Shown: positions 1-64,000 of the stretch, in pieces
Numbering within the stretch: the stretch's first letter is position 1
Layout of the letters: each line of letters starts with the position of its first letter
NCBI GenBank assembly: GCA_963575745.1
Contig: CAUYUJ010005036.1
Location: 62,001 to 126,000, forward strand
Direction of reading: 5' to 3'
DNA length: 64,000 nucleotides
DNA from: Prorocentrum cordatum
Lineage: Eukaryota; Sar; Dinophyceae; Prorocentrales; Prorocentraceae
The notes under the pieces: generated by a model
What the model was told of the DNA's origin: nothing
Seen by the model: the letters and a program-made list of their open reading frames with translations, nothing else
Databases searched by the model: none
Program-made: the position numbers and the translations under genes

Positions 1-41
1 GGAGGAGGAGGGAGGAGGAGGAGGAGGAGGAGGAGGAGGAG
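1..41. repeat. (GGA)n tract at left edge
   Basis: Near-pure GGA trinucleotide repeat. The same repeat on the same strand lies at the SL end of the LINE block (7926-8000), so the 7.9-kb block is bounded by GGA on both sides. GGA tracts are common in this window, so this may mean nothing. Confidence 0.9.
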
Positions 42-1662
42 CGAGCGTCCATGAAGAAGGTCAAGGTCAGCCCCGCCTAGGGCCGCTGAGCGCGCGGAGC
101 CCCTCAGGCTCACGCTGTAGAAGTCCAGGGCGTCGTCGGCGGGGTCGACGGAGGAGAAGGCGTTGTCGAACGTGTTGACGACCGATGAGGTGTGACCAGG
201 AGCAGCGCCAGAATCAGCATGTGCAGCACCACCAGACCCGACATCCTCCACGTCCGACGGGTCGAAGTCGGGGAAGGCCGCAGGAGGGGAGGGCAACGAG
301 ACCACCCCGATAGCGTCCAGCGCCGCAGGGTCGAAGGGCGTGTAGTCGGGGAAGGCACCATCACCTCTGGCGGAAGTGCCATCTTGATCATCTTCAAGAG
401 AGGGTGGAGCGTGATGCGCGTGCTCGGGCACAGGAAGAGGAACACGAACAGGGTCAGCTGGCCGTTCGTCATGTACGACGACGAGGGGGTCAGGGTGAAG
501 CAGCATCCCCCGAATCATCTCACGGCTAGACTCATGTAGAACAGGGTAGAGAATGTCCAAGGCCCTCAACGCGTATTCGATCTGCTGGTTGGAGATCTTG
601 TCGTGCTGCGAGACAGCGTCAGCCGACTCAGGTGCCCCCTCAGAGGCCGCGCATGGTGAAGACGCGGAGGATGCTGGGGATGTCGGGCGCGGGTCAATAC
701 CTTGGCTTATCATCTCAAGAGCCAGTTGGAGAGCCAGTTGGAGAGCCAGCGAGGTGTGCGACAAAAGGCCAGTCACTCCCCTCATCACGTCCACATGCGC
801 GCACTTGTTCTTCATCTGGGAGTCAGTCTCAAGGGCAGGAAGAGCTCCAGGAGCACGCATACTGCGTGGTGGTCGGACTTCAGCGCGGCCGTCCCCATCC
901 GCATGATGAGCGTGTTCTGGCGAAGGAGAGGCAGGTGGTAGGCGGTCCACAGGTGGAGCACCCAGTTCTTGAAGGCCAGGGAGATCTTCAGGATCCGCAT
1001 CATGAGCAGGGAGAGGATGGCCCCCAGGCGGAGGTACCAGGGCAGGAGGAACGGCTCGATCAGGTCGAAGGCCTCTCACAGAGCTGTCAGGATAGATAAC
1101 GCCGAGCCCGTGCGAAGCAGTCGCCGCACTAGCATTGCAATCAGCACTCGCAGGCCCACCCGCCACACTGCTAGAGCTCTGCGTCGTGAGAACAGGGGGA
1201 ACCATAGGTCGAGGGGCATCACCTGAGGACCCAGCGGCAGGGTCGTGAGGTAGGCCCTCGTCGGCGTCGTCTCGAGAGCGACGCAGGACACGAAGAAGCA
1301 TTCTTTCACATTCATCATCGCTGAGTTGTGACCCTGGATGTGGTGGACCATCATCACGCATGGCGTTGCCCACCTCCCGATTTGACGATAGATCGCCGAT
1401 GCCTTCGCTCTCCACCATGAGGACAAGATCCAGGTCGGTGGGGTTCGGGACACCCTCGTGGTCGATGCTGGCGTTATCTTCATCAGGTGGCGGTTCGCCC
1501 GGAGCGTGAGCCTCGAACGTCAAGTCGATGAGTAGGTGCGGCAGGACGTAGAGGTGCGGCATGAGCGCAGGAGAGGCGAGCGGGGGGGCCACGGCGATCT
1601 GCGCGAGGTAGTCATTACGGTTGGCAGCTGACATGCGTGACGGGTCGGCGCGCCATCCAAGT

Positions 1663-1705
<43 letters not shown>

Positions 1706-3296
1706 AAAAAATGTATGTCCTTCTTCTCTTCAGGTGCGCCATGGCTAGCAAGCCGAGCCGACGAAAATGTTTGTCATCATGCACAGGCCAGGGTGCGATG
1801 AGCAGCTGTCGTAGTTGTTCACGAGCAATAGCACTATGGTACCAACCACTGAGACACCAGTCGTTCACCAGCTGCCGCCTGCTCGCTGAGTCGCTGCAGA
1901 GGCTTTGAAACACATCATACCTGAGAACATTCTCCACATACCCAGGGCACCATTGCATCCGTTGCTCAAAGTCAGAGCCGCACATGTTCACCATCAGCGC
2001 GGGGAACCACGAGCGAGCCCACGCAACAATTCTGTCCTCAAGCGCCTGACTGTAAGCAGCGATAGGAAGGCCAGTCTCCTCTGCTGGCGGGACGAAGGAT
2101 TCAAAGAGCGCAGGAAGATCCACCTCAGGAAGAGCAGACGTAGATGGCGTGTCGGAACCAGCCTCCAACTCTTGCCCAGCAAGGAGGTTGTGTGGTACAG
2201 TAGAAGTCCCACGGCGCACATTCATTTCTCGCCATGATATTGCCGAAGGAGAAGGAGTGCTCGTCGCAGTCGAAGATGAAGTGCTGGCAGTTGCCCCATA
2301 GGCGACAGCCGCAGGCTGAAAGAGACAGCCCAGGGCAACGGCGGTCATAGGCGGTAAATCAATAGAGATCCCAGCTTGGGCCGTGACACTCTGCGGGCGT
2401 ATCGTGAAGCAAACCGGCGATGAAGAACAACGGGGAACGGGACGCCACGCTTCTTCCTTTGGGATCACCTCTTCAGTTTGTTTCCCACCCATCAGAAAGC
2501 CAGAGCCAATACTGTCACGATAACAAGCGAGTGTCACCCCCAGGTCGTGCGCTTCCGAAGTAAGGGCAGCCGACGACAGCGCTGATGCAAGGCAACAGGG
2601 GGGAGACAAGGACGATCTCGGTAAAGAGCCCGATGAAGGCGAGTTCTCAGCAAGAGCAAAAGCACCTTCAATGACTTCGATAGTCGGTGTTGGTGGTGAA
2701 GGACGGGGTATGTCGCTCGATGGTGGTGCGGAAGATCCAGAAGAGGACGAGGAAGACGAAGACGATGAGAAAGAAGGACCTGTTGAGCTGATTATCTTGC
2801 CAGAGCGCGCGCTCCCAGCACACCTTGTCCCCAGGGGTGCTCTCGATGGCGCAGTAGCTCCTAGCTGCGCAGTGCGAATAGCTGCCTTGACGAAGGAGCG
2901 CGCTGCCTCCCGCCTCCACACGTGAGCGACTGACGAGTGTGCTGCACAAATATATGTGTAGTACATCACCACGACGTCAAGGACGATCTTCTCCAATTCA
3001 ACAGCCGAGCCCATGAGCCCCAGACGACCCAGCGGCGAGGAGAGCCGTGAGTAACCAAGCTCCTGCTCCATAAGGCGACGAAGTGGTCGGCACTGCAAGT
3101 AGTGATGGGCAGCATCAGGTTCGCGCGTGCAATCAAATCGGCACGAGAGACGCCCGTGTGGCTGTAGTATTATGTGCGAGGTCGCCCATCCATTGGCAAC
3201 CGTCTTGAGGTAAGCGAAGGCCCAATGGAAGAGAGCATCCGCGAAGATATTGGAACATGTGAACCCGCCGTTGCGCAGGATCAAGAAAGCCGCCAA
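1..3296 (-). CDS. Stop-free minus-strand frame, 3.3 kb, partial (runs off left edge)
   Basis: I read this frame triplet by triplet from 3296 down to base 1 and found no stop codon, about 1,098 codons; the first in-frame stop lies just upstream at 3297-3299. At this base composition dozens of stops would be expected, so it is probably translated or was recently. The upstream end (about 3150-2880) is the LINE C-terminus with a zinc-knuckle-like Cys-x3-Cys...His-His-Tyr-Leu-x-Cys. The next kilobase looks like an ordinary protein (for example around 2100-1760, with Trp/Cys-rich segments), then a TA tract read as Ile-Tyr repeats, then a Met-initiated stretch at 1634, then acidic and Pro-rich sequence. 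I recognise no family. It could be a LINE-host chimeric ORF, or host exons plus introns that happen to keep one frame open. Confidence 0.45.
404..2859 (-). other. Exon-like segments in other frames, predicted membrane protein
   Basis: Several short stretches with strong C/G third positions read as membrane-protein segments, mostly in frames different from the 3.3-kb stop-free frame. They are 2719-2859 (a Phe/Leu/Val-rich helix between charged flanks), 2551-2646 (hydrophobic, ending Gly-Cys-Pro-Tyr-Phe), 2222-2307 (Cys-rich, loop-like), 1506-1634 (same frame as the long ORF), 1223-1300, 827-1072 (about 82 residues with two or three hydrophobic helices) and 404-472. The spacing and a pyrimidine-rich AG just before 2646 fit exons of a host multi-pass membrane protein split by short introns. 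The family is not recognised; an ion channel or transporter is only a guess. Confidence 0.35.
1662..1710. repeat. (TA)n microsatellite flanked by T7 and A7
   Basis: About 17 TA dinucleotides between short T and A runs. It interrupts the long minus-strand frame without breaking it, read there as alternating Ile and Tyr. It is one of the few AT-rich islands in this GC-rich DNA. Confidence 0.9.
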
Positions 3297-4060
3297 TCAC
3301 CCCCATCTCAGGGAAGCGGTTGATGAGACGAGCCTCCAGGAAGGTCCACAGCGGAAGGGGGCAGATGCGTGTCTTGATCATCTTGGTGACGCAGCTTTGC
3401 AAGCCCATCGACGTGGTCGGTAATGCTTGCCATCGATCAGCTTCTGCACTGGCAGAGGCCAGGTGTGCCTGCGGGTAGTCAGGGAAGACGTTGGAGGCAG
3501 AGCAGTCTCGTACTCTGGCCAGCGTTTCGACAAAGGCTTCATATTGCCAGAAGTGTGGATACGGCCGCCCACCGCCAGTAAGAGCTTGAGAAAGCACACG
3601 AAGGTCGCCTAGCTGCTGATGTTGGCGATACATCCAATCATGTAGTCTTTGAAACTCAGGGGGCGTAGTGCGCGAGGTCCTGACCAGGGCCCCAATGCTC
3701 ATGGCGAGCCACGAAGGCACCGATGGACCACCAGCGCTTCGAAGTTGGAGCCAAGCAGAACTGCTGAAGGTGCCGAGAGGGATCCTGAACGTCCTGGACA
3801 GGGCCACCAGCTCTTCACGGATAAGCCAGCTGGGCATCATGCGAAACTGCGCGACGTACGAGAGCACGGGAGTAACTCTCGTGGTGTAGTTGGCTGCGAG
3901 CCACGAGACCGCAAGCGGGCTCGTGCCTACCAATCTCGATCTCAACGTAACGTTGATAGATGGCGCCAGCCAGCATGGGCTCTCATCTGCAGCAGGGCCC
4001 AGGACGAGACCGAAGTAAGTAAGAGAGCTAACCACCTGAACATTGGCAAAGAATAGTACC
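3040..4060 (-). pseudogene. LINE C-terminal region with zinc knuckle
   Basis: After the RT the signal moves to the frame open at 3133-4134. It has the post-RT Tyr-Phe-Gly-Leu-Val-Leu-Gly-Pro motif, a Tyr-x-x-Arg-Val-x-Pro-Val-Leu-Ser-Tyr-Val-Ala-Gln segment, and Glu/Leu-rich helices typical of LINE C-termini. Near 3150 it shifts into the stop-free frame and reads Cys-Arg-Phe-Asp-Cys...His-His-Tyr-Leu-Gln-Cys, a zinc-knuckle-like motif common at the end of such polyproteins. Confidence 0.75.
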
Positions 4061-4942
4061 ATGTCACGTATCGATACATGCATGGAGGCAGCCATCCCTC
4101 CGTGAACTTGGCGTGGGGCGGCACCAGCAGGCACTTGGTGAGCTTGAGCACAAGCGTGGCAATCCTCTCCGCTGTCTGCATCACGTCAGCAAGGATGCGA
4201 AGTGCCCACAGCTGCTTGACGACGCAGCCAATATCATCAACGCAGGCCCGAGCAAGGCCAAGCCTTGGGCCCTCCATCCGCGATTGAAGGTCGAAGAGAA
4301 AGCAAGCCGTCACTGCCGCGTATATCGACCCGCTGGGTGAGCATCCTCGAATGATACCAGATGGGATGCGCCACGCAAGTGTAGGAAGCCCATTCTTCAT
4401 AACGATAGCGTCAAGGATCTGATAAAGCTGTTCCAATATAGCCATGAACGCATAGGGGGCCTGCATTTGCTGAATGACCATCAACATAATTGACTGCGCC
4501 AGACCCGGGAAGGCCGCGCCGAAGTCCAATGCGACCAGGGCAGGAAGATCCGCGCTTGCCGTTGAGGGGTTAGAGCACGCGCGGGCTGCAACGTCGAGCT
4601 CGAGGACGTTGGCACCAAAGTTCATCTTGGGGATGAAGCCCCTCTGGGATCGGGGTGCCCAACCCATAAGCAACTTGCTGAACTGAATGTTGACAGTGGC
4701 GGTGGTAACCTTGATGTCCGTGTTCCGCAAGCCCAGCAAACGTACCGCCCCAGGGGGGCGAGTGCACCCAGTGGCCAGAGAGTCTTCAATCTTCTTCCAT
4801 TGGGAAGCCAGACCTGCAGCGTGTCATTAGAGCTTTTGAAAAGGGGTTGTCCCTGCATAATCCATATCATAGCGTCCGAAAGCACATTGATCCCAGCGAC
4901 AGCAGCTGCCCAAGCCGAGTAAGGGATGGAGTCCAGCCCAGG
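3942..4942 (-). pseudogene. LINE reverse transcriptase domain, frameshifted
   Basis: Motifs in order: Leu-Pro-Asn-Gly-Arg-Arg near 4800, Arg-Asn-Thr-Asp-Ile-Lys near 4720, Gln-Arg-Gly-Phe-Ile-Pro near 4640, the catalytic Ala-Leu-Asp-Phe-Gly-Ala-Ala-Phe (motif A) near 4525, Ile-Arg-Gly-Cys-Ser-Pro-Ser-Gly (motif B, with Arg where Gln is usual) near 4350, and Val-Asp-Asp-Ile-Gly (motif C) at about 4230-4241. The two Asp of motif C and the Asp of motif A are intact. The domain is split over two frames, with the change near 4750. Confidence 0.9.
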
Positions 4943-5611
4943 CTATGAGTAGTGCATCTCGTTAGCTACGCGCCGCAGGAGGGCGGGTGATGGCGGCTCA
5001 ACCGTGGAGAAGTCCAATAGCGGAACATGTTGTTCGATGTAAGCTTGTGCCAGACCGAGGTCGATCGGCTTGGCCTTAAAGATGGGGGCCCAGTGCTCGA
5101 TCAGGCGGTCTGTCATGGTCGCAGAGTCGCTGGAAATGCAAGTCGGGTCAGACGGGTGCTTCGCCGCCCACAGTACCAGCCGGCGGTTGAGAGGAGACCA
5201 GGAGCCCGAGCGCCGCTCCACTGCAGCAAGCTGATGGCGCAGAGCCTGCGGAGCACGAGGTCGGGCCAGACGCTCCTCAAGTCGAGAGCGAAGCTGATCA
5301 GCATGTCGGCGCTGTATCTCATCACACCAGCGTTGGAAAGAGGCGTGATGGCGTAGACGGACCATGTTGTACTACATGTCTAAGAAGTCGTAGGCCGCCG
5401 TATGGTTGGTCATCAACTTGCGGGCCAGAATGTGGTCATTCCGCCAGACCACCCTCGAGATTTGTCGAGCAAGTACCAGGGGCGTCGCATTGGCCTCTGG
5501 CGCCTTGTGAAAGAGCCGATCACGAAGGTCAGCAGCTACCTCCCGCATGGCCCACTTGTGATTTTCGATCTGACGAGGGGGCTTTTGTCCGCATAGTTGA
5601 GTTCGTCGCAC
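4943..5611 (-). pseudogene. LINE linker between endonuclease and reverse transcriptase
   Basis: One frame with an internal TAG at 5372-5374. It is rich in Arg, Leu and Ala and contains a His-Trp-Ala-Pro-Ile-Phe motif near 5100, a recurrent feature just before the RT domain in LINE polyproteins. It ends at a stop at 4943-4945, where another frame shift carries the coding signal (Leu-Asp-Ser-Ile-Pro-Tyr-Ser-Ala-Trp) into the RT. Confidence 0.65.
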
Positions 5612-6544
5612 GCCGCCTTGAGCTGCTTTTGAAGTTCATCACTCTCGAACAGGTGCCGTGGGATACGATGGGCCTGAGCAGGCCGAAGAGATCGCTGCGT
5701 GAACTTCACCACGTGTGCCGCATGATCGCTGACATTGGCCTCAGCGAGGTGCTCAGGACAATCAATGACCCCAGGTTCCGCCGCGAGGTGGGTCATAATC
5801 CACCCGGGCCAACTGCGCCAAAGCCTGTCCAACATAGAAACGGAGTGAGAGTGGCGATCGTAGTGTGTCGGCTCGTCCGAGGAGATTTCCATCATGGTCT
5901 TGAGCACCGGATTCCAGCGGGCAGCTCTGGCGCGTTGTCCTTTGCCCTGGGCTAGACGACGGTGGGGCTGGTGAAGGAGAAGAGGAGCGCGTGGAGCAAC
6001 ATTGAGATCACCATGAAGTATGACAACATAGCGAAGCGGATCACGTTGAGCCGCTTTGAGGTCAGCAGCCAAAACTTTCGACACTCCATTGATCTGGGCA
6101 ATGGTCAAGTAGTGGTTGTGTACATTGTAGCGGAAAACAAAGGAACCGCCCGGACGTAGGACTACTCGTAGCACTCTGCCAGGGACTAATGATCGCTGAG
6201 AGACCTCCGCACGGCATTCAGCAGGCAGGATCGTAGCAACACCTCCCCGCACAGCAGACCCCTCGAAGTAGCTGGTGTAGATCCTGGCGCGCGGCGCAAC
6301 TTTAGACAGAAAGTATGTGAGCTGCTTCTTGTCCTGGTGAACCTCCTGGATAGCAACAACACCACATGTGAAGTCCAACTTCTTGAGGTGAGCAAGCTTC
6401 GGTCGAGCAGCATGTCCATGATATTGAAGAAGGGCACGGGCATTCCACGATGTGAAAGCAAACGACGGGGGACACGCCAATCGTCCATGAATAGCTGCAG
6501 CAAGTCCACTAAAGAGACCACTCTGCCGCTTCAGGTGGAGAGAT
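5536..6544 (-). pseudogene. LINE APE-type endonuclease domain
   Basis: Endonuclease/exonuclease/phosphatase fold of non-LTR elements, which nicks target DNA to prime reverse transcription. Visible motifs in order: Ser-Trp-Asn-Ala-Arg-Ala-Leu near 6450, Ala-Ile-Gln-Glu-Val-His near 6355, Gly-Gly-Val-Ala, Gly-Asp-Leu-Asn-Val-Ala near 6010, and Val-Ser-Asp-His near 5730. The catalytic Asn, Glu, Asp/Asn and Asp-His residues are all present. The open frame extends far upstream of the domain, but there it is out of frame with the ORF1 signal. Past about 5580 the true coding continues in another frame, so this frame stops early at 5536. Confidence 0.85.
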
Positions 6545-7753
6545 GATGCATTTGACAGCCTCCGCCAGCTGGTCCTTCGGGAGCGCCAGCTTCTGGACAA
6601 TGTTGTCGGCCCAGGCGATCTCCGAGGGGGTGTTCCCAGGATTGGGAGAGAGGCGGAGCACAGGGCCCCACCCCGCCATGAGGTAGCCCCTGTCGCGGTC
6701 GAAGAACCACCTCTTATCAGGGGCAACATTCTTGAAGGCCTCCCTGAGCTTGCGGCCCTGGATCTCCAGCTTGATTTGACGGGGGTTCTTGTCAGCACCG
6801 ATGTGGAGGGTCGCCATCTGCTTGTCCATGGCCATGACTTCGAATCGCTTCCATTGACCAGGAGCGAGCCGCTGAGCACCATGGACCTGAGAGACACGGC
6901 GTGCGGCAGGCCCGGCCGCCCCAGATAATTGGATCGTGAACTGCTTGGCGACCTGCTCGCTGGAGGAGATCGTGAAGAACTCGGCCTTAATTCCGCAGCT
7001 GACGATCCAGTCCGGCATGATTTGCTGCACAGCAGACAAGTCCACCAGCTTGGACGCCATGATGCGAATGATCGTTGCGTCGGTATCCCTGTCGAAGCCT
7101 GCAGCGCTGGCAAGAGGAGGTTTGGGCTGGACGCTGGCGATCGCGATTGCGGCACGGAGTTCTTGAATTTGTTATCGAAAAGTCTGAAGTTCAGAGTCGT
7201 GTCCATCCAGCCTGCTCTCCACCGCGCGGAGACGCACAGAGTGGCCGTCCAGCTGTTCCTGGAACTTGCGGTAGAAGGCATCCAGCTTCTCGGAACAAAA
7301 TTGTTCGGATGCTTGCTTGGCCATCGCTGGAAGTTGTTGTACTCCCTCTGCAAGCTTCCCAGCAGCACGAGAATGCTCAGTAAGCTGAGCAGCAAAGTCC
7401 TGGATCTGGTCGGAGACCGTCGCAGAGACAACCTTGGTGATGTCTCTGATGAGCTCGTCCCTGTGTCCGGCCATCTCTTTGGAGACATAGTCTCCTGCAA
7501 GCTGCTTGATGGAATCGTCTTTTGTCCACTCGTCCTCGCTGTTGATGTCTTCATCATCATCATCATCCCCCGCAGCAGGGGCCGCAGTGGAAGAAGCACC
7601 CGTAGTAGGATGGATAGGAGTGTCTGAGCCAGCAGCCAGCTCATCGCCTTCATCAACGACAGCAGCACCGTAAGCCTGAACTCGGCGAGCCTTCTCGATC
7701 TTCCTCTTGGGGCCGCGGACGGCCTGGAGTCCACCATTGCGGTCGCCGCCCAT
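6509..7753 (-). pseudogene. LINE ORF1-like region, one in-frame stop
   Basis: It starts at the ATG at 7753 and stays in one frame to 6509. It begins basic, then an Asp/Glu-rich tract (about residues 62-78), then a long helical, coiled-coil-like segment (about 85-190). An in-frame TAA at 7172-7174 interrupts it, but the same frame continues with conserved-looking sequence, including an aromatic/basic stretch near 6700 (Lys-Arg-Trp-Phe-Phe-Asp-Arg-Asp-Arg-Gly-Tyr). An RNA-binding or nucleocapsid role is known for ORF1 proteins in general; here it is inferred from position. The frame ends just where the endonuclease frame takes over, so a frameshift or overlap joins them. Confidence 0.7.
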
Positions 7754-7908
7754 GAATGACTCTGAGCGTTCGAGAGGGCAGGAACGGGAACCACCTCCGT
7801 TTACCCACCAACTCGAGCGCAGGTGTGGAGAAAAGCACTGCCAGACCCCAAGGGTCTTGCTCGCCGCGGACTAGCGGTATCCACATGTTCCCCCGAGGAA
7901 CATTGCAT

Positions 7909-7930
7909 CTTGAGCCAAAATGGCTACGGA
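7909..7930 (-). other. Dinoflagellate spliced-leader sequence (genomic copy) at LINE 5' end
   Basis: On the minus strand this reads T-CCGTAGCCATTTTGG-CTCAAG, matching the known 22-nt dinoflagellate SL at every position (the first base may be A, G or T). It abuts the GGA tract on its outer side and the LINE leader on its inner side. SL is added to mRNAs by trans-splicing, so its presence in DNA means the LINE end was copied from a trans-spliced RNA. An ATG follows the SL directly, out of frame with ORF1. Confidence 0.95.
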
Positions 7931-8146
7931 GGAGGAGGAGGAGGAGGATGGGGGAGGAGGAAGAGGAGGAGGGAGAGGAGGAGGAGGAGCAGGAGGAGGA
8001 NNNNNNNNNNNNNNNNNNNNNNNNNNNNNNNNNNNNNNNNNNNNNNNNNNNNNNNNNNNNNNNNNNNNNNNNNNNNNNNNNNNNNNNNNNNNNNNNNNNN
8101 CCTCCTCCTCCTCCTCCTCCTCCTCCTCCTCCTCCTCCTCCTCCTC
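7921..8146. repeat. (GGA)n, 100-N assembly gap, (CCT)n
   Basis: GGA repeats run into 100 Ns (8001-8100) and emerge as CCT repeats, the reverse complement. The gap size is a placeholder. The strand switch means either a true inverted junction or two contigs joined at a low-complexity end in doubtful orientation. Confidence 0.95.
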
Positions 8147-8427
8147 GAGGTCTTCGCAGCAGAACGACCCGCCACCGCGCTACGAGGCACGAGCTGGAGT
8201 GCCCAGCCTCCTGAGCCCCAGTCCTCAATCTTTGGGGCCTTTGACGGGGCCCGGACCCCAAATCCTGAGATCCTCAAGAGGCCTCGGGGGCGCGTTCCCG
8301 CAGGACTCTTCCGGACCCTGAATAAGCCCAAGGACGAGCCAAGAAGATTCTAAAAGGCCCCTCGGACGGTCCAAGAGGCCCTCGAGTCGCCGAATGATCG
8401 GTCCAAGGCATGGTGGCGGGATGGGCC

Positions 8428-8680
8428 GAAGGCCACTAGATCCGCCACCCCCTGTTGCTTGCAACAGGGATGCCTGGCGTGCGAGACGATCGAAGACTCC
8501 TACGGCGAATCACCGCCGCCCCCTGCCTTTTTGGAAGCGCCTATGTGGCCGAACGTTGAGGCCAGACCTGCCAAGCTATCGGACCATGTGTTCCCCGAAT
8601 CGGTTTGGAAAGCCTTCAGGGGAACACGTGGGCATCTTGAAGGTCATCTTGGCCGTCTGGAGACCATTTTACCTAACAGC
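8428..8680 (+). repeat. Double-hairpin module, rearranged copy
   Basis: A dispersed module also seen near 15.2, 16.8, 26.4, 28.6, 29.9 and 31.2 kb. It carries the GC hairpin half, then a conserved stretch on GGAAGCGCC and CCGAACGTTGAGG, then a second hairpin around GTGTTCCCCGAA. In this copy the left part (about 8428-8480) is flipped relative to the other copies. 8150-8428 is unremarkable sequence. Confidence 0.75.
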
Positions 8681-8849
8681 GAAGACTGATAGGTTTCTAG
8701 TGGTCTAAAAAGAGAGCAGCATATTACTCCAACATTACTCCACAAGGGGGTCTGGGCAGCCGTTGGGGAGCCGTTGGGGGCCGTTGGGGAGCCGTTGGGG
8801 GGCCGTTGGGGTTTGCCGGGGGGGATCGCTTTTCACAAACAGTCACACA

Positions 8850-9285
8850 CTTCGTGTTCTTCGACCTCCAGAACTCCATTCTTCGACCTCCCAGAACTCC
8901 ATTCCCGGGCCACATTCTGAATGCCCGGAGCCAACTGTAGGCCACTTCGTGGTCTTCGAGTTCCCAGAACTCCATTCCCGGGCACATTTTGAATGCCCGG
9001 AGCCAACTGTAGGCCACTTCGTGGTCTTCGAGGTCCCAGAACTCCCCTGGGCCTCATTTTGAATGCCCGGAACCAACTGCAGGCCACTTCGTGTTCTTCG
9101 AGTTCCCAGAACTCCACTCCCGGGCCACATTTTGAATGCCTGGAGCCAACTGTAGGCCACTTCGTGCTCTTGGACTTCCCAGAATTCTATTCCTGGGTAT
9201 GATTTTGAATGCCCGGAGCAAACTGTAGGCCACTTCGTGTTCTTCGAGTTCCCAGAATTCCATTCCCTGGCCACATCTTGAATGC
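8850..9285. repeat. ~72-bp tandem array, six copies
   Basis: Units of 70-73 bp contain CCCAGAACTCCATTCCCGGG and GGCCACTTCGTG. The unit is close to 24 codons, so the minus strand reads as a repeating Glu-Phe-Trp-Glu-Leu peptide; I regard that ORF as a by-product. A short GCCGTTGGGG minisatellite (8757-8815) precedes it. Confidence 0.9.
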
Positions 9286-10775
9286 TGAGGCAGGCTGATG
9301 CTGAGGCTGAGGTGGCTGAGGCGGCTAAGGCTGAGGCCGAAGTGAAGGCAGACTCACGCTGAGGGCTGATGCAGGCCTGAGGCTGAGGCTGAAGCGGGTC
9401 GAGGCTGATGAGAGGAGCAGAACCAGCTGAGGTGAGGCTGAGCTGACTAGGCTGAGGTGAGGCAGGTGAGACTGAAAGCGAGGGCTGAAAGGCAGATTGA
9501 GGCCTGAGGCTGAAGGCAGGCGAGGCTGAGGCTGAGGACTTGAGCAGGCTGAGGCTGGAGGCTGAGGCAGGCTGATGCTGAGCAGGCGAGGATGAGGGCT
9601 GATGCTGGCTGAGCTGAGGCAGGCCGAGGCCGAAGGCCGAGGCTGAAGGCAGACTGAGCCTGAGGCTGAAGCAGGCTGCGGCTGAGGCCGAGGCAGACTG
9701 AGGCTGAGGCTGAGTCAGGCTGATGCTGTGGCAGGCTGCGGCTGAGGCTGAGGCTGATGCAGGCTGAGGCTGAGGCAGGCTGAGGCTGAGGCCGAGGCTG
9801 AAGGCAGACTGAGGCTGAGGCTGAAGCATGCTGAGGCTGAGGCTGAGGCTGAGCCTGAGGCAGGCTGAGGCTGAGGCTGAGGTGATGCAGGCCCGAGGTT
9901 TGGCAGCCTGAGCTGAGGCGAACGAAGAGGCTGAGGCAGGCTAGAGGCTGAGGCGAGGGCTGAGGCTGAGGCTGATGCAGGCTCGAGGCTGAGGCAGGCT
10001 GAGGCTGAGGCCGAGGCTGAAGGCAGACTGAGGCTGAGGCTGAAGCAGGCTGAGGCTGAGGCTGAGGCAGGCTGAGGCTGAGGCTGAGGCTGATGGCAGG
10101 CTGGCTGATGCTGAGGCAGGCTGAGGCTGAGGCTGAGGCTGATGCAGGCTGAGGCTGAAGCAGGCTGATGGCTGAGGCCGAGGCTGAAGGCAGACTGAGG
10201 CTGAGGCTGAAGCAGGCTGAGGCTGAGGCTGAGGCAGGCTGAGGCTGAGGCTGAGGCAGGCTGATGCTGAGGCAGGCTGAGGCTGAGGCTGAGGCTGATG
10301 CAGGCTGAGGCTGAGGCTGAGGCTGAGGCTGAGGCCGAGGCTGAAGGCAGACTGAGGCTGAGGCTGAAGCAGGCTGAGGCTGAGGCTGAGGCAGGCTGAG
10401 GCTGAGGCTGAGGCAGGCTGAGGCTGAGGCTGAGGCTGATGCAGGCTGAGGCTGAGGCAGGCTGAGGCTGAGGCCGAGGCTGAAGGCAGACTGAGGCTGA
10501 GGCTGAAGCAGGCTGAGGCTGAGGCTGAGGCAGGCTGAGGCTGAGGCTGAGGCAGGCTGAGGCAGGCTGAGGCTGAGGCTGAGGCAGGCTGATGGCAGCT
10601 GAGGCTGAGGCTGAGGCTGATGCAGGCTGAGGCTGAGGCAGGCTGAGGCTGAGGCCGAGGCTGAAGGCAGACTGAGAGGCTGAGGCTGAAGCAGGCTGAG
10701 GCTGAGGCTGAGGCAGGCTGAGCTGAGGCTGAGGCTGAGGCTGAGGCAGGCTGAGGCTGAGGCTGACTGCTAATG
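9286..10775. repeat. GGCTGA hexamer array with higher-order structure
   Basis: 1.5 kb of GGCTGA with variants. A longer period is marked by GCCGAGGCTGAAGGCAGACT recurring at about 9791, 10010, 10177, 10334, 10473 and 10654, giving a higher-order unit of 140-220 bp. Frames rich in Ser-Leu-Ser and Gln-Pro are translations of the repeat. Confidence 0.95.
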
Positions 10776-10924
10776 CAGGCCACTGCGACTGTCATCGCGA
10801 ATGCGACTACGACTGCGAGAACAGCAGAACTCTACAACTGGATTCTCATCTGAATCTTAAGGGGGATGCTTCCAGATATGCTCCTACACATCGCTGTTAG
10901 GTTGCTTTGCCGGGATAATTGAAT

Positions 10925-11515
10925 ATTTCGGGCCTTCTCGGAGGACGTCTTGGAGGGCTCTTGGGCCATCTTGGAGGCCATCTTGAGCGTCTTGGAGGCC
11001 TCTTCGGCCGTCTTGGGGGCCTCTTGGGGCCGTCTTGGGCCTCTTGGGCGATCTTTGGGGGCACTTGGGTTGTCTCGGGCCGCCGGAAGGCCGAACAAAA
11101 AGCAAATGCCACAATCCTTCAAACACTCATGGGAAATCAATGATTTAGGCCTTTTCGGGCCTTCCTGGAGGCCTCTTGGGCCGTCTTGGGCCATCTTAGT
11201 GCCATCTTCGGCCGTCTTGGTGGGCTCCTGGCCCGTCTGACGCCGTCGGAAGCCGTTTGGGGGGCCTCTCTGAGCCGACTTGGGGCCCTCTTGGAATGCT
11301 ACAGGGCCGTCTTGGAGGCCAACTTGGGCGTCTTAAAAGCCTCCTGGGCCGTCTTGGGGGCCTCTTGGGGCCGTCTTGGGGGCCTCTTGGGCCGTTCTGG
11401 GGCCATCTTTGAAGCCTCTTGGGCGATCTTTGGGCGAGGGGCTCTTGGGCCGTATCGGGCCGTCGGAAGGCCGAAACGAAGCAAATGTCAAAATCCTTCG
11501 CAAACCTAGGGGAAC
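10925..11515. repeat. 10-11-bp minisatellite, GGCCGTCTTGG orientation
   Basis: Degenerate units alternating GGCCGTCTTGG and GGCCTCTTGG. The block is divided by a spacer holding the palindrome AAATCAATGATTT (11134-11146) and an A-rich stretch AAAAAGCAAATG. Confidence 0.92.
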
Positions 11516-11639
11516 TCAGTTCCCAACCATCCTGTGGTGTTGGGTCCTCGTTTTGAAGAGACGGTGCCCCGCGTCTCCTCCCGCTGCCCCCTCCTCCTCC
11601 CCCTCCTCCCTCCTCCCTGCGCTTCACCCACCCAGTACA

Positions 11640-12900
11640 GCGCTTCGTGGCCCCATAGGGAGCCCCACCGAAGGCCCCAGTGGCAGGGTTCGCATGGCGG
11701 CCCCGCGTTTTGGCGCTCCCCTCACACGGTTCGTAGCCTCATAGGGAGCTCCACCGAAAGGCCCCGGTGGCAGGGTTCGCATGGCGGCCCCGCACCATTT
11801 TGGCACACCCCTCACACGTTTCGTGGCCCCATAGGGGGTTTCACCGAACGCCCCAGTGGCAGGGTTCGCATGGTGGCCCCGCGCCATTTTGGCGCACCCC
11901 TCACGGTTCGTGGCCCCATAGGGAGCTCCACCGAAGGCCCCAGAGGCAGGGTTCGCATGGCGGCCCCGCGCCAATTTGGTGCACCCCTCACACGGTTCGT
12001 GGCCCCATAGGGAGCTCCACCGAAGGCCCCAGTGGCAGGGTTCGCATGGCGGCCCCGCGCCATTTTGGCGCACCCCTCGCACGGTTCTTGGCCCCATAGG
12101 GGGCTCCACCGAAGGCCCCAGAGGCAGGGTTCGCATGGCGGCCCCGCGCCAGTTTGGTGCACCCCTCACACGGGTCGTGGCCCCATAGGGAGCTCCACCG
12201 AAGGCCCCCGTGGCAGGGTTCGCATGGCGGCCCCGCACCATTTTGGCGCACCCCTCACACGGTTCGTGGCCCCATAAGGAGCTCCACCGAAGGCCCCAGT
12301 GGCAGGGTTCGCACGGCGGCCCCGCGCCAGTTTGGTGCACCCCTCACACGGTTCGTGGCCCCATAGGGAGCTCCACCGAAGGCCCAGTGCCAGGGTTCGC
12401 ATGGCGGCCCCGCGCCATTTTGGCGCACCCCTCGCACGGTTTGTGGCCCCATAGGGGGCTCCACCGAAGGCCCCAGAGGCAGGGTTCGCATGGCGGCCCC
12501 GCGCCAGTTTGGTGCACCCCTCACACGGTTCCTAGCCCCATAGGGAGCTCCACCGAAAGGCCCCGGTGGCAGGGTTCGCATGGCGGCCCCGCGCCATTTC
12601 GGGGCACCCCTCACACGGGTCGTGGCCCCATAGGGAGTTCCACCGAACGCCCCAGTGGCAAGGTTCGCATGGCGGCCCCGCGCCAGTTTGGTGCACCCCT
12701 CACACGGTTCGTGGCCCCATAGGGAGCTCCACCGAATGCCCCAGAGGCAGGGTTCGCATGGCGGCCCCGCACCATTTTGGCGCACCCCTCACGCGGTTCG
12801 TGGCCCCATAGGGAGCTCCACCGAAGGCCCCAGTGGCAGGGTTCGCATGGCGGCTCCGCGCCAGTTTGGTGCACCCCTCACACGGTTCGTGGCCCCATGA
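11640..12900. repeat. 89-bp tandem array, ~14 copies
   Basis: Units start GGCCCCATAGGGAGCTCCAC and include GGTTCGCATGGCGG and CACCCCTCACACGG. Measured spacing is 86-90 bp, mostly 89. No gene is supported; frames on both strands are repeat peptides. A related 77-bp array sits at 39890-40270. Confidence 0.95.
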
Positions 12901-12942
12901 GGAATTCCCCTTGCTTCGTCCCACCTGCCCTGCTGTTTTCAC

Positions 12943-12970
12943 ACTTGCGTATGGTTGGGTCCTTCGCCTG
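12943..12970 (+). repeat. Conserved flank of the 89-bp array
   Basis: TGCGTATGGTTGGGTCCTTC with neighbours follows the last unit of this array. The same sequence follows the related array at 40313-40342, so array and flank travel together. Confidence 0.75.
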
Positions 12971-12984
12971 GATAATGTTTTTGT

Positions 12985-13560
12985 TACCTTTTCTGGCCTT
13001 CCTGGAGGCCCTCTTGGAAGCCTCTTGGGCCGTCGTGGGCCAGCTTCGAGCCAACCTCGGCCATCTTGGTGGGCTCCTGGCCCGTCTGACGCCGTCGGAA
13101 GCCGTTTGGGAGGCCTTTCTGGGCCGACTTCGGGCCCTCTTGGGGTGCTCCAGGGCCGTCTTAGAGGCCATCTTGGGCGTCTTGGAGGCCTCTTGAGTCG
13201 TCTTTGTGCCCTCTTGGGGCCGTCTTGGGGGCCTCTTGGGCAGTCCCGAGGCCATCTTGGAGGCCTCTTGGGCGCTGTGGGGGCGATTTTTGGGGCCTCT
13301 TGGGCCGTCTTGGGTCGTCTTGGGTCGTCGGAGAGCCGAGAAAAAGCAAATGACCTAAGAAAAATTAATGATTCTGACCTCTTCGGGTCCTCCTGGAGGA
13401 CCTCTTGGAGGCTACTTGGGCCGTCTTGGAGGCATCTGGGGGGCCTCTTGGGCCGTCTTGGGCCGTCTTGGACTCTCTTGGGCCGTCTTGGAGGTCGTCT
13501 TGGACCATCTTGGGCCAACGTGGCCATCTTGGAGGCCACCTTGAGCCGTCTTGGAGAATT
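12985..13560. repeat. Minisatellite block, GGCCGTCTTGG orientation
   Basis: Same 10-11-bp family as at 10925. It runs into the inverted repeat centred near 13700, where the orientation reverses. Confidence 0.92.
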
Positions 13561-13855
13561 TGTTGTGGACGTTGAGGTCGTTTGCGGGCCTGGAGCTCCC
13601 TCCTGGGACCCCGGCGGGACGGGCCGAAGCGCCAAGGGGAGTTCTTTTGGAACAAAAACAAAACCAAAACCGTAAGAAGTCCAGCACGCCAGGCACCCTG
13701 TGATGAATCCACAGGGGGCGGCGGATTTCGGTTTTGATTTTGGTTCTCTTCCAAAAGAACTTCCCCTGGGGCTTCGGCCTGTCCCGCCAGGGTGCCGGGA
13801 AGGACCCCCAGACCCGCAAACGACCTCAACGTCCAGAACAAAATTCTCCAAGACG
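13545..13855. repeat. Inverted repeat, ~130-bp arms, at a strand switch
   Basis: The left arm (about 13545-13675) includes GACGTTGAGGTCGTTTGCGG and CGGGACGGGCCGAAG. The right arm (about 13725-13855) is its imperfect reverse complement. The centre (13680-13720) holds half of the double-hairpin module (CAGGGGGCGGCGG). The minisatellite flips strand across it. Confidence 0.85.
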
Positions 13856-15109
13856 GCTCAGTATGGCCTCCAAGACGGCCAAGATGGTTCTCAAGCTCGC
13901 CCAAGATGGTCCTAGACGGCCTCCCAGACGGCCCAAGAGGGTCCCAGATACGCCCAAGTTCGCCCAAGAAGCCTCCAAGACGGCCGAAGAGGCCCCCAAG
14001 AGGTCCTCCAGGAGGGCCCGAAGAGGCCAAAAAAGTTGGTTTTCCTGAGGGTTTTCAAGGATTTTGGCATTTGCTTCTTCTCGGCATTCCGACGGCTCAA
14101 GACGGCCCAAGAGGCCTTCAAGATCGCCCCAAGATCGTCCACGAGGCCTACAAGATGGCCCCATGAGGGCCAAGGAAGCCTCCAAGACGGCTCAGATTGC
14201 CTGAAAATGCCTCCAAGATGGCCTAAGACGCACCGAAGACGGCCTAAGATGGCCTCAAGATGGCCCTAGACGGCGCAAGAGGACCCCTAAGAGGCCTTCA
14301 AGACGGGCCAAGAGCCCTCCAAGAGGTCCTCCAGGTGGGTCCGAAGAGGCCAAAATGGTTGAGTTCCTTATGTTTTGGAAGGTCTTTGGCATTTGCTTCT
14401 TCTAAACGTTCCGACGGCCCCAAGATCGCCCACGACGCCTCCAAGACGGCCCCACGACGGCCCAAGAGGCCCCCAAGAGGGCCCCAAGAGGGCCCAAGAG
14501 GCCTCCGAGACGGCCAGAATTGCCTCTAAGACGGCTCAGATGGCCCCAAGATGTCTCCAAGATGCACCCAAGACGGCCTGAGATGGCCTCAAGATGGCAT
14601 CAAGATGGCCCGAGACGGCCCAAGGGGCCCAAGACGGCCCAAAAGGCGTCCAGGAGGTCTTCCAAGAGGGCGCGAAGAGGCCAAAATCATTGATTTCCCA
14701 AAAGTTTTTGACAGATTTTGGAATTTGCTTCGTCTCCGCATTCCGACGGCTCAAGACGGCGCAAGAGGCCCCCAAGATCGCCCAAGAGGCCTCCAAGATG
14801 GCCGCATGACGGCCCAAAAGGCTCCCAAGACGGCCCCAAGAGGCCCCCCAACGGCCCAAGAGACCTCCAAGACGCCCAAGATGGCCTCTAAGAACACCTG
14901 ATATGCCCCAAGAGGGCCCCAAGACGACCCAGACAGGCCACCAAGACGGCGTCCGACGGCGTCAGACAAGCCAGGAACGCCCTAAGACGGCCAAAGAGGC
15001 CCCGAAGAAGCCCCCAAAGGCCTACAAAAACCCTCCAAGATGCCTACAGGAAGCTCCCAGGAGGCCCCAAGAGTGCCCCAAGAGGCGCCCCAAGAGGCGC
15101 CCAAGAGGC

Positions 15110-15345
15110 CTCCTCCTCCTCCTTCTCCTCCTCCTCCTCTTTTTTCCTCATCCTCCCCCTCCTCCTCTTCTTGCTCCCCCACGCGTTCCCCGCAGTCTTT
15201 CCAAATCGACTCGGGGAACAACTGGCCCGATAGCTTGGCCAAGCTCTGGCCCAGCTGTTGGCCACAGAGGCGCTTCCAAAGGGGCAGGGGGCGGCGGTGA
15301 CTCGCCGTAGGCGTCTTTGATCCGCCGCCCCCTGTCGATTCATCG
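15110..15345 (-). repeat. Double-hairpin module copy with CCT tract
   Basis: Minus-orientation copy: CCT/CTT tract, degenerate second hairpin (CGTTCCCCG...CGGGGAACAA), then the GC hairpin CAGGGGGCGGCGG...CCGCCGCCCCCTG at about 15279-15334. Confidence 0.8.
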
Positions 15346-16729
15346 CAAGGGTGCCTGGCGTGCTAGATTATTTCGGTTTGGTTTTGGTTCTTTTTCCAGA
15401 AAGAACTCCCCCTGGGGCTTCGGCACGTCCCGCCAGCCACCCGAAAGGCCCGGAATTCTCCCAAAAACTCTTCCAAGACGGCTCAAGATGGTTTTCAAAA
15501 CCGCCCTGATGGCCTAAGATGGCCTCCAAGATGCCTCCGAGACGGCCAAGATGATCTCAAGTTCGCCCAAAATGGTCCATGATGGCCCCCCAGACGGCCC
15601 AAGAGGGTCCCAGATACGTCCAAGTTCGCCCAAGAAGCCTCCAAGACGGCCCGAGAGGCCTCCAAGAGGTTTTCCAGGTTGGCCCGAAGAGGCCAAAATC
15701 ACTAATTTTCCTTGGGGTTGGGGTTTTGAAAGATTTTGGCATTTGTGTCTTCTTGGGTTTCCGGCGGCCCCACGACGGCCCAAGAGGCCCCCAAGAGGGC
15801 CCTAAGAGGGCCCAAGAGGCCTCTAAGATGGCCTCAGGACTGCCCAAGAGGCCCCCAAGACGGCCCCAAGAGGGCACAAAGACGACCCAAAAGGCCTCCA
15901 AGACGCCCAAGATGGCCTCTAAGACGGCCCTGGAGCACCCCAAGAGGGCCCGAAGTCGGCCCAAGAAGGCTTCCCAAACGGCTTCCGACGGCGTCAGACA
16001 GGCCAGGAGCCCACCAAGATGGCCGAAGTTGGCTCGAATCTGGCCCAAGACGGCCCAAGACGGCCTCCAAGAGTCCATAGGTTTTCGAAGGATTTTGACA
16101 TGTGCTCCGTTTCCGCCTTCCGACGGCCCGATACGGCCCAAGAGCCCCCAAAGATCGCCCAAAGATCGCCCACGAGGCCTCCAATATGGCCCCTGAACTG
16201 CCCAAGAGGCCCCCAAGACGGCCCCAAAGAGGCCCCCGAGACGGCCCAGGAGGCTTTTAAGACGCCCAAGTTGGCCTCCAAGACGGCCCTGGTGCATTCC
16301 AAGAGGGCCCCAAGTCGGCTCAGAGAGGCTCCCCAAACGGCTTCCGACGGCGTCGGACGGGCCAGGGGCCCACCAAGACGGCCGAAGATGGCACTAAGAT
16401 GGCCCAAGACGGCCCAAGAGGCATTCAAGAGGGCCTCCAGAAAGGCCCGAAAAGGCCAAAATCATTGATTCCCCATGAGTTTTTGAAGGATTGTGGCATT
16501 TGCTCTTTTTCGGCCTTCCGACGGCCCGAGACGGCCCAAGTGCCCCCAAAGATCGCCCAAGAGGCCCAAGACGGCCCCAAGAGGCCCCCAAGACGGCCGC
16601 AAGAGGCCCCCAAGACGGCCGCAGAGGCCTCCAAGACGCTCAAGATGGCCTCCAAGACGGCCCAAGAGCCCTCCAAGACGTCAGGCCCGAAAGATTCAAA
16701 ATGGCCTCCAGACGGCCAAGATGACCTTC

Positions 16730-16925
16730 AAGATGCCCACGTGTTCCCTGAAGGCTTTCCAAACCGATTCGGGGAACACATGGTCCGATAGCTTGGCAGG
16801 TCTGGCCTCAACGTTCGGCCACATAGGCGCTTCCAAAAAGGCAGGGGGCGGCGGTGATTCGCCGTAGGCGTCTTCGATCCGCCGCCCCCTGTAGATTCAT
16901 CGCAAGGGTGCCTGGCGTGCTGAAT
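16730..16925 (-). repeat. Double-hairpin module copy
   Basis: Nearly the reverse complement of the copy at 31145-31320. The GC hairpin (13-bp stem) lies at 16842-16891 and the TTCCCTGAA/TTCGGGGAA hairpin near 16738-16780. The flanking minisatellite (16400-16720) also matches 31340-31640 in reverse complement. Confidence 0.85.
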
Positions 16926-17784
16926 CCTCTCGGCTTTGATTTTGGTTCTTTTTCCGAAAAAGCTCATCCTGGGCTTCGGCCCGTCCCGCCGGCCACCCAG
17001 AAAGATTGCCAAGGACCTCAATCCGGAAAAAGAGCCTCCAAGATGGTCCAAGATGGTCTTCAAGATGGCAACGTTGGCCCAAGATGGCCTCCAAGATGGT
17101 CCAAGATGGCCTCCAAGTCCGCCCAAGATGGTCCTTGACAGCCTCCAAGACGGCCCAAGAGGGTCCAAGATACCTCCAAATTCACCACCCAAGAAGCCTC
17201 CAAGACTGCCCAAGAGGTCTCCAAGAGGTCCTTCAGTAGGGCCCGAAGAAGCCAAAATCGTTGATTTTCCCAGCGGTTATGAAAGATAATGGCATTTGCC
17301 TCTTCTCGGCATTCCGAAGGCTCAAGACGGCAAGAGGCCGCCAAGATCGCCCAAGATCGCCCACGAGGCCTCCAAGAGGGCCCCATGACGGCCCAAGAGG
17401 CCCCCAAGACGGCCCCAAGAGGGCCCCAAGACGGGCCAAGAGGCCTCCAAGACGCCCAAGATGGCCTTCAAGACGGCGCCGAAGCGCCCCAAGAGGGCCC
17501 CAAGCCAATTCAGAGAGGCCCCCAAGACGGCTCCCGACGGCGTCAGACGGGCCAGGGGCCCACCAAGATGGCCGAAGTTGGCTCGAAGCTGGCCCAAGAC
17601 GGCCCAAGAGGCCTCCAAGAGGGCATCCATGAAGGCCAGAAAAGGGTTAACATATGCTTTTCAATAGGTTTTCGAAAGACTTTGACATGTGCTCCGTTTC
17701 CGCCTTCCGACGGCCCGATACGGCCCAAGAGCCCCCAAAGATCGCACAAAGATCGCCCAAGAGGCCTCTAAGATGGCCCCAGAA

Positions 17785-17829
17785 CGGCCCAAGAGGCCCC
17801 CAAGACGGTCTTGGGGGCCTCTTGGACCG
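17785..17829. repeat. Palindrome at minisatellite strand switch
   Basis: Two 22-base arms with one mismatch around a single central G (17807); the inner 16 bases of each arm match exactly. To the left the minisatellite reads CCAAGACGGCC, to the right GGCCTCTTGG. Confidence 0.92.
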
Positions 17830-18877
17830 TCTCTGGGGCCTCTTTGGGCTGTTTGGGGCCCTCTGGGGCCGCCTTGGGGCCCCCTTGGGTGTTTATTGGG
17901 CCTTCTTGGGGCCATCTTGGAGGCTGCTTGGGCCGCCATGGGCTTCTGAGAGGCGGAGAAGGCGAGAACGCTAAAATCTGTTGAAAACAACAGGAAAATC
18001 AATGATTTTGGCTTCTGGAGGCGCTCTTGTGGGCGCTCTTGGGGTCCCTTGGGCCGTCTTGGGGGCTTTCGGGGCCTTCTTGGGGCCATCTCGGGTCGTC
18101 TTGGGGCAGTCGCTGTGAGGCCTTTGGGGGGCTTCTTTGGAGCCTTTGGGAGGCTTCTTGAAGACATCTTGGAGGCCTCTTGGGGGCTTTTTGGGGCCCC
18201 TTGGGGGCCCCTTGGGGGCCTCTTGGGGGCCTCTTGGGGCCTCTTGGGGGCGTCTTTGGCGGTTATGCCGTCTTGGGGTCCCCTTCGGCCGTCATAGGGG
18301 CCTCTTGGACCGTCTTGGGGGCCTCTTTGGGCCGTCTTGGGGTTCTGTTGGGCCGTCTCGGGGCCCTCTTGGGGGTTTCTTGGGTTGTGCTGGAGCGATT
18401 TGCGAAGCTGCTTGGGCCGCAAAGGCGAGAACGCTAAAATAGTGCCCAAACCATAGGAAAATCAATGATTTTGGCCTCTGGAGGCGCAGTTGTGGGCGCT
18501 CTTGGGGCCCTCTTGGGCCGTCATTTGGGCTTTTTTGGGCCCTCTTGGAACCATCTCGGACCGTCTCGGGGCCGTTTTGGCCCGCACAGAGCCCATCTTG
18601 AACCGTCTTGGCGCCCTCTCGGCCCCCCAAGAGGCCCAAGAGGTCGAAATCATCGATTTTCAATAAGTTTTGGTAGGTTTCTGAGCCCCGGGAGGGGGGG
18701 GGGCACTTTGGTCCGGCGGTGTGGCGCAGCTCCCAAGGGGGGTTAGGGGGGGAGACGTAATAATGTAACACGATACAACATGTGGCAACTATGCAATCAT
18801 TGGATCAATTGGATACGTTGCAGTAAGGCGTTCGCCGAAAAACGCTGCCGCTCAGCACGTCACCTCCGGACGTGGAT
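17808..18877 (+). repeat. Minisatellite segment with conserved unique flank
   Basis: Minisatellite with two AAAATCAATGATTTT spacers (about 17994 and 18457), followed by a unique flank (18685-18877) containing CAATTGGATACGTTGCAGTA and CACCTCCGGACGTGG. The whole segment recurs in reverse complement at 33017-34090. Confidence 0.88.
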
Positions 18878-18889
18878 TCTTAGGCTTAC

Positions 18890-19840
18890 GCCACACCGCC
18901 GACCCCTTGGGGGCCTTTTCGGGGGCGGGCGGGCTGTATTCGGACTCTCTTAGGTCGTCTCGTGGACTCTTTCGGTGGCGTTTTTGGGACTTTCTTCTCC
19001 AATGTGTCTTGGTTGTGTCTTGGGGTGGTTTTACGGTCTTTTGGTGCACTGCGAGAAGCCACGGAAGTTGCGAGGAATCTGACTGCCGGGGACGGGATGG
19101 ATAGGAGGACGTGGAGGTGCGAGGACGGGGGGAGGAGCAGAAGGCGGAGAAGGTGGAAGGTGTGCTGGTGGAGGGAAGATGACCCAGAGAGCTGAAGGGG
19201 AAGGAGGGAAGAGGGGGCGAAAAAGAGGATGAAAAAGACCAGGAAAATACGACGCGGAAGACAAGGGCGGCGACGGACTGGCGCCGTCGTGCGAATCCTC
19301 TCGGGGGCCTGCGGGAGGGAGTTTGGATGCTTCTGGGGAGCTGTTTTGGGGCCTTTTTGGGGCCTCTTTTGGACTTCTAGGGGGCCTCTTGGGCGCCTCT
19401 TGGGGCCGCTTGGGGGCCCCTTGGGGCCTCCTGGGTGCCTTTTGGGGCGGAAAGCTCGAATTTTAGGTTCGTGGTCCCCGTCTGGAGCCTTTCTTGGGGG
19501 CCTCTTGGGGCCCTCTTGAGCTGTCTTGAGGCCCTCTTGGGCCGTCTTGAAGCCCTCGTCTTGGGGCTCACTTGGGGGCCTCTTGGGTCGTCCTGGAGCG
19601 TCGGAAGCTGAGAAAAGCGAGAAGGCCAAAAACTTAGAGAAAAAAAACAAATGAAAAGCAATGATTTTGGCCTCTTGGGGCCCTCTTGGGAGGCCTCTTG
19701 GAAGCCTCTTCGGGCGTCTTGGCGGCATCTTGGGCCGTCTGAAGGTAATCTTCACCGTCTTCGAGCGATTTTTCGGCGACTCGGGGCCCTCTTGGACCGT
19801 CTTCAGAGCTTCTTGGGAGCCTCTTGGCTCGTTTTGGGTC
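18890..19840. repeat. Unassigned sequence, then minisatellite
   Basis: 18890-19300 is mixed sequence with purine-rich parts and no gene I can support. 19300-19840 returns to the GGCCTCTTGG minisatellite with one spacer near 19650. Confidence 0.7.
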
Positions 19841-19844
19841 CCCC

Positions 19845-21250
19845 AGCTGATTTTCTGGAACGGATGACCCCCCCCCGGCCCGCGCCGGGGAAGCCCGGAC
19901 CAGCCGGCCGGGCCCCCCCCCCCTCCAAATCGACCGGACCAGGCTCCCGGGGGAGGGGTTTGGGGAGGGGAAAGAATCTCATACGCCGATGACCCCCAAG
20001 GGGTCGGCAGATTCCATCCCCTGGCGCGTAGCGGCCGTTCCCCCAGCCACCGGCGGCGCGCATCCGCTTGCCCAGAGCCCGCCGTCCCGCGACAGCGAGG
20101 CTTCTCCCCCGCCCCCCAGGTACAGTCGGGGCCCTGAAGAAGGAACCCTTTTTGTTAGGGAGGGGCTCCGTGTTCCTTAGTTGCTTTGCAATGATCTTCG
20201 GGTGTTCCTATGTTTTCCTGAGGTTTTCCATGGAACATCGGAGTTTCATATATGGGAAAAAGGGGCCTCGTTCCTTATTTATCGTTCCTTAGGTCAACGC
20301 CCCGACTGTAGCGGTGACGATCGTACGTCGGGTGGGGCGTGCTCGCGCGCGTGGTGTGGCGATCGCAGCGCACCCTCCGGCTGGAGAAGCCTGGGCGGTC
20401 TGGTTTCATAGGGTCTCTGTTTGCAGAGGGAGGAGGCGGAGGAGGATGGACCTCCTACCCTGACGCGTCGATTAGTGAATTGGCCGTGTTCGGTTCGCGA
20501 GAGGGCGTCGCGGCCGTTAGTCTTGCGGGTCTAGGTCCGTCGGGTTCGGTCCCAGGCCGTTTTCCCTAAAGGGAGGTTTACTAAAGGGAGGTCTGTCAAC
20601 CGCCGAGAGGAGGCGGAGGAGGAGGAGGAGGAGGAGGAGGAGGAGAAAGGAAGAGCAGGAGGGATGGGGAGGAGCGAGGAGAGAGGAAAACGAAGCAGTG
20701 TTGTGGAATGTGAGGGCTGCGGAGCAATCGGTCTGGTGCAATTCGGGCTGCTTTCCATCAGGGCGCCAGTTTGGTTCAATTCGGCTTCGACTCTGGCTTG
20801 GCGTGAAATTTGGGCGAGCTGGTTTCATGGAGTCTCTGTTCGTTCTTCGTGGTTTCATTTGATTTCGGGGGGCGGGAGGGCATTAACGCAAAAATGGCCG
20901 AACCTTTGGATCCCCCAGATGAGTGAGAACATTTCACTGGCAGTTTGAAGTTTTGAGCCAGGGGGGGAAGACTTATCTGTGGAGGAGGAGGAGGAGGAGG
21001 AAGAGGAGGAGGAGGAGGAGGAGGAGGGTGGATGAGGCATCTTTGTCGTTCTCTTGTTTTTCCCTGCCCCTTCCCTGTCTTGTTGGGACTCTCAAGCGGC
21101 CATCGTCGAGCCAGCTTGCGGGCCTGTCCGGGCCCCCTTTGAGAGGTGCATGAACGTTTATGTGCATGTGCATACTCGTCATAGACATACGTATATTATC
21201 TGAAGGGCTTCGCCCTTTGCCAAAGGCACCCTCTGTGATAATTCGCGCCA
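19845..21250. other. No gene seen; GC hairpin and GGA tracts
   Basis: Contains a CCCCGGC/GCCGGGG hairpin (19873-19890), C-runs, and GGA tracts at 20590-20645 and 20980-21030. Frames here are short and unconvincing. Confidence 0.6.
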
Positions 21251-22170
21251 CGACGACGCACACGATGAATCCGAGCTCGGGGGGGCTCCGAGCTCCGAGC
21301 TCCCTGATGCATACACCACGACGACGCTCAAGGCGACTCTGAGCTCGGGAAGGGGTTTTCGAACCCCCTGAATTCAGGGTTCAGGCTGAACCTGGCGAGC
21401 GCCACGACGTCGCGCAAGGGGAATCTGAGCGCTGGGGGGATTCCGAACCCACTGAGATCAGGGTTCAGGCTGAACTCAGCGACGCCGCGGAGGCGAGCCA
21501 GAATCCTGAACTCAGGAGCTCAAGTTCGCGAACCCCCTGAGCTCGGAATTCAGGATTCCGGCTTGCCCCCGCGGCGTCGCCGAGTTTAGCGCGAACCCTG
21601 AACTCAGAGGGTTCGGACCCCCCCCGCGCTCGGAGCCACCTTGCGTGTCGTCATGGCGCTCGCCAGATTAAGCCTGAACTCTGAACTCAGGGGATTCGGA
21701 AGCCACCCGAGCTCGGACTCGCCTTGCGCGTCAATTTGGCGCTCGCCGGTATCAGCCCGAACCCTCAACTCACGGGGTTCGGATCCCCCCCCCGCGCTGG
21801 GATTCGCCTTGCGCGTCGTCGTGGCGCTCGCCGGTATCAGCCTGAACCCTCAACTCAGGGAGGTCGGATGCCCCCCCCGCGCTGGGATTCGCCTTGCGCG
21901 CCGTCGTGGCGCTCGCTGGGCTCGGCCTGAACCCTCAACTCATGAAGCTCGGAGCCCTCCCCCAAGTTCGGACTCGTCCTGTGCATTGTTATGGTCGCTG
22001 GGTTTAGCCTGAACTCTGAACTCAGGGAGCTCGGAGCCCCCCCCTGGAGGTCAGACTCAGTTCGTCGTCGTCCCGGCGCTCACTGGTTTCAGCCTGGATT
22101 CCGAACTTACGTTACTCCGACCTTCCCTGGCCGACTTGGACTTGCCCTGTATTTCGTCGTGGCGAGCGCT
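21250..22170. repeat. ~90-bp repeats in two opposing orientations
   Basis: Units contain GAACCCTCAACTCA, runs of C, and CGCCTTGCGCGTC. Left of about 21520 they run in one orientation and right of it in the other. The centre is an imperfect palindrome with ~48-bp arms (21473-21520 and 21538-21586) around GTTCGCGAAC (21524-21533). Confidence 0.85.
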
Positions 22171-22189
22171 GGGTTCAGATTGCTTTCGT

Positions 22190-22837
22190 GGATGTGTGTA
22201 TGGATGTGCGTGCGTGTGCGTGTACGTGTGCGTGTTCATGTGCGTCTACGTGTGCGTGTGCGTGTGCGTGTGTGTGTATGTGTGTTTGTGTGTGTGAGAG
22301 AGTGAGTGAGTGAGAGTGTGTGTGTGCGTTATACGCGTGTATGTGTGTGTGTGTGTGTGCGTCCGTGCGTGCGTATTGTGTGTGCGTGTGCGTATTTATA
22401 TGTCGGCTTGTGCGTTTACCTGTATGTGCGCATGCGCACGCTGTGTGTGCAAGTTTGAGGAGTCCCAGCGCGGGCTACGGTGCTATGTGCGCGCGTATAC
22501 TCGCATGTACAGATACGTGCACACATGCATGCGCATCACAATCAACACCCAGGCACATGTTGTGGGACAACCGTGAGACAAGAACCAGGACTGGGCCAGG
22601 ACATCGAAACTTTTCGCCCACACCGAACATAAAGATCTGCAGTTACACGCGTTGAAACTCATGCGCGCTAGGTTGGCGAGGCTCGTAGCAGCGGTGATAT
22701 TTGAAGCCCCGATACTTGTGACCCAGGCTCGAGGAGCCGGTGTGCCGGCAGCGGGTCCGATGGAAACCTTATCGTCTGCTGCTGCAGCTCCGCCCCTCCC
22801 GCGTCCACTCTTCCTCTCTCACTCAAGGGGCCCAAAG

Positions 22838-22880
<43 letters not shown>

Positions 22881-22890
22881 AATACACACA
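22190..22890. repeat. TG-rich and CA/TA microsatellites
   Basis: 22190-22450 is dominated by GTGTGTGCGTG-type repeats. 22840-22880 is (CA)n followed by (TA)n. No gene between them. Confidence 0.9.
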
Positions 22891-23860
22891 AATAAAAGGA
22901 TTCCCCATATTTTCCCATATTTTCTTGGTTTATGTCTTCCCCCCATTTTCCATATTCTCCCATATTTTCGGGGGAATCGACGATTAATTGTGTCTGTGTT
23001 TTTTCCCCCTCCTGACTCGGGCTCCGCCGCGTCCTGCCCCCACTCCTTCCCCCTCGCCGGAGCCGCGGCCGCCCGAGCTGGGAAGCGAGCGCAGAGTGCG
23101 CAAGCTGAGGCGATGTGAAAGGATGCACATTTGCGTCGCAGCTGTGACTTATCTCTGGTCGGCTTTACGATGGCGCGTTTGGGGCAATTCTCCCTGGTCC
23201 TCACCTCCTGGCCCCATGCTGCGTCGTGGCGCCCCTGGCGGGCGGCCCGGGCGCGAAGGGAGCAGCGCGTCCGAGCTTGGCGATGGGTTCCGGCGGGGTC
23301 TTTCGGGGGGGGGGGGGGGGGGGGCTCCAGGGCACTTTCTGGAATGGCCGAGGAGGCGTGGGGGACGGGAGGGGGGGGGACGGAGTGGGGAGGAACAGGG
23401 CCCTCTGAAAGCAACCGAATTTGGTTGGCAGCATTCTTACTCAAGACGCTTCGCGTTCGCCGCGCGCCCATTCCAATTCTCGCCGGAAGAGGCGAGGACG
23501 GCTCGGCTCCAGGGCGTGATGAACAAATTCTGAAAATAGTCCGACAGTCCCGAGAGTGTGTTTTATATTTCTCATTCTGCTCAATTTCACCTCCATCCTA
23601 TCGCCGATTGGATTCAGGTATGCTGTGTGGCTGATCGATGATCGATTTGTCGTTTGGCCGTCGACCTGTCACTGCTGGCAGCACTACTGTTCAAGTGGCT
23701 TACGCCGTTCCGCGGGCCCCCAGAATGAGAGAGAGCTTGCGACGATCGTGGTAGCTCTCTAGTGGCCCTCGGCACAATCCACCACCGTGCCCAGGCTGTG
23801 CGTCAGAAGCTATTTTCTTGGACGCATATTAGGGTCGCCATGGATGCCTCTCAGGAGCCT
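22890..23860. other. No gene seen; G18 homopolymer
   Basis: Mixed unique-looking sequence. It contains a run of about 18 G near 23307-23325 and repeated CCATATTTTC near 22905-22970. No reading frame has convincing composition. Confidence 0.55.
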
Positions 23861-24140
23861 CTTGGAAGGCGCTTGGGAGCATCTGGGGGGTTCTTAGGAC
23901 CTCTTGGGCGACTCCTTGGGGCTTCTTGGAGGCCTCATGGCGCCTGTTGGGGGCGCCTGGGGGCCTCTCGGGACCATCTTGGAATGAAGAACCCGTCATG
24001 TCAGTTCGTATTCCCCCTCCTGGGCCCTTTTTTGGGCCTTCTTGGGCCGTTTTGGGGCCCTCTTAGGCCGTCGCGGTGCCATCTTTGGGGCCTCGTGGGC
24101 CGTCTTGGGACCGTCTTGGGGTCCCTTAGGCCGTCTTGAG
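23860..24140. repeat. Short minisatellite block
   Basis: GGCCTCTTGG/GGCCGTCTTGG family, plus orientation, isolated from the larger fields. Confidence 0.85.
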
Positions 24141-24247
24141 TTGAGACTTCCTTCAAAGAAGCCAGATTGCTCTGTTAACGAACCGTTTGACTGTTGACTG
24201 CTCTGTTGCCAGATTGTTCTGTTGACTGCTTATGCATCTACATTTGA

Positions 24248-25281
24248 TTGTCATCTATCGTCTTGTTCCGGCAGCGGGATGGACCAGACCGCACGAGTGT
24301 GAAGCCATCGAGGCAACAGCGACGGCATGAGGCAGCACGAAGGTATTTCGAACATGTATGCTCTCGGTTTCACGCTATGGAGTCTTCGCTGCAAATGTTG
24401 GTTACCCGTGTGGAAGTTCTTACTCACGCAGTCTACGGAGCTGATGCGCAGGGCCCACCAGGTGGCGAGAGGTGCGAGATTGCAGATGTACAGAAACGCT
24501 TACGCCGCTTAGGACTATTATGTTTCGCTCACCCTCGACCGACTTCCATCAGCCGGTCAAGATGATCGAGAAGCTCCTGCCGCACACAATGCCGCCAAAA
24601 CAAAGTCAGCACAACAAGGTACAAGAGGTCGAGGCCACCCCGGAGAGTCAGGAGCATGGTGTGTCATATCAGCCCGAGTGTGAGCCATCACCAGAGAAGC
24701 AGAACAAGGCCAGAGACATTGACGACATCAAAAACGAGGATTTGCAATTAAACCAGCTGTCCGTCGAACTCGACGTCGACGCGACGCTGACCGAGGCGAG
24801 CAACGATGACATCACCCAGGACGTGGAGGAAGAGGGAGACGACGTGGCCGATGAGATCAACGACGAGCAGGACGAGAAGGAGAGCAACGTCACGGTGGAA
24901 GGGAGGGAGCAAACGAACGAGGAGCCACCCGAATGGTTCTGGGAGATCGAGAGCCACACGACGGCCAAGCTTACTGAGCTTCAGAAGATCATTGGCCAGA
25001 TCGCGCGAGTCGTTTCTCGGCAGGCGTGCCTCGCCGAAGCGGCGGGCAGGGACAAAGCATGCATTTTCGAGGTCACGGCCTCTACGCCATGCCCTAATGG
25101 GCACGGGCGGGCTCCCCAGTGGAGCGCGCGCGACTCCGGCGCTTCGCTTCGCTTCTCTGTCGAAGAACCGCTTATAAACGCAAGACCCCGAATTGTGACT
25201 TGGAGAAGAAGAGGAGGTGGAAAAGGGGTGGATGAGGGAGCGATGAGGGAAAATGATATGGGATATGCGATGACGACGTGA
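24248..25281 (+). CDS. Uncertain acidic, helical protein, possibly frameshifted
   Basis: Two overlapping plus frames look protein-like in succession. The first (24248-24565) has a basic helical start and a Met-Glu-Ser-Ser-Leu-Gln-Met-Leu segment. The second (24472-25281) is strongly acidic (about residues 75-165) followed by a helical stretch rich in Ile, Ala and Arg. The composition resembles ORF1-like proteins of LINEs, such as the region at 6509-7753 on the other strand, but I see no shared motif. The last ~60 residues look like noncoding sequence. It may be a decayed ORF1, an unrelated host gene, or chance. Confidence 0.3.
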
Positions 25282-25285
25282 TCGT

Positions 25286-25428
25286 GATAACGACGACGAC
25301 GACGCGGACGATGACGAGGACGATCGTCATGATGCTGCTGGGAATGACGGTGAGGATGCTGATGATGATGAAAGTGGTGATGATTATGAGATTGGTGATG
25401 GTGATGATCATGACGATGATGACGACGG

Positions 25429-25466
<38 letters not shown>

Positions 25467-25680
25467 GCGAGTGTGATTATGATGGTGGTGGTGACGGGGA
25501 AGGTGATGGCGATAGCGACGATGATGATGCTGATGAGGAACATGTCAACAACGTTGACGGCAGTGGTGATGACAATGGCCATAACGATTGTGACGATGAT
25601 CATGACAACGATGATGGTGAATGCGAGGGTGGTGTTGATCGTGATGACGCTGGTTGTGACGATGATGCAGATCGGGCGAA
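25286..25680. repeat. GAT/GAC trinucleotide tract
   Basis: Imperfect GATGATGAC repeats; frames read as poly-Asp or poly-Met/Thr and are not credible genes. Confidence 0.92.
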
Positions 25681-25689
25681 AGCCTCCTG

Positions 25690-26360
25690 TCGCGATCTTC
25701 TGGCACGAAGCGAGAATGTCTGGTATTCGGGTATAAATCATGTGTCCAGCAGCCGTTCGGGACGATTCTGGCAACCCCAGAACGCTCTCGGCGAGGCGCT
25801 GCTGCAGGAAAGCATCCGAGTCTGAAGAACGCAGGCAAGCAACGACGAAGACACCCGAACAATTTCGACTTGGAGCCTTCTTTTGGCGCCCCCCCTCGAA
25901 TTCGAATGTCTCCCCCCCCCGAACCCAGACAGCCGACTACTGTGATTTGCTGACTGAATGCGCGGCCCCAGAAGTCCCGCCCCTTTTTCGAGGGATATTT
26001 GGAGCAAACGCATCGCCAGAGATTTGGGAAGGTCCATCCCATAGGGGGTGAAATAAACGGGGGGGGGGGCGCAGGAAGGAACATCTTTCCAGCGCCTGTT
26101 CGGCTCAGGGTGGCAGTTCGGAGGCCCTTTCTAGGACCACTCTCCTACAAACTTCGATCGCCCCTCGTTCGTTGCCCCCCTGTGAGCGTCCACCCTGCCC
26201 CTCCCCTGCTTGTATATCCGTGGTCGAAAACCGGCCTAATCCGTCGTAGTCCCGCTGGATTGATTTTGATCTCGGGCTCCATACGGCCTACTCTGGCTAA
26301 ATCGCCATTTGCAGCGCTTAAGGTTGTAATCACAGGCTTTATGTATAGCCTTTGATCCAA
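25690..26360. other. No gene seen; dispersed-repeat piece
   Basis: 25745-25800 (CGGGACGAT...CCCCAGAACGCTCTCGG) resembles 48970-49015, so it belongs to a dispersed family. The rest has C- and G-runs and no supported gene. Confidence 0.55.
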
Positions 26361-26485
26361 GACATCTACGGCGAATCACCGCCGCCCCCTGCCTGACGCC
26401 TATGTGGCTAAACGTGTTGGTAAAGCCTGGCCACATTGCTGGACCATGCGATCCCCCAGCCGCTGTGAAAGCCCTTCGGCGAACA
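26360..26485 (+). repeat. Diverged double-hairpin module
   Basis: Keeps CTACGGCGAATCACCGCCGC and a degenerate version of the second hairpin ending CGAACACGTGGGG; clearly older than the other copies. Confidence 0.65.
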
Positions 26486-26623
26486 CGTGGGGAGGAAGAG
26501 GAGGATGAGGAGTGGGAGGCAAAACGAGGATGAGGAGAAGGATGAGCAGGCCTTTCGGGGGTTTCTTGAGTCACTCTTGGGGCCTTGGCAGCGACCTGGG
26601 GGCCTCTTGGAGGCTTCTTGGAG

Positions 26624-26640
26624 TCCGCATTGGGCTGGGC
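26624..26640 (+). repeat. Left target-site duplication of retrogene
   Basis: TCCGCATTGGGCTGGGC, identical to 27753-27769. The first bases of the SL overlap its end, so the exact boundary is uncertain by one to three bases. Confidence 0.88.
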
Positions 26641-26660
26641 CGTAGCCATTTTGGCTCAAG
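26639..26660 (+). other. Dinoflagellate spliced-leader relic at retrogene 5' end
   Basis: Reads G-CCGTAGCCATTTTGG-CTCAAG, a full match to the 22-nt SL. It lies between the left target-site duplication and a 28-nt leader before the ATG at 26689. It marks the 5' end of a mature trans-spliced mRNA that was copied into DNA. Confidence 0.97.
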
Positions 26661-26688
26661 GCAACGCCCAAAGAGTTTTCTGTCGCCA

Positions 26689-27735
26689 ATGACGACTGGT
26701 CAGTGCGACTTCCCAGCGAGTAGGGCATCCGTTATGTTCAGTGTTGTGGCTTACGGTACTTGTTCGAGTTTAGCAATCGTGACGAATAAGGTGGCCATCC
26801 ATCGCGTTCCATTGCCAGGCTCAATTTTCTGTTTGCAGTTGGCTGCGACAGTGAGTTTTATTGTCGCCCTGCGCTCCTCCAGACTGATTGAAGTTGACGC
26901 GGTGACCTGGAGTGCCGTCAAGACTTTCATCCCGTACGTCTGTTCGTTCAACCTCTCGCTGTATTCCAACGGGAGGGCCCTGGCTGCCTCGAACGTCGAA
27001 ACCGTGATTGTCTTTCGCGCCCTGTCGCCGCTGTGCGTGAGCGTGTTGGACTGGATGCTCTTGGGCAGAGAGTTGCCCTCGATGCAGTCGTGGCTGGTCC
27101 TGTTGGGCTTGGTCGTGGGCGTCATCGGCTACGTCAGTGCCGACAGCGAGTTCGGCGTGATGGGGATCTCGGCATACAAGTGGGTCTGTTTGAACCTTGC
27201 CGGCATCGTCTTCGAAATGACGTACGGTAAAAAGCTTATCGCAGGAGTGCAGTTCAAGTCCCCTGTCTGGGGCGCGACCTTCTACACGAACGCGCTCGCG
27301 CTACTACCCATGCTAGCTACTGCCATCTCTACTGGAGAGGTAGACAGGGTCACGAGCACGGAGATTGATCTCGTGTCCGCTTGCTGGCTCGTCGTTTCGT
27401 GCATAATAGGCTTGGGCATCAGCTGGTCAGGGTGGAACTGCCGGTCAAAGGTGTCGGCCACGGCCTACACGTTGTTGGGGGTCGTGTGCAAGTTGGTCAG
27501 CGTCCTCCTGAACGTCTTGATCTGGGACAAGCACGCATCGCCGAAGGGCCTGTTCTTTCTGCTGGTTTGCCTCGCCTGCAGTGCGGCTTATAAGCAGGCG
27601 CCGCTGTGGAAGGAGGTGAGCGCGACGCCGCCTGTGGAGGCCGGGGAGGAGGAGGCGATCGGCTGTGGGTGTGAAGTTGCGTGCGGGGCAGAGGAGGACG
27701 GCCTGTCGGTCAGAGGAGGGCGAATATCACGATGA
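26689..27735 (+). CDS. Nucleotide-sugar transporter-like protein (DMT superfamily), SL retrogene
   Basis: 348-residue multi-pass membrane protein, about ten hydrophobic helices, full family length. Members of this family exchange nucleotide sugars for nucleoside monophosphates across Golgi/ER membranes; the substrate here is not determinable. Supporting motifs: Ile-Val-Thr-Asn-Lys-Val-Ala near residue 30, Val-Ile-Val-Phe-Arg-Ala-Leu-Ser-Pro-Leu near 104, Glu-Met-Thr-Tyr-Gly-Lys-Lys near 180, and Lys-Val-Ser-Ala-Thr-Ala-Tyr-Thr-Leu-Leu-Gly near 253. The usual Asn-Lys after that Gly reads Cys-Lys. The ATG at 26689 is the first after the SL; a second Met lies 15 codons in. There is no intron and no break. 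Bounded by SL, A-tract and target-site duplications, it is a processed retrogene. Transcription would need a promoter at the landing site. Confidence 0.9.
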   Translation: MTTGQCDFPASRASVMFSVVAYGTCSSLAIVTNKVAIHRVPLPGSIFCLQLAATVSFIVALRSSRLIEVDAVTWSAVKTFIPYVCSFNLSLYSNGRALAASNVETVIVFRALSPLCVSVLDWMLLGRELPSMQSWLVLLGLVVGVIGYVSADSEFGVMGISAYKWVCLNLAGIVFEMTYGKKLIAGVQFKSPVWGATFYTNALALLPMLATAISTGEVDRVTSTEIDLVSACWLVVSCIIGLGISWSGWNCRSKVSATAYTLLGVVCKLVSVLLNVLIWDKHASPKGLFFLLVCLACSAAYKQAPLWKEVSATPPVEAGEEEAIGCGCEVACGAEEDGLSVRGGRISR

Positions 27736-27741
27736 TGCGTG

Positions 27742-27752
27742 AAAAAAACAAA
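27742..27752 (+). other. Poly(A) remnant of retrogene
   Basis: AAAAAAACAAA, only six bases after the stop codon and directly before the right target-site duplication. Either the mRNA had an extremely short 3' UTR or reverse transcription primed near the stop. Confidence 0.8.
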
Positions 27753-27769
27753 TCCGCATTGGGCTGGGC
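27753..27769 (+). repeat. Right target-site duplication of retrogene
   Basis: Exact copy of 26624-26640. Joining the two sides restores continuous minisatellite (TTCTTGGAG before, CTCTTGGGGGCC after), which defines the empty site. Confidence 0.88.
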
Positions 27770-28480
27770 CTCTTGGGGGCCTTCGGGGGCTTCTTGGGGG
27801 TTCCTTCGGCCGTCTTCCGGCGTTCCTGGCCCGTCTGTTGCCGTCGGGAGCGGTCTTGGGAGCCTCTCTAGGCCGTCTTGAGGCCCTGTTGTGGCGCTCC
27901 AGGGTCGTCTTAAAGGCCATCCTGGGCGTCTTGGAGGCCGACTTTCGGCCCTCTTGAGGCCGTCTTGGGGGCCTCTTGGGTCGTCCTGGGGCCATATTGA
28001 AGCTTCTTGGGCGCTTTTGGGTCGATCATAGTGGCCTCTTGGGCCGTCTTGGAGAGTCGGACGCCTGAAACAGAGGAGAAGCCACCATCCTTCAACTACC
28101 TAAGGACAATCGATGATTTGTGCCTCTTCGGGCCTTCTTGTGGATCCTCTTGGAGGCCTCTTGGACATCGCTTGGGACGTCTTGGCGGGCTCTTGGCCAT
28201 CTTGAGGTCATGTTTGGTCCATCTCGGGTCCTTCTTGGGCCATCTGGGCCTCTCGCGAAACCATTTGGCCGTCTTGGGGGCATGCTGGGACCGTTTTGGA
28301 GGCCATGTTGAGCTAATTTGGCCGTCTTGGAGGCATCTTGGATGCCATCTTGGAACCATCTGGAGCGGAACAATTCTTGCCAGCTGGGTAAGGATGAGCT
28401 ATCCAAGTGGCTGGTGCGCTGGGCCGAAGCTCCGGGGAGAGCTAGAGAGAACCAAAAGAGCACAAGACGTCTAGCACGCC
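27770..28480. repeat. Minisatellite block, plus orientation
   Basis: Continuation of the field into which the retrogene landed. A spacer near 28100 reads CAATCGATGATTTG, a variant of the recurring palindrome. Confidence 0.9.
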
Positions 28481-28499
28481 AAGCACTCCTTTGATAAAT

Positions 28500-28860
28500 C
28501 AACAGGGGGCGGCGGATCGAAGACGCACACGGCGAGTTACCGCCGCCCCCTGCCCTTTCGGAAGCGCCTATGTGGCCGAACGTTGAGGCCAGAGCCCTGC
28601 CAAGCTATCGGACCATGTGTTCCCCGAATTGGTTTGGAAAGCCTTCGGGGAACACGTGGGGGAGGACGGGGAAGAGGAGGAGAGTGAGGAATGGGCGTGT
28701 TCGGGGCACCTTGGAGGCTCTTGTGAGCTTTTGGAGGCGTCTCGGGGCCTGCTGGCCGAAGGTTGGGTCAGATCCTTGCCAATCTTTCGGAACGAGTGTT
28801 CCCCGAATCGGTTTGGAAAGCTTTCGGGGAGCACGTGGAGGAGGTTGGGGAAGATGAGGA
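28500..28860 (+). repeat. Double-hairpin module plus partial second copy
   Basis: GC hairpin 28503-28552 (13-bp stem), second hairpin 28617-28655 (GTGTTCCCCGAA/TTCGGGGAACAC with a variant loop). The second hairpin is repeated near 28797-28840, with a GGA-rich stretch after each. Confidence 0.88.
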
Positions 28861-28879
28861 GAGTGAGGAAAAATGGGAA

Positions 28880-29760
28880 GGGAGGAAGAGTCCTTTGGGG
28901 AGCTCTTGAGGCACTCTGGGGCTCAATTGGGCCATCTTGGAGGTCGTGGAGGCATTTTTGTTTAGACCGTTGTGGACGCCAAATTGGAGTGATCTTGGGC
29001 TCTCTTGGTGCCATCTTGGCCATCTTGGACGCATCTTGGATGCCATCTTGGCCGTCTTGGAGGCATCTTGAGGGTCATCTTGGCCGTCTGGAGGCTATGT
29101 TGACCCTTTCGGGCCTTCCTGGAGGACGTCTTGGAGGGCTCTTGAGCCGTCTTGGAGGCCTCTTGCGGGCCCTTTGGGCAGTCTAAGGCCATCTTGAGGC
29201 CATCTGGGGCCGTCTTGGGTGCATCTTGGGGCCATCTTCGCTGTCTTGGAGGCCTTCCTGGCCGTCTTGGAGGCCATCTTGGCCGTCTTGGAGGCCATCT
29301 TCGGCGTCTTCTGGGCCATCTTGGGCCGTCTTGGGCTCTTCTTGGGGCCCTCTTGGGGGCCTCTTGGGCTGTCATGGGGCCATCTTGGAAGCCTCTTGGG
29401 CGCTCTTGGGACGATGTTGGGGGCCTCTTCGGCAGTCTTGGGCCGTCGGAGAGCTGCTAAGAAGAAAATGCACACTTCCTTCAACTACCTAAGGAAAATC
29501 AATGATTTTGCACTTTCGGGCCTTCCTGGAGGACGTATTGGAGGCCTCTTGGGGCCTCTTGGCCAGTCTTCGGCCATCTTGGAGCCATCTTGGGCCGTCT
29601 TGGAGGCTTATTGGACGAACTTGAAGGCATCTTGGACTCCCTCGGGCCGTCTTAGAAGCCATCTTGGACCATCTTTGGCGACTTGGAGGCCATCTTGGGC
29701 CAACGTGACCATCTTAGAGGCCATCTTGAGCCGTCTTGGAGGATATTTTGCGGTCGTTGA
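28880..29760. repeat. Minisatellite block, plus orientation
   Basis: Same family. Spacer near 29492 with AAAATCAATGATTTT. Confidence 0.9.
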
Positions 29761-29874
29761 GGTCCCTTTCGGGTGGCCGGCGGGACGGGCCGAAGCCCCT
29801 GGGAGAGTTCTTTTGGGAGAAGAGCCAACATGAAAAGCGAAAGGATTCAGCACGTCAGGCACCCCTGTGATGAG

Positions 29875-30055
29875 TCTACAGGCGGCGGCGGATCGAAGAC
29901 GCCTACGGCGAATCACCACCGACCCCTGCCTTTTTGGAAGCGCCTATGTGGCCGAACGTTGAGGCCAGACCTGCCAAGCTATCGGACCATGTGTTCCCCG
30001 AATCGGTTTGGAAAGCCTTCGGGGAACACGTGGGCATCTTGAAGGTCATCCTGGC
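29875..30055 (+). repeat. Double-hairpin module copy
   Basis: GC hairpin with several mismatches at 29880-29930; perfect 12-bp second hairpin at 29991-30029. Confidence 0.85.
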
Positions 30056-31790
30056 CGTCTGGAGGCCATTTCGACCCTTTCGGGCCTTCTCGGAGGACGT
30101 CTTGGAGGGCTCTTGGGCCGTCTTGGAGGCCATCTTGAGCGTCTTGGAGGCCTCTGCGGCCGTCTTGGAGGCCTCTTGGGGCCGTCTTGGGCCTCTTGGG
30201 CGATCTTTGGGGGCACTTGGGCCGTCTCGGGCCGTCGGAAGGGCGAAAAAAAGCAAATGCCACAATCCTTCAAAAACTCATAGGAAATCAATGATTTGGG
30301 TCTTTTCGGGCCTTCCTGGAGGCCCTCTTGAATGCCTCTTGGGCCGTCTTGGGCCGTCGGAAGGCCGAAAAGGAGTAGATGTCAAAATCCTTCAAAAACT
30401 TTTAAGAAACTCAGTGTTTTTTGTTTTGCCTTTTCTGGCCTTCCTGGAGGCCCTCTTGGAGGCCTCTTGGGCCGCCTTGGGCCAGCTTAGTGCCATCTTC
30501 GGCCGTCTTGGTGGGCCCCTGGCCCGTCCGACGCCGTCGGGAGCCGTCTTGGGAGCCTCTCTGAACCGGCTTGGGGCCCTCTTGTGGCGCTTCGGCGCCG
30601 TCTTGGAGGCCATCTTGGGCGTCTTGAAGGCCTCTTGGCCTGTCTTGGGGCCCTCTTGGGGCCGTCTTGGGGGCCTCTTGGGCCGTCATGGGGCCATCTT
30701 GGAGGCCTCGTGGGCGAGCTTTGGGCGATCTTGGGGGCCTCTTGCGCCATCTTGAGCCGTCAGAAGGCCGAAAAAAGCAAATGTCTAAACCCTAAGGAAA
30801 ATTTATGATTTCGGCCTCTTCGGGCGCTCCTGGACAGGACCTCTTGGAGGCCACTTGGGCCGTCTTGGGCCGTCTTGGAGGCTTCTCGGGCGACCTTGTC
30901 TCTTGGGCCGTCTTGGAGGCCGTCAAGGACCATCTTGGGCGGACTTGGAGGCCATCTTCGACCATCTTGGGCCAACGTGGCCATCTTGCAGGCCATCTTG
31001 GAAGATTCTTTTCCGGATTGAGGTCCTTGGCAATCTTTCCGGGTGGCCGGCGGGACGCGCCGGAGGCCCAGGAGGAAGTCTTTGAGAAAAGAAACGAAAC
31101 CAAAAACCGAAGGGTCTAGCACGCCAGGCACCCTTGTGATGAATTAACAGGGGGCGGCGGATCGAAGACGCCTACGGCGAATCACCGCCGCCCCCTGCCC
31201 CTTTGGAAGCGTCTATGTGGCCGAACGTTGAGGCCAGACCTGCCAAGCTATCGGACCATGTGTTCCCCGAATCGGTTTGGAAAGCCTTCAGGGAACACGT
31301 GGGCATCTTGAAGGTCATCTTGGCTGTCTGGAGGCCATTTTGAATCTTTCGGGCCTGACGTCTTGGAGGGCTCTTGGGCCGTCTTGGAGGCCATCTTGAG
31401 CGTCTTGGAGGCCTCTGCGGCCGTCTTGGAGGCCTCTTGGGGCCGTCTTGGGCCTCTTGGGCGATCTTTGGGGGCACTTGGGCCGTCTCGGGCCGTCGGA
31501 AGGGCGAAAAAAAGCAAATGCCACAATCCTTCAAAAACTCATGGGAAATCAATGATTTGGGTCTTTTCGGGCCTTCCTGGAGGCCCTCTTGAATGCCTCT
31601 TGGGCCGTCTTGGGCCCTCTTAGTGCCATCTTCGGCCGTCTTGGTGGGCCCCTGGCCCGTCCGACGCCGTCGGAAGCCGTTTGGGGGGCCTCTCTGGGCC
31701 GACTTGGGCCCTCTTGGAATGCTCCAGGGCCGTCTTGGAGGCCAACTTGGGCGTCTTAAGGCTTCCTGGGCCGTCTTGGGGGCCTTTTGG
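30055..31790. repeat. Minisatellite with internal double-hairpin module
   Basis: Plus-orientation minisatellite with spacers near 30283, 30796 and 31543. The module at 31145-31320 has a perfect 13-bp GC stem (31148-31160 with 31185-31197) and a near-perfect second hairpin. The tracts before spacers 30283 and 31543 are almost identical, so a ~1.26-kb unit is tandemly duplicated here. Confidence 0.88.
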
Positions 31791-31984
31791 GGCCCTCAAG
31801 AGGGACCCAAGGCGGCCCCGAGAGGTCCGCGGAACGGCTTCCGAACGGGTCCGACGGCGCAAGAGCGCCCCACGACGGCTCAAGACGCCCCCAAGAAGGC
31901 CCAAGAAGCCCCAGAGGCCCCAAGGAGTCCCGAAAGAGGCCCCTACGAAGCTTCCACGAGGCCTCCACAAGGGCCCCAAGACGG

Positions 31985-32205
31985 CCCCAGAAACCACGCA
32001 AAGGCCAGCGTAATTGCATACGAACGGCAAGTTCTTGCGGCGCTTCGGGGCAAGCAGGACGGCACGGTCCCTCAACGACCTCCGTGCGCGTGCGTTGACG
32101 AGAAGGGCAAACGAGCCAACGCCCAGAATGCGCGCCTCCCCGTCCGAGCCGCGCCACAGCGCCGTACCAAACTGGTCGCCCTCTTCTGGGGCCATAACAT
32201 CATTC
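31985..32205 (-). other. Exon-like coding stretch within duplicated unit, copy 1
   Basis: About 72 codons with C/G-biased third positions reading Gly-Asp-Gln-Phe-Gly-Thr-Ala-Leu-Trp, then a hydrophobic segment, then a basic segment (Lys-Arg-Arg-Lys-Asn). It is conserved at 34320-34545 with few replacements (Glu/Gly, Leu/Pro, Cys/Tyr) and no frame break. Minisatellite lies on both sides. No family recognised; perhaps an exon captured from a host gene. Confidence 0.4.
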
Positions 32206-32764
32206 AAAAACCCATGGGGAAATCAACAAATTCGGCCTCTTGGGCCTCTTGGGGGGCCACGAGGGCGCCAAGACGGCTCAAGATGGTCCCAAGAGGGCCC
32301 CAAAAGGACGGCCCAAGAGGGCCCCAAGAGCGCCCACAACTGCGCCTCCATATGCCGAAATCATTCATTGATTTTCCTATATTTCAGCGTTCTCGCCGCT
32401 GCGGCCCAAACAGCTTCCAAAATCGCCCCAAAACAACCCAAAAAGTCCCCAAGAGGGCCCCAAGACGGCCCAAGAGGGCCCCAAGACGGCCCAAAGAGGC
32501 CCCCGAGACTGTCCAACAGGCCCCTAAGACGGCCCAAGAGGACCCCAAGAAGGCCCCAAGGTGGCCGCGAGAGGCCCCCAAGACGGCCTCCGAAGAGACG
32601 AAACGGCAGAAAAACGCCCCAAGATGGCCCAGGACGCCACCAAGAGGCCCCAAGAGGCCCCCAAGACGCCCCCAAGGGGGAGCCCCCAAAAGGCCCCCAA
32701 GAAGTTTCCAAAAAGCCTCCAAAAGGCCCCATAGAAGCCCCCCAAAGCCCACACAGCGACTGGA

Positions 32765-32845
32765 GTGTACTGTCGTTTTCCCCCCTGGGCGAAGTGCGGC
32801 GCAGCGCCAGCCAGGTGGAAGTTGGTCACGGCGGTGCCCATGATT
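32765..32845 (-). other. Second exon-like stretch, copy 1
   Basis: About 25 codons, Met-Gly-Thr-Ala-Val-Thr-Asn-Phe-His-Leu-Ala-Gly-Ala, strongly C/G-ended. The same stretch is at 35085-35165. It lies upstream of the 31985-32205 stretch on the minus strand, with minisatellite between, as two exons of one gene fragment would. Confidence 0.35.
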
Positions 32846-33016
32846 AGTGCTGCGCTGGAAAGGGATTATGGGGAGGGAGTATGACAAGGAGGGAGGGGGG
32901 AGAGGCCCCAAAGACGTCCCCAAGACGGCCCAAGACGCCCCCACGAACCCCCCGAGAACCCCCAAACCGACTTCACTGTACGTACTCCGGACGTGCACCC
33001 CGCGAAGCGAGAGGAA

Positions 33017-34090
33017 TCCACGTCCGGAGGTGACGTGCTGAGCGGCAGCGTTTTTCGGTGAACGCCTTACTGCAACGTATCCAATTGATCCAATGATTGC
33101 ATACTTGCCACATGTTGTATTGTGTTACATTGTTACGTCTCCCCCCGGACCAAAGTGCCCCCCCCCCTCCTGGGGCTCAGAAACTTACCAAAACTTATAG
33201 AAAATCGATGATTTCGACCTCTTGGGCCTCTTGGGGGGCCGAGAGGGCGCCAAGACGGTTCAAGATGGGCTCTGTGCGGGCCAAAACGGTCCCGAGACGG
33301 TCCGAGATGGTTCCAAAAGGGCCCAAAAAGCCCAAATGACGGCCCAAAAGGGCCCCAAGAGCGCCCACAACTACGCCTCCAGAGGCCAAAATCATTGATT
33401 TCCCTATGGTTTGGGCACTATTTTGGCGTTCTCGCCTTTGCGGCCCAAGCAGCTTCGCAAATCGCTCCAGCACGACCCAAGAAGCCCCCAAGAGGGCCCC
33501 GAGACGGCCCAACAGAACCCCAAGACTGCCAAAAGAGGCCCCCAAGACGGTCCAAGAGGCCCTTGTGACGGCCCAAGAGGACCCCAAGACGGCCCCAAGG
33601 CGGCCGCGAGAGGCCCCCAAGACGGTTTCCGAAGGAGCGAAACGACGCAAAAGCGCCCCAAAACCGCCAAAGACGCCCCCAAGAGGCCCCAAGAGGCCCC
33701 CAAAATGCCCCCAAGAGGCCCCCAAGGGGCCCCAAAAAGCCCCCAAGAGGCCTCCAAGATGTCTTCAAGAAGCCTCCCAAAAGCTCCAAAGAAGCCCCCC
33801 AAAGGCTTCACAGCGACTGCCCCAAGACGGCCCGAGATGGACCCAAGAAGGCCCCCAAAGCCCCCAAGACGGCCCAAAAGGGTCCCAAGAGCGCCCACAA
33901 GAGCGCCTCCAGAAGCCAAAATTATTGATTTTCATGTTGTTTTCAACAAATTTTAACGTTCTCGCCTTCTCCGCCTCTCAGAAGCCCATGACGGCCCAAG
34001 CAGCCTCCAAGATGGCCCCAAGAAGGCCCAAGAAACCCCCAGGGGGGGCCCAAGACGGCCCCAGAGGGCCCCAAGCAGCCCAAAGAGGCC
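33017..34090 (-). repeat. Inverted copy of 17816-18877
   Basis: Reverse complement of the earlier segment, including the unique flank (33017-33180) and the TGTTGTTTTCAACA spacer near 33935. The arms are about 14 kb apart. Confidence 0.88.
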
Positions 34091-34139
34091 CCAGAGACGG
34101 TCCAAGAGGCCCCCAAGACGGCCCAAGAGGACCTCAAGA

Positions 34140-35335
34140 GGGACCCCAGGCGGCCCCGAGAGGTCCGCGGAACGGCTTCCGAACGGGTCCGACGGCGCAA
34201 GAGCGTCCGTCCCACGACGGCCCAAGACGCCCCCAAAAAGGCCCAAGAAACCCCAGAGGCCCCAAGGAGTCCCGAAAGAGGCCCCTAAGAAGCTTCCACG
34301 AGGCCCCCATAAAGGGCCCCAAGACGGCCCCAGAAACCACGCAGAGGCCAGCGTAATTGTATACGAACGGCAAGTTCTTGCGGCGCTTCGGGGCAGGCAG
34401 GACGGCACGGTCCCTCAACGACCTCCGCGCGCGTGCGTTGACGAGAAGGGCAAACGAGCCAACGCCCAGAATGCGCGCCTCCCCGTCCGAGCCGCGCCAC
34501 AGCGCCGTACCAAACTGGTCGCCCCCTTCTGGGGCCATAACAACATTCAAAAACCCAGGGGGAAATCAACAAATTCGGCCTCTTGGGCCTCTTGGGGGGC
34601 CACGAGGGCGCCAAGACGGCTGAAGATGGTCCCAAGAGGGCCCCAAGAGCGCCCACAACTGCGCCTCCATATGCCGAAATCATTCATTGATGTTCCTATA
34701 TTTCAGCGTTCTCGCCGTTGCGGCCCAAACAGCTTCAAAAATCGCCCCAAAACAACCAAAAAAGTCCCCAAGAGGGGCCCAAGACGGCCCAAGAGGGCCC
34801 CAAGCAGCCCAAAGAGGCCCCCGAGACGGTCCAAGAGGCCCCTAAGACGGCCCAAGAAGACCCCAAGACGGCCCCAAGGTGGCCGCGAGAGGCCTCCAAG
34901 ACGGCCCCCGAAGAGGCGAAACGGCAGAACAGCGCCCCAAGATGGCCCAGGACGCCCCCAAGAGGCCCCCAATACGCCCCCACGGGGCCCCAAGGAACCC
35001 CCAAAAGGCCTCCAAGAAGTTACCAAAAAGCTTCCAAAAGGCCCCATAGAAGCCCCCCAAAGCCCACACAGCGACTGGAGTGCACTGTGGTTTTCCCCCC
35101 TGGGCGAAGTGCGGCGCAGCGCCAGCCAGGTGGAAGTTGGTCACGGCGGCGCCCATGATTAGTGCTGGCGCTGGAAGGGGATACGGGGAGGGAGCATGAA
35201 AAGGAAGGAGGGGGGAGAGGCCCCAAAGCCGTCCCCAAGACGGCCCAAGACGCCCCCACGAAACTCCCGAGAACCCCCAAACCGACTTCACTGTACGTAC
35301 TCCGGACGTGCACCCCGCGAAGCGAGAGGAATCAA
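34140..35335. repeat. Duplicated unit, copy 2
   Basis: Direct copy of 31800-33010 with small indels, including both exon-like stretches (34320-34545 and 35085-35165, minus strand). The unit ends at CCCCGCGAAGCGAGAGGAATC in both copies and different sequence follows. Confidence 0.85.
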
Positions 35336-35339
35336 AGCG

Positions 35340-35720
35340 CGGCCCTCGCCGCCGTCGTTGTCCGCCAGAGCCTCGGCGGACGTCGTCTTAGATCGGGCGC
35401 GTCCAAGACCTCTCGCACCTCCAGAAATCCCCGAAAAACTCAAACCGAATCTCGCCGAGAGAGAAAATCTCAAACCAGATCTCAAACCAGATCTTGCCGC
35501 CAGAGAATCTCCAAACGGATCTCCGATGAAATCTTCAGAGACACTTTGGGGCCCAAGCAAAAACTCAAACGAAATCTTGCCACCGAAAAATCCCCAACGA
35601 AATCTCAAACGACATCATGCCGCTGCCACATCCCAAACAACATCTTAAACGAAATCTCGCCTCTTGTCAATCCCCAACAAGATCTCAAACGACTTCTCGG
35701 GCGACCAGAAACTCAAACGC
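35340..35720. repeat. Degenerate ~24-bp repeat on AATCTCAAACNAGATCTTGCC
   Basis: Imperfect short units with AAATCTC/AGATCT. The opening (CCTCGCCGCCGTCGTTGTCC) recurs at 41610-41740, which is also next to a GAGATTTC repeat, so the two are related composites. Confidence 0.75.
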
Positions 35721-36240
35721 AATCTCCCCCAGAAGCTGCTGGCCAAGCATCGCGCCGCGCGCGGCGTGGTGGTAAAGCACAACTTCATGGTGGTCGAGTG
35801 CTTCGTCATCGGGGCAATGCTGATCGGAGCTGTGCGCGCCTTTGGAAGAAGTGCGCATTGCGGCGCGGATTGGCATTCCCCGCCCCTCGATCGAGCGACT
35901 GCCTCGGCCACGACGCTGGGCAGCGAACCTGGAGATCGGCGCCGCACCGCCCACCGACGGCCCTAGTTCACCAGGCGCACTGGCGCGCTTAGCGGCCACC
36001 GCGGGCACAGGCCTGCAGGTCACTACGTTGCGGGGCTCGCAACCACCATTCCCTGGGCGAACCGAATAAGGGCACCAATTCCGGCGCGCGCGTGCGAGAA
36101 TCGCCTGCGCCCGCGCATGACCCAATCGGATTGGGTTCGGCGGTGCATTTTGGGCGGAGGCGTCTCGGGGCGGGGGAGAACAACCCAATGCTCATAAGCG
36201 TGCGCGTTACTTTTGGAACCGACTCTTGGAGGTAACAGCC
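35720..36240 (+). other. Weak coding signal, no gene assigned
   Basis: Around 35730-35860 a plus frame reads a short hydrophobic, membrane-like stretch (Val-Val-Glu-Cys-Phe-Val-Ile-Gly-Ala-Met-Leu-Ile-Gly). Too short to call. A 17-bp perfect palindrome ACCCAATC-G-GATTGGGT lies at 36120-36136. Confidence 0.3.
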
Positions 36241-36325
36241 CTAGCGAACGTTAACAAAGTTCCCCCCCCCCCCCCCCTGGCTCCGGAGCGGTCCAGTGAC
36301 GTTTTTGTCTTGGGGGTGGTTGCAG

Positions 36326-37164
36326 TTAGGGCTGCGCGCGCGTTGCCATGGGCCCCTTCTTCGCCCTCCTGTTTAGCTCCCTCCTCTCCTCGTGCTGCTT
36401 ACTCCACTCCTCCACGACCTCTGCCTTCTCCTCGGTAATATCCGCGGGTACCTCAACGCTGAAAGCTCCTGGTAAAGACTGCGCGAGTCCCTGAGGTTGT
36501 TCTCCCGCTGCTGCCCCGGCGGCTCCTGCTGCCCCCCCTGGGCCGGCGGCGACCCCACTGGCCCCTCCGGGGCAGTTAAGGGCGACGCGCCCCTTACCGC
36601 CGCACTTCAAGCATGATCGCTCGCTGTGGGGCACAAACCCTTGGCCTCATTCACCTCCTCCTTTAGCTCCTCCCTCACCTCCTCCTGTATACCATCCTTG
36701 GTAACCTCCATTGCCGCCTTTGCCTCCTCCTGCATTTCCCCGGTAACTTTTCTGGCTTCCGCATCCTCCTTTGCCGCCCTGGCCGCCCGGGTAACCTTTG
36801 CACTTGCTATTGTAGTTGTACTAGTAACCTCCTTACTGGAATCCTTCACCGCGACTCTTACCTTCGGCAACTCCTCTGTTCGGGCAGTCGCGGCCGACGC
36901 GGCCTCAAACTCACGGGAGGTCCGGCGTAAAGGTGTTCCACGGTGACCACCATGAGGCCTCGCCGCCCACGGCGGGCTGCGACCTGCTAAACTGGAGCCT
37001 CTTTCGCGTGCTCGGGGGGTCGAACGAAGGGCGCCCCCAGGGCGCCGCCATGACGCATCGCCGCCTGGCGGGCAGCGGCTCGGAAACAATCGCCAATGCC
37101 GCGGGCCCCTGGGAAGCCCAACGGGGGGCGCCCCACGTGCGCCAGCGTAGACCTCGCCATCCAT
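36326..37164 (-). pseudogene. Helical protein with zinc-knuckle-like end, frameshifted (gag-like?)
   Basis: The upstream frame (37164-36607) has a basic N-terminal half, then about 100 residues of charged Ala/Glu/Lys helix (Glu-Glu-Val-Arg-Glu-Glu-Leu-Lys-Glu-Glu). It stops as a second frame (36634-36326) opens with Cys-Leu-Lys-Cys-Gly-Gly-Lys-Gly-Arg-Val-Ala-Leu-Asn-Cys-Pro. That matches the CCHC knuckle spacing of retroelement gag proteins except that His is Arg. Joined, they would look like a nucleocapsid-type protein; the frame break and lost His suggest decay. Confidence 0.4.
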
Positions 37165-38235
37165 GGGGCGCCGCTATCTGCGACAACGCCGCCGCTTATG
37201 TGGGCACCGGAAAAACTCCAACGAAATGGCCCCCTTCGGTGACCACCATGAGACGGTGCCGCCCCCTGGGGGGCAAAAACAACGGGGGCGCGGACGGGCG
37301 CGCGGCCGCGGGGCCCGCGGGCGGGCGGCGGCGCAAGCACCGCGGCCACCACGCCTGGGCGCCCCAGCAACCCCAATAAGCAAGAGAGGCACAAGCGGCG
37401 CTTTCGGCCCGTAGAACCGCCATGGAAGCGCGAGCTGGGCAGCGGCGCCCGCCTCTCGGGCAGCGCGTCTAAATCGAAGCATTCGAGGCCGCGCCCGTCT
37501 TTCCTGCCCGCGGCCCGCGGCGCGACGGCCGAGCCAGGCCGCGGAAATTGCGGGCGGGGCCGCGGCGGCAGGGAGCTCCGCTGGCGCGCGCCCAGGGCGG
37601 CCGCCTCGACATCGGCGCCTCAGCGCGCGCGGGCGCGCGCGCCTACTGCAACTGGCGGGCGCGCGCGCGCGCAAGAGCTGCGCGCGGCCATGGCGCGCGG
37701 GGGGGCGCCTCGCCAGGCCTGCGCCCCACCGCGCGCGGCGACGCATTGGGCGCCCCCCCCGCCTCTGCGCGCCGCGCCGCGGCACGCGATTGCGCGGGCA
37801 TCCATCGCGGAGGCATGGCGGCCGCGCGAAAACTTGTCAGCGATCTCGGGGGGCCGCGGCGGGCGCCCCTGCACCGTGCCCCCCGCCGCCCCAGCCCGGG
37901 CGACCCAGACGTTCGAGGACCTTGCGGGCCGCGCCACCCGTGGAGCGCGCCACCCGCGGAGCGCGCCGCCCGCGGAATGCGCCCGCCAGGCGCGGCCCCC
38001 CCGAGGGCCGCGCGGCGCCCGCCAGGCTGGCGAGGGCACGGGCGCATGCCAGGGGACTCGGCCGAAGCCGGCGCGAAACGTCATCGCGACGCTTTCGCGC
38101 GCGCGTCTGGGCAGACGCCATATCGCCCGCCTGGAACGCCTGGGGCCCCCCCGGGCATTCCCTGAAGAACCGTCGCCTCGCCCGATCCCGGTCGGACATT
38201 CCCGGGGCAACCGCAGATAATGTCACGGGGCATCG
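37165..38235. other. Extremely GC-rich stretch, no gene assigned
   Basis: Long runs of GCGCGC and CCCGCGG. All frames are open by composition, so the long Arg/Ala/Pro ORFs on both strands are not evidence of genes. Confidence 0.7.
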
Positions 38236-38239
38236 CGCC

Positions 38240-38960
38240 CCTCGGAAACACGCCCTAGGGGGTCTCCAAGGAATCACCCGGAAAATATCCCGGATAATCT
38301 TGCCCCTCGGAAATCTCAATGGGAATCTCCCGGGAAATCTTGCCCCATCGGAAATATCCGAAGGAATCTCCCGGAAAATCTTACCCCCCGGAACTCCCCC
38401 TGCAAATGCACTCGGGAAGTCATTGTTTCTGATTTTGCTTCCACACAAAAGATGCGCCCCTCGCAGAAACCACCGGCAATTCCCCGGGAAATCCCCCTCA
38501 CGCGCATCACGTAAAAAATCCCAACACGTCCCGCATGCCCGAAAAACAATCCCAGCAATCCCAGGAAAATCCCACTGGAAATCTCACAGAAAATCGTGCC
38601 CTCGGAAATCTCAATGGAAATCTCTCGGGAAATCTCGCCCCTCGGAAATCTCCGTCGAACTCTCCCGGAAAATCGCGCCCGTCGGGCATCCCCATGGAAA
38701 TTGGAAGACACGCCCTGGAAATCTCCTGGAAAATCTCCCGGGACATCTTGCCCCTCGGAAATCTCCGTGGAAATATCCCGGGACATCTTGCCCCTCGGAA
38801 ATCTCAATGGAAGTCGCCCGGAAAATTTTGCCCCTCGGGGGCCCCATGGGAAATGTGTCAGGAAATACCCCGTTGTCTCCCATTGGAAATCTCCATGGAA
38901 AATCCCTCGGGCAGCCTCCCGGGGCAATTTCAACCTTGATGCGGAAATCTCCAAGGGACC
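38240..38960. repeat. ~27-bp repeat on GGAAATCTCNCGGGAAATCT
   Basis: Degenerate units with CCCCTCGGAAATCTC. A plus ORF through it is a repeat peptide. Confidence 0.88.
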
Positions 38961-39029
38961 CCCGCGAGCCTCCCCAAACAAAAACTGGATCTGGCGAACT
39001 TTATCCAATGAGTCGGGCAATGACAGAAA

Positions 39030-39800
39030 CCAATATACGATGCGAGGCGCGCGCGCGCGCGCTGGCGACCCGCGCGGGGCCGGGTCGCCCGCGCGCGCGA
39101 ACGCGCACGCGACGCATCTTGTATGGTTTTATACCATCGGAGGCCATGTTAAGTTGAAAACTCAATGGTCGAAACCCAATGTAAAATTTCATTCTCTGGG
39201 CCGAAGGTGGCCATATAAATGTGGAATACACAAAAACAATGCAATATGCGAGGCGCGCGCGCGCTGGTGACCCGCGCGGTGCCGGGTCGCCTGCTTGCGC
39301 GCGCGATGCATCCTGTATTGCTTGTATACACTCGGAGGCCATGTTAAGTTGAAAACCCAATGGTCAAAACCCAATGTAAAAATTCATTCTCTGGGCCCAA
39401 GAAGCGGCCATGAAAAATGCGGAATAAACCAAAACAATACCATATGCGAGGCGCGCGCGCTGCATCCTGCATTGTTTTTAAAATACAGTCGGAAGCCATG
39501 TTAAGTGGAAAACCCAATGGTCAAAACCCAGTGTAAGATTTCATTCTCTGGGCCCAAGAAGCGGCCATATAAACGTGGAGTATACAAAAAAGAATATAAT
39601 ATGCGAGGCGCGCGCGCGCTGGTGACCCGCGCGGCGCAGGGTCACCCGCTCGCGCGCGCGTGCGCGCACGCGATGCATCCTGTATTGGTCTTATAAAATC
39701 GGAGGCCATGTTAAGTCGAAAACCAAATGGTCCAAAACCAATGTAAAATTTCATTCTCTGGGCCCAAGAGGCGGCGATATAAACATGGAATATATAAAAC
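39030..39800. repeat. ~160-210-bp repeat, four copies
   Basis: Marked by GGAGGCCATGTTAAG at 39139, 39334, 39491 (variant) and 39701. Each unit has a GC-rich half with a GGCGACCC/GGGTCGCC hairpin and an AT-richer half with CAATGTAAAATTTCATTCTC. Confidence 0.88.
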
Positions 39801-39889
39801 CAATACAATGCCCTGCTCCGTGTTGCGGGGTGTCCCGGGAAGGGTGGGTCGGGCAGAATTCCTCAGAGATTGTATGTCCGGGCGATGCC

Positions 39890-40270
39890 ATGCTCGTGGC
39901 CCCATAGGGAGCTCCACCGAAAAGGCCCCAATGGGGGTGCCAGCATGCGGTTCCCCCACCCAGGGCAGCGCTTCGTAGCCCCAAAGGGAGCCCCACCGAA
40001 GGCCACAGTGGGGGTGCCCGCATGTGGTTCCCCAGCCCAGGGCAGCGTGTCGTAGCCCCATAGGGAGCCCCACCGAAGGCCTCAGTGGGGGTGCCCGCAT
40101 GCGGTTCCCCCACCCAGGGCAGCGTTTCGTAGCCCCATAGGGAGCTCCACCGAAGGCCCCAGTGGGGGTGCCCGCATGCGGTTCCCCCACCCAGGGCAGC
40201 GCTTCGTAGCCCCATAGGGAGCTCCACCGAAGGCCCCAGTGGGGGCGTTCGCATGCGTCTCCCCTGCCCA
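39890..40270. repeat. 77-bp array related to the 89-bp array
   Basis: Five units with GCCCCATAGGGAGCTCCACC, spacing 77 bp. The shared flank TGCGTATGGTTGGGTCCTTC follows at 40313-40342. Confidence 0.9.
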
Positions 40271-40689
40271 GAGGTAGCGCCACCGAAAACGATATTCATA
40301 TTCGCGGTATTCACAACTGCGTATGGTTGGGTCCTTCGCCAAGCTAATTATCAAGACTACCGCGAACCGTGGCACTAACATGCGTAGAGCCTAGAATAAA
40401 CGAGCTACCAACGCCAAAATGTGTTTAGAAATGGCGTTGCGAAATCTATTGCGTGGGCCCGGGCAATCAGAATCATCGGCTGAATCCACTGTGCGGGCCC
40501 CGACAGTCATAATCGTAATACATTAAAAGCAATATGCACATATTCGACCCTGGTCTGACATACCCCATGCTCACCTGTTCTCGCCAATTCCAAGACCCAA
40601 GACGTCCTACACAACTCAGATACATCCTAATCCGCATTATCGGGTTTGACACTGTTTTTTTCTGCGGGGTCCTTCTGTGGAGGACAACA

Positions 40690-41295
40690 ATAGGACTCCA
40701 CTTGCGGAGGCGTGCATTAATTTTTTTTGTGGCAGGTTGAGAATAGGATTCCTTTAATGGCGGGTTTCAATAGGACGCCTTATGCGTCTGGTTTCATTGG
40801 GATTCCTTGCGCGGAGGATTACAATAGGATTCCGTTTATGGACGATGGTAATGGGATTCTTTCTGTGGAGGACTATAACATGATTCCTTGCGTGGCGGAT
40901 TTCAGCAGGATTCCCTTCGTGGAAGATTACAACGGGATTTTTATGTTGGATGAAAATAAGATTCCATATGTGGGGAATACGCTAAGATTCCTCTTGTGAA
41001 GGGTTACACTAGGATTCCTGTTGTGGGGGATTACAATAGATTTCCTTTTGTGGCGGATTTCAGAAGGATTCCGTTTGTGGAGGCTGACATTCGGATTCCT
41101 TGTGTAGAGGATTTCAATGGGATCCCCTGTGGGCTTTACACCAGGATTCCTCTTGTGGGTGATTCCAATGGGGTTCTTTTTATAGAGAATTACAATCGGA
41201 TTCCGTTTGTGGAGGGTTGCAACAGGATTCCTTATGTAAAGGATTAAAATTGCATTCCTTGTGCGGAAGATTACAATGGGATTCCGTTTGTGGAC
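40690..41295 (+). repeat. 33-bp repeat with open reading frame
   Basis: About 17 units of GTGGAGGATTACAATAGGATTCC type. The plus frame encodes 11-residue repeats (Val-Glu-Asp-Tyr-Asn-Arg-Ile-Pro-Phe). It stays open in two overlapping ORFs (40727-40999 and 40996-41247). No other coding evidence. Confidence 0.88.
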
Positions 41296-41299
41296 GTTC

Positions 41300-41985
41300 T
41301 CGCGCGGGCGGAATGCCCCGGAGATTTCGCCGGAGATTTCTTCCTGAAGGGGGCTTCCCGGAGATTTCGTCGGAGATTAGGCCGGGATTCCTAACCTCGG
41401 CAGGGTTGTCTGGAGATTTCGTCGGAAATGTCGCCGATGATTTCCGTTGCCGGAGATCCGAGAGGCCCCCGCCACTGCTGCCGGCGATTCTGGGGGGGAA
41501 TTCTGGGAGAATTCTACGATGTTCCTGGGGGAGCGAGAGGTCTCAACGCACCCGATGCAAACGTCGTCGACGTCGTCGTCGTCGCCCCCCGAAGCCCGCG
41601 GGGGGCCCTCGCGCGCCCTCGCCACCGTCGTTGTCCGCCGGAACTCGGTGGACCCCTGCCCTGCCACAACTTGGCACTGCCCCTCGCGCGCGCCCTCGCC
41701 GCCGTTGTTTTCCGCCAGAGCTCGGCGGACGTCGTCGACGTCGTCACCCCCCGAAAGCCCGCGGGGGGCCCTCGCGGCAGCCGCCGCCCGGGGGGCCGAG
41801 GCCTGCGGCGCGGCGCCCAGCGCGTCCTCGCCCGCGTCCATCCACCTGCAGGGCGCGGGACGGGGCTCAGAGGAGGCCCAGGCGCCTCAGAAGAACAGAG
41901 CACGGCGACCATCTTCCTCCTCCTTATCTTCCTCCTCCTCCTCCTCCTCCTCCTTCTTCCTCCTCCTTCTTCCATCCCCTCCCCT
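41300..41985. repeat. GAGATTTC repeat and GTCGTC-rich composite
   Basis: 41310-41460 has repeated CGGAGATTTCGTC. 41560-41760 contains two copies of a GCCCTCGCCRCCGTYGTT unit, also found near 35340. 41915-41960 is a CCT/CTC tract. Confidence 0.75.
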
Positions 41986-41989
41986 TCGA

Positions 41990-42237
41990 CGATTGACACC
42001 AGATCTACACCATATACCTTTAACGCATCGGATTTCAAGACATGCAAAATTGTACAACTACAAACCGAAAGGCTCCTGGAAGGACTGGCCGAAACCTTCC
42101 GAGCGTTGCGATCGCTGCCTGGCAAGAAGCTGGCGATCACCAAAGCTACCCCGCGGGTGCGACACACTGCGCGCACCCCATGTCCGCCGCCGCGCCTGCG
42201 CCGCACCGGCGCGATGGACTGGCAATCCACTGTCTAG
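41990..42237 (+). CDS. Short coding-like fragment, uncertain
   Basis: A plus frame reads Ala-Ser-Asp-Phe-Lys-Thr-Cys-Lys-Ile-Val-Gln-Leu-Gln-Thr-Glu-Arg-Leu-Leu-Glu, then a basic helix, ending with a stop at 42235-42237. It looks protein-like for about 50 codons without strong codon bias. No family recognised. Confidence 0.2.
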
Positions 42238-42970
42238 TGCGGTTCCTGCATCACTTTAACAAGCCCCCCACCCGAGCAGCGCGCCGCCGCCTCCCGACGG
42301 CCCAGCTCCTCCACGAAAGCGAGGGAGCCGCGAGCCCGAGGCCGCGACCCCTTGCAAAACGCCATGGGCCTGCGCGCTTGGAGGCAGGGACGGCCCAAGA
42401 TGCCTCCAAGACGGCCCTGCGCGGCCCTGCAGACGGCCCAAGGAGGGCCCCTGGACGGAGCACGACGCCCCGCAGACGGTCCAGGAGAGAGCTCCGAGAA
42501 GAGGACCCGCAGGGCCCCCTGGCGCCTCGAGCCCCCCTCGCCCGAGCCCGAGGCGCCCCGGAGCCGCCTCCCCCGAGCCCCTGGGGCCCGCCCGCCCGCC
42601 GAGGCGAGGCACACCGCCTGTCGCTTCAGATCGGTCTGCGCTTGTCCTCGAGAAGTCACGCACGTGCTCTCACACCGCAGCAGACGATCGCCCTGCCTGC
42701 CTGGGCCCCAGGCCCCTCCCAGGGACCACGCGCACCAGGTTTTCGAGTTGCGTCCAGCCGCGGCGACGAGGAGGGTCCCCAAAGGCCAAAAAGCGTCGAA
42801 CCTCGATCCTCGAAGCTCGAACTTCGAAGGGCTCGGGCAAGGGTGCCGGGGAGAGAAGACGCACATAGGACGAGGTGAGGGAAGAATGCGTTGTCTTGTT
42901 GAAGCTGTTCCGGCTCCGACGGCAGCCGACACACGCGAAAACTGCCAAGCGCAGCAGCTCCTGGGCGCGA

Positions 42971-43169
42971 GGGCAGCATACAGTCAAAAACCCTAATAAG
43001 GACGCGCGGTAAGGACGCAAGACCCTTGGAAGCCGAAGTTGGGATTTTTGGGGCGGCGGACGACGAGAACCCCAAGGACGCAAGAGCAAGGAAGAGCAAG
43101 GACGCAAAGGTACCCTGAGCAAAGTCGCGCGTCCTCATCAGGGTTTTTGACTGTACAGGGGTGCTGCCC
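42971..43169. mobile_element. MITE-like inverted-repeat element, 199 bp
   Basis: Left arm 42971-43008 and right arm 43126-43169. About 30 bases (TACAGTCAAAAACCCT and on) match with two differences, and an outer GGGCAGCA/TGCTGCCC match extends the arms, with a 6-base insertion in the right one. No clear target-site duplication. Confidence 0.6.
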
Positions 43170-43454
43170 CACGAGAACAACTTCAACGAAGGCCCTGCGC
43201 GGCGCGCGAAGCACGGGAGGCGCTCCTCGCGCGAGAGGCGCGCGCAGTTAACGCACGCAGCGCATGCCTCCGGGCTTCGACCACGAAAGGGGGGAACGGG
43301 GCTGAACGCGTGGGCAGCGCGCTGCACGATGCGCTGGCTACACAGGCAGACGGCATCGGGCCGCAGCGATCCGTCTTTGGTTTTGTCTTGGCTTACACCT
43401 ATATGCCTCGCAGGCCCCTCCTCCAGCGGCGCGCCCAGCGGAAAAGGCAGAGGA

Positions 43455-43508
43455 GGCAGGCCTTCTCAGAAGGCTCGGAAAGCCTCCAGCCTTCTGAGAA
43501 GGCCTGCC
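43455..43508. repeat. Perfect 21-bp hairpin, 12-nt loop
   Basis: Arms 43455-43475 (starting GGCAGGCCTTCTC) and 43488-43508 are exact reverse complements; loop CGGAAAGCCTCC. A stable RNA hairpin if transcribed. Confidence 0.93.
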
Positions 43509-44289
43509 CCTGAGCATCTTTTGATCGATCCCCATTCCCTCTGACCGAATTATCCTCTCAGGTGGTGATGTTGTCTTCCTTGGGAATCCCAAGACCTATC
43601 CCAAGCTGGGGGCACCGACTCAGGGGGGAAACCTTGACTTGAAATCGGCGACACGCCGATAGATCGGCGGTGGGCCCCCGATGGCGCCACCGCGCATTCC
43701 TGGGCGGGGCGGCGCTGTCAGGCCCCTGTCGGCGACGACGACGCGTCTCCCCTGAGCCCCATGTATCCCCCCCCCCCTGACGTTGATCTCCTGAGGCGCG
43801 CGAGGGCCCAACGTCTCAGAAGAAGCGCCTCCACGGAGACCAGGCCCAGCCAGGCCACGGTCGACTCGCGGGAGCGAGAGGGGTCGGAAACGGATCGGGG
43901 CGCCAGCGAACCGTCCCGGATCGGGTCGGAAGCGGATCGCCGCGCCCTGCTCCGGCCGGCCCTGGCTCGTGCTGTTGAGTCGAGCCGACTCAAATCAAAT
44001 CGGAGTTGCGGCCCCAGCCGGCCAATCGAATCGCATCGGATCGGATCGTAAGCGGCCGTGCTCCGCGGCGCGCTGCGGCCCTGCCATTTGCCGTCGCCGG
44101 CACTGGGGCCGCCAGCCCCGCGCCTTCGCAGGTCCACAGCCTGGGGCGGGAACTCTTCGACGCAGCTGCGGGGCGCTGGCAACTCCGAGGGCCACAGAAG
44201 CCACCCTCTGGGCCACCTCACGTCGCAGAAGAATTGCAACATCGTGACCCGAACCCTCGGCCCAACCGCTCTGCTAGAGGCCTCCTAGA

Positions 44290-44490
44290 TGGGATCGGAG
44301 TAGATGGGGTCGTGGGATCGCGCCGCATCGCCGATGCATCGACGATGGATTGGCGATGCATCGGCGATGCACCGGCTTTGCATCGCCAACGTCGACGTGA
44401 AGCAAATCGGACTCCACATCGAGCCGCATCGGCGATGCATCGGCCATGCGGCGCGATTCTCCGACCCCATCTACTCCGACTGCGGCTGGG
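44290..44490. repeat. Inverted repeat with ~55-bp arms, CGATGCATCG-rich
   Basis: Left arm about 44293-44347 and right arm about 44425-44485, imperfect reverse complements sharing GGAGTAGATGGGGTCG and ATCGCGCCGCAT. The inner part has repeated GCGATGCATCGGC and a TTGGCGATGCA/TGCATCGCCAA hairpin. Both strands encode similar Met-His-Arg-Arg peptides because of the symmetry. Confidence 0.82.
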
Positions 44491-44569
44491 GGGCCTCGAT
44501 CTGTGGCATTTCTCGGGCCAGAAAAATCTGTGAGGGCCCCAGGGGCCACGCGGATTTCTTGGAGCGGCG

Positions 44570-44830
44570 TTGCTTCCCCCTGGCAGCGCCCTGCCGCCCC
44601 TGCTGCGCTCCGCGCACCCAGGGCCCAGCAAGGATCCAGGAGATCCGCACGGAGCCCAGGAGGGTTATGATTATGCAGCTGTTCTTCGATCAGAAGAAGA
44701 ATCCATATTACAGTGGGCACGCCAAATGAAGAAATTAGCCAGCCAACTGGTGCCCCAAGATCCGCCACCATGCCTGCAGCACGTTGAGGCGTGGAAGAAT
44801 GCCAACTGCTGTCTGAGAGGGTTTCCGTAG
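44570..44830 (+). CDS. Short coding-like fragment, uncertain
   Basis: The middle of this frame (Gly-Tyr-Asp-Tyr-Ala-Ala-Val-Leu-Arg-Ser-Glu-Glu-Glu-Ser-Ile-Leu-Gln-Trp) is protein-like for about 50 codons. No family recognised; no start preference. Confidence 0.2.
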   Translation: MLPPGSALPPLLRSAHPGPSKDPGDPHGAQEGYDYAAVLRSEEESILQWARQMKKLASQLVPQDPPPCLQHVEAWKNANCCLRGFP

Positions 44831-45039
44831 TGTTCTAAAGGACCCTCCCTCCTCGGGATGCGTCCAGCTGACTGAATCGCCGGTACTCCCGCGGTGTCCC
44901 TGGGCGGTCATGGCGCCTCCCTGAAGCTCTCCAAGGCTTCCACGACGGCCCTGGAAGCCCACCCAGGCCGCCGAGATGACCCAAGATGCCTCCACAACGG
45001 CCCGAGATGGTTCTAGGAGGGCTCAAGGTGGCTCGAAGA

Positions 45040-45500
45040 CGGTCCAAGAGGGCCCGAAGACGCCTCAAGAGGCCTCCAAGAGGCCTCCCAAGAGGACCTC
45101 AAAAAGCAACATTCATTGCTTTTCCATAGATTGTTGACGGATCTTGGCGTTCTCGCCTTTTCGGTTTTCCGACGCTCCAGAACCGACCAAGAGGCCCCCA
45201 AGACCACCCCAAAACGGCCCAAGAGGCCTTTAAGAGGGCGCCCCAAGACGGCCCAAGAGGCGCTCAAGAAGGCCACACGAGGGGTCCACGAGAAGGAACA
45301 CGAACCGAATATCCGAGCCTTCCGCGCCAAGAGATTCCCAGGAGACCCCAAGAGGCTCCAAGAGGCCCCCGAGAGGCCCCAAGAGGTCCCCAAGAGGTCC
45401 AAAAGAGGGCCCAAGAAGCTCCAAAACGGCTCCCAAGAGGCCTCCAAACTGCCTCCAAGACGCCCCCAGGAGGCCTCCCACGAGATCCCAACGGACATCC
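45040..45500. repeat. Minisatellite block, minus orientation
   Basis: CCAAGAGGCC family with a spacer near 45105-45165 (CATTCATTGC variant and TTCTCGCCTTTTCGG). Confidence 0.85.
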
Positions 45501-45559
45501 AACAAGCGTCATACCCACCACACAGGTACGGTGGCGAGACTTGCCGTAGGCAGCTGGAC

Positions 45560-46240
45560 AATTGCTTATCACCGAAGGGGCCGCAGAGGCTTTGGGCACC
45601 TTGCGATGATCAGGGTCGACGACGGACGTGCCGCGAGACATTATCATCGTGGCAGGCCCAGAGGTTGACACCAACACCAAAATCGGTGGTGTGCCTCCAC
45701 CGAGGAGAGATGATCCCGATCTCGGCGATGGTAGTAATACTCTGGCTTCCTAGGCCGCCGAAATATTGCCACCAACACCGAAATCTATGATCATCCCCTG
45801 GTGGGCGCACCCCCCTGTTTTGGCGTTGGTGCCCCTTTCGAAGCCTCCACCATAGCAAGATTTCTGATCACACGTGCGTGCTGTAGTGCCCGCCGCTGTC
45901 GTCGAGCGGCCCCGCCGCGGCGGAAGGCGAGCCCGGCCGCCACTCCGGCGGCGCGACAACCTGTCTCTGGGTGATCGTCGGGTGCGTTGTGCGTGCGAGT
46001 GGGCGCGGGGCGAGGAGGAAGAGGAGAAGGAGGAGGAGAAGGAGGAGGAGGAGCAGGAAGAGGAGGAGGAGGAGGAGGAGGAGGAGGAGGAGGAGGAGGA
46101 GGAGGGAGGAGGAGGATTAGCAGGATGAGAGGGAGGAGGAGGAGGGGGAGGAGCAGGATGAGGAGGAGGAGCAGGAGCAGGAGGAGCAGGAGCAGGAGGA
46201 GGAGGAGCAGGAGGAGGAGGAGGAGGAGGAGCGCCACTGC
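45560..46240. repeat. ~115-bp imperfect duplication, then GGA tract
   Basis: CACCAACACCAAAATCGG (about 45670) and CACCAACACCGAAATCT (about 45772) mark a diverged repeat. 46010-46235 is a GGA/AGG tract with GCA interruptions. No gene. Confidence 0.7.
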
Positions 46241-46829
46241 CACAAGAGGAAGGCGGACAAGAGAGCATACGAGAAGAAAGCCCGTCCAGGGGCGAGAGAA
46301 ATCCGCACCCCCTCGAGGGGGCCTTTCGGACGAGAGGCACGGGAGGCCGAAGAGAGGCAGCGCCGGTCCCTGGGGGCGGCCAAGGCGCGGTCCTCTCTCC
46401 TGACGCGTCCCGCGGCTCACACCCACGTCAGCAGGCGAATCGGGAAGTTATCGGATGACAGAGCGAAGCGGCCTTTCGGGATCGTCGTGGCGGCGCCGGC
46501 CTCCCCAGGTGAGAAAATGGCGATCCCTGGCGGCCCAAGGAGCGTCCTGGCGGCTGAAGAGGTTCTTGGATGTACTCGGCGACAGCGGGCGAGCGGCGCA
46601 ACAGCCGAGCCACACCGAGCACGCGCGGCGCTCGAGAACCTCTCTCCACGAAGGCTGCCACGATGTCGGTAGAGCTGATAGCACGAGCAGGCCAGGTCGT
46701 GGAAAAGAGCGGTGGACCAGCTGGGGCGGGGGAAGGGGAAGGGAGCGAAACAGCGACGAGCAAGACCAAGGCAATAGACAGACGAGGAAGGAAGACAAGG
46801 AAGAAGCGGAAAGAGGGAGAGGCACATCG

Positions 46830-48430
46830 AATCACACTTCATTTAGATGACGTCTATCGCTCTTCGGAAGTCCACAAAATAGACACGGCCGAATGGGGTC
46901 CGAGAAGCGCCCTCAGCAACACCATCCATTGACGAGTGTGTGAAGGGTGGAAGCCAGCACACAAGGATGAGCTTGCTGGGCGATGCCGACGAACGAAGCT
47001 ACAAGGCGCTGCAGGAAATTGTCAGTGCGCGGCACGTACTTTCGGCTGCGCTTCCAAAGGGTGCTAGAGGCAAGGATGCCTTCGGCCGCCTTGAGCACCG
47101 CAGTGGTAGCCTTTTGGATCCCACGGGCGTGGTCGGCGGGCACCCCAAGAATGCTGGTCAGCTGCGTCAGCGCGGAGCACGTATGCTGGAAAACTGGGGC
47201 CTGCAACCAAACATCATGACGATAGGCGATGCCACAATCATCGTCGTCGGCGATGGACGCCAAGAGGCCCCAAACGCGAAGGGGGGCGGGGGAAGACGCC
47301 GCGCCGCGGCGCTGCGCGGCGCGACTTTCCCGCCACCGCTGACGAGCCTCGACGGGGAGGCCGAGCGGGGCCTGGCCATCGCTCGGACGTCCAGTTCCTG
47401 TGTTTTGTTCGGTTTCGTGCGTGGTTTTTTCGCCAAATGATCAAGGATGCTCCTCGATGGTCCTCGCCGACGGAAACATGCACACGTCCGAGCGATGCCA
47501 AGTGGACAAGAGAGCCGAGGTCGGACGAGAACGCACTACGGGGGGCAGCGCGCAGAGTCTGGAGGCCTGGCGCCTCGAGCTGGAACGTCCGACCGTTAGG
47601 CCTGTAGACTTGCCCAACATGCAGGAGGGTCGAGAAAACTAACACGTTGTATCGAACCGAGCTACGGGTTGACCCTAGCACCAAGCAGCGAATCTGGCGA
47701 GCACGAGAGGTACGTCGTGCTAGGCCCAAGCCAGCTGTACTGGCCGCCGTCAAAGCCCCATGGAGAGACCGAGGTACTGGCCACACGAGCCGAGGATGCA
47801 AGCCTTGAGCGACAGCCCACGAAGATGCAAGTGAGCCTCGAACTCGGCCCGAGAGGGGCAGTCAAGCATGACGACGTGACTGCCCTTAACCTTCAGAAAC
47901 AAGCCGCCGCTTTGGCGGCGATAACAAACACAGGGATACTACAGACGAAGCCGTCATATACATCAACACCGCCGATCCCGACGTCGTCGGCGAAAGCCCC
48001 AGGAACGGCGAGGCCCCTCGGGAGCCTGGAACCAAGCAGCCTGAGGATCGGGTCGAAAGCCAAAGCAGAACTACTACCGCTTAGAGGGCAGCCCTGTTTA
48101 ATGCCCCTAGCGGCCCCAAGACCGACCCCAACGTCCCCGAGAGCCGAAACCTGAATCCAGATCCTATGATACAGGGCGTTCACGGCTTGACGATACCCTC
48201 GGGGAACATCCAGAATCAGAAACACCCAGAAAGCGGCGCGAATGTCATAGAACACGAAGCCAGCTCGAGCGAACCCGCGCTGGGCGAACCACGACAGGAC
48301 CCTCCCGTCGAGCTCCACAATATTACAAGTGCCGGGCCTTTTGGGAATAAAGCCCCGCTGCCAGTCTACCACGGGCACCTGGCAAGCATACCAAAGAGTT
48401 ATTTTGAGAGCAATCGAAACCATCTTGTTC
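46830..48430 (-). mobile_element. Second LINE fragment (RT to C-terminus)
   Basis: Minus strand: RT core at 48423-47893, then post-RT sequence in other frames (47801-47660, with a Tyr-Asn-x-Leu-Val-Phe segment and a Glu-x-x-x-Leu-x-x-Leu helix), and a C-terminal Cys-Leu-Phe-Cys-Gly...Asp-Arg-Arg-His knuckle remnant near 46885-46850. The endonuclease and ORF1 are missing: the element is 5' truncated at a GGA-containing sequence. Related to, but clearly diverged from, the LINE at 2880-7930. Confidence 0.82.
47893..48423 (-). pseudogene. LINE reverse transcriptase fragment
   Basis: Motifs: Gln-Arg-Gly-Phe-Ile-Pro-Lys near 48365, Val-Phe-Tyr-Asp-Ile-Arg-Ala-Ala-Phe (motif A, Asp kept), Ile-Lys-Gln-Gly-Cys-Pro-Leu-Ser-Gly (motif B, canonical) near 48090, and Phe-Ala-Asp-Asp-Val-Gly (motif C) near 47979-47997. 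It stops soon after motif C. The coding continues in another frame, so it is broken. Confidence 0.88.
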
Positions 48431-48439
48431 GCCGAAGGA

Positions 48440-48640
48440 GGAGGAAGAGGAGGATCACCAGCGTAATCTAAGACGCATCAGCGATGTTGCAATAAACCCT
48501 CACTACAAATTCCCTCTTCACGGGTCACTGCAAAAATTGTTTTTCATAGCGGGAAATGCCCCCTTGGAAGACAACCGTCTGAGAATCCTCAATCGTGCCA
48601 AAACATCACTCCTGACAACTTTAAATCCGAGGACCGATTC
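48440..48640 (+). repeat. Dispersed repeat, copy 1
   Basis: Begins after GGA with GGATCA, then CGATGTTG, CCCTCTTCAC, TTGGAAGACAACC and GTGCCAAAACAT. The same order of blocks occurs at 54900-55090. Confidence 0.75.
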
Positions 48641-50815
48641 GGGCACCCCTGAAACGCTCTCGGCGAAGCGCCTGGGGCGAGAAAACATGCAAGGACCTAT
48701 GAGAATCTCAGAAAACCATCCCGAGGTTCTCGGCCTCCGGTGGTGAGCTCTATCCGAACATCATCCGACGATGTGTTTTTTTGTTGCCATGCGCATTAAG
48801 ACAGTCGCCCCTCAAAGGGAATTCTAAAATCACGGGTCCGCTGTTGATGGCCCGGGGGCCCGACAACGGCTCCCACGAGGCCGAAATGAATGATAAAACC
48901 ACGGGATTTAATAATCATACCCTCTGAGATCGGGGCGGTCGGGCCATCCATCGGGCCACCGGCGGCGCTTCGGGACGATCCCACCCACCCCAGAACGCTT
49001 TCGGTGAGGCGCAGCTACTGACATGCACCCCAAGGCGGGAAAACCGACCGGAGCTGACGGAAAAACATCCAGAAAACATTGTCGGGTGGCGGGGAGACCA
49101 GCCGCGCCTGCGAGAAGGAGGAGGGGAGGCGAGAAACGCCCAGGGGCGGAGAAAGGAAGAGAAGGGAGGAGGAAGCTGGGGAGGAATATGGGGAGGAGGA
49201 GGAGGATTCTGAGACGACACTCTTTCTGCAGGGATGGACGGTCCCCACCTGGCTGGGTTTTGAAGAGCAAGGAGCAAGGGTCGCCCCAGCGAGGGGTCAC
49301 CCCAGCGAGGGGGGACCGCACCGAAGCTCGCCCCAGCGAGGGGTCACCCCACGGCCTCTCGTCTGGCTTTCGCTCCATGGCTCGCCGGCGCCCCTCCGAC
49401 GGGGAATCCACTGGCGGGCACTCTGGCCGGTGACCCGGCGAACCCAGGCCTCCGCGGGGAGGGGAGGGGAGGGGAGGGGAGGGGAGGGGAGGCGAGGGGA
49501 GGGGAGGCGAGGGGAGGGGAGGGGAGGCGAGGGGAGGGGAGAGGCCTCCCAAAAGACCCGCCAGCGAGTGCCCCTTGCGGTGCCGCCGAGCTCGGGCCTC
49601 CGGCGGTCGACGGGGGCGACCTTGGCGACCCCAGAATTCGCTGCTTCGGCGAGGCGCCGCTGCCGGAGCGCAGGCCCGAGGCGGGCAGGCCGCCCAGAAG
49701 CCACGACCACGCCCCAGAAATGCCCGGGAAGGTCGCCAGAGATGTGGGCACGGGTGCATGCCCAGACCCCCGACGGCGCGATTTTCTTGGCCAACGCCCA
49801 CCACCGGAGGTCTCGACCCAATCCCCGGGGCCAGCTTCTCAACCCGAGGAGTTTTTGTTGACGGTCCCGAGGCCCAGCGAGAGCCTCCGGAGGCCGATGA
49901 TAGCAAAACACCGCCCGTCGTGAGTTCTTCCACCCGCGGCCTCAGAAGTCCCGACCGCATCTGCGTTTGAGGGCCCCAGGGCCCCAGAGGCCGAAATCGA
50001 GGAATAACGCCAAGAACGTCGTCGGAGATCTGGGTCTGGGCACAGAGGTTCGTGTATCAGCAGCTCCGAAGGGTGTGGCTTGCAGAGGGTATGGACTGCC
50101 ACCTGCAGCCTGGGGGGGGCACCCTGGAAGCGGGCGAGGACCTCGACGGAGCTCTCCGCCGCGGCCCGAGACGACCCGACGAGGACAATGTCGTGCCCCC
50201 CAGGCCCCAACGGTGCCGATCGCAAATCACACCCTGGCGTAACCATACCGTCAACCCGTATCATTATGAATGCAAGGGCCTTGGAAGGCCATGCCGGCAC
50301 TCTGCGAGTCGGGCGCGGACAGCGAAAGTGGCCAAGGACGGGCCGAGGAGGCGAGGATGCAAGGGTACCCTCCAAGCCGGTGCAAACGGGGCGTTAGTAA
50401 ACGGGGCGGTAGCTAAGCGGCCATTTCAAGCGAGAACGGGGTGGCAGGGCAGGTATACCTCGCAAAAGTGCGTGATAAATCGGGACGACAAAAACGTCGA
50501 CACATCATCACAACTCTGGGCGGGGGGGTTCACCTCGATCTTGCGCGCAGCAAATCAGCTTTTTGAAAACACCCTTGGCAACGGGCCCGTTTACCAACGC
50601 CCCGTTTGCAGGGGCTTGAGCCCTTGGGAAGGTTGCCCATCCTCAATATACGGGTTGACTGTAAGTACCCTCTGTAGGCGAGGTGTGGGCGCCGCGCCCT
50701 CCGTGCAGACAGAGGGGCGGCGGCCGCTCGCCTCGCCCACAGCGACTCGCCCGCGGGCTCGCCTGCGCCGCCCTCCGCGCCTTCCGCCTGCGGCGGCGCC
50801 TCGCCCGAAGCGCTG
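48640..50815. other. No gene supported; GGGGA array and short repeats
   Basis: 49270-49350 has four copies of CACCCCAGCGAGGGG-type units. 49440-49545 is a GGGGA/GGCGA pentamer array. 48970-49015 matches 25745-25800. Long frames around 49840-50840 on both strands show no family motif and mirror each other's composition, so I call none. Confidence 0.6.
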
Positions 50816-51175
50816 CGGGAGAGGAGGAGGAGGAGGAGGATGATGATGAGGAGGAGGAGGAGGAGGAGGAGGAGGAGGAGGAGGATAGAGGAGGAGAAGA
50901 GGAGGAGGGAGGAGGAGGAGGGGAGGAGGAGGGGAGGAGGAGGAGGAGAGAGGAGGAGGAGGAGGAGGATGGGGGAGGAGGGGGGAGGAGGAGCAAGGCA
51001 TGAACGATTCTTGCCCCGGTGCCGGTGCCGGTGCCGGTGCCGGTGCCGGTGCCGGTGCCGGTGCCGGTGCCGGTGCCGGTGCCGGTGCTGGTGCCGGTGC
51101 CGGTGCCGGTGCCGGTGCCTGTGCTGGTGGCCGGTGCCGGTGCCGGTGCCGTGGCTGGTGCTGGTGCGGGTTCTT
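50815..51175. repeat. GGA tract followed by GGTGCC hexamer array
   Basis: 50820-50990 GGA-type. 51010-51170 near-perfect GGTGCC units. The hexamer array recurs at 54475-54865. Confidence 0.95.
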
Positions 51176-51239
51176 GTTTTCCCAGAACATCCTCTCCTTC
51201 TCCCTCCCGCCTCCCGCGTCCCAGCAGTGCCCCTCCCGC

Positions 51240-51985
51240 CCCTCCAGGGAGGCCCCGCCTGAGCGAGGAGGGTAACAGAAACCCATACTATTTACATAGT
51301 TTCGTGCCCTTCCCACCTCTCCAGGGAGGCCCCGCCTGAGCGAGGAGGGTATCCCACCCCTCCAGCAGGGAGGCCCCGCCTGACTGAGCAAGGAGGGTAT
51401 CGGAAACCCATACTATTTACATGGTTTCGTGCCCCTCCCACCCCTCCAGGGAGGCCCCGTCTGAGCGAGGAGGGTATCGGAAACCCATATTATTTACATG
51501 GTTTCGTGCCCCTCCCTCCCCTCCAGGGAGGCCCCGCCTGAGCGAGGAGGGATTCGGGAACCCGTACTATTTACATGGTTTCGTGCCCTTCCCACCTCTC
51601 CATGGAGGCCCTGCCTGAGCGAGGAGGGCTTCGGAAATTAATACAGATTACATGGTTTCGTGCTCCTCCCACCCCTCCAGGCAGGCCCCGCCTGAGCGAG
51701 GAGGGTATCGGAAACCCATACTATTTACATGGTTTCGTGCCCTTCCCACCTCTCCAAGGAGGCCCCGCCTGAGCGAGGAGGGTATCGGAAACCCATGCTA
51801 TTTACATGGTTTCGTGCCCCTCCCACCCCTCCAAGGAGGCCCCGCCTGAGCGAGGAGGGTATCGGAAACCCATGCTATTTACATGGTTTCGTGCCCCTAC
51901 CACCTCTCCAGGGAGGCCCCGTCTGAGCGAGGAGGGTATCGGAAACCCACACTATTTAGATGGTTTCGTGCCCCTCCCACTGACA
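51240..51985. repeat. 77-bp tandem array, ~9 copies, with relics to 52890
   Basis: Units contain CATGGTTTCGTGCCCCTCCC, GCCTGAGCGAGGAGGGTATC and GGAAACCCATACTATTTA; the repeat step is 77 bp. Diverged units reappear on the far side of the GAT tract (about 52760-52890), so that tract grew inside or between units. Confidence 0.93.
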
Positions 51986-52079
51986 TGGGTGAGGAGGAGG
52001 GGAGAACATTACCTATCCATCTCACGTCCTACTCCTCCCACTGAGGAGGGTGAGGAGGAGGGGGAGTTCTGCGATGAGG

Positions 52080-52760
52080 AAGGCTCCATCATGATGATGG
52101 TGATGACGATGGTTATACTGCTGTTCACGATGACGATGACGACGGCGATAATGGTGATGGACGATGACGATGGCGATAACGGTGATTATGATGATGCGGA
52201 TGATGATGACGATGATGATGATGACGATGACGATGATGACAACGATGGCGACGACGACGAGGATGATGATGCAGATGCTGGTGATGATGAAGACGATGGT
52301 GCTGCTGATGCTGACGTTGCTGGTGCTGTTGATGATGATGACGAAGATGATGCTGATGATCATGACGCCCACGATGATGCGGACGATGATGATGCCAAGG
52401 ACGGTGATGGTGATGGTGATGACGATGCTGATGATGATGATGACGATGGTGGCGACGACGATGATGATGATGATGATGACGATGACGCTGGCGATGATGA
52501 TGATGCGGAAGATGATGATGAAGATGATGCTGATGGCTACGAAGACGCCGATGATGCTGACGATGATGATGATGATGTTGATACTGATGATGATGATGAT
52601 GATGACAATGATGCTGATGATGACGACGACGACAGGGTGACGACGATGCTGCTGATGATGCTGATGATGACGACGGTGATGCTGGTGATGATGATGATGA
52701 TGATGATGCCGAGGATGAGAAGGACGAGGAGGAGCAGGACGAGGAGGAGGAGGAGGAGGA
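52080..52760. repeat. GAT/GAC trinucleotide tract
   Basis: 680 bp of GATGATGACGAT with GCT/GGT variants; the poly-Asp frame is not a credible gene. Confidence 0.95.
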
Positions 52761-52899
52761 CTCGCTTGAACGAGGAGGGCCGCGGACAGCATTACTCTTT
52801 ACCAGGTTTCGTAGGCCTCCCCCCTTCCAGCGGGGACCCGCCAGAGCGAAGAGGGTATCAACAACCCGTACTAGTTACAAGGCTTCGTTTCCTGAGCAC

Positions 52900-54110
52900 C
52901 TGTCCTCCCTCCTCCTTTCTTTCGTCTGCCCTTTCGTGCGTACTTACTCGTTCGATGAGCTTCTCCTTCGTGTTGATGTTGTCGTACCCCATGGGTCCCA
53001 CGAAACTGTTAATATTTTTTATGTGGGGAACTGCGTTTGCATAATTTTACCATTGATTGGACTGCAATCGATTCCACTGGGTTTGCACTTGATTGGCTTG
53101 CAACCGATTGGATTGCAACCGCTGGGGGGGCGCACCGGGCAGCGACGAGGAGGCGGCGACGGGACGGTGACGGCGACGAGCAAGGAACCGCCAGACCGAC
53201 CCTCAGGCCAAGACGACGGGCGGCGACGACGCAGCAAGGGGGGGCGACGGCAAGGACGGAAAAACCAGACCGCCCCTCAAGCCCAGACGACGACGGGCGG
53301 CGACAGGGCGGCAACGGCGAGGAGGAGAGAGCCGCCAGACCGCCCCTCAGACGACCCAGCTAATACTAGGAAAGAAGAGAGAAGGCCCCCTAAGTGCAAG
53401 CACTGTTTGGGAAATGTCAGGATGTTCAATGTCAATGATGTTTTTCATCCGGTGCCAGTGCTGGCGCCGGCGCCGGTGCCGGTGCCGGTGCCAGGGCTGG
53501 TGCCGGTGCCTCTTGGGGGCCTCTCGGGGGCGAGGGCTCGAAATGCCCGTTCGGGTTCACCGTTTGGGCCACCTCTCAATCCTAAGCCCTCCTATTCCTC
53601 ACCGTTCCTCCGCTCCCCTTCCACGCCTTCCGCACCTCCTCCACAATCCTCCCACCACCCCCCTCCTGGCTCCTCACATCCTTCCCCACGTATTCGCACT
53701 CCTCCCAACTCATCTGCGTTCCTCCGAGTCCTCGCTCATCCTCACTCTCTCCGCTCTTCCGCGATCCCCCGCACTCCGCCTCATTTTTCCGCTTTCTTCC
53801 GCGCTCGCTCTACCACCCCATGGTTCATCAACAACCCAGTGCACGCCGCGCGCCCCCTCCCATTCCTGTTCACGGCTCCTCCTCCACACTCCCCTCATCT
53901 TCTCCGCGTTTTTTCCCCCGACGATTCCGCAGTCTCCGCGCTCCCCCTGAATCTCTCGTGTGATTCCAAAGCGTTTCGGTTTGTGATTCTCCTCAACTCC
54001 CCCCAATTCGCCCGTTTATCATGCTCATTGTTTCTGCACTCCTTCCAACTCCGCTGAATTCCAATCCCATCCTCCACGTTATTCCACATTCTCCTGTCCC
54101 GACTCCCCCC
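52900..54110. repeat. Short repeats and pyrimidine-rich stretch
   Basis: 53130-53350 has three ~70-bp units on CCAGACCGCCCCTCA and GACGACGGGCGGCGA. 53460-53515 is a short GGTGCC array. 53560-54060 is C/T-rich on the plus strand (CTCCTC, CCGCACTCC). No gene. Confidence 0.75.
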
Positions 54111-54117
54111 CGTATGC

Positions 54118-54450
54118 CGTGTCTATTTTTGCCACACCGTGTCTATTTGTTTCGGGCTCCTTTTGCGCGTATATTCGTCGCGTGACTATTCGTGTCTAAT
54201 CATGTCTATTCGTGTCTATTTATGAGCCGTGTCTATTATCGTGTCTATTTATGACGTTCGTGTCTATTTTTGATCCACTTTCGTGTCTATGTTCAATGAA
54301 TTCGTGTCTATTTCAAAGAAGTGTCTATTCGTGACTATTTTTCTTATACAAAACCATATGTTTTACATTGCGCGCAGCGCGAATTTATAGACACGAATAG
54401 AAATAGAAACTGTGAAACAATATCACGCAAAACGAAAGCGAAAATAGACA
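54118..54450 (+). repeat. Cluster of GTGTCTATT motifs in an AT-rich island
   Basis: Thirteen copies or one-base variants of GTGTCTATT between 54118 and 54340 at irregular 9-40-bp spacing, then reverse-complement copies (AATAGACA type) near 54386 and 54442. The irregular spacing differs from the regular arrays elsewhere. Function unknown. Confidence 0.88.
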
Positions 54451-54474
54451 ACCCGTCTTGTAGGCTAGGGGTTG

Positions 54475-54865
54475 CGGGTGCGGGTGCCAGTGCCGGTGCT
54501 GGAGCCGGCGACGGCGACGGCGCTGGTGCCCGTGCCGGTGCCGGTGCCAAGGCGCCGCTGGCGCAAGCGCCTGTGCTGGTGCCGGTGCCCGTGCCGGTGC
54601 CGGTGCCGGTGCCGGTGCCGGTGCCAGTGCCGGTGCTGGTGCCGGTGCCGGTGCCGGTGCCGGTGCCGGTGCCGGTGCTGGTGCCGGTGCCGGTGCCGGT
54701 GCCGGTGCTGGTGCCGGTGCCGGTGCCGGTGCCGGTGCCGGTGCCGGTGCCGGTGCCGGCGCCAGTGCCGGTGCCGGTGCTGGTGCCGGTGCCGGTGCCG
54801 GTGCCGGTGCCGGTGCCGGTGCCGGTGCCGCGCTGCCGGTGCTGGTGCCGGTGCCGGTGGGCGAG
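54475..54865. repeat. GGTGCC hexamer array
   Basis: Near-perfect GGTGCC with CTGGTGCC variants. It gives open frames on both strands (Val-Pro, Ala-Pro and Cys-Arg repeats) that are not genes. Confidence 0.95.
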
Positions 54866-54899
54866 AATCGTTCTATAGTGGGAGGAGCAGGAGTAGCAG

Positions 54900-55090
54900 G
54901 AGGAGGATCAGTGTAAACCCAGGAGTCATCCACGATGTTGGAATTAACCCTCCCTCCAAGCTCCCTCTTCACAGGCCCCTACAGCGGTTCATTTGCATTG
55001 AGGTAATTGCCTCGTTGGAAGACAACCTTTGAAAATCCGGAAGCATGCCAAAACATTGTTCTCGGGATTTCAACGCCACGTGTCAACCTG
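54900..55090 (+). repeat. Dispersed repeat, copy 2
   Basis: Diverged partner of 48440-48640, also directly after a GGA-type stretch; shares CACGATGTTG, CCCTCTTCAC, TTGGAAGACAACC and GCCAAAACAT. Confidence 0.75.
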
Positions 55091-55254
55091 ACTGCTGCGT
55101 CTTGACGATCCGGAATCGTGCCAGAAAGCCATTTTTGGGACGTCGACAGCGCGAATCAACATAACTGTTGCGCCCACATAATCCTGAATCCTTACAAAAC
55201 ACTATTTCTGCTACGTTGATGATGGGAAACCGAGAAACCCTGGCAATTTTTGAA

Positions 55255-55490
55255 ACCGAATGTGCGCGGCGCTAAGGTGAGAACCACATTTTGAAAACGA
55301 CCCGCCCTCAATCCGTGAAACTATTTTGAAATCGAATGTGCGCGGCGCTAAGGTGAGAACCATATTTTGAAAACGACCCGCCCTCAATCCGTGAAGCTCT
55401 TGCAACTTGTTAAAACGAAGGTGCGCGGTGCTAAGGCGAGAGCCACATTTTGAAAACGATCCGCCCTCCATCTGTGAAGCTGTTGACACT
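55255..55490. repeat. 76-83-bp repeat, three copies
   Basis: Units share GTGCGCGGCGCTAAGG, ATTTTGAAAACGA and CGCCCTCAATCCGTGAAG, with starts at 55264, 55340 and 55423. Confidence 0.9.
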
Positions 55491-55639
55491 TTTAAGCTTC
55501 AGAGCCATGAGTGGTGAGGATGTCTCAGGCGAAACGCCAGGCCCGCCCTAAAATTGGCCTCAGGGTGCGACAGGGACAAACTAATTATGAGGAGAAGGAA
55601 TGGAGGAGGAGGAGGAGGACGAGGAGGGGTCCCACCCGA

Positions 55640-57160
55640 CTAATCCCACCACGGGAGACTACCACCTGGCTGGACCGCACACGCCGACGTAACGAGAAGC
55701 CTCGCCGATTACCACTACAAGGACACCCGCACCACTCAATGGAAGTTCCCAGGCGACTCCAGTTACGAACCATGCTGTGCTCGGGCACTCACCGACAAGA
55801 ACATCGAGGCTTCCAGCATCAACAGGGACGGCTGCTTCTACCACAGCCTGAGGCCGATATACCCCCCATCCTTCACCGACTACCCTCCAATGCCAGAGCA
55901 CCCAGCCATACGCGAGCAAGTTGACAAAGCCATGACACTCACTAGCCACGACTTGCTCGCAAAGATGCGGGCAGACAATCTACGGGAACCAGACGTCCAC
56001 GAATGGGTCGACCGAGTAGATTTATGGTACAGCGAGCAGGCACCAGGCCACTTCTTCTCCCACTTCCAATCATCTTCGGCGACAACTTGCTCGTTGCCAC
56101 ACCGATACGTGAGCTAGGCTCCCACCCTCCACGCGCATCCCACATCCCCCATCGCATCAAGCAGATACGGAACCCCAAACCCATACTTGCACCATGCGAC
56201 GACCACAGCGTCTTCGAGCGCGAGATTCACATCGGGATCCCCCCGAAGGGGGCACCGACCTCACAAGGAGAAACGACACATAAAGAGCAACCGACACCGA
56301 CGTTCACAACCGACATTGAAGCACAAATGACTCGCACGAACATACCTAATAGCAACGGCAATACAATGACAAACACAATGCCAAGTACCGCACCTTCGCC
56401 CGTGACACCCACCCCAGCTCACCAAATCTCTCCTCAAAACACGTCCAACCCAGACACCAAGCCACCAAGAGTCAAAGCTCACCCCCCTTGCCGACCATCA
56501 AAGAAGATACCACAGCACACACAAAAAACAAGACTTGCCACGACGGTGCGAACGCCGAGCTGGGAGCACCCGCGACAGGAGAACAACGCATGCACACTTC
56601 TGCATCCAGCACCTGCGACCCTACGCCAAGCACTTCCACGCCCAGCGCGAACGACAACCAACCACCCATGATGCAAGTGGAGCCCCAGAAGCCCACTGGA
56701 TGGTTCCCAGTTGCGACGATCGCCCAGAAAAAGGTAAACCCCGACACACTCACCTTCCTTATGGAGCCACCGTACGCTATCCTTACCACACCAAGCTCGA
56801 GGACTCCCTTGCCCACGAAACCATCTCTGTCAACGAGGGCGACAAGGTCACAATACTCAACATGTCCTTCAACAACAACAGCGAGCTCTGGGCACGCGGG
56901 ATCACCACTCAATCCACCAGCATGCGAAGCAGCAAACAGGCCCTGATCGCAGACATCATCACCGAAAACCGACCCCACTACCACGACATCCTGGACAAGC
57001 TCGACACCCTCGTCACAATGGCAGGGAAACCACAGGTCAGGTAAAAACACGGTCGCGGAAATTCAGAAGGAGATCGCCTCGGTCAACGACTTTGCCCACC
57101 AGTTCCTTTTGACAAGCTCAACGACTACGTCATCCAACTACGCCCCTAACCACTGGCGAT
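55640..57160 (+). pseudogene. Broken coding region, OTU-protease-like and SH3-like segments (tentative)
   Basis: Plus-strand coding signal moves through three frames. Segment 1 (about 55690-56117) reads a protein with Asn-Arg-Asp-Gly-Cys-Phe-Tyr-His-Ser-Leu near 55821, resembling the Asp-Gly-x-Cys catalytic motif of OTU-type cysteine proteases but one residue short, then helices with Trp-Val-Asp-Arg. Segment 2 (about 56070-56260) continues with Phe-Gly-Asp-Asn-Leu-Leu. A Thr/Pro/Gln-rich low-complexity stretch follows. Segment 3 (about 56760-57044) has Val-Asn-Glu-Gly-Asp-Lys-Val-Thr-Ile-Leu and Leu-Trp-Ala-Arg-Gly, an SH3-like pattern. A further frame carries on to about 57160. A decayed host gene or retroelement polyprotein is likely; both domain names are unproven. 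Confidence 0.35.
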
Positions 57161-59140
57161 AGCCATCCTCGACACTGTGCGAAGCCGCACAAGGTGCCAA
57201 CGCGCCCGACGCCGACCACAGGTACTACGACCCACTCCATCACTAGCCACCGAAGGCTTCATGCCTCCGAACCCGAACACTCCATCTACTCCAGCTCCCG
57301 CGGATGAACTCAACGGCATCCACCTCCGCGCCTACTCCAGCTCCCGCGGATGAACTCATCGGCATACACCTCCGCGGCATCCACCTCCGCGGCTACTACA
57401 ACCACCTCTGAGGCCAGCCTGAGCGCCTGCAGCAGCCTCGCCGACGCCTGCGCCCTCAACTGGGCCGCCCTCGCGGCGCAGCGTTGCGCCCACGGCGGGG
57501 GGGGGCCTCGCGTGGGCCTCGAGGGAAGGGAGGGGTGTGGACTGCAGCAGCTGGGAGGGGGGAGAGAGACCTCCTCACTGCTCCGTTCCCACCCACCCAC
57601 CTGCGTCGAAGGTCCATTTCCTTTCATCATTTCCATTTGTGCCCATCCATGGTCTTCTCTGTACCTGTGCACTCGACTGTGTCGCCCTTAGCCGGCAATT
57701 TAGCATTGCCAGTCAACCGCGCTCTCACCAGGCCGCCTATTGCTACGATCCCGCACAATACGCTCTAGGCCATTCCACTCCTCCACATATTCTCCACCTC
57801 ACCTTTCAGGCCGGGCGAGGCGCAGCTATCCCCACTTCAAAAGAGCATGGTAACTGCGCCACCTCCAAAAGAGCATGGTAACTGCACCCCTCTGCCTCAC
57901 CCCAAAAGAGCAGGCTACTGCAGCCACCTCCGCGCCATGCCCTTTTCTCTGTTTGCAGCACCGCCTGTTGCATCCCGCTCTGCTACGCACCCACCTTCAT
58001 CCTCTGTCGTGCTACACCTCACCTTTCAGGCCGAGCGAAGGCGCGGTTACTGTTTGCAATACCGCCTGTCGCATCCCGTTTAGTCGCGCACCCACCTACC
58101 TACCTACCTCTGCGCCCTCCCGGCTCCACCTCCTGTATACCTTGGGGGCCTCCTATACCACGTTCCTCCTTCCTTGTAAACAGGCGGTAAACCACCTGCA
58201 AGGCCTAGAGGGGAACGCTCACCTTCTCTTGCCCCTCCCTCCCCCTTTTGTTTGCTTTCCTCCCTGCCCTCTCCCTTCTTCCTTGCCTCTGAGTGTTCGC
58301 CTTCTGGAGTTACAGGTGAAGCCCTTACCACCTTGGCTACTGTTCAGGCGCTCACCTCGCTGCTCCCAACTAGGTCGTTATGTGACCTCGTCGCATCCAC
58401 CTTGTCTCTCACCTTTTCCATGATGCGCCCCCACCTCCCCGCAGAGTTTAGCCGTGGGGAGGTGGCAGGATAGGCTCGCACGGCTACAGACAACGTCTCT
58501 TACAGCCGTTCGCAGCTGCAGGAGGAGGAGGGGGAGGAAGGGGAGGGGGAGGGGGGGGAGGAGGAAGAGAAGAAGAGGCACGCGAGGCGCCGTCCCGAGA
58601 GAGGCCTCGCGCCAGCGCCCGACCCATCCTTTGCTGGCAGGCGTGATCTTGGCCCGAAGCGCTCTCGAGTTTTCAGCCGCCTGGTGGCCTGTGGGACTCT
58701 CTGGGCCTCGGGATGTGGTGCTCTGGAAGCCGTCCCGGCCTACCGGGGGATCCCGGGGACACTGTAGGCCAGGGGCACCGTCAGCAACACCTGAACCCAG
58801 GGACCATGTCCACAACTACCACACGCAGGCGCGTCCACACTGCACATGTCCACAACTATCACGCACGTCGTCTGCAAGCACATGCCCACGACTGCGGCTC
58901 TGATTGCCCCCACGAGAACCCCAGATTTCCGACGATATGAATGGTTAAGTCGGGGCGTTTGCCCTCGATGTCGGCCTCCGCAGCCCGTCAGCGGGCCCTG
59001 GAACAATCAAAAATGGCTCCAGGGAGAAAAAACTACACTCAGGGAGCGGGTCTGGACATCTGGGCCCTGGGGCCGCGGACGGGACAAATCATACCGGTGG
59101 ACGTCTGGACACATGCCTGCGATGCAGGGATTCCCCTCCC
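57160..59140. other. No gene supported; small direct repeats
   Basis: Direct repeats: CTACTCCAGCTCCCGCGGATG (57283 and 57335 areas), CAAAAGAGCATGGTAACTGC (57837 and 57866), CACCTCACCTTTCAGGCCG (57796 and 58015 areas), (CCTA)n near 58095, CATGTCCACAACTA (58806 and 58847). C/T-rich overall. No frame has convincing composition. Confidence 0.6.
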
Positions 59141-59149
59141 CCCAAAACC

Positions 59150-60510
59150 CCCCCCCTCCCGAACCCCCCCCCCAAAGGGAGGGGGGGGTTTCAACCCCCC
59201 CCCTGGCGCCGGCGCCCGGCGGCCGCCAGCAGCGCCGACAGCGGGGACGCAGCACGATGACCAGAGGCAGCCCAAGGGGGGGAGGGGGGGGGTCAACCCC
59301 CCCTCCCTTTGGCGCCGAAGGGGGGGGGTTCAACCCCCCCCCCCTGGCGCCGGCGCCGGCGCTGGCGGCGGCCAGCAGCGCCGGCGCTGGCGCCGGCGAC
59401 GGCGGGGACACAGCGACATAACCACCACTACCACCACCACCAACCACCAACCACCACCACCACCACCAACCCCACCACCACAACCACCACAGCCACCATC
59501 ACCACCACAACTAGCACCACCACCACTCACCATCACCACCACCACCACAAAAACCCACCACCACTACCACCACCTCCACCAACACAATCTACCACGCCAC
59601 CACCACGACCGCCACAACCACCACCACTACCAGCAGCACAACCCACCACCACCACCACAAATCACCACACCACCACCACCACCGCCACCACCACCACCAG
59701 CACCACCTCCACAAACCACCGCCGCGACCACAAACCACCACCACAACCACAAACCACCACCACACCACCACCAAACCACCACCACCACCACCACAACCCA
59801 CCCACCACCACCACCACCACCACCACCCCACCACCCCACACACCACACCACCACCACCGCCACCACAAACACCACACACCACCACCACCACCACCACCAC
59901 CACCACCCCCAACCACCACCACCACCCACCACCACCACCACCACCACCACACCACCACCACCCACCACCACAACCACCACCAGCACAACAAATCACCACA
60001 CCACAGCACCACCACAAACCATCACCACCGCCGCCACCGCCCACCGCCACCACCACCACACCACCACCACTACCACCACACCCACCACCACAACCACCAC
60101 AACCCACCACCACACCACCACCACCACACACCACCACCCACCACTCCACCACCACCACCACCACAACACACCACCCACCACCACCACCCCACCACCACCG
60201 CCACCACCACCACCACAACCCACCACCACCACCCACCACCACCGTCGTCTCGTCGACGCTCCCCGCCGCCGCCGCCCGCCGCCGCAGGCGGCGGCGCCGG
60301 CCCAGAAAAGGAAATCGTCGTCCCCGCCGCCGCCACCGCCAGCCGATGAGAGGGAGAGAGGAGAGGTAGGGGTGGGGGGGTTCGAACCCCCCCACCTCCG
60401 TCACGGGAAGGGGGGGGGGGGGGGGGTTCGAACCCCCCTCCCCCCTCCCCCTCCCCCTCCAACCAGCGGGTGGGGGAGGGGGGGTTCAGTTCCAACCCCC
60501 CCCCCTCCAA
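59150..60510. repeat. (CCA)n tract bordered by G-run/C-run hairpins
   Basis: 59420-60245 is CCACCA/CAC repeat. On both sides lie hairpins of seven or more G, a short loop (TTCAA, TCAA or TTCGAA), then seven or more C: near 59181, 59287, 59323, 60375, 60415 and 60478. CCCCTGGCGCCGGCGCC follows two of them. Confidence 0.9.
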
Positions 60511-60584
60511 GCGACTACAGAACGCGCTCTTTCTAACATTGTAGTCCCGAGCTGTAACCACATGCATGTGTGTGTGTCCAGGCC

Positions 60585-61350
60585 ATACAGGGGGTACCTA
60601 ACATGGTGGTCCCGAGCTGGAGCCACGTGTTTTCACGTGTCCAGGCCACCCAGGTGGGTATCTAACATGGTGGTCCCGAATTGGTACCACGTGTTTTCAC
60701 GTGCCCAGGCCACACAGGGGTGTATCTAACATGGTGTTCCCGAGCTGGTTGTCCCGAGCTGGAAACATGTGTTTTTACATATCCAGGCCAACCACGGGGA
60801 TATCTAACGTGGTTGCCCCGAGCTGGAACCCAGGGGGGTATCTAACTGGTTGCCCCGAGCTGGAACCACGTGTTTTTATGTGTCCAAGGCACCGAAGGAG
60901 ATATCTAACTTGGTTGTCCCGAGCTTGAACCACGTGTTTTCACGTGTCCAGGCCACCCAGGGGGGTATCTAACATGACTGTCCCGAGCAAGGACCACGTG
61001 ACCACGTGTTTTAACGTGTCCAGGATACTCAGGGGTGTATCAAACATGGTTGTCCCGAGCTGGCACCACGTGTTTTACGTGTCGAGGCCACACAAAAGGG
61101 ATCTCTAACATGGCTGTCCCGAACAAGGACCACGTGTTTTAACGTGTTCAAGCCCTCTGGGGGTGTATCTAACATGGTTGCCCAGAGTTGGTCCCACGTG
61201 CTATCACGTGTCCAGGCCACCCAGGGGGGTATCTAACATGATTGTCCCGAATTGAAACCACGTGGTTTTACGTGTCCAGGCCGCCCAAGGGGGTATTTGA
61301 CATGGCGGAACCAAGTGCTTTAACGTGTCCAGGCCACCTAGGAAGTATCC
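60585..61350. repeat. ~64-bp array, ~13 copies, each with CACGTG
   Basis: Units contain TATCTAACATGG, GTCCCGAGCTGG, CCACGTGTTTTCACGTG and TCCAGGCCA. Most steps are 63-65 bp. The CACGTGTTTTCACGTG part is an inverted repeat of two palindromic hexamers. Confidence 0.9.
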
Positions 61351-61439
61351 AAAATGGGCATCCTGTTCTGCATTGGGATCTGTGCTCGGGGAACGCTTTT
61401 CGCTTCCCCCCGCCCCCCAGGTGGCCCCAAGAGGCTCGA

Positions 61440-61725
61440 GAAGCGTGAAAACATATCGGATCCTAACGCCCCAGGGCGTGATAACACATGGGTTCCTAAC
61501 GCCCCAGGGCGGGGGAAGCGCGAACACACATGCGTTCTAACGCCCCGGGGCGGGACAAACGTGAAAACACATGGGTTTCGAATGCCCCAGGGCGGGAGAT
61601 ATGTAAAATCACATGGGTTCCTAACGCCCCAGGGCGGGGCAAGCCTGAAAACATATGGTTCCTAACGCCCCAGGGCGGGGGAAGCGTGAAAACACATGGG
61701 TTCCACAACGCTCTGGGGCAGCTTC
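61440..61725. repeat. 42-bp array, ~7 copies
   Basis: Units on TAACGCCCCAGGGCGGG and GTGAAAACACATGGGTTCC, step about 42 bp (14 codons). The plus frame reads an Asn-Ala-Pro-Gly-Arg peptide repeat. It follows directly on the 64-bp array. Confidence 0.9.
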
Positions 61726-62335
61726 TATGTGCTCAGGCAGCTCGAGCTCAAGATCCAGATCAGTTCGGTCAGGACTCGGATGCAAAGGAGGACTCGAGCC
61801 ACGACACTATAGAGCACAATCGCGGCATGGCACATCGCAGTTCAGCACGGCGCAGCACAGTAGCCCTCGGCACGGTACATGAAGATCGATACACTCAACA
61901 TTGCAACCTTGTGCGTTCCCTGGCACGTTTCGTGGCGCGTCCCGTGGCGAGTCCCCCTGGCACGTCGCGCGGCACGTCCCCTGGCACGTCCCGTGGCACG
62001 TCCATTGGCACGTTCCGTAGCGCGTCCCCTTGGCACGTCCCGCGGTGCGTCCCCATGGCACGATCCCTGGCACGTCGCCTGGCGCGTCCAATGGGACGTT
62101 CCGCGGCGCGTCCTCATTGCATGCCCCCCTGTCAATTAGCTCTGGTGCGGCTACTATGTGCTCAGGCGGCTCGAGCTTAAGATCCAGATCGGCTCGGTCA
62201 GGACTCGGATGCAAAGGAGGGCTCGATCCACAACACTATAAAGCACAATGGCGGCATGGCACATCGCAAGTCAGCACGGCGCAGCACAACACAGCCCTCG
62301 GCACGGTACATCAATATCGATACACTCAGCATTGC
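61715..62335 (+). repeat. ~190-bp direct repeat pair around GGCACGTCCC minisatellite
   Basis: 61715-61905 and 62145-62335 are close copies (CTATGTGCTCAGGC, GGTCAGGACTCGGATGCAAA, CCCTCGGCACGGTACAT). Between them lies an ~11-bp GGCACGTCCC minisatellite. Confidence 0.9.
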
Positions 62336-62559
62336 TTTTGCCGGTCGCCGGATCAAGTGTATTTGAAACGTTGCCATGCCTTACATTTCTATATTCCTTT
62401 CCGGGTTCGTGGGTCGATCATGTTTTTTTTGTGGGGATCGCAGCTCGGTTATGACACTCGTCCGCAAATAACCAAAAATCAGCGCCATGGGAAGGGAGGG
62501 AACGATAGGATGTCACATGAGGCGCGAGCGCACCTAGCTTGTCCGGCTCCCCCTTTATT

Positions 62560-62640
62560 TACTCCTCCTCCTCCTCCTCCACTTCCTCCTCTTCCTCCTC
62601 CTCTTCTTGCTGCTCCTCCTCCAATTCCTCCTCCATCCCT
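62560..62640. repeat. CCT/CTT tract
   Basis: Imperfect CCTCCTCCT with CTT interruptions. Confidence 0.88.
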
Positions 62641-62650
62641 CCCCTCTTCA

Positions 62651-62666
62651 GGTATGACGTCATACC
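62651..62666. promoter_or_regulatory. 16-bp palindrome containing TGACGTCA
   Basis: GGTATGACGTCATACC, a perfect palindrome containing the CRE core known from bZIP binding sites. Any function in this genome is unknown. Confidence 0.3.
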
Positions 62667-63102
62667 AAGTTCCTTATTCCAGTGCATGCTCCTCCACATC
62701 CCTGATCAGGGCAACTCGTCTGGGCCTCGCTTCTGAAAGGTATGGTTAGATTACGCGAATCCTTCAGAATTCATTACCGAGACTTTGTCACGAGGGTCCT
62801 GACATAGTTGGCTTCCCGGGGTGGTGAAGCCGAATTCGCGCGGATTGGGCCAAGGTTCCTGGGTCAGAGTATCTGGGCCCTTACTTGTTTTCTGTGCGTT
62901 GCGTTTCTAGGCAATGCCACGCCATGTTACTCTATGTGCATAGCATAGCTGTGACACTCCTCCACTCTGGAAGGTTTCTTTGCTTTACCCTGGATATCTT
63001 GTCATCCATGCTGTGTTGAGGCCCTTGAAGGACTCAGACACTCTATAAGAATAATCATACATAACTATAAAAAATCTACGCCACTGGGAGGGTCCAGCGC
63101 CG

Positions 63103-63717
63103 ATGAAAGCTTCTGCTTATTCAAAAAAGTTTGTTTTTCGATCCTGGGCATCCCGCATGGGGCTCTCGCTGATGGGGTCGGCAGATTTTTTCGATGAAGA
63201 CACAGCAGCTGAGGGCCCCTTAAACGCGACCCGGGGGCGAGGAGCCACCCAGACTTTCGGCGACAGCCGAACGCCTTGTGCACACTATGGTACCAGTCCT
63301 TTACTCCAAAACGTTCTGACAGAGCCTGCTGAATACGACATCGTTACAGTTCCCCGGCAAGGACGGAAGCAAAAACTTGAAATGGCCCCGGACTTGGGAT
63401 CCCGGCGGAGGGGCGGAAGACGAGGAGGAGGAAACGAGAACGGACCGCGGCGCCGTGTGTGCATCAATCCCCACATGGTCAAAACGACCACTTATATAAT
63501 GAGGCCTCACACAACGAGTCCATCACGGGCGACGCACAGTGCATACTCAGTCAAAGCCCGCGCGGCGGCGTGGCTGATCAGAAACAACCCCAGAATCCTA
63601 CCACGTCGGAGGCGGGGGCGGGAAGGGGGCGAGCGCGAGGAAGGAGACGGAGCTCCACAAGCTGCTAGGGAGACGCCTGAGGGTGAAAGCGGTTGGGCGC
63701 AGACACTCGCCAACTAA
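63103..63717 (+). CDS. Hypothetical 204-residue ORF, uncertain
   Basis: ATG to stop without a break in otherwise unique-looking sequence. It is basic, with an Arg/Gly-rich middle (about residues 100-118) and an Arg/Glu/Gly-rich end. No family motif, no strong codon bias, no visible SL or leader. The surrounding 62340-64000 shows no other gene. Confidence 0.2.
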   Translation: MKASAYSKKFVFRSWASRMGLSLMGSADFFDEDTAAEGPLNATRGRGATQTFGDSRTPCAHYGTSPLLQNVLTEPAEYDIVTVPRQGRKQKLEMAPDLGSRRRGGRRGGGNENGPRRRVCINPHMVKTTTYIMRPHTTSPSRATHSAYSVKARAAAWLIRNNPRILPRRRRGREGGEREEGDGAPQAARETPEGESGWAQTLAN

Positions 63718-64000
63718 AACAAGACATTCGAACGAGGGCACACGGGCGCACAAGCGCCCAGCACCGCGCATAACCATGACGGTGACGGCGTCAGGGCAAG
63801 CCTGGCGTGTGGCCAGAGGCCAGGGTCAACCAGCAGCGGGCGCAGACAGGTCCACACGCAGTGCTCATGCACGCGGTGCGCTGTAAAGCAACCAATTCGG
63901 GGGAGAGGGGGGGGAGGGGGGGAGATCCAGCAGAGCGTCGTGCAACCTATCTCCAACCAGGCGGCCACCGCCCAGGGCCGAGTGAGACGACGTGCGCGGG

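Follow-up and report, generated by a model that had tools for sequence, protein, structure and literature searches.

Spliced leader at the 5' end of a LINE

How does a complete exon of the host's spliced leader (SL) come to stand at the 5' end of a LINE retrotransposon, and does it belong to the element or to a chance neighbor? The locus lies in a stretch of 64,000 nucleotides of Prorocentrum cordatum (contig CAUYUJ010005036.1, positions 62,001 to 126,000), the whole of which is called the window here. The 21-nt core of the DinoSL, CCGTAGCCATTTTGGCTCAAG, occurs exactly at two sites in the window, 7909-7929 on the minus strand and 26640-26660 on the plus strand, and shows no match in 100 shuffles. 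At the first site, a T at 7930 completes the 22 nt of the exon. An earlier note on this DNA had placed an SL on the minus strand directly 5' of the LINE and touching a GGA tract, and the exact match over all 22 nt bears this out.

The LINE spans about 42-7930 of the minus strand and is decayed, with several frame changes and stops (Table 1). Its alignment with a second copy, L012, begins at the leader, reaches window position 1, and shows about 91% identity. The same note had described a LINE with ORF1-like, endonuclease, and reverse transcriptase domains; the assignment to the LINEs stands, since relatives pass the Pfam cutoffs, while the endonuclease and reverse transcriptase scores of the decayed window copy are weak. 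The three relatives of ORF1, with 83%, 85%, and 39% identity, are all annotated as Prorocentrum cordatum. The four motifs listed for the endonuclease region are taken here to be those of an APE-type endonuclease. An AlphaFold model of the endonuclease piece reached a mean pLDDT of 32 and was set aside. The reverse transcriptase segment shows no Pfam match up to an E value of 10, and two EukProt proteins are 79 to 81% identical to it over 53% and 44% of the query. These two proteins, P0001 and P0002, come from a set named Pyramimonas sp., perhaps through dinoflagellate contamination; if they derive from transcripts, these LINEs are transcribed. Nothing informative was returned by scans of viral contigs with the reverse transcriptase and ORF1 pieces or by a protein search with the C-terminal piece, and self-comparison of the window shows no direct repeat of the element's ends and thus no LTRs. 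The TA run, tried as a candidate for the 3' end of the LINE, was rejected because the alignment with L012 shows it to be an insertion; it has the palindromic form of a T-run, (TA)n, and an A-run.

Table 1. Features of the window LINE and its flanking repeats, from 5' to 3' of the element
Feature	Position in window	Strand	Remarks
TCC-rich target tract (sense strand), 5' of the element	7931..8000	-	Runs up to a 100-N gap
Complete DinoSL exon, 22 nt	7909..7930	-	5' terminus of the LINE; same junction in 39/39 other copies
5' UTR, 155 nt	7754..7908	-	Predicted hairpins
ORF1, 414 codons	6512..7753	-	One in-frame TAA at 7172-7174
APE-type endonuclease region	5620..6501	-	PF03372 E 0.0016, below cutoff; SWNA, IQEVH, HGDLNVA, SDH
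Reverse transcriptase segment	3945..4823	-	Human L1 ORF2p E 0.03; two EukProt proteins
C-terminal ORF2 region	1729..3296	-	Aligns with L012; no Pfam match
(TA)n insertion, 61 bp	1668..1728	-	Missing from full-length copy L012
3' part of the element, ending ...GGACGCTCG	42..1667	-	91% identity with L012 as far as the TCC tract
(TCC)n tract adjoining the 3' end	1..41	-	Alignment with L012

A scaffold gap of 100 N at 8001-8100 has the GGA tract on one side and, on the same strand, a CCT tract on the other; the sequence to the right of the gap may therefore not be the true neighbor of the element. A long array of degenerate GAGGCT-like tandem repeats, recognized by eye, occupies 9300-10770 beside the LINE. 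A search of RNA families with window positions 7600-8000 returned no known family and no ribozyme family at the 5' end, the sole match being a chance-level lncRNA (E value of 2.4) over the TCC tract, the leader, and the start of the UTR. The leader and UTR folded as a single strand give a z score of -1.44, which is not exceptional, and the 5' module shows weak covariation, at 5 of its 23 predicted pairs. Four loci (L122, L124, L126, and L127) form a 5'-end subgroup with the first hairpin GGTTCC...GGAACC, a possible paired change compared with the other copies.

The leader in other copies

The genome was searched with the UTR 3' of the leader only; leader and flank were left out of the query, so the matches are not selected for either. 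When 40 of 424 candidates were scored, all 39 copies other than the window's own proved to have the leader at the junction seen in the window, and not one of these copies reaches 5' of the junction without it. The leader is exact in 19 copies and carries one mismatch in 8, two in 11, and three in 1 (L056, with a 2-bp insertion). The sequence behind it is the element's own UTR, to which it is directly joined in 37 copies; GT follows the leader in 5 of the 39. In the remaining two, a relic lies between leader and UTR: C14070 (L032) shows the leader followed by CCATTTTGGCTCAAG and C17322 (L063) the leader followed by GCTCAAA. The 5' flanks are of 35 distinct kinds, one being common to L039-L042 and another to L054 and L055, and the 39 copies probably represent about 35 independent insertions. 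A query composed of flank, leader, and UTR start found the leader in 18 further long and 19 further short loci. All of these observations come from one assembly of one genome, a draft in which the assembly of TCC tracts may be imperfect.

These counts bear out the suggestion of the earlier note that the leader is the general 5' end of the LINE copies, and they answer its question about single and tandem leaders: a single leader is the rule, and a leader with a relic occurs in 2/39. They also decide on the explanation that the leader belongs to an unrelated mRNA retro-inserted beside the LINE, for which the note had named full-length copies lacking the SL as the telling observation. The window does hold a second leader of that kind, at the head of a retrogene (see below). 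The LINE, however, has no visible poly(A) run in the stretch from its leader to ORF1, and the recurrence of the leader at one junction in all 39 copies refutes an unrelated neighbor, which leaves this explanation with practically no probability. Chimera formation by a template switch, in which the reverse transcriptase passes from LINE RNA to SL RNA, is very improbable as well. LINE reverse transcriptases can switch templates, as in U6-L1 chimeras; against such an origin, it is always the exon of 21 to 22 nt that is found, joined at the same base.

Families sharing the 5' end

The elements with this 5' end fall into several families: family A (the window copy, L012, and L014), family B (L015, L016, L022, L024, L026, L029, and L031), family C (L018-L021, L027, and L030), and family D (L017 and L025), with L013, L023, and L028 standing beside them. 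The first ~50 nt of the UTR are common to all element groups seen, and up to ~150 nt are common to families A to C. Families B and C are about 80 to 91% alike over the first 400 to 580 bp, compared with about 62 to 69% over much of the rest, and by BLAST, what families A and D have in common is limited to the leader and some 50 nt of UTR.

The LINE-type reverse transcriptase and the apurinic endonuclease expected of an APE-type LINE are both found through relatives, the reverse transcriptase of the window copy itself reaching only an E value of 0.03. RVT_1 exceeds its cutoff in L015 (family B) and in L018 and L019 (family C), and PF03372 scores 27.8 bits in L019, compared with a cutoff of 24.5. 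The best PDB matches, with E values of 5.8e-9 and 1.1e-8, include human L1 ORF2p. The frames given for L016 and L024 match neither RVT_1 nor PF03372, and those given for L018 do not match PF03372. A reverse transcriptase profile built on the L015 and L019 sequences recognized 16 of 20 long loci; L017, L023, L025, and L028 have the 5' end in common with the others and show no match to this profile, and L025 shows no Pfam match. Membership of family D in the LINEs is based on the common ends and on endonuclease-like and RNase H-like stretches judged by eye. The LINE families regarded as secure are therefore A to C, and further elements have the same 5' end. The copies are dispersed, lack LTRs, and have a common 3' end.

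Insertion into TCC tracts

Apart from L044, every copy (38 of 39) has at least four TCC units within the 40 nt 5' of its leader, compared with 2.4% of 20,000 random 40-mers from the window. In 22 of 39, TCCT forms the end of the flank and is in register with the CC of the leader. The 3' ends run into TCC repeats in 24 of 29 copies, 16 of them placed by alignment and 8 by an end motif. Among the 21 long loci, the window included, 17 ends were placed: 9 by pairwise alignment (the window, L012, L016, L017, L019, L024, L025, L029, and L030) and 8 as the first TCC tract behind the common ..CGCT.. motif, a partly circular procedure (L013, L015, L020, L021, L022, L026, L027, and L031). For 7 of 8 further unselected copies, the alignment with the window extends into the TCC tract; the eighth, L103, shows no 3' end where one is expected and joins L014 and L018 (both with N gaps), L023, and L028 as the copies without a placement. 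The tandem-bearing copy on C14070 (L102) shows the usual 3' end. In L028, positions 380-560 show a head-to-tail arrangement in which the apparent 3' end of one element is followed by a short TCC tract and then by the next leader.

The same repeat thus borders the elements on both sides and in one orientation, as in LINEs specific for a microsatellite target. With TCC on both sides, any target duplication would be hidden within the repeat. The 3' ends read lack a visible poly(A), and the LINEs do not show the combination of poly(A) remnant and target-site duplication by which DinoSL retrogenes are recognized. They were not found inserted in SL RNA genes either, as LINEs targeting SL exons are, 38 of the 39 flanks being TCC. 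With a leader on every copy examined and TCC tracts as sites, this LINE group appears to borrow the front end of host RNAs as its own.

Probable renewal of the leader

Variation in the leader was compared on a tree of the more distal UTR. The 33 unselected copies used were the window, L012, L014, and 30 refetched loci out of 33, from which L069 and L096, with tandems, and L089, with an indel, had been dropped; four flank-sharing loci were left out. The leader shows 20 minor alleles and 20 changes on the tree, and none of the 20 is inherited. Inherited variants amount to 23 of 52 in UTR positions 1-21 and to 238 of 463 in the distal UTR, compared with only 1 of 20 in UTR 22-42. Mantel tests against the tree agree, with an r of -0.13 (p 0.82) for leader distances, -0.01 (p 0.50) for UTR 22-42, and 0.38 (p 0.001) for UTR 1-21. 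Because UTR 22-42 is almost equally without inherited variants, renewal of the leader at each cycle is likely on these sequences, not proven; the same pattern would be expected of a templated leader kept constant by selection.

Such a templated leader, captured once and now acting as a start site or a mimic from which transcription begins with no trans-splicing per cycle, is an unlikely explanation. The equal invariance of a 21-nt UTR block in the leader's neighborhood speaks for it, and for the PCP gene of Amphidinium carterae, the available part of the source leaves open whether splicing or initiation occurs at a genomic leader (PMC2488372). It accounts less well for the identity of the sequence with the host leader across several element families and for the leader-relic tandems in 2/39, of which new trans-splicing onto the RNA of a leader-bearing copy would be the simplest origin. 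Leader relics, a truncated one included, are known from re-trans-spliced retrogenes, as far as the available text of PMC12014239 goes; the C14070 relic has the form known from retrogenes, and that of C17322 resembles the truncated relic of this source. Trans-splicing would then be the source of the LINE leader, which may supply the element with a cap and translation signals.

Proposed cycle

LINEs normally must bring their own promoter and 5' end. For the group described here, the explanation considered probable is an APE-type LINE group in Prorocentrum cordatum that takes its 5' end from the host SL exon and has (TCC)n as its insertion target. A LINE copy would be transcribed by read-through or from the conserved 5' module, and its pre-mRNA would be trans-spliced like a host mRNA, usually, it is supposed, at the terminal AG of the copied leader (CTCAAG|). 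Use of this acceptor would regenerate exactly one leader, and splicing at an internal GTAG or after TTTTG would give the two tandems observed. The leader-bearing RNA would be translated and then undergo target-primed reverse transcription at the TCC/GGA tract, where the first bases of the leader, (T)CC, agree with the repeat unit of the target and may assist in joining the 5' end. The TCC tract could also act as a pyrimidine tract for the acceptor; this is only a guess, since the acceptors of A. carterae show no simple consensus beyond AG in the available part of PMC2488372. Points that count against the proposed explanation are the missing TCC tract of L044, the scoring of 40 of 424 candidates, the 1/20 of UTR 22-42, the partly circular placement of 8 of the 24 3' ends, and the lack of a reverse transcriptase match in L017, L023, L025, and L028.

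A more far-reaching version, in which the leader is obligatory and self-renewing, the TCC site provides both the pyrimidine tract and the (T)CC joint, and the presence of the module in several families reflects a successful strategy, is put forward tentatively and is more doubtful than probable. Host RNA processing appears to provide the 5' end of the LINE in either version, which would tie its mobility to trans-splicing and mark full-length insertions by host sequence. How the RNAs of dinoflagellate LINEs are made and capped becomes a directly testable question.

Relation to known systems

CZAR is a LINE that inserts into spliced-leader exons. SLACS and NeSL likewise bring a LINE and a spliced leader into contact; there, by the available text of PMC4640811, the leader gene is the target, whereas in the present group (TCC)n is the target and the leader forms the 5' end of the element itself. 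Togen elements insert into a simple repeat as well, although (TG)n is a different one, and they are related to NeSL and not APE-type; the part of the same source that covers them mentions no leader. DinoSL retrogenes share the genomic 5' leader derived from trans-spliced RNA and the tandem relics, as described in the accessible portions of PMC12014239 and PMC6050394, but they are host genes, in contrast to a LINE group in which all sampled 5' ends carry the leader, with TCC tracts and without poly(A). The Pr77 module of the trypanosomatid L1Tc/ingi elements is a short 5' module common to several families, as here; it acts as promoter and ribozyme on unspliced transcripts according to the part of PMC8190864 available, whereas the window 5' end matched no ribozyme family.

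Retrotransposon RNAs that receive a leader are also known. In Hydra, trans-spliced transcripts make up 30.9% and 29.7% of the TE Iso-Seq reads of two strains; those leaders are shown in RNA, and the accessible text of PMC12220107 reports none at genomic 5' ends, in contrast to the LINE leaders, which are known from genomic copies. The mRNA of Cer1 from Caenorhabditis elegans receives a leader on its short spliced form only and not on the 8-kb RNA, as stated in the available part of PMC3315495. LINEs with a genomic spliced-leader 5' end were not found described in the literature searched, mostly outside subscription journals and in part as partial texts. A dinoflagellate RNA virus with a leader is a near case.

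Other leader-bearing sequences

The second leader of the window, at 26640-26660 on the plus strand, heads an uninterrupted transporter ORF of 348 codons (TPT/EamA-like; TPT with an E value of 2.9e-6 and 27.3 bits, below the cutoff of 30). The ORF is followed by an A-rich run and by the second copy of an 18-bp direct repeat, TCCGCATTGGGCTGGGCC, which lies at 26624-26641 and 27753-27770; the last two bases of the copy at 26624-26641 overlap the CC of the leader. With this A-rich remnant and target duplication, 26624-27770 looks like an ordinary processed, SL-tagged retrogene, a class known from dinoflagellates in the available parts of PMC12014239 and PMC6050394. Leader-tagged insertions of two kinds thus occur in one genome: LINEs that target TCC and lack an A tail, and the retrocopy of an mRNA, which has both an A-rich tail and a target duplication.

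Exact DinoSL sequences were also encountered elsewhere. L002 (32-52) and L003 (4334-4354) belong to contigs filed under Dehalococcoidia MAGs, perhaps through contamination. L001, an AT-rich, virus-like contig of 22% GC, carries two on the minus strand, at 2746-2766 and 2893-2913, 147 bp apart. The second leader precedes an ORF of 49% GC, which may reflect retroposition of a host mRNA into a large DNA virus.
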